Part shown: piece after piece, positions 1-21,596 of the stretch
Layout of the letters: each line of letters opens with the position of its first letter
Position numbering within the stretch: position 1 is the stretch's first letter
IMG/VR virus record: IMGVR_UViG_3300035145_002907
Coordinates: 1-21,596 of that record
Length of the DNA: 21,596 nt
Source of the DNA: a virus
Direction: 5' to 3' (one strand)
Notes under the pieces: model-generated
The model's database searches: none
What the model saw: only the letters and a program-made list of their open reading frames with translations
Told to the model about the DNA's origin: nothing
Position numbers and translations under genes: made by a program

Positions 1-163
1 CAATAATCTTGGTGATGACCATTGTATCAATCCTTGTAGAGGACAAGACGGGGGAGATACCTGGGCGAAGCGTATGGAGGACATCACCAAAGGGTTTGAT
101 GACAAGCACGCTGAGATGACTGAGCGGTTTAGAGGAAAGGGAACATCCCTTGACGACCTCTGA
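1..163 (+). CDS. 3' end of an unidentified gene upstream of gp32 (partial)
   Basis: An open frame enters from the left edge and ends at TGA 161-163. It gives about 53 residues that are hydrophilic and charged, ending in GKGTSLDDL. No domain is recognisable from this fragment. In T4 the genes directly upstream of 32 are 59 and 33. The short acidic-hydrophobic tail SLDDL resembles the C-terminal sliding-clamp-binding tails of T4 proteins such as gp33 and gp55, so a gp33-like late-transcription co-activator is one possibility, but this is inference from five residues and gene order. The -35 box of the downstream promoter lies inside its last codons. Confidence 0.6.
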   Translation, partial: NNLGDDHCINPCRGQDGGDTWAKRMEDITKGFDDKHAEMTERFRGKGTSLDDL

Positions 164-178
164 AAAATCCTTTATAAT
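150..178 (+). promoter_or_regulatory. Near-consensus sigma70-type (early-type) promoter
   Basis: TTGACG at 150-155 and TATAAT at 173-178 are separated by exactly 17 bp. The match to the bacterial housekeeping consensus is 11 of 12. It straddles the stop codon of the upstream gene and points toward tRNA-Thr and gp32. T4-like early promoters use the host housekeeping sigma factor, so early expression of the tRNA and gp32 is the natural reading. Confidence 0.7.
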
Positions 179-197
179 TAGTGCATAAGGGACTGGA

Positions 198-329
198 ATG
201 CATCCTGGCTCACGTCTCCGAGAGAAAAAAGAATCGGAAATCCAACCCGCGTGGGAGAGAGGTGGGACCCCTCTTGATGCCCGTCAGTTGCTAGCACTGA
301 CGTTACGCCACTCTAGCTCAGCTGGATAG
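198..329 (+). CDS. Possible 43-aa ORF running into tRNA-Thr (doubtful)
   Basis: An ATG at 198 is preceded by AAGGG at 187-191 and opens a 43-residue frame ending at TAG 327-329, inside the tRNA. The product is basic and proline/arginine-rich, with WERGGTPLDAR in the middle. The last ten residues merely translate the 5' half of the tRNA, so the frame may be fortuitous. The alternative is an untranslated leader. Nothing in it suggests a function. Confidence 0.2.
   Translation: MHPGSRLREKKESEIQPAWERGGTPLDARQLLALTLRHSSSAG
282..302 (+). other. Hairpin just upstream of tRNA-Thr
   Basis: CGTCAGT (282-288) and ACTGACG (296-302) form a perfect 7-bp stem around the loop TGCTAGC, which contains the palindrome GCTAGC. 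It ends 4 nt before the tRNA 5' end and may be a processing or spacer hairpin. A weaker stem, AGAGG/CCTCT, lies at 258-274. Confidence 0.5.
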
Positions 330-380
330 AGCAACGGTTTTGTAAACCGTAGGTCAACGGTTCAAGTCCGTTGAGTGGCT
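307..380 (+). tRNA. tRNA-Thr (anticodon UGU)
   Basis: A complete cloverleaf can be drawn. The acceptor stem is GCCACTC (307-313) with GAGTGGC (373-379) and discriminator T380. The D stem is GCTC/GAGC. The anticodon stem ACGGT/ACCGT encloses loop TTTGTAA with anticodon TGT at 341-343. The T arm is AACGG-TTCAAGT-CCGTT. CCA is not encoded. It reads ACA (and wobble ACN) threonine codons. It is the first product of the promoter at 150-178 and lies 64 bp before gp32. Confidence 0.95.
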
Positions 381-398
381 TCGGATCTGTGCTATACT
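371..398 (+). promoter_or_regulatory. Probable gp32 promoter with extended -10
   Basis: TTGAGT at 371-376, inside the 3' half of tRNA-Thr, and TATACT at 393-398 are 16 bp apart. The bases before the -10 are TGC, making an extended -10 element. It would start transcription about 40 nt upstream of the gp32 start codon, giving gp32 its own promoter beside read-through from 150-178. Confidence 0.5.
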
Positions 399-444
399 GT
401 GCAGGTCCCTCAAACCAAATCCAACTCAATCCGAGGAAATCCAA

Positions 445-1365
445 ATGTCTTTTAGCGACCTTAAGCGCCGTTCCACTTCCCAGCTTCAAGCACTCGTGCA
501 GGAAGCAGAGAAGATCAATAAGTCCAGCAGCGGTGGTGATGACCGTCTGTGGAAACCAGAACTGGACAAGTCTGGTAACGGATACGCTGTTATTCGCTTC
601 CTCCCCGCACCTGATGGTGAGGAACTGCCGTGGGCGAAAGTATACTCCCACGCATTTCAGGGTCCTGGCGGATGGTACATCGAGAACTCCCTGACCACCA
701 TTGGTGGCAAGGATCCTGTCGGTGAAGTCAACCGCAAACTGTGGAACTCTGGTATCGATGCTGACAAGGAAGTTGCTCGTAAGCAAAAGCGTAAGCTGAC
801 TTACTACAGCAACATCTATGTTGTGCGTGACCCTGCTCACCCCGAGAACGAAGGTAAAGTCTTCCTGTACAAATTCGGTAAGAAGATCTACGATAAGATC
901 ACTGCAGCAATGCAACCCGAGTTTGAGGACGAGACTCCCGTCAACCCATTCGATCTGTGGGAAGGTGCCAACTTCAAGCTGAAGATCTGTAAGGTTGCTG
1001 GTTACTGGAACTACGATAAGTCTGAGTTCGACTCCCCCAGTGCACTGCATCAGGATGATGATGAACTAGAGCGCATCTGGAAGCAGCAGTATTCTCTGTC
1101 TGCCTTCACTGCTGCTGATCAGTTCAAGTCATACGAAGAACTCCAAGCACGTCTGAATGAAGTGCTCGGTATCAATAAGAAGAGTGCTGCTCCGACTGTT
1201 GATGACGAAGAGTTTGAACCTGTTGTACCCTCCACTCCTAGCTTCTCTCCTAAGTTTGAGAAGAAGACTGAAACTGTGGATGCGGGATTCAATGCACCCG
1301 ACATCACTCCCAGCAACGATGAGGACCAACTGTCCTACTTTGCTCGCCTTGCTGAGGAAGACTGA
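445..1365 (+). CDS. 32: Single-stranded DNA-binding protein gp32
   Basis: This 306-aa protein is about the size of T4 gp32 (301 aa). It coats single-stranded DNA during phage replication, recombination and repair. The N-terminus carries KRRSTSQL, matching the basic LAST-type motif of the cooperativity (B) domain. The core has WYIENS, then RDPAHPENEGKVFLYKFGKK and WEGANFKLKI, all close to the T4 DNA-binding core. The tail from about residue 245 is acidic and ends in LSYFARLAEED, as expected for the partner-binding A domain. The zinc-binding cysteines of T4 gp32 are absent: the core before residue 120 has no cysteine, and where T4 has CPVC this protein has DPVG. The start is ATG 445 with a good Shine-Dalgarno GAGGAA at 433-438. 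The stop overlaps the next gene's ATG (TGATG). Confidence 0.95.
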   Translation: MSFSDLKRRSTSQLQALVQEAEKINKSSSGGDDRLWKPELDKSGNGYAVIRFLPAPDGEELPWAKVYSHAFQGPGGWYIENSLTTIGGKDPVGEVNRKLWNSGIDADKEVARKQKRKLTYYSNIYVVRDPAHPENEGKVFLYKFGKKIYDKITAAMQPEFEDETPVNPFDLWEGANFKLKICKVAGYWNYDKSEFDSPSALHQDDDELERIWKQQYSLSAFTAADQFKSYEELQARLNEVLGINKKSAAPTVDDEEFEPVVPSTPSFSPKFEKKTETVDAGFNAPDITPSNDEDQLSYFARLAEED

Positions 1366-1568
1366 TGAAACTGTTAACCCTTGAAGATTACCAGAAGGCA
1401 GGTGAAACCTTCTGGCCAAAGTACTGGTACGTTGCCAAAGAACTTGGTGAAGATGCCAGACCAGAGGATATTCTGAAGGTCCTTGAATCCATCGGTACAG
1501 TAGCATTGCGACTGAAGATGGAAGACAAGCTTGATCCTTTCGGTTTCAATAAGAAATCAGATACTTGA
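1365..1568 (+). CDS. Small protein translationally coupled to gp32
   Basis: This is a 67-residue protein starting at ATG 1365-1367, which shares one base with the gp32 stop, so it is probably translated by coupled re-initiation. It is mixed-charge and predicted helical, with no signal peptide or membrane segment. The C-terminus reads KLDPFGFNKK, a hydrophobic-acidic patch that loosely recalls sliding-clamp-binding tails, but this is weak. Its position suggests a replication or late-transcription role. No family is recognised. Its last 12 bp overlap the 3' end of gp53 on the other strand. Confidence 0.7.
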   Translation: MKLLTLEDYQKAGETFWPKYWYVAKELGEDARPEDILKVLESIGTVALRLKMEDKLDPFGFNKKSDT

Positions 1569-3641
1569 TCTCTTCAGAGTTTCACTAATAAAATCGGAGG
1601 AGCGCTTATAAGGAAGTTGCTCCTTCATCTCTTCTAAGAAGCGTGCGATGTACCTCTTTTTCAAGATGTATATCTCGCGCTTTTTATCATTTAATTCTGT
1701 CTCATACTGGAAGTAATCGACTGGTGTAGCAATATCTTTTCCAAGTTTGTTTACAACAATCTGTGTTCCTGGATCGTAGTAACGGAAACCATCACGCACT
1801 AACTTTTCCCATCCACTAGTGCCAGAAGGACGATTCAGTTGATATCTGAATAAGTTTCCAAGCTTGTCAACATACTGAGGTTCTGACAGCGTAGTAGACA
1901 CCACACTTCTTACGATACCGATAGATGTATCGCTAGTAAATGACATAGTACCATCGATAGGATTGTTAGCATCGATAGTCTTCAGTTCAACTGTCATCGT
2001 ACTAACTGAAGGACCAGCTGAGTTATCTGGTGCATAGGATGTGACTTCAGCAACAGTTCCATTGGAGAAAGTAATCTCATCACCCACTGCAAATGTGTTA
2101 GGACTTTCACGTGGGATTGCTTGCAGAAAAGCTCTTTGATCTGGGTTGCCACCAGTTTGACTGATACCTAATTCATACCCAGAATTATATGAACCACCAT
2201 TGGTGATAACAATGTCCACAATACTTTTGCCTAGCACTACTTTTGCAGTTGCACCAGCACCTGTAGTATCAAGAGGGTTGTTTGCTAGGTATACATTAGC
2301 ATCTGTATACCTAGCACTGGTGTTGATGAAGTTGACAGTGGTGATACCATAGTGGTCGTAGATTGGTCCACTATTGCCAGGTTGATACAGCTGGAAGTAC
2401 ACATTATTAGTTCTTACGTTCGGTGGAACTACGAAGTCATAGTTAGTAAGAACACCAGTGCCAGTACCATTAGGTACAGCTTGGATCACGATACCAAGGT
2501 TGACCCAATTGTTAGGATCTGGTGCACCCTCGGTAATCTGATATCTTAGGTAGAGATCTTCCACACCATTGATATCAGGTGTTTCGCCACCGTTACTTCC
2601 ATTACCACGGACAGCATAGACACGTACAGTGTCAAACGCTGTCATATCTACTGAGTTAAGGGTAGCGTAACGGGTTCCGTACGTATCACCGAATCTGAGG
2701 TGGGTTCCTCCAACGTCGAAACCACCACCCATTCCTTGTCCTGAACCGTTCGGGGCAATGGTCGCACCGTTACCAAACTCGTAGATGTTATCTGCAACAG
2801 TAGTATCATACTTAACACCATCGAGACGAATCTCCGTTACTTGACCTTCTGAGTTGATCACAGATGTAGCAGAGAGACCTGCTAAACCACCATCAAAAGT
2901 AACAATGGGAGGATACGTATAGTTCTCGCCAGGAGATGTAACTTCAATACGTTTTAGGTATCCCGTCTCAGACAGAACTGCATAACCTGTTGCCCTTACA
3001 GCTGGTAAGGGACCGAAGTCTCCACCAGGAGCTGAGAATCCTATGATAGGCGGTTCTTCAAACCCCCCACCAGATGAATTAGAAGTAGTACATACTCCCC
3101 AAGAACAATTCATCAGTCTTACACTAGTAATTTCTAGCTTTCTAGATACTTCCAGTGTTGTTTCATTATCTGGTGTAGGGAAGTCAACGTCAGATCTGTT
3201 GTACTCCACCCACATTGGAGAGTTGTAAAAGCTCTCGTCTACAATCTGACCTGCAGGTAGTACAACATTATCTTCAGAGTCTTTTACTTCTTTGGTGACA
3301 TAATGTTTGATGCTGTATGGATTGTCATACTTTGTTTGAATATATTCCATCAACACAGACGTGCTCATCGGCCAATCAAAGTATGGATTGATGATGTTAT
3401 TGCACATCATAATAATCCAGTCATAGTCAGAGCGACCATAAACAATTTCTGAAACAATATCAGGACGATCGGAGTCGTCAATCACATACTTTTTAAAGTA
3501 AGTAGCAGTATCTAAAGCACTCTCGGAGAGCTTAAATCTTCTGAAGATATTTTTTGCTACCTTGTATTGCTGTTCCGACCACGGAAACTTGATAGGTCGA
3601 ACAGCAAGATCAATATTCGGTAGGTAACTGAAGTATGGCAT
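1557..3641 (-). CDS. 53: Baseplate wedge subunit gp53, with large inserted domain
   Basis: The first about 170 residues and the last about 110 look like T4-type gp53. The N-terminus includes FRRFKLSE, the IVYGRSDYDW patch and MMCNNIINPYFDWP. The C-terminus includes YQYELN-style repeats, NDKKREIYILKKRY and a basic helical tail. gp53 joins wedges around the hub during baseplate assembly. T4 gp53 is 196 aa; this one is 694 aa because of an insertion at roughly residues 175-585 (about 1885-3120). The insert is rich in Gly, Asn, Thr and Ser and appears all-beta: a GGGFEEPP start, a segment around GTHLRFGDTYGTRYATLNSV, and G-x-Y-x-x-PP modules. Its start ATG overlaps the gp48 stop (TAATG), so it is the last gene of the minus-strand operon. 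Confidence 0.85.
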   Translation of the reverse strand: MPYFSYLPNIDLAVRPIKFPWSEQQYKVAKNIFRRFKLSESALDTATYFKKYVIDDSDRPDIVSEIVYGRSDYDWIIMMCNNIINPYFDWPMSTSVLMEYIQTKYDNPYSIKHYVTKEVKDSEDNVVLPAGQIVDESFYNSPMWVEYNRSDVDFPTPDNETTLEVSRKLEITSVRLMNCSWGVCTTSNSSGGGFEEPPIIGFSAPGGDFGPLPAVRATGYAVLSETGYLKRIEVTSPGENYTYPPIVTFDGGLAGLSATSVINSEGQVTEIRLDGVKYDTTVADNIYEFGNGATIAPNGSGQGMGGGFDVGGTHLRFGDTYGTRYATLNSVDMTAFDTVRVYAVRGNGSNGGETPDINGVEDLYLRYQITEGAPDPNNWVNLGIVIQAVPNGTGTGVLTNYDFVVPPNVRTNNVYFQLYQPGNSGPIYDHYGITTVNFINTSARYTDANVYLANNPLDTTGAGATAKVVLGKSIVDIVITNGGSYNSGYELGISQTGGNPDQRAFLQAIPRESPNTFAVGDEITFSNGTVAEVTSYAPDNSAGPSVSTMTVELKTIDANNPIDGTMSFTSDTSIGIVRSVVSTTLSEPQYVDKLGNLFRYQLNRPSGTSGWEKLVRDGFRYYDPGTQIVVNKLGKDIATPVDYFQYETELNDKKREIYILKKRYIARFLEEMKEQLPYKRSSDFISETLKRSSI

Positions 3642-4579
3642 TAATAGTACTGTTGACTTGAGTTAAAAGTATCACCAAAGTCTTGGGAAAGAACCATCTT
3701 AAGTTCTTTGAATGACAGACCGATGGTCACTGCAATAGGTGCACCGTCTGCATAGGTAGCATAACTACCACCACTTGTGTAGTTGACACTAACACTTGTT
3801 AGTGCACAAGCTTTCATCTTATTTAACCAATGATTCGTTCTACTACCTTGCTTGTATTCAATCTTGAATACGTTAGGCACTTTCATAAACCATCCATCCT
3901 GCTCCATTGATGGTGCAGATGCTTTTTTGAACTGCCAAATCATCTCTTTGATGATCAGAGATTCTTTTTGATTCCTAGGAACCATTGTCCATCCAAATGA
4001 GAACTCTCTCAGTCCCACTGAATCAAACATAACCTCTAGGTTAGGATTAGCAACCTGACCTAACACACCACCAAATGCAACGCTAGGATCAACACCAGCA
4101 GCAGCAGATGCTTGCTCGATAACAACTTGTTTCAGTAAAGCTTTACCTTGCTGAGCAGCATCTTGTGGTAGCATTGACTTGGCAGCTGCACTTACATTCT
4201 CTGCAGTCAGATTATTCATCAGACCAGGAGCAGCATCTAAACCAGCACCAAATGCTCTCAGACCAGCACGTTGTAGATTATTGACTCCCTTTCCCGCCCA
4301 AGATCTGGTGTGCGAATCATTAATATCCTCTGGCATATAGAGAATCATATTTTTGTACGGAGAATTCTTTAATTCTCCACCACCAAAACCAGTGGTATCA
4401 TACTGAGAATATCTGCTTCCCCAAAGGTTTCCCCCTGATTGACCAATACAATTTGCTTTACGAAAAGGAGGTTGATATTCATAGACAGTGAACATCATAT
4501 AGTCATCGTGATCCGCTACCTTATCTGACGGAAAGCGGAGTGACTTACCACCCTTGTTTTTCTTATCAAGCAGTGACAT
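3641..4579 (-). CDS. 48: Baseplate tail tube cap gp48
   Basis: This 312-aa protein (T4 gp48 is 364 aa) shows SLRFPSD near the N-terminus and a C-terminal half of the tail-tube fold type: FSFGWTMVPRNQKES, then IKEMIWQFKK, VFKIEYKQGS and a final VTIGLSFKELKMVL. gp48 sits on gp54 and caps the baseplate so that the tube can polymerise. The middle (about 110-170) is Ala-rich and helical (AAPGLMNNLTAENVSAAAK). Start and stop both overlap their neighbours by one base (TAATG on each side), so the operon is translationally coupled. A gp54 assignment is less likely, because a better gp54 candidate lies at 5629. Confidence 0.8.
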   Translation of the reverse strand: MSLLDKKNKGGKSLRFPSDKVADHDDYMMFTVYEYQPPFRKANCIGQSGGNLWGSRYSQYDTTGFGGGELKNSPYKNMILYMPEDINDSHTRSWAGKGVNNLQRAGLRAFGAGLDAAPGLMNNLTAENVSAAAKSMLPQDAAQQGKALLKQVVIEQASAAAGVDPSVAFGGVLGQVANPNLEVMFDSVGLREFSFGWTMVPRNQKESLIIKEMIWQFKKASAPSMEQDGWFMKVPNVFKIEYKQGSRTNHWLNKMKACALTSVSVNYTSGGSYATYADGAPIAVTIGLSFKELKMVLSQDFGDTFNSSQQYY

Positions 4580-5175
4580 TAGGAAACCTTGCGTTTAGCT
4601 TTGAATCGATACTTGGAAACGGGATCATACTTGTGCCATACTTTACTAGCGGGAAACGGTATCTCTATTTTCCCTACTGCAGATACAAATTGCTCTGTTG
4701 GTAAGTAGATCGCTGAGTCCCAATCACTTTCTGCGATCTGTATGAACAGACCACCATTTTTGACATCACTTTTCAAGTATTTATGGATGATCTTCCGAGG
4801 TACATCAATCTTACCTTTCAATAAAGCTTCGATTGTTTTTAATCTTTTCTTTGGACTGATGTAATGTAAGTTTGCTCCCCAGAAATGATCTTGCTTTACT
4901 TGTAGTACAAGAACCACAGGAAGCTGATCATAGAATGGAAGCACCTGCTTAGATACACGTGCATCGTATTCAAACATCATCAACTGTCCAATTTTTGGAG
5001 TGAATTTCACTTCATTGTCATCATCACGATTTACTATCTCGCTAGTAACGATAGCATCTTTTGTTCCGTCTGCTAAAGCAGAACGCATTGCAACCTTACC
5101 TGCATTACGCCACCAAGAAGGACTACGATCTTCGCCAGCTTGTGCCTTCTCTAATTTTTCAAAGACTGATTCCAA
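4579..5175 (-). CDS. gp2-like protein (possible DNA end protector), TTG start
   Basis: This 198-aa soluble protein contains KIGQLMMFEYDARV, then LPFYDQLPVVLVLQV and GANLHYISPKKR. The pattern FxYD, LPYYDxxPLV, NLHYLPP is what I recall for T4-type gp2 and relatives, which protect the ends of packaged DNA. T4 gp2 is 274 aa. The gene sits between gp4 and gp48, and in T4 gene 2 lies next to gene 4, which supports the reading. The start codon is TTG at 5175-5173, fixed by a perfect Shine-Dalgarno GGAGGA (complement of 5181-5186) 5 nt upstream. The frame overlaps the end of gp4 by 17 bp. The alternative is an unrelated baseplate accessory protein. Confidence 0.6.
   Translation of the reverse strand: MESVFEKLEKAQAGEDRSPSWWRNAGKVAMRSALADGTKDAIVTSEIVNRDDDNEVKFTPKIGQLMMFEYDARVSKQVLPFYDQLPVVLVLQVKQDHFWGANLHYISPKKRLKTIEALLKGKIDVPRKIIHKYLKSDVKNGGLFIQIAESDWDSAIYLPTEQFVSAVGKIEIPFPASKVWHKYDPVSKYRFKAKRKVS
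4778..4785 (-). promoter_or_regulatory. Possible internal late box upstream of gp48
   Basis: The minus strand reads CATAAATA inside the gp2-like gene (codons for HKY), about 200 bp upstream of gp48. It matches NATAAATA and could add late expression of gp48 and gp53, but the same bases are forced by the coding sequence. Confidence 0.25.
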
Positions 5176-5599
5176 GATGATCCTCCGTGAGAATTAGAAA
5201 GTCCATTCTTCTATCATCACAGTAATTCTTTGCTGCTTTCCACTTCGCAGTGTTTTTCATAAAAGTATTTACCTCCTGCAAATACTTTTTAGTCTTACGT
5301 TGAGGTGTCTTAGGTGGTTTCGTCTGCTTCTTTGGTTTAACTTCGACGATATATTTCTTGAGAGAACCATCTTTATCTCTGACCTTTACATAGAAGTCAG
5401 GATAATATCGGTGTACCCTACCATCAGTGGGACAACGATACGGTATGATGATCTCTTCACTACCCCACTCTAATACATTCTCTTCTCTGTCGCAGTACTT
5501 CATAAACATAAGCTCCCAAGATGATCTGTAAAAGATCCTACGAGGGTCACCTTTATACTTCTGGTAGTTCACTGGTTTGTACTGTCCAGAGTACGCCAT
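5159..5599 (-). CDS. 4: Head completion protein gp4
   Basis: The 146-aa length matches T4 gp4 (about 150 aa). Landmarks are YKGDPRRIFYRSSWE, FMKYCD, WGSEEIIIPYRCP, RVHRYYPDFYVKV and YIVEVKPKKQT, followed by KWKAAKNYC and a C-terminal DHLGISL. The PDF...VEVKPK arrangement is a PD-(D/E)XK nuclease-like signature, typical of this family. gp4 acts after DNA packaging, before tail joining. It is the first gene of the minus-strand operon; its ATG at 5599 lies within the opposite-strand late-promoter box. No Shine-Dalgarno is visible upstream. Confidence 0.9.
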   Translation of the reverse strand: MAYSGQYKPVNYQKYKGDPRRIFYRSSWELMFMKYCDREENVLEWGSEEIIIPYRCPTDGRVHRYYPDFYVKVRDKDGSLKKYIVEVKPKKQTKPPKTPQRKTKKYLQEVNTFMKNTAKWKAAKNYCDDRRMDFLILTEDHLGISL

Positions 5600-5604
5600 A
5601 AATA
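5597..5604 (+). promoter_or_regulatory. Late promoter box for gp54
   Basis: CATAAATA matches the NATAAATA motif proposed for late promoters of T4-like cyanophages. It is 24 bp upstream of the gp54 ATG and overlaps the start codon of gp4. Confidence 0.65.
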
Positions 5605-5621
5605 AAATGTATCTTAAGCTA

Positions 5622-5629
5622 TATTTAGA
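5622..5629 (-). promoter_or_regulatory. Late-promoter-like box for the gp4 operon
   Basis: On the minus strand the sequence reads TCTAAATA, one mismatch from the T4 late consensus TATAAATA. It lies 22 bp upstream of the gp4 ATG, which fits a short leader. It overlaps the ATG of gp54 on the other strand. Confidence 0.45.
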
Positions 5630-6399
5630 TGGCGAATCTCTACGATGATTTGCGCAAGCAGCTAAAACGTGGCGCTGGTGTTGCCAAGTCTAACCAATTT
5701 AGAGTTACCATCCCAGCAATCTGGCAGCTTGATCTGAAAGGATTAGATGTCAGCAATGACACGCGAGAGTCGATGGAGTTGCTGTGTAGTCAAGCGTCAT
5801 TGCCTAGCGTGCAGGCAGCGACAGGACAAGTTAATGGATACTATACTGGACATAGTATGAAGTATCCGACGATGAAGATGTACAATGATCTGTCATTGAC
5901 TTTTATCTGTGATGCTAATATGACAGCTTATAAAGTCTTCCACGCTTGGTTTGATAAGATTTTCCAAGAGGTGGATAATAGTGGAAATGATATTGATATG
6001 ATGGAAGGGTGGACTCAAAGTCCTGACAGAGATAGAAATAGATTTACGCGAGTTGCTTACCCTGATCAGTATCAGATGTCACTTCTGGTTGATAAGTTTG
6101 AACCTGGACCTGTCAACAGATCTCAAACCAAATCAATGAGATATTGGTTCCAGAATGTCTACCCATACTCTATTGATGCTGTGCCTCTGGATGCTGGTAC
6201 CACTACACTAGTCACTTGTACAGTTAATTTATACTATGAAAGATTTGAAATTCAATACGAAGATGCTTTACAAGCTTTCAAATCTATGTCGCAATTAGAT
6301 CGTTATCCTTTACCAAAGTCACTTCGTAAACAGCTTAGAAGAATTGATGATAAGACCAGAAAGTTTTCAAAGAATTTGAAACAAGCGTTTGACATCTGA
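5629..6399 (+). CDS. 54: Baseplate tail tube initiator gp54
   Basis: This 256-aa protein (T4 gp54 is 320 aa) has a tail-tube-like pattern: SNQFRVTIPAIW near residue 20, LLCSQASLPSVQ about 55, GHSMKYPTMKMYNDLSLTF about 75, AYKVFHAWFDKI about 100, and a later YPYSIDAVPLD. This mirrors gp19/gp54-type proteins, in which the first tube ring assembles on the baseplate. The tail from 225 on is basic. It is the first gene of a plus-strand run, 29 bp from the divergently transcribed gp4, under the box at 5597-5604, and has no recognisable Shine-Dalgarno. A tail tube protein gp19 is the alternative but is usually shorter and lies near gp18. Confidence 0.75.
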   Translation: MANLYDDLRKQLKRGAGVAKSNQFRVTIPAIWQLDLKGLDVSNDTRESMELLCSQASLPSVQAATGQVNGYYTGHSMKYPTMKMYNDLSLTFICDANMTAYKVFHAWFDKIFQEVDNSGNDIDMMEGWTQSPDRDRNRFTRVAYPDQYQMSLLVDKFEPGPVNRSQTKSMRYWFQNVYPYSIDAVPLDAGTTTLVTCTVNLYYERFEIQYEDALQAFKSMSQLDRYPLPKSLRKQLRRIDDKTRKFSKNLKQAFDI

Positions 6400-6400
6400 C

Positions 6401-6408
6401 GATAAATA
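6401..6408 (+). promoter_or_regulatory. Late promoter box for gp26
   Basis: GATAAATA starts 2 nt after the gp54 stop and 29 bp before the gp26 ATG. It matches NATAAATA. Confidence 0.65.
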
Positions 6409-6429
6409 AAAGTACTGAACCCACACACT

Positions 6430-7143
6430 ATGGCTTTACCAAAACTTGAGGTACCTTCGTATACTGCTGTTCTTCCCTCTACAGGGCAGACAATTAAGTA
6501 TAGACCTTTCCTCGTTAAAGAAGAGAAGACACTTCTCCTTGCTTTAGAATCTGAAGATCAAAAACAAATTCAGGATGCAGTGGTTACACTGCTTACTAAT
6601 TGCATCACGAGTCGCTTGAATGTCAAGAGACTTGCAATGTTTGATCTGGAATATTTGTTCCTGAAGATTCGTGCTAAGTCTGTAAGTGAATCTCTTGAGC
6701 TGAAAGTCACTTGTACAGATGATAATGAAACTCAAGTTGATGTTGAAATTAACTTAGAGGAAGTGGAAGTTAGCATACCTAAAGAACATACTGATATTAT
6801 TGAGCTGACTGAAGATGTGTCTGTCAAGATGAAGTATCCTTCTCTGGATCAGTTCATCAAAAATAATTTTGGTGACACTGAAACTAGTCCTGAAGAAGTA
6901 TTTGAAATGATTGCTGAATGCATTGATCAAATTATTGATGGTGATGAAGTCCACGAGTCTTCGTCGTCCAGTAAGAAAGAATTGGTTGCATTCATTGATA
7001 GTCTTACATCACAGCAGTTCCTTAAGATGCAAGAGTTCTTTGCGTCTATGCCTAAATTATCACATACATTCAGTGTAATTAATCCGAATACAAAAGAGAG
7101 ATGCGAGTATACCCTGGAGGGTTTAGCATCTTTTTTCGGGTAG
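6430..7143 (+). CDS. 26: Baseplate hub subunit gp26 (tail-assembly-chaperone-like)
   Basis: This 237-aa acidic protein (T4 gp26 is 208 aa) begins ALPKLEVPSYTAVLPSTGQTIKYRPFLVKEEK, typical of the T4 gp26/gp51 family; only the N-terminal part of that stretch is diagnostic. It is helical and charged in the second half, with a SSSSS linker near residue 182. It lies immediately upstream of the tape-measure-type gene, where tail assembly chaperones sit in many tailed phages. The end of the gene carries a slippery T TTT TTC heptamer two codons before the TAG stop, so a fraction of ribosomes probably continue in the -1 frame to make a roughly 295-aa fusion. No Shine-Dalgarno precedes the ATG. Confidence 0.85.
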   Translation: MALPKLEVPSYTAVLPSTGQTIKYRPFLVKEEKTLLLALESEDQKQIQDAVVTLLTNCITSRLNVKRLAMFDLEYLFLKIRAKSVSESLELKVTCTDDNETQVDVEINLEEVEVSIPKEHTDIIELTEDVSVKMKYPSLDQFIKNNFGDTETSPEEVFEMIAECIDQIIDGDEVHESSSSSKKELVAFIDSLTSQQFLKMQEFFASMPKLSHTFSVINPNTKERCEYTLEGLASFFG

Positions 7144-7180
7144 TGATGTCCTATAATACTCTAGAGAATTACTTTAGGAC
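7116..7180 (+). promoter_or_regulatory. Probable programmed -1 frameshift signal
   Basis: Three elements are in order. GGAGGG at 7116-7121 is a Shine-Dalgarno-like stimulator 9 nt before the slip site. T TTT TTC at 7131-7137 is in the zero frame as X XXY YYZ and is followed by GGG TAG. GTCCTA (7148-7153) pairs with TAGGAC (7175-7180) around a loop that itself contains the palindrome CTCTAGAG. The -1 frame passes through the gp26 stop and continues to TAA 7314-7316. Confidence 0.7.
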
Positions 7181-7316
7181 AAACTTCGCACTAATGCAGC
7201 ATCACAAATACAGTCTTACTGAGATTGAAAATATGATGCCGTGGGAAAGAGAAGTATACATTGCTCTCCTCCTCGCACACCTTGAAGAAGAGAAACTTAA
7301 ACAACAAACAGGGTAA
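7146..7316 (+). CDS. 51: gp51-like short frame, probably expressed by -1 frameshift from gp26
   Basis: Read from ATG 7146 this is 56 residues: a mostly helical protein with YSLTEIENMMPWEREVYI and LLLAHLEEEKLKQ. The pattern (short helix, MPWEREVY, acidic-basic helix ending in EEE/K) is the style of the downstream partner of frameshifted tail-assembly chaperones. No Shine-Dalgarno is placed for ATG 7146, and the frame is open back to 7101 in the -1 register of gp26, so the natural product is a fusion rather than a free protein. TAA 7314-7316 abuts the next ATG at 7317. T4 gp51 is much longer (249 aa), so the name gp51 rests on position and is tentative. Confidence 0.7.
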   Translation: MSYNTLENYFRTNFALMQHHKYSLTEIENMMPWEREVYIALLLAHLEEEKLKQQTG

Positions 7317-10300
7317 ATGGCGTCCGAACAGAAAATAACAGCGCTGCTTACGGTCAATAGTGCCCAGCTGAATGCGCAGAAGATCACTAACAATCTTTTA
7401 TCTGATGTCTTAAATGCTCAGATAAAAACTAATGGTCTTCTGGGGGCACAGAATGCTATTACTAAGAGGCGTATTAGTGCGGACAAGTTTGCTCAGCAAG
7501 AGAATGCTATTGAGAAGTTTAGACAAAAGAAAGCTGGTGGTAGTCTAAAGGATAAGGTAAAATTACCAGGCAAGATTAACTGGAAGAATGTTCTGGGTCT
7601 TGGTGCTCTTGCTCTTGGTGTTGGTGCCCTTGTCGCAGCTATTGATGGTGTATCTAATGGTCTTGCTGGTTTTGCTGATAGAATTGATGGCATTGCTCAA
7701 GGACTAGAAGACTTTGAAGTCAAGTTAAGAGAGACCGCATCCAAAGTTAGAGATTTCTTGACACCCATCGCTGGGTTTAGTATGTTTGGTTTGCGCCAAG
7801 CGTCTATGGGTGTTGACGCTGCCAAGTCTGGTAAGTATGCTACTACTGGTGGTAAAGTTCGTGGTGCTGTTGGTAGAGGGATAGTAAGAGGAGCGAAAGG
7901 GACTGTTGGATTAGCTGGTAGAGGTATTAAAGCTACTGGTAACCTAGCTCTCGATGGTGTTGAACTTGGTTTAAACAAAGTTGCTGGTACTAATACTGCT
8001 GCGCTAGCTGACAAACTAGATGACATTGCTATCAGACAGGGAGCACGTGCAGGTAGCACAACCCTAGCAACTGGTCTTACTCCTAAGACTTTAAAAGATT
8101 CTCTTATTTCTGCTACAAAAACTATCAGAGAAAGAGCTGCTGGTTTTGTAAGTAGTACAAGACAGGGAACAGGCAATGCTCTCAATGCAGTAAGAAATGC
8201 CCCTGGCAATCTCAATACACAGCGTAAGCTGTTTATGCAGGGCATCACTGGTGCCGATGATGTATCTGTTCTCCGCACTGCAGGTCGTCCCTTCCCGAAC
8301 GTTGCACGTGGTGCTGGTAGTCTTGCGGATGAAGTGGGTGGTTTCTTCCGTGCTGGTAGAGGTCTTAGAACAGGTGCTCAGAACGCTGTCAGTGCTACTA
8401 GACAAGCAGTCTCTGCAGCAACTCCGCAGGGACTCAAGCAGTTTATGGCAGTCTCGAAAGCTGCTGGTCCTCAAGCTGCAATCCTTGGTACCTTTGATGA
8501 CATCGTTAAGAACCTTAAGAACCTTAAGGTAAAAACTATTACCTCTTTGGGTAGTGCATTGAAAGCATTGCCTGGACAGTTTGCAACCTTAGGTAAGTCA
8601 TTAAAAACTTTTGGTGGTAGTGTCAAGACTGCTATTGCAAACTTTGATCTGGGTAAAGCTGCCATCCAAGTAAGTAAAGTTGGATCGCGTGGTGCTCAGG
8701 GTCTTGCTAGAGGTGCTGCTGGTATTGTCCGTGGTACTCCTGGTGCTGCTAGAGGTCTTGCCGATACACTTGCGAGAGTGAGAGCACCTAGGTCTCCGCT
8801 TCCTGGTGCACCACCATCTATGCTTCAGAGAGCTGGTGGTCTTGCTGGTGGTGCTGCGAAGGGTGCTGGGTCTATTGTCAAGCGCATTCCTATCCTTGGT
8901 TCCTTGATCTCTGCTGGTTTCGGTGCTCTGGAAGCGAACACTGAGGAGATGGACAGACTGAGGGCAGAGAATCCTCAGATGGATGACGAACAAATCAAAG
9001 CTGGTCTCGCTGATGGCACTCTGAAGAAAGACAAAGCGAAGATCATTGGTAGATCTGCTGGTGCTGGCGCAGGTGCTGGTGTCGGTACTGTGGTTGGTGG
9101 TATCCTGGGTAGTGCTCTTGGTCCTATCGGTACTGCTGTTGGTGCTGCAGCTGGTGCCTGGTTGGGTGAGAACGTTGGTAAGTTCCTGGGTGAAGGATTC
9201 GCTAACACATTCAAGTCATTCGACTGGGGTAAGACTTTCGGTCCAGTGATTACATCCTTCAAAGAACTTGCTGGTTCTATCACAGGTGCATTGGATACTG
9301 TCGCTGGTGCTTTTGGTATTAAAGGTGATGGAGAAGGTGGAAGTGGTGGATTTATTCAAGCTCTGAAGAACATCGGTAGAATCATTGGTGTTGTTGCTAA
9401 GATTCTGATGAAGGTCTTGGCACCAGCACTTCAGATTGTTGCTAAGACTATTAAAGGAATTATTGATGTAATCGCTGGTACTATTAGTGTTATCAGTGGA
9501 GTTATTCAAGGCACTATGGGATTTATCAAGAACATTATTGACAAAGTTCCTGATTGGTTGGGTGGTGATAAGCTTCGTAGTATGATTTCTGGTATGGAAG
9601 GTGCACTCAGTGGAGATGTCATCGGTAACATCAGTAATTTTGTTGATGGTGTAGATACTTCTCTTCCTAATGCTGAATCTGAATCTGAATCTGAACCTGG
9701 GAATGGTATGGGTGGTGGATTTAATCTGCTCAACCCGTTCTCTTGGTTCAGTGGTAAATCACAAGAGGCAATTGAAAGTAAAGACAAGAGCTATAGTAAT
9801 AAAACTTTGTCTGGTAGTCTCCTGAATAGAAGAAACGCTACCAACGAAGCGATTAGGATGATGCGTGGTCAAGGTGGTGGCAACCACAGCTTCGTTCCTA
9901 TTGGACGTGGTTATGGTATGGGTGGTCCTGCTGTGCGAGTTACCTCAAATCGTGGAATGCGTTGGGGTAAAATGCACCAAGGTACTGACATCGCTCCTAC
10001 TGGTAGCAAGTTGCATATGCCTCTTTACTTACCGAAGCGTGCTACAATTGTAGATAGTCGTGCTGAAGGAAACGGTGCTGGATATGGCAACTCGATTTAC
10101 TTCACCACCAGCGATGGCATTACCCATCTGTATGCTCATATGAAAAATAAGAGCAGACTTAAAGTTGGTCAGACATATCCAGCTGGAACACAGGTTGGAC
10201 TGATGGGTTACTCTGGAAACACAGTACCAAAAGGTCCTGATGGCACCCACCTTCACTGGGAAACAGGAACTAATGAAGCTGATGTGGGTCGTGCTGGCAG

Positions 10301-10742
10301 CAGTCTGTTCAATCCACTGTCGAAGTATAGTAAGTTTGCTCCTTTCCAAGGAACTCCTAGTGCAGATGGTGCTGACAGTGATTACACTGCTGAATCTCCA
10401 TCTGCATCAGACTATAGTGACCGTGGTTCTTCTCCTTTAGCGGTGTCCGCTGTCACCAGTCCAATGAGAGACTATGCGACAAACGTTCGCAATACTGGTG
10501 AAAGATTGCAGAAGAGTATGGAATCGCAGGGTATGGAATCTGGTCTTGCTGCTTCTCTTGGCGCAGCACTGGCACCGTTGGGCAACCTGAAGCAGTCTCT
10601 GATGGAAGCTGTAAGTGCTGGACGCCCTGCCCCTGGTGGAGGTTCTGATAATAGTAGTATGTCTGCTGATGGTGATGTTTCAATGTTCCCCACCTCCTCC
10701 CCAGTTAGGGATGGTGGTCACGTGTTCGCAGGAGATGTTTGA
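7317..10742 (+). CDS. Tape-measure-type tail protein with C-terminal M23 peptidase domain
   Basis: This is a 1141-aa Gly/Ala-rich protein. Residues about 91-120 and 581-617 are hydrophobic and Gly/Ala-rich (ALGVGALVAAIDG; GTVVGGILGSALGPIGTAVG), typical of tape measures, with long helical and basic stretches between. Another hydrophobic amphipathic run lies near 690-745. At about 885-985 there is a lysostaphin-like M23 fold: H887-x3-D891 (HQGTD), HLYAH, and H978-L-H980 (GTHLHWE), so the zinc-binding and catalytic residues are present and the domain should be an active cell-wall peptidase. The tail after 990 is Ser/Pro/Gly-rich. The position after gp26/51 and before the hub fits the T4 gene 29 slot, and the protein is much longer than gp29 (590 aa). 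The ATG directly follows the preceding TAA. Confidence 0.8.
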   Translation: MASEQKITALLTVNSAQLNAQKITNNLLSDVLNAQIKTNGLLGAQNAITKRRISADKFAQQENAIEKFRQKKAGGSLKDKVKLPGKINWKNVLGLGALALGVGALVAAIDGVSNGLAGFADRIDGIAQGLEDFEVKLRETASKVRDFLTPIAGFSMFGLRQASMGVDAAKSGKYATTGGKVRGAVGRGIVRGAKGTVGLAGRGIKATGNLALDGVELGLNKVAGTNTAALADKLDDIAIRQGARAGSTTLATGLTPKTLKDSLISATKTIRERAAGFVSSTRQGTGNALNAVRNAPGNLNTQRKLFMQGITGADDVSVLRTAGRPFPNVARGAGSLADEVGGFFRAGRGLRTGAQNAVSATRQAVSAATPQGLKQFMAVSKAAGPQAAILGTFDDIVKNLKNLKVKTITSLGSALKALPGQFATLGKSLKTFGGSVKTAIANFDLGKAAIQVSKVGSRGAQGLARGAAGIVRGTPGAARGLADTLARVRAPRSPLPGAPPSMLQRAGGLAGGAAKGAGSIVKRIPILGSLISAGFGALEANTEEMDRLRAENPQMDDEQIKAGLADGTLKKDKAKIIGRSAGAGAGAGVGTVVGGILGSALGPIGTAVGAAAGAWLGENVGKFLGEGFANTFKSFDWGKTFGPVITSFKELAGSITGALDTVAGAFGIKGDGEGGSGGFIQALKNIGRIIGVVAKILMKVLAPALQIVAKTIKGIIDVIAGTISVISGVIQGTMGFIKNIIDKVPDWLGGDKLRSMISGMEGALSGDVIGNISNFVDGVDTSLPNAESESESEPGNGMGGGFNLLNPFSWFSGKSQEAIESKDKSYSNKTLSGSLLNRRNATNEAIRMMRGQGGGNHSFVPIGRGYGMGGPAVRVTSNRGMRWGKMHQGTDIAPTGSKLHMPLYLPKRATIVDSRAEGNGAGYGNSIYFTTSDGITHLYAHMKNKSRLKVGQTYPAGTQVGLMGYSGNTVPKGPDGTHLHWETGTNEADVGRAGSSLFNPLSKYSKFAPFQGTPSADGADSDYTAESPSASDYSDRGSSPLAVSAVTSPMRDYATNVRNTGERLQKSMESQGMESGLAASLGAALAPLGNLKQSLMEAVSAGRPAPGGGSDNSSMSADGDVSMFPTSSPVRDGGHVFAGDV

Positions 10743-12091
10743 TGGCTGATACAGTAACAGAGGCACAAGTAGGTTGGAAACTAGTAAATTGTAAGCTCAT
10801 AATGGATGGTGGGGCAGAGATTCCACTGACAACCAACCTGAATACTTTCACTTACTACGAAGACCTTGAAAGGATTTGTCCTACTGCAACAGCTGTCCTT
10901 AATGACTTAGGTTCACAGGATTTGCCACTGTCAGGTGGAGAACAATTCACAATTACATTAGTTACCGATCAAACTTCTGAAGAGGAAGTAACTCACGAGT
11001 TTATTGTTGGTAGTAATGGTACTCCCTTCGTTGATTTTAAAGGAAAGTATGCGACACTTAATCTGATTAAAAAAGATAGTAAAGTATTCTCTACCTTCAA
11101 GGCGATGAATACTTACAAAGGTACAGGTGATAGTATCTTGGCACTTGCATTTCAGGATGCAAAGATGGAGCAACCCGTTCGAGCAATGGGTGCCACACCA
11201 TTTAATAAGTTGCTGATCCCTGGTGAAGGTATCTCTCTTGATAAGCTGGCGAGGAGAGTTTGTACACAGTCAATTCCTAAAGCAGGAGAGCAGGCAAATA
11301 CCTGTGGATATTTCTTGTGGGGAACGAGAATGGGATATAACTTTGCTTCGATTGATCACCTTTTATCTACAGGAGATGATGCATACAATGGCATCAAACC
11401 TTTTTGGGAATACTATCAAGCACCTTCAAATACTAATCAAGTCCCAGCTCATCTAATCATTCAGCACTATTCAGTCAAGAGAGATGGTGATCTCAAAGCA
11501 ATGGCTGACAAAGGTGTGTTCTCTGCTATACTAGCAGTGACCAACACAGATACTCAAGAATTCAAGGAAGAAAGGTGGAACTTGCAGGACCACTGGGCAG
11601 ACTGGGGTCACATTGGCACCCAAACTGCCTTCCCTGAATGGATGGTTAAATGGTTGGACGAATACCTCACCTCCACATCTAACAATACAGCTGCAGTTAG
11701 AACCTTCAAGATTAACACAACTAATGAAGCATATTTTAATGAAGAAGAGCAGGCAGCTGAGACTACTGGTAGAGATGGTGGTGATGTAGAAACCGAATAC
11801 CCTGACTGGGGTCCCTATACTATTTGCCAGTACAACGCAAGACGTGCTACAATGGCAATGAACGTGACGAATGTTGTCGTTCCTGGTAACTCTCAGTTAA
11901 AAGCTGGTGACAAAATTAAATTGCACATCCAGTCTTCTAAACCTGACCACGCTAAGGATGCTGACGATGAGGATCTTCGTAGAAGTGGTGCCTATCTTAT
12001 CTTTAGGGTAGCGCATAGATATACTATGAAACCTCGCGAGTGTTTTACTGCTGCTACACTCGTCAAGGACTCTATGAACAAAAACTGTTGA
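10742..12091 (+). CDS. 27: Baseplate hub protein, gp27-like
   Basis: This 449-aa protein has no signal peptide or membrane segments. It reads LTTNLNTFTYYEDLER near residue 30 and GEQFTITLV, followed by a beta-rich central part, and near the C-terminus AGDKIKLHIQSS and GAYLIFRVAHRYTMKP, a hub pattern (gp27/VgrG-type outer beta-barrels). gp27 trimers join the tube to the gp5 spike. The assignment rests on this pattern and on position between the tape measure and the spike; T4 gp27 is 391 aa. ATG 10742 is preferred over the in-frame TTG at 10739: it overlaps the previous stop (TGATG) and has GGAGA 6 nt upstream at 10731-10735. Confidence 0.65.
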   Translation: MADTVTEAQVGWKLVNCKLIMDGGAEIPLTTNLNTFTYYEDLERICPTATAVLNDLGSQDLPLSGGEQFTITLVTDQTSEEEVTHEFIVGSNGTPFVDFKGKYATLNLIKKDSKVFSTFKAMNTYKGTGDSILALAFQDAKMEQPVRAMGATPFNKLLIPGEGISLDKLARRVCTQSIPKAGEQANTCGYFLWGTRMGYNFASIDHLLSTGDDAYNGIKPFWEYYQAPSNTNQVPAHLIIQHYSVKRDGDLKAMADKGVFSAILAVTNTDTQEFKEERWNLQDHWADWGHIGTQTAFPEWMVKWLDEYLTSTSNNTAAVRTFKINTTNEAYFNEEEQAAETTGRDGGDVETEYPDWGPYTICQYNARRATMAMNVTNVVVPGNSQLKAGDKIKLHIQSSKPDHAKDADDEDLRRSGAYLIFRVAHRYTMKPRECFTAATLVKDSMNKNC

Positions 12092-12093
12092 CA

Positions 12094-12282
12094 ATGGACA
12101 AAGAATTTCTAGATCAATACCCCCCTGAATGGACACAGGGTCTCCGAACTGTGCTCGACAAGCTTGAGGAGGAAACAGATGAAGGTATTCGCGCTAAACT
12201 TTTTGGTCAATTAGCTCTAGGTCTTGAAAGACTGAAGGCAATGACTGAGAACCGTCAACCGCACGGTGTCGAGCAGATTTGA
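12094..12282 (+). CDS. Small acidic protein of unknown function
   Basis: ATG 12094 lies 2 nt after the hub stop and opens a 62-residue frame. The product is helical and acidic, with EWTQGLRTVLDKLEEETDE in the middle and LALGLERLKAM near the end. No cysteines, signal or membrane segment are seen. A longer frame from 12040 would overlap the hub gene and has no supporting start. Tight spacing suggests co-translation with the hub and possibly an assembly role; I do not recognise a family. Confidence 0.65.
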   Translation: MDKEFLDQYPPEWTQGLRTVLDKLEEETDEGIRAKLFGQLALGLERLKAMTENRQPHGVEQI

Positions 12283-12289
12283 AATTCGA

Positions 12290-12297
12290 GATAAATA
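12290..12297 (+). promoter_or_regulatory. Late promoter box for the cp12-spike operon
   Basis: GATAAATA, 7 nt after the stop of the 62-aa gene and 55 bp before the cp12 ATG, matches NATAAATA. Transcription from it would begin near the start of the conserved leader element. Confidence 0.6.
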
Positions 12298-12308
12298 AAC
12301 CAGAATTC

Positions 12309-12349
12309 TCGAAAAAAAACTCCGCCAAAAAATCACCCCTTTAGGTTTT
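12309..12349 (+). repeat. Two-box leader element, copy 1 (in front of cp12)
   Basis: Box 1 is A8-CTCCGCCAA (12312-12328) and box 2 is CCCTTTAGGTTTT (12337-12349), with an 8-nt spacer. Both boxes and the spacer length recur exactly at 17570-17607. The element ends 3 nt before the cp12 ATG. It includes AGG, which may act as a weak ribosome-binding site. It is not a known terminator, riboswitch or promoter that I recognise. Confidence 0.8.
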
Positions 12350-12352
12350 CAA

Positions 12353-12580
12353 ATGGACTCTATCGAAAAACATATCGAGGCAGACAAAGAGATTCTTCAG
12401 AATCCTATGACCTCACCGCAGCAACGTCGTCACATTGAAGGCGAACTGCACGATTTAGAAGATTGGGTTGAGCATCACAAAGAAGAGATTGAAGCAGGAG
12501 ATCATCACGATCCTTCACCTCTTGAACTATACTGCGACCAGGAACCTGGCGCACCTGAGTGTAAAATTCACGATAACTAA
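12353..12580 (+). CDS. cp12: CP12-like Calvin-cycle inhibitor
   Basis: This 75-aa protein ends in PLELYCDQEPGAPECKIHDN, the C-terminal CP12 signature: Cys61 and Cys70 separated by 8 residues, preceded by PLELYC and followed by a short acidic tail that inserts into the active site of GAPDH. In CP12 the cysteine pair forms a redox-controlled disulfide, and the protein clamps GAPDH and phosphoribulokinase into an inactive complex. The N-terminal half is helical and hydrophilic (IEKHIEADKEILQNP); the N-terminal cysteine pair of some host forms is absent. Cyanophage CP12 is a known auxiliary metabolic gene thought to redirect carbon from the Calvin cycle to the pentose phosphate pathway. Its TAA overlaps the spike ATG (TAATG). 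Confidence 0.9.
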   Translation: MDSIEKHIEADKEILQNPMTSPQQRRHIEGELHDLEDWVEHHKEEIEAGDHHDPSPLELYCDQEPGAPECKIHDN

Positions 12581-15500
12581 TGTCAGATAACTCTTACAAT
12601 GTAGCTAACTCGCAAGACCTTTTTGCTCAACCGCAAAGAGGTTTTGTTGAGGATGTACGTGACCCAAAAGGTTCGGGACGGGTTAAAGTAAGAATTATTA
12701 ATAAGGAGTTCCGTACTGGAGACTCTGGTCAATTTATACCTGTCCCTGCAACCGAAGATTTACCGTGGGCAGCTGTGCTGATGCCCACCAATGCATCGGG
12801 TGGTTCTGCTACCTCTGCATCTAGTCACAACATTAAATCTGGTGATATTGTTTGGGTCAGCTATGTTGGTGGCGATACCCGACAGAGACTAGTCATTGGA
12901 TCGACAGGTGCTGTTGCAAATTCTAGTTCAAAAAAACCAGAGGATGCATACGGTCCTCTGCAGAGATATATCTCTCAAGATAAAGGAACAGGTGACTCAC
13001 CTAATCCTGCATCCCACGTCACAGCTGATCAACAAGAAAAGAATAAGAACTTGGGCGTCAAACCTATTGGCGCTCTGGGTGATGAGGATGAGAGTCGTCT
13101 ACTTGATTCTCTGAAGCAACCATATAGTCCTGGTGGCAATCCAGCTGGTGATTTTACAGTCACTGTTGCAGATGGTAAGTGTGCATCTAACCCTGCAACT
13201 AAGATGGATAGCATCTTAGCTGAGTTCTTTGGTGCTGTACAGTCTACAAATGGTAACATCGGTTCTTACTATATCAGTAAGTATACTGGCGAGTTGTTTG
13301 ACATTCAAACCATTGCTAAAGGATACATCAGTAGAATTCAGAGCATCGTTGGAGCTCTGATTTCTAGAGCTTTTGGTGAGCTGATGGCGAAACTGAAAGA
13401 AGTTATTCAAAAACTGGTGCAGGCATTGCTTGCTCCTTTGCCTGGTTGTTTGAAGCAAGTCGTTGATTGGTTTACTCAAGCTTTGGAAAAGCTGGGTTGC
13501 TCTATGGGCGACATCTTTGAAAGAGTTGCTGACTTTGTAACCAGCACTCTTGAGGGATATGTTGGTAGTGTTGTTAACTGGGCTGCCTGTCAGACTAAGC
13601 GTTTGGTGGATGGTATTTTAGGTAACATCCTTGGAGAAATTACAGGTGTTATTGATAGTGTCTTCGGTAGTATTTCTTCTGTCTTAGGTGCTATCGGTTC
13701 GATGGGTGATGTTGTGGGTGGTGCCATCAGTGCAGTGATGTCTATCCTTGGCATTTCTTGTACTGGTACTGCAGCTTGCTCTAGTGGTCCTCCGAAGAAG
13801 TCTAGTAAGTCTGGTGCTTTCGCTGGTCTGAAGGGTGGTTACAATGATCTGGATGAGATTCTGGCAGGTCTCCAAAGTGGTCCGCAGTTCCCAATCGATG
13901 GTGTCTGTGATGCTGCTACAGTTCCAGCAGTTCCAGCAACTGAAGTCAACGTTTGGGGTCCTCAGCTTTATGATGAGATCGATGATGGTAAGATCGATGA
14001 TGACGATGACATCGATGATCTGAATGATGACGATGAATCTAAAAAGAGAAAGAGAAAGAATAGAAAGAATAAAAATGATGGAAGACGAGGGAAAGATGAT
14101 CCCAATGATCCAGAAGGACGCTCTAGAAGGATAACACGTAGAAAGAGAAAGGCACGTTGTGCACAACGCTTCTTCCGTGTTGGTGATGCACGAGGCGTTA
14201 AAGGTCAAAAGATTCCTGTTAAATTAAGAAGGAATGGTGACCTCTCAAATCAATCTGCTATTAGTTACTATACAGTTGATGGTACTGCCAAAGCTGGTGA
14301 AGACTACTGTCCTGCTTCGGGATATATTGGGTTTGGTACGGGGCAAGGTGAAACTCAAATCGAAATCATTACACTTAATACTCAAAGTGCTTCTTCTGCA
14401 TTCGCAGAAGTCGAAGTTGATATTGAATTCTTTGTAGATGATGATCCCGACAGGAGTGGTGTTGCTCTCGATGGATTTACCATCGGGGACAAAACTTTCA
14501 CGAGAAAAAATATTGCCACTGCACATACTCAAAAGAAAACAGTAAAACTCATTGCTCCGATTCGTGATACTACTCAGAAAGGCAAAGAGAAAAAGAGATA
14601 TAGAATCAACTATATCAATCTTAATCCTGAGTATGCTACCCTCAATAAAAAACTGAAAGTTCAGGGTGGAAGAAAGAAAATTATCTTGGATGATAATATT
14701 TCTAACGGTATCGATATCAATGCGCAAATTAAAATCACAGCTGTAAGAGGAGGCACTGCTTTCTTTAGTGCTAATGGTCGTTTCATCGATGTTCAAGCTC
14801 GTCCTAAAAAAGAAAAGAAAACCCCAAACAGAGGTATAAAAGTTACCCAAGGTATTACTGAGGAAGCTGACGCAAACGGATGTAAGTACTTTTACGTCAA
14901 GATGAAGATGAACGACAGCTGTGGTAAGATCAGGAAAAAAACTGGTGTTGTCATTATGTGTCCTCCTGAGACTCAACCACCGCCAGTCAATCCTCCTACT
15001 GCTCCACCTGTTGACACCTTACCACCACCTCCTTCAATTCTCGAACTAGATGTTCCTTACTATGATCTGACACCTGATAGATCATCTGTATTTGAAGGTG
15101 AGATTGTTACGTTCACTCTTGATACAGCAAATGTTGAGGAAGGTGCGACGGTTAACTATACAATCGGTAGAGCTGAAACAGGTATCACAGTTGGTGATAT
15201 TGCCTGGATTGAACACAATGGTGCTAAGAGATATCCCTCAACTGATGCCGATTTGGCAGGAACTTTCACAGTTGGTGAAGATGGAAGTGATTCTATCCGA
15301 ATTAAACTTGCGGAAGATAATATCGCAGAAGACGATAGTGAAGTCTCCGAACAGATTATTGTTCAACTGAATGGACTTTCGGTTTCTGCTGGTTGTTTGG
15401 TCCTCGATCCTCTTGACATTGAAGAGAATCCTAATGCTGGTAGTATTACTGTTGACATTGTTCCTGAGCGTACTGATATTAGTACGTGCGAATCGATGGA

Positions 15501-16383
15501 TATCACTATCAACACTACAAACATCCAAGATGGTACTAACTTACCATATACAATCTTTGGTACGCAGCTTAATGAAGAGGACATTGTTCAGGATACAGAA
15601 GGCACTGTTCTTATCCAAAATGGTATTGGAACTTTCACTTTAAGTATTGATTGTGACCGTATCTCTGGTACTACAGATGGTACAGTTACATTTGCTATCC
15701 CTGACTTCGGAGCTTCTGCTACAATCATCCTCAATAAAAATTCTGATGCCGATACCGATACCAGTACTGGTGATGATGGTAATTTATTTGATGATGACGG
15801 AGTAACTAATGATGACCTGAATGATCGTGACGGATTTGATGGCAACGGTGAGGTTGTATTCGGTCAACCCATCATCGATGATGATGGTGGCATCATTGAC
15901 ATCCCTGTTGTGGATTCTGGACACAGATTCTTAGCAACACCCTTTATGTCTATTGAAAGTAACACTGGATTTGGTGCATTTGTTGAACCTATTCTGAACA
16001 GCAATGGATATCTTACTAGAGTGAGAGTCCGTAGAGGTGGTCAAGGTTACACTGGACAGAGAAAACCAGATGATGTTATTTGTCAGCTCGTTGGGATTAC
16101 TTTAACTAATGTTGGTGGTCTATACGATAGAGCTCCTCTAGTTTTTGTTAATGGAGACAGTTCTATTGCAGAAGCAACTATCTCTCCTGAAGGATTTGTA
16201 AATAACATTGTTCTTCTCAGAGCTGATATGCAGTACACTGAAGTACCTGACATCATTATTACTGGTGGTGGAGGATTCGGTGCCAAAGCAAAAGCTGATC
16301 TACAGTGTGTTCCTGAAGATCAATCACAACTTATTCTGCAGACCCTTGCTAAGGATCCTGCTAACTATGTGGATTGCCCCTAA
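12580..16383 (+). CDS. Giant OB-fold baseplate spike protein, gp5-like, with Calx-beta-like domains
   Basis: This is a 1267-aa multidomain protein. Residues about 1-110 form a gp5/VgrG-type OB-fold: GFVEDVRDPKGSGRVKVRI, LPWAAVLMPT, and SGDIVWVSYVGGD with RLVIGST. Residues about 235-405 are amphipathic to hydrophobic helices (IVGALISRAFGELMAKL; VVGGAISAVMSILG). About 465-525 an acidic stretch (DDDDDIDDLNDDDE) is followed directly by a basic one (KKRKRKNRKNKN). About 530-640 resembles a Calx-beta repeat (YYTVDGTAKAGEDY). A proline-rich linker lies near 796-820, then two more Ig/Calx-like units, an acidic patch near 1065-1090, and C-terminal G-G-x-G-Y modules. The T4 gp5 lysozyme domain is not seen and the beta-helix is in the next gene. 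ATG overlaps the cp12 stop. Confidence 0.7.
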   Translation: MSDNSYNVANSQDLFAQPQRGFVEDVRDPKGSGRVKVRIINKEFRTGDSGQFIPVPATEDLPWAAVLMPTNASGGSATSASSHNIKSGDIVWVSYVGGDTRQRLVIGSTGAVANSSSKKPEDAYGPLQRYISQDKGTGDSPNPASHVTADQQEKNKNLGVKPIGALGDEDESRLLDSLKQPYSPGGNPAGDFTVTVADGKCASNPATKMDSILAEFFGAVQSTNGNIGSYYISKYTGELFDIQTIAKGYISRIQSIVGALISRAFGELMAKLKEVIQKLVQALLAPLPGCLKQVVDWFTQALEKLGCSMGDIFERVADFVTSTLEGYVGSVVNWAACQTKRLVDGILGNILGEITGVIDSVFGSISSVLGAIGSMGDVVGGAISAVMSILGISCTGTAACSSGPPKKSSKSGAFAGLKGGYNDLDEILAGLQSGPQFPIDGVCDAATVPAVPATEVNVWGPQLYDEIDDGKIDDDDDIDDLNDDDESKKRKRKNRKNKNDGRRGKDDPNDPEGRSRRITRRKRKARCAQRFFRVGDARGVKGQKIPVKLRRNGDLSNQSAISYYTVDGTAKAGEDYCPASGYIGFGTGQGETQIEIITLNTQSASSAFAEVEVDIEFFVDDDPDRSGVALDGFTIGDKTFTRKNIATAHTQKKTVKLIAPIRDTTQKGKEKKRYRINYINLNPEYATLNKKLKVQGGRKKIILDDNISNGIDINAQIKITAVRGGTAFFSANGRFIDVQARPKKEKKTPNRGIKVTQGITEEADANGCKYFYVKMKMNDSCGKIRKKTGVVIMCPPETQPPPVNPPTAPPVDTLPPPPSILELDVPYYDLTPDRSSVFEGEIVTFTLDTANVEEGATVNYTIGRAETGITVGDIAWIEHNGAKRYPSTDADLAGTFTVGEDGSDSIRIKLAEDNIAEDDSEVSEQIIVQLNGLSVSAGCLVLDPLDIEENPNAGSITVDIVPERTDISTCESMDITINTTNIQDGTNLPYTIFGTQLNEEDIVQDTEGTVLIQNGIGTFTLSIDCDRISGTTDGTVTFAIPDFGASATIILNKNSDADTDTSTGDDGNLFDDDGVTNDDLNDRDGFDGNGEVVFGQPIIDDDGGIIDIPVVDSGHRFLATPFMSIESNTGFGAFVEPILNSNGYLTRVRVRRGGQGYTGQRKPDDVICQLVGITLTNVGGLYDRAPLVFVNGDSSIAEATISPEGFVNNIVLLRADMQYTEVPDIIITGGGGFGAKAKADLQCVPEDQSQLILQTLAKDPANYVDCP

Positions 16384-17294
16384 TGTCAAGCAAAGGAAAA
16401 CCAAACGAACCAAATACCGAATCAAAAGTCAGCAGATCTGGTCATATATGGCAAGCCTGTGACGCTGAAGATAAACCATATATGTTAATGATGCACCGTT
16501 CTGGGCATCACGTATGGTTGAGAGAAGATGGTAGTGTACAGATTAAGGCAGTTGTTGCGCCAGCTGGTAATGAAACTGGTGGTAGACTTCTAGTCCATTG
16601 CGAAGGTAATGCTGAAGTTAAACTCGGAAAGAACGCACATATTGAAGTTGCGCAAGATGCAACGTTAGAAGTCGATGGTAGTCTTGATGTGCAAGTTTTC
16701 AAGGATATCAATGTTAGATGTGAGGGTAACTTCACTGTTAACAGTGGTAAAAACCTGACACTTACTGCTGATCAAGCTCTTGCAATGAATAGTAAGTCTA
16801 AGATTGTGCAGACAGCACCTAAAGCAACAGTGGCAGCTGATATGACAGACACTACTGTTACAGGTCCGCAGGAAGATAAGATCTTTGGCGAACGAGTCAT
16901 CGGTATGACTGATCCCAGAGGTACCTTTACCCTGATGAGTTTGGGTCATATGGTTACTGTCGTCAAAGGTGACCACGAGAAGACCATTGGTGGTAGAGAG
17001 TCTGAGAAGATTCTTGGTGTCCCTCCAGTCCCTCCGCTGCCTAGCATCCCTCCTGGTGGTCCTGCTAAGACCACGATCATCGGTGCTTCGGGTGGTCTCG
17101 GTAGGGTCGAGAAGATTATGACGGGTAATGATGTGAGCACAGTGGTGGTGGGTAATAAGATTACCAATGTTGCAGCAGGTAACAACATTATGACAGCTGC
17201 AGCAGGATCTGTTACAATTGCTGCAGGTGTGAATGCCACCGTGACTGCCACTGCCAATGTGACAATCGCTGGAGCGTCCATCTTCCTCAACTGA
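16383..17294 (+). CDS. Beta-helix spike protein (gp5 C-terminal-domain-like)
   Basis: This 303-aa protein has no cysteine-rich or membrane features. From about residue 65 it is a run of short repeats with alternating valines and charged/glycine turns (AEVKLGKNAHIEVAQDATLE, then VDGSLDVQVFKDINVRC), the style of the triple beta-helix needle of T4 gp5. A proline-rich segment VPPVPPLPSIPPGGP at about 214-231 splits the needle, which then resumes with VVVGNKITNVAAGNNIMTA and ends in ITIAGASIFLN-like repeats. It would form the tip of the puncturing device together with the OB-fold protein just upstream. ATG 16383 overlaps the previous TAA (TAATG); an upstream TTG at 16374 is in frame but less likely. 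Confidence 0.75.
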   Translation: MSSKGKPNEPNTESKVSRSGHIWQACDAEDKPYMLMMHRSGHHVWLREDGSVQIKAVVAPAGNETGGRLLVHCEGNAEVKLGKNAHIEVAQDATLEVDGSLDVQVFKDINVRCEGNFTVNSGKNLTLTADQALAMNSKSKIVQTAPKATVAADMTDTTVTGPQEDKIFGERVIGMTDPRGTFTLMSLGHMVTVVKGDHEKTIGGRESEKILGVPPVPPLPSIPPGGPAKTTIIGASGGLGRVEKIMTGNDVSTVVVGNKITNVAAGNNIMTAAAGSVTIAAGVNATVTATANVTIAGASIFLN

Positions 17295-17302
17295 TCCCCA
17301 AA

Positions 17303-17323
17303 ACCCTGCTATAATAACAGGGT
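17303..17323 (+). promoter_or_regulatory. Extended -10 promoter lying in the loop of a hairpin
   Basis: TGC-TATAAT at 17307-17315 is a good extended -10 sequence, 23 bp before the next ATG. No strong -35 is seen. It is flanked by ACCCTG (17303-17308) and CAGGGT (17318-17323), a perfect 6-bp inverted repeat, so the -10 lies in the loop. The hairpin lacks a U-tract, so it is a poor intrinsic terminator for the spike operon. Confidence 0.5.
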
Positions 17324-17337
17324 ACTGACAAAGACCT

Positions 17338-17547
17338 ATGCCTGACTCCGCCGTTGTTGACAAGATCATTGTTGACATCCAGACTCGCGCCATTCACCTC
17401 GTGTCCGATGAAGGTGAGTTCAAGACCCTTGATTGCTCTGATGACTACGAAGCATTTATGAAGCTGATGGAGATCTGCAAGGACCAAGGCGAAGAGTATA
17501 TGGTTTACTGTGAACCTACAGATTTCTTTGAATCTGACGAAAACTGA
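17338..17547 (+). CDS. Small acidic protein of unknown function
   Basis: This is a 69-residue acidic protein with IIVDIQTRAIHLVSDEGEFK at the N-terminus, a central helix EAFMKLMEICKDQGEEYMV and a C-terminal acidic tail EPTDFFESDEN. The beta-beta-alpha-beta look suggests a small compact fold. No motif identifies a function. It is the first gene after the spike operon, downstream of the extended -10 at 17307-17315, and the leader element of the 17608 gene follows its stop after 22 bp. Confidence 0.7.
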   Translation: MPDSAVVDKIIVDIQTRAIHLVSDEGEFKTLDCSDDYEAFMKLMEICKDQGEEYMVYCEPTDFFESDEN

Positions 17548-17565
17548 CTTTCTGTTACCAAAAAG

Positions 17566-17607
17566 TCGGAAAAAAAACTCCGCCAATTTTTTGACCCTTT
17601 AGGTTTT
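17566..17607 (+). repeat. Two-box leader element, copy 2
   Basis: Box 1, A8-CTCCGCCAA, is at 17570-17586 and box 2, CCCTTTAGGTTTT, at 17595-17607, with an 8-nt spacer of different sequence from copy 1. The last base of box 2 abuts ATG 17608. Here box 1 is preceded by TCGG, giving a weak CGGA/TCCG pairing across the A-tract that copy 1 lacks. Confidence 0.8.
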
Positions 17608-18249
17608 ATGTTTGAACTCAATACGTCCTCTAGGGTCAAAACGGAGTATATTCTAGGATCCCCTGTCTACTATATCGACGATTTTTACCAAAATCCCGAT
17701 GAAGTAGCAAATTATCTTTTTAATCGTGATGTGCCACTATGGAAAATTGACGAAAAACCCAATTTTAATTCAGTTCATTTTTATGACCGTAGGTTCATTA
17801 CAGCTGATGATAGAGTTGGGTCTGCATACAATTTCCTAGCATCTGTCTGTAAGTCGCGATATCGCGAAAAAGTGATCAATACCAATATGATCCGATTCGT
17901 GAAAAACGACTTTAATGATTATGATCACAAATACTGGTGGCCACATACAGATAGTGGTTACAACGGTATTGTGTACTTTAACAAGGATGAAGAGAATTCG
18001 GGTACTAACCTATATGACCCGAAAGTGATGGATCATCCAAATTGGCATAAATTCAGCAAATATCCAGAACAGTATCTTTGCTGGACATCGAAAAATAACT
18101 TCGATGTGGTCAAAAGCTTTAAATCAGTCTATAATAGAGCAGTGTTGTTTGACGGTAGTAAATTCCCTCACGGGATGAATATCACAAATGACCGCTTTTT
18201 CGGAGAAGAGTATCGATGTAATCAGGTATTCTTCTTTAAGCGAGCGTGA
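17608..18249 (+). CDS. 2-oxoglutarate/Fe(II)-oxygenase-like protein
   Basis: This is a 213-aa soluble protein. W110-W111-P112-H113-T-D115-S followed by GIVYFN, then FPHGMNI with H188, and R203 in EYRCNQVFFFK, give the H-x-D...H...R order of a double-stranded beta-helix dioxygenase that binds iron and 2-oxoglutarate. The substrate is unknown. Such small oxygenase-like proteins are frequent in cyanophages. The start is ATG 17608, directly behind the conserved leader. The last three codons (CGA GCG TGA) are inside the 5' end of tRNA-Leu. The alternative is a catalytically inactive member of the fold. Confidence 0.65.
   Translation: MFELNTSSRVKTEYILGSPVYYIDDFYQNPDEVANYLFNRDVPLWKIDEKPNFNSVHFYDRRFITADDRVGSAYNFLASVCKSRYREKVINTNMIRFVKNDFNDYDHKYWWPHTDSGYNGIVYFNKDEENSGTNLYDPKVMDHPNWHKFSKYPEQYLCWTSKNNFDVVKSFKSVYNRAVLFDGSKFPHGMNITNDRFFGEEYRCNQVFFFKRA
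18107..18135 (+). promoter_or_regulatory. Possible internal promoter for tRNA-Leu
   Basis: TATAAT at 18130-18135 has a partial -35, TGGTCA, 17 bp upstream (4 of 6 matches). It is inside the coding sequence, about 100 bp before the tRNA. The TATAAT may be chance coding sequence. Confidence 0.25.
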
Positions 18250-18323
18250 CGGAATCGGTAGACGTATCGGACTTAAAATCCGCTGATGGCAACATCGTGG
18301 GGGTTCAAGTCCCCCCGCTCGCA
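18240..18323 (+). tRNA. tRNA-Leu (anticodon UAA)
   Basis: The acceptor GCGAGCG (18240-18246) pairs with CGCTCGC (18316-18322), with discriminator A18323. The anticodon loop CTTAAAA carries TAA (UUA codons). The class II long variable arm is GATG-GCAA-CATC. The T arm is GGGGG-TTCAAGT-CCCCC. CCA is not encoded. Its first 10 nt overlap the end of the upstream gene, including the TGA stop. Confidence 0.95.
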
Positions 18324-18324
18324 T

Positions 18325-18345
18325 TGGTGGTTGTAAAAACCGCCA
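18325..18345 (+). terminator. Hairpin after tRNA-Leu, possible weak terminator
   Basis: TGGTGGTT (18325-18332) pairs with AACCGCCA (18338-18345), an 8-bp stem with one G-U, around GTAAA. It is followed by TTCT only, so termination would be weak. It may also be a 3' processing hairpin for the tRNA. Confidence 0.4.
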
Positions 18346-18364
18346 TTCTAATGTACAATAAATA
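18331..18364 (+). promoter_or_regulatory. Overlapping early-type and late-type promoter elements
   Basis: TTGTAA (18331-18336), 17 bp, then TACAAT (18354-18359) resembles a sigma70 promoter. AATAAATA (18357-18364) directly overlapping it matches the late NATAAATA box. Together they could drive the 18391 gene in both phases. The -35 lies in the hairpin listed at 18325-18345. Confidence 0.5.
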
Positions 18365-18390
18365 GGTCAAAGCTTCGTTATACCATCGTT

Positions 18391-19239
18391 ATGGCACAAC
18401 AAACTAATGCATCGGACCAGTACGGTATTTTTTCCGTTTTTCCCAAATTTGTTTACCGTGGAACACTGGAAACCCACGAAAAATGGAAAGAATTGATCGT
18501 TCCGATCATTGAACGCCGTTACAAGGAACAAAACGGCAGCAACAGTTATATTGACGGCGAAAACGCTTGCTGGAATTGCGACTGTTACACCAGCTTCTTT
18601 GATGATAGTATGACTGACTATTCCAAAGAAACTGAGATCGATATTCAGGGACTTCTGAACGATATTTCTGTCCACATTCAGAAAACTGTCAAGATGGCAG
18701 ATTTCTACCCTCACGCCTTCCTGGTCTCTCAGTCCTGGTTCAACGGTTATGGACCTAAGCAGAATCAAGAGGCACATAATCACATTCCCTCTGACCTGTC
18801 TGGCGTTTACTACATTCAGTTTGATCCTGCTATTCACAAGAGCACGACTTTCCTGAATCCTGACAAAATGTATGTGGAAGCACTGCGTTTTGGGCGTCGT
18901 AATTACGATGATTCTATGCGTCAGTATGGGTGCTACAAGGAAGAGATGAGTCTTGAGACGGTTGAAGGCGATATTGTTATCTTCCCTTCGCAGCTTGAGC
19001 ATATGGTGCACAAGCAACCTGGCATTGAGATCAATCGCGATGGAAAACTGCGTATCAGTTTCTCTTTCAACATTGAACTGGTCTCTGAGCGTGAAGCAGC
19101 AGAAGTGATTCCACAGCAAATGGGCACATCTCCTGGCGGTCCTCAAGCTGATCGTGAGCGTATGGGTCCTTCTCCTGAAGAAGGTGCTATGCCTGGTGGA
19201 CAGCAGGATATGGGCGAGTGGTCTAGCGACTGGTTCTGA
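18391..19239 (+). CDS. 2-oxoglutarate/Fe(II)-oxygenase-like protein (second copy of the fold)
   Basis: This is a 282-aa soluble protein. It contains NQEAHNHIPSDLSGVYYIQF (residues 125-144, with H129 and H131), then GDIVIFPSQLEHMVH with H204, and R221 in LRISFSFNIEL. This is the pattern I recall for the putative oxygenase family of which TIGR02466 is the model. The C-terminal 45 residues are a Gly/Pro/Gln-rich, acidic, low-complexity tail ending in EWSSDWF. The substrate is unknown. No Shine-Dalgarno is visible before ATG 18391. It and the 17608 gene are separated only by tRNA-Leu but are not close in sequence. Confidence 0.7.
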   Translation: MAQQTNASDQYGIFSVFPKFVYRGTLETHEKWKELIVPIIERRYKEQNGSNSYIDGENACWNCDCYTSFFDDSMTDYSKETEIDIQGLLNDISVHIQKTVKMADFYPHAFLVSQSWFNGYGPKQNQEAHNHIPSDLSGVYYIQFDPAIHKSTTFLNPDKMYVEALRFGRRNYDDSMRQYGCYKEEMSLETVEGDIVIFPSQLEHMVHKQPGIEINRDGKLRISFSFNIELVSEREAAEVIPQQMGTSPGGPQADRERMGPSPEEGAMPGGQQDMGEWSSDWF

Positions 19240-19240
19240 T

Positions 19241-19405
19241 ATGCCACGCTCTAGAATGCAGAAGGTAGATTTAGAGGCAAGGCTTTACAAGCTAAAGACT
19301 TCCCTCTATAATGGTCAACATCAGGACAAGAACGGGGACTGGCACGATGGTGCCCACCACGCTCTGAATTCTGTGTTGGAAATCCTGCAGGAGTATTCCA
19401 ACTAG
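19241..19405 (+). CDS. Small protein of unknown function
   Basis: ATG 19241 is one base after the preceding stop (TGATATG), so coupled translation is likely. The 54-residue product starts basic (MPRSRMQKVDLEARLYKLK), then has GQHQDKNGDWHDGAHHAL, rich in His and Asp, and ends in a helix VLEILQEYSN. The histidine cluster could bind metal, but that is a guess. A longer frame from 19154 overlaps the oxygenase-like gene and is not supported. Confidence 0.6.
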   Translation: MPRSRMQKVDLEARLYKLKTSLYNGQHQDKNGDWHDGAHHALNSVLEILQEYSN

Positions 19406-19463
19406 GAGATGGGGAGACCCTGATCCGACTATCACATAAGTCCTGGGTATGACTCTAAACTGC

Positions 19464-19517
19464 CCCTAGACTTTCGACTTCTAGATCGTCTAGACCTACA
19501 CCGATGGGTTATCCATC
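19464..19517 (+). promoter_or_regulatory. CTAGA repeats and hairpin ahead of the 19535 gene
   Basis: CTAGA occurs at 19466, 19481 and 19490. The last two are part of TCTAGA-TCG-TCTAGA (19480-19494), an inverted repeat. GATGG-GTTAT-CCATC (19503-19517) is a 5-bp hairpin ending 17 nt before ATG 19535. The 129-bp gap 19406-19534 has no tRNA, no convincing small ORF and no clear promoter, so this is a candidate operator or leader. Confidence 0.35.
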
Positions 19518-19534
19518 TCACACACTGTAACCAA

Positions 19535-20707
19535 ATGTCTATTGCAATGTCCGAGCTCCTTCGTATGGAGCAACTTGTCCGCATCATTGATGTTTTTGAT
19601 GACAAGGTAAAAGGTACTGATAAGGAATATTTTGCAACCTTTTCTGTACTTGACCGTTGCCCCCAAGGCATCCCCCTTATGGAGGATGTTATTCGTGACT
19701 ACGAAAATGGAGTCAACTACTTCGATAATGACATTGTTATCGTCTTGGCACGAGTTGGAGATCTTCATAGTTCTCCTTACTATAACCGTATTTTGGAACT
19801 GAAGTACGGCAACCATCGTGTCCACCTCGCCAACAGGGGAGGTTTCTCATATAGTTCCGCCGATACCCTTTCTGGGTATTACCGTCCTGGACAGAAGAAA
19901 GTTGTTACCTCAAAAGGTAACAATCGCGCTTCTATGCTTTATGGCGTCACGCAAGATCCCGATGTTCGTATCGTGCTCTCGCTGAAGCTGCATTCACGTG
20001 ATCTCTCTATGCAAGAGATGGTCCGTATCGAATCCAATGACCATAACGTTGATGCGAACTATCGCACCAACCAGACTGGCGACCACCGATTTAAGTCGGC
20101 ATACTATGCTCGCGAACCTAAAGCAGTTGCTCTTTATGACTTCTGTGCTAAGTACAGCATTGGTATCGCTGGTACAAACCCGACCGCTAACTTCCACGCT
20201 CCTCGCAGCACTTACATCGCTAATGCGATTAAAGATGCTAAAGAGCAAACTGAGCGTTACTTGAAAGCTTTCACGGACAACAACTGTTCCAAGGAAGTAG
20301 GTGGTAGTTGCACTATCGCTGGTGCAATGTTCCTGAAATACTTCTCTAAGTACATCAACAAGATTGATGAAATGAACAACTGCGACTCTTTCGCAGATTG
20401 CCTGCGTTACTATTTCTGTGATTGGGGTCGCATTTCACGTCCCATTTACGGCAAGAAAGCACGTAACGTTACTCAAGAGGATATTACTGGAGCAACTACT
20501 GATTATAAGAAGTGGGAACCTGCTGTTGCACGTTTCGTCTGTCTCTACAATTCATATTGTGATTCAGGTCTCGAAATCCCTGGCAACCAGCAAACTGCAA
20601 TCCCGTTCAATGGGTCTGATAACAGCTCCTGGGTTAGATTCCTTTCGTCTGCTAACTCATTGATTCGCCCTCAACTGCAAAACATTGCAGAACAGAGGTT
20701 CTTCTGA
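19535..20707 (+). CDS. ParB/sulfiredoxin-like-fold candidate of unknown function
   Basis: This is a 390-aa protein. Residues about 105-160 read GYYRPGQKKVVTSKGNNRASMLYGVT and on to RIVLSLKL; the KGNNRASMLYG unit resembles the G-x-x-R-x-x-A motif of ParB-like nucleotide-binding domains (usual form GxHRxxA), followed by a beta strand as expected. The rest is helical and charged with several cysteines and no membrane segment. A DNA-binding or nucleotide-hydrolysing role is possible but unproven. The N-terminus has Met at 1, 5 and 11; ATG 19535 is taken as start although no Shine-Dalgarno is visible. It ends at TGA 20705-20707, which forms part of the tRNA-Asn promoter. Confidence 0.65.
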   Translation: MSIAMSELLRMEQLVRIIDVFDDKVKGTDKEYFATFSVLDRCPQGIPLMEDVIRDYENGVNYFDNDIVIVLARVGDLHSSPYYNRILELKYGNHRVHLANRGGFSYSSADTLSGYYRPGQKKVVTSKGNNRASMLYGVTQDPDVRIVLSLKLHSRDLSMQEMVRIESNDHNVDANYRTNQTGDHRFKSAYYAREPKAVALYDFCAKYSIGIAGTNPTANFHAPRSTYIANAIKDAKEQTERYLKAFTDNNCSKEVGGSCTIAGAMFLKYFSKYINKIDEMNNCDSFADCLRYYFCDWGRISRPIYGKKARNVTQEDITGATTDYKKWEPAVARFVCLYNSYCDSGLEIPGNQQTAIPFNGSDNSSWVRFLSSANSLIRPQLQNIAEQRFF

Positions 20708-20713
20708 TATACT
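20685..20713 (+). promoter_or_regulatory. Promoter for tRNA-Asn, overlapping the upstream stop codon
   Basis: TTGCAG (20685-20690), 17 bp, then TATACT (20708-20713) with TGA immediately before it, which serves as both stop codon and extended -10 TGn. It should start transcription at the GC hairpin just upstream of the tRNA. Confidence 0.55.
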
Positions 20714-20730
20714 AGGGGGGTCAACCCCCT
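20714..20730 (+). other. GC-rich hairpin before tRNA-Asn
   Basis: AGGGGG (20714-20719) and CCCCCT (20725-20730) form a strong 6-bp stem with loop GTCAA. There is no U-tract, so it is probably not a normal terminator. It ends 4 nt before the tRNA, like the hairpin before tRNA-Thr, and may be a processing signal. Confidence 0.5.
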
Positions 20731-20734
20731 TCAT

Positions 20735-20806
20735 TCCTCTTTAGCTCAGCGGTAGAGCGAACGACTGTTAATCGTTTGGTCCCTGGTTCGATCCCAGGAA
20801 GGGGAG
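20735..20806 (+). tRNA. tRNA-Asn (anticodon GUU)
   Basis: The acceptor TCCTCTT (20735-20741) pairs with AAGGGGA (20799-20805), with one G-U pair, and discriminator G20806. The D stem is GCTC/GAGC. The anticodon stem AACGA/TCGTT has loop CTGTTAA and anticodon GTT at 20767-20769. The T arm is CCTGG-TTCGATC-CCAGG. CCA is not encoded. It reads AAC and AAU codons. Confidence 0.95.
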
Positions 20807-20822
20807 TTTACTTTTTTCTGTT

Positions 20823-21020
20823 ATGCATTACAAACCTTATTCACCAGAGTGGCATAGATATCGCTACCTTAAGGAAGCGATCGATAAATACCTAGATGAT
20901 GGTATAGATCCTACCTTTATTGTGGATGACATTCGTGACATCCTGCATATTCGCTCTGAAGCAGCCTATGCTGAGTTTCAAAGGATCAACCAACTAGAGC
21001 ACTATCTAACGGAAGAATAA
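20823..21020 (+). CDS. Small conserved-looking protein of unknown function
   Basis: This 65-residue protein starts MHYKPYSPEWHRYRYLKEAI and continues with two short helices, DDIRDILHIRSEAAYAEF and a C-terminal LEHYLTEE. It is charged and soluble, with no cysteines. The pattern YxPYSPEWHRxRYLKEA is familiar to me from small cyanophage proteins, but I know no function. It starts 16 nt after tRNA-Asn and may be co-transcribed with it. A GATAAATA at 20883-20890 lies inside the coding sequence. Confidence 0.75.
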   Translation: MHYKPYSPEWHRYRYLKEAIDKYLDDGIDPTFIVDDIRDILHIRSEAAYAEFQRINQLEHYLTEE

Positions 21021-21021
21021 T

Positions 21022-21336
21022 ATGCTTTCTACTGCCTATCGCCTTCGTCTTGAATCCATTTGTCAATGTATTGCAAACAAGGAGCAAGTTCCTTTAGAAG
21101 ATATGATTTGGGCAGAAAAACTTGCTAAGTCATACACTACTGCTAGAGACTGGTTAAACAAAGCTCGCCGCCAGGCAGCACAGGATATTCAGGAGGGCAG
21201 TATGGATGATTTTATGAATAAGATGGGACTAGGAGACCCCGACCCATCTAATTACAAATCGGGGTTCTCTGGAGCGGATGAAATTGTAGACTGGTTCAAA
21301 CAAGACAAACCTGATGATTGGAGACAACGTGACTGA
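21022..21336 (+). CDS. Small helical protein of unknown function
   Basis: ATG 21022 follows the previous TAA by one base (TAATATG). The 104-residue product is helical in its first 60 residues (LRLESICQCIANKEQVPLED and ARDWLNKARRQAAQ), then acidic and Gly/Asp-rich, ending FKQDKPDDWRQRD. No signal peptide or membrane segment. The layout (short helical protein, close spacing, overlap with the next gene) suggests a co-translated trio. No family is recognised. Confidence 0.75.
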   Translation: MLSTAYRLRLESICQCIANKEQVPLEDMIWAEKLAKSYTTARDWLNKARRQAAQDIQEGSMDDFMNKMGLGDPDPSNYKSGFSGADEIVDWFKQDKPDDWRQRD

Positions 21337-21505
21337 AAACCAACCTATGATTAAGGGTGACTGGCGTAAGGCAACCAACGAACAAATTGTCAGTAATCTT
21401 GTAGAAAAAATTGAAGAATTACTAGATGCTGACATTCAGTATTCAAGTCTTCTAGATAGTAAAGGCAATTTAAAGCGTAAAATTTCAATCACTTACAATG
21501 AATAA
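21329..21505 (+). CDS. Small protein of unknown function, probable GTG start
   Basis: The frame ends at TAA 21503-21505. GTG at 21329-21331 is preferred as start: GGAG at 21320-21323 gives 5-nt spacing and the GTG overlaps the previous stop in GTGACTGA. This gives 58 residues, beginning MTENQPMIKGDWRKATNEQI and continuing with a helix NLVEKIEELLD and a basic end KGNLKRKISITYNE. An ATG at 21314 is in frame but has no Shine-Dalgarno placement, and another at 21347 is possible. The last 8 bp overlap the next gene. Confidence 0.65.
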   Translation: MTENQPMIKGDWRKATNEQIVSNLVEKIEELLDADIQYSSLLDSKGNLKRKISITYNE

Positions 21506-21596
21506 ATTTTTGATGTTCACAAAAGATTCTTGTGGACCTTGCGGACTTGTAAAAAGGTATATCAAAGCTTTGAGAGATGATCGATCTTCTTTGATT
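21498..21596 (+). CDS. Thioredoxin/glutaredoxin-like protein, 5' part only
   Basis: ATG 21498 overlaps the previous stop by 8 bp (ATGAATAA) and opens a frame that runs off the right edge after 33 codons. It reads MNKFLMFTKDSCGPCGLVKR and onward. The C12-G-P-C15 pair after a beta strand and before a helix is the classic thioredoxin active site. Phage proteins of this type reduce ribonucleotide reductase, so a role in nucleotide supply is likely. The overlap with the gene before it suggests coupled translation. Confidence 0.75.
   Translation, partial: MNKFLMFTKDSCGPCGLVKRYIKALRDDRSSLI

Follow-up and report, generated by a model that had tools for sequence, protein, structure and literature searches.

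Downstream of gp26, a gene in a run of T4-like tail genes, the sequence of gp51 lies open in the −1 register, and the locus raises the question of whether the two are separate genes or one gene read with and without a programmed frameshift. The junction was studied in what we call the window, the whole 21,596-nucleotide (21.6-kb) stretch of DNA from a marine T4-like virus analysed here (IMG/VR record IMGVR_UViG_3300035145_002907), a fragment which holds one PF12322 gene, the one with the shift signal. From its sequence and from that of its relatives we consider it very likely that gp26 and gp51 constitute one gene with two products, a short chaperone of 237 aa and a long form of 295 aa arising by a −1 slip at T TTT TTC. 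The relevant features are given below.

5629–6399, plus strand: tail-tube-like gene upstream of gp26 (PF23849, E 3e-35; PF06841, E 5e-7)
6430–7143, plus strand: gp26 (237 aa), putative short tail assembly chaperone, TAC-N (PF12322 T4_baseplate, E 3e-71; phrog_150, E 5e-78)
7116–7121, plus strand: Shine-Dalgarno-like motif GGAGGG inside gp26, seen in the sequence; the slip site follows after 9 nt
7131–7137, plus strand: T TTT TTC, candidate slippery heptamer in frame with gp26, seen in the sequence and conserved in relatives
7137–7316 (stop included), plus strand: gp51 part (59 aa) that a −1 slip would bring into frame (matches to phrog_634 and phrog_150)
7141–7143, plus strand: gp26 stop codon TAG, seen in the sequence
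7146–7148, plus strand: possible separate gp51 start ATG, lacking a good Shine-Dalgarno; a GTG also stands at 7143–7145
7148–7180, plus strand: downstream hairpin from predicted folding, arms GTCCTA (7148–7153) and TAGGAC (7175–7180)
7317–10742, plus strand: probable tape measure by position and length, 1141 aa; contains an M23 peptidase domain (PF01551, E 1e-11)

Elsewhere in the window, positions 12580–16383 encode a very long protein (1267 aa) that has a Calx-beta domain and matches Phage_base_V below threshold, and three tRNA genes are present, Thr(tgt) at 307–380, Leu(taa) at 18240–18323 and Asn(gtt) at 20734–20807.

The end of gp26 reads GCA TCT TTT TTC GGG TAG. The initial annotation had placed GGAGGG, the heptamer, GGG TAG and the stem at 7148–7180 where they are indeed found, and it had correctly assigned the heptamer to the gp26 frame and the sequence MPWEREVY to the −1 frame. 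The latter has no stop codon from before 7101 until the one at 7314–7316. Its part from 7146 to 7313 matches phrog_634 (E 4e-27) and positions 240–277 of phrog_150 (E 5e-5); as phrog_150 is the gp26 family, the match suggested that gp26 and gp51 are one protein in some phages. The bare heptamer was rejected as evidence, for TTTTTTC occurs nine times in the window against 5.3 expected and at least nine times in 6 of 100 shuffles. Since the motif is not rare by chance, the case rests on position, frame and conservation.

Conservation was followed in two sets of relatives. In the first, composed of the window and the best 80 of 599 IMG/VR matches, all 81 sequences carry T TTT TTC in frame and gp51 in the −1 frame; close relatives are over-represented there because only the best 80 were retained. 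The wider set, which includes the named phages P-HM2, MC09, P19, XZ1, phiM19, OLIVR6, AF3 and Mendera, comprises 195 loci and the window, and a gp26-family match was found in all 196 sequences. Four junctions that run off their contigs (L141, L162, L163, L178) and four T4-type loci (L087, L094–L096) were set aside. Among the matches listed, 169 of the 188 readable junctions of gp26 relatives have TTTTTT(C/T/G) in frame with gp51 in the −1 frame, of which 146 are distinct over 180 nt, though not independent of one another. The base after TTTTTT is C in 153, T in 15 and G in one. Thus, a heptamer of the form X XXY YYZ precedes the zero-frame stop in the window and in these 169 junctions, and gp51 occupies the −1 frame in every one of them, which supports the programmed frameshift put forward in the initial annotation.

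Further support was obtained from the spacing. Slip site and gp51 core are 17 codons apart in each of the 159 junctions with the core pattern (ten are without it), while the gp26 stop lies 0, 3, 6, 9 or 24 nt past the heptamer among relatives. The fixed distance to gp51 and the shifting stop suggest that the slip site belongs with gp51 and not with the end of gp26.

The initial annotation described the −1 frame as lacking its own ribosome-binding site. No good Shine-Dalgarno precedes the short frame in the window, but ATG 7146 and GTG 7143 are both present in the gp51 frame. Free gp51 could therefore also be made in the window from ATG 7146. Across the family, 75 of the 146 distinct junctions have an ATG in the interval from slip site to core, preceded by a Shine-Dalgarno-like motif in three of them and by none in 72; the other 71 have no ATG there. 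Counting ATG, GTG and TTG as usual starts, and leaving AUU-like starts outside the count, 43 of the 169 junctions (35 of 146 distinct ones) offer gp51 none in its frame before the core is reached.

These counts bear on two readings in which gp51 is also, or exclusively, made on its own. The first combines both routes, with a long fusion made by the slip and a free gp51 made by restart at ATG 7146. It is compatible with the frameshift and fits the co-occurrence of heptamer and ATG in the window and in those 75 junctions, but the 72 ATGs without a Shine-Dalgarno-like motif and the 71 junctions without such an ATG make it somewhat unlikely. The second holds that gp51 is only a separate small protein, made by restart at ATG 7146 (or GTG 7143) after gp26, and that the poly-T run is incidental. 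The same 75 ATGs can be cited for it, as can the named records, which list gp51 as its own gene, and three Vibrio phages with TAATG and no heptamer (D506, K475 and SD25). However, restart gives no account of the 43 junctions without any usual start, nor does it explain the heptamer, which is present in every one of these junctions. We therefore regard a restart without any slip as very improbable, and the −1 slip remains the preferred source of the long form.

The initial annotation had named heptamer loss with both frames persisting as evidence against a frameshift. No such case exists among the 81 close sequences, but in the wider set 19 of 188 junctions retain both reading frames and lack the heptamer. 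They belong to Ackermannviridae or their IMG/VR relatives and to two similar Vibrio phages, and were grouped separately, D506 and K475, whose records give no classification, having been assigned to this group after inspection of their ends. D506, K475 and SD25, with their TAATG at the junction, may restart. The Kuttervirus CBA120 (L088) and 15 IMG/VR relatives (L181–L195) have TAATT where the Vibrio relatives have the ATG, and in all 16 the first eleven −1-frame codons, beginning with the base that precedes the gp26 stop, are free of ATG, GTG and TTG. In CBA120 the first start candidate, GTG-ATG, sits inside the conserved helix. Comparison of L181 with L192 revealed that the 20 nt from the gp26 stop onward are identical while gp26 itself is ~71% identical. 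Kuttervirus gp51 may begin at AUU or be reached by a shift at an undescribed site.

The heptamer is flanked by elements of the kind that stimulate −1 frameshifting. Upstream, GAGGG or GGAGGG ends exactly 9 nt before it in 107 of 169 junctions and other purine-rich motifs occur in most of the others; none of the Shine-Dalgarno-like motifs sought was found in 9 of 169. The Glu codon at this position is GAG in 94 of 113 cases, compared with 30% elsewhere. Downstream, RNA structure was predicted at 13 positions in 72 of 143 distinct junctions. It peaks in the 55-nt stretch starting 6 nt past the heptamer, with a mean z of −1.83 and 78% of junctions below −1; stretches starting at 0 and 12 nt gave mean z values of −1.42 and −0.92, and the ten other starts ranged from −0.79 to +0.39.

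In the window, the hairpin stretch 7142–7190 folds with z −2.68 (1 of 200 shuffles as good), while folding over the longer stretch 7138–7215 is weak (z −1.06; 33 of 200 as good). Five to six of the six stem pairs are kept in the five close relatives compared, and in two relatives (L017, L039) one pair has changed on both sides from C-G to T-A. The exact stem was rejected as a family-wide feature, as only two to three of the six positions pair in 102 of 146 distinct junctions; the predicted hairpins vary from clade to clade. The stem proposed in the initial annotation is thus retained for the window and its close relatives, but not over the longer stretch nor for the whole family. The likeness to E. 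coli dnaX drawn there is borne out, with an upstream Shine-Dalgarno, a heptamer, a downstream hairpin and a −1 shift common to both. The two differ in the heptamer, A AAA AAG in dnaX and T TTT TTC here, and in the outcome, since the dnaX shift leads to the shorter product and the shift in the window would lead to the longer one.

These elements also bear on the reading that a polymerase slipping on the T run, and not the ribosome, creates the second frame. The run of six T is indeed present, though six T make a short run for transcript slippage, and the conserved Shine-Dalgarno spacing, together with the structure downstream, speaks for ribosomal slippage, so that polymerase slippage is highly improbable.

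Natural fusions of the two frames provide a comparison for the putative long form. In Krischvirus MIZ3, gp26 and gp51 lie on opposite strands and both are full-length PF12322 proteins, a short gp26 and a long gp51 encoded by separate paralogous genes. Of the two, only MIZ3 gp51 has a C-terminal part corresponding to the gp51 frame of cyanophages; this protein reaches the end of phrog_150 and matches phrog_634. An alignment of the conceptual long form of the window with MIZ3 gp51 spans residues 23–287 (E 3e-7), compared with a partial alignment at E 0.006 for the gp26 of the window alone, and a profile of shifted junctions aligns across the slip, apart from a single gap, with gp51 of MIZ3 and RB51. 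Hence the open −1 frame carries a known domain and is colinear with an in-frame fusion that exists in nature (gp51 of MIZ3 and RB51). PF12322 is present once in 22 of 24 records and twice in two, both T4-type and nearly the same phage, though some records may be incomplete. At the level of sequence, short and long isoforms are thus encoded either by one locus or by two paralogs.

Where the long form has its own gene, the slip site is missing. In-frame TTTTTT near the end of the short gene was found in none of 11 two-gene phages, eight of them tested by script and three (MIZ3, Taquito, phiEap-3) read from their codons, with those of Taquito and phiEap-3 counted as short paralogs from their ends only. 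In the heptamer-bearing junctions the slippery coding is present at all 146 distinct sites (145 Phe-Phe; Phe-Leu, TTT TTG, in AF3), while Phe-Phe elsewhere in the same loci is coded in this way in only 14 of 274 cases, the control being open frames of at least 150 codons, real genes or not. The reading that the heptamer is retained because gp26 must end in Phe-Phe draws on the invariance of this pair near the end of 57 aligned gp26 proteins and on its retention in 5 of the 11 short genes, but it is contradicted by the codon data and can practically be dismissed, for all five use TTC TTT, slippery coding is uncommon elsewhere, and the codon preceding the heptamer ends in T in 169 of 169 junctions against ~61% expected.

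What gp26 might do was approached through its predicted structure and its neighbours. The model has a pLDDT of 87.6, and its residues 1–85 superimpose on the HK97 tail assembly chaperone 2ob9 in VIA-align with Z 7.0 and an rmsd of 4.6 over 84 residues, a Z of about 7 being within the range that unrelated folds and common arrangements can reach. The next rows are 3klu YqbN (6.7), 3fgx (6.5) and 5ir0 (4.7), all three uncharacterised by title, YqbN being a phage-type tail protein; the fifth row drops to 2.5. In Foldseek, 2ob9 had the highest probability (0.90) and the second-best E-value (0.59). With a named chaperone as the best match and the top rows standing apart, we have moderate confidence that the modelled N-terminal domain has a tail-assembly-chaperone-like fold. 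A sequence-profile search of solved structures gave no relevant match, and beyond about residue 95 no fold match scoring above 2.5 appeared in the VIA-align list. For comparison, the model of a T4-type long-form gp51 (L094) has low confidence in its C-terminal part.

The order of genes at the locus is a tube-like gene, gp26, gp51 and a long tape-measure-like gene, which matches V-G-T-H of lambda. The initial annotation had stated that the tape-measure gene follows. A 1141-aa protein does stand at the right position, but PHROGs give no tape-measure name to the product of 7317–10742, and this identity is only probable. It relies on position and on weak matches in other phages, where four of seven genes at the same place or one further match a tape-measure PHROG at E ≤0.01 (XZ1, 3e-7; phiM19, 1e-5; OLIVR6, 0.005; AF3, 0.0095) and the tested genes of Mendera, P19 and MC09 do not. 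The fold match, the tube-like gene upstream and the 1141-aa M23 protein downstream make it most likely that gp26 and gp51 are lambda G/GT-like, and the chaperone logic attributed to this locus in the initial annotation is in agreement with both the domain resemblance and the gene order.

In lambda, the short form coats the tape measure while the long form recruits tube subunits. By a corresponding scheme for the window, most ribosomes would terminate at TAG 7141, giving the short chaperone of 237 aa. We infer that in the cell a minority would pause at T TTT TTC and slip back by one base, with the upstream GGAGGG binding the ribosome and the downstream hairpin assisting the slip. These ribosomes would continue to 7313 and yield the long form (TAC-NC), the junction peptide of which would span EGLASFFRVVMSYN. 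By analogy with lambda G/GT, the short form may coat the tape measure and the C-terminal helices of the long form may recruit tail-tube subunits.

Both lambda gpG/gpGT and HK97 gp13 consist of a short form and a −1-shifted long form encoded between tube and tape-measure genes, and the HK97 chaperone has an N-terminal-domain fold similar to the gp26 model. There are differences as well: the lambda heptamer is G GGA AAG compared with T TTT TTC in the window, and gp26, unlike the lambda and HK97 chaperones, continues for ~150 residues past the chaperone-like domain, with CxxC pairs in several relatives.

For the chaperones of T4-like phages, the idea of a frameshift has been published before in outline (PMC10885494, PMC12846349). 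A statement in the Adele phage paper (PMC12846349) gives poly-T shift signals as known in TAC-N genes of T4-like phages, crediting Vladimirov, Gautam & Davidson 2022. According to the PRFect paper (PMC10885494), which cites Vladimirov et al. 2022, a short gene and a long fusion gene take the place of a frameshift in some T4-like phages. As far as these two papers relate it, the work on T4-like gp26/gp51 chaperones (Virology 566:9–15) deals with the gene pair discussed here and with its short and long forms; the T4-type phages have two paralogous genes, whereas the window virus has one gene and a shift. The Adele phage paper also proposes a conserved −1 shift for TAC loci of Vandenendeviridae and Andersonviridae, at a poly-T site lying where the chaperone gene ends, with a different motif, GTTTTT, and in other families than that of the window virus. 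In the record of Acinetobacter phage Apostate, gp26 and gp51 are already labelled as tape measure protein assembly chaperones. Our search of the open-licence literature found no paper on a gp26-gp51 frameshift in cyanophages. In view of the PRFect and Adele statements and the Apostate labels, the present finding is a well-supported further case of a known phenomenon, to which are added the breadth of conservation, the start-less junctions and the Kuttervirus oddity.

The annotation of gp51 suffers in the existing records. In P-HM2 it is shortened to 30 aa (L081, 2289–2381), starting inside the conserved region (MIPWER...) and omitting about half of the conserved frame, and in Aeromonas phage P19 (L084, 2696–2881) and CBA120 (L088, 2771–2953) the homologue is unannotated.

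For the T4-like cyanophages, gp26, listed as a hub subunit, and gp51, listed as a separate assembly catalyst, are indicated to be one gene and a chaperone pair. The T4-type phages with two genes, whose short genes lack the slip site, offer a natural before-and-after case. We propose, tentatively and with rather less than even confidence, that a single frameshifted chaperone gene may be old in T4-type phages and that its long isoform may have been kept in different ways: by a start-less −1 slip, by duplication followed by loss of the slip site in the T4-type Straboviridae, or, in Ackermannviridae, by restart at the stop codon, with Kuttervirus, which has neither heptamer nor usual start at that place, perhaps using AUU or an undescribed shift.
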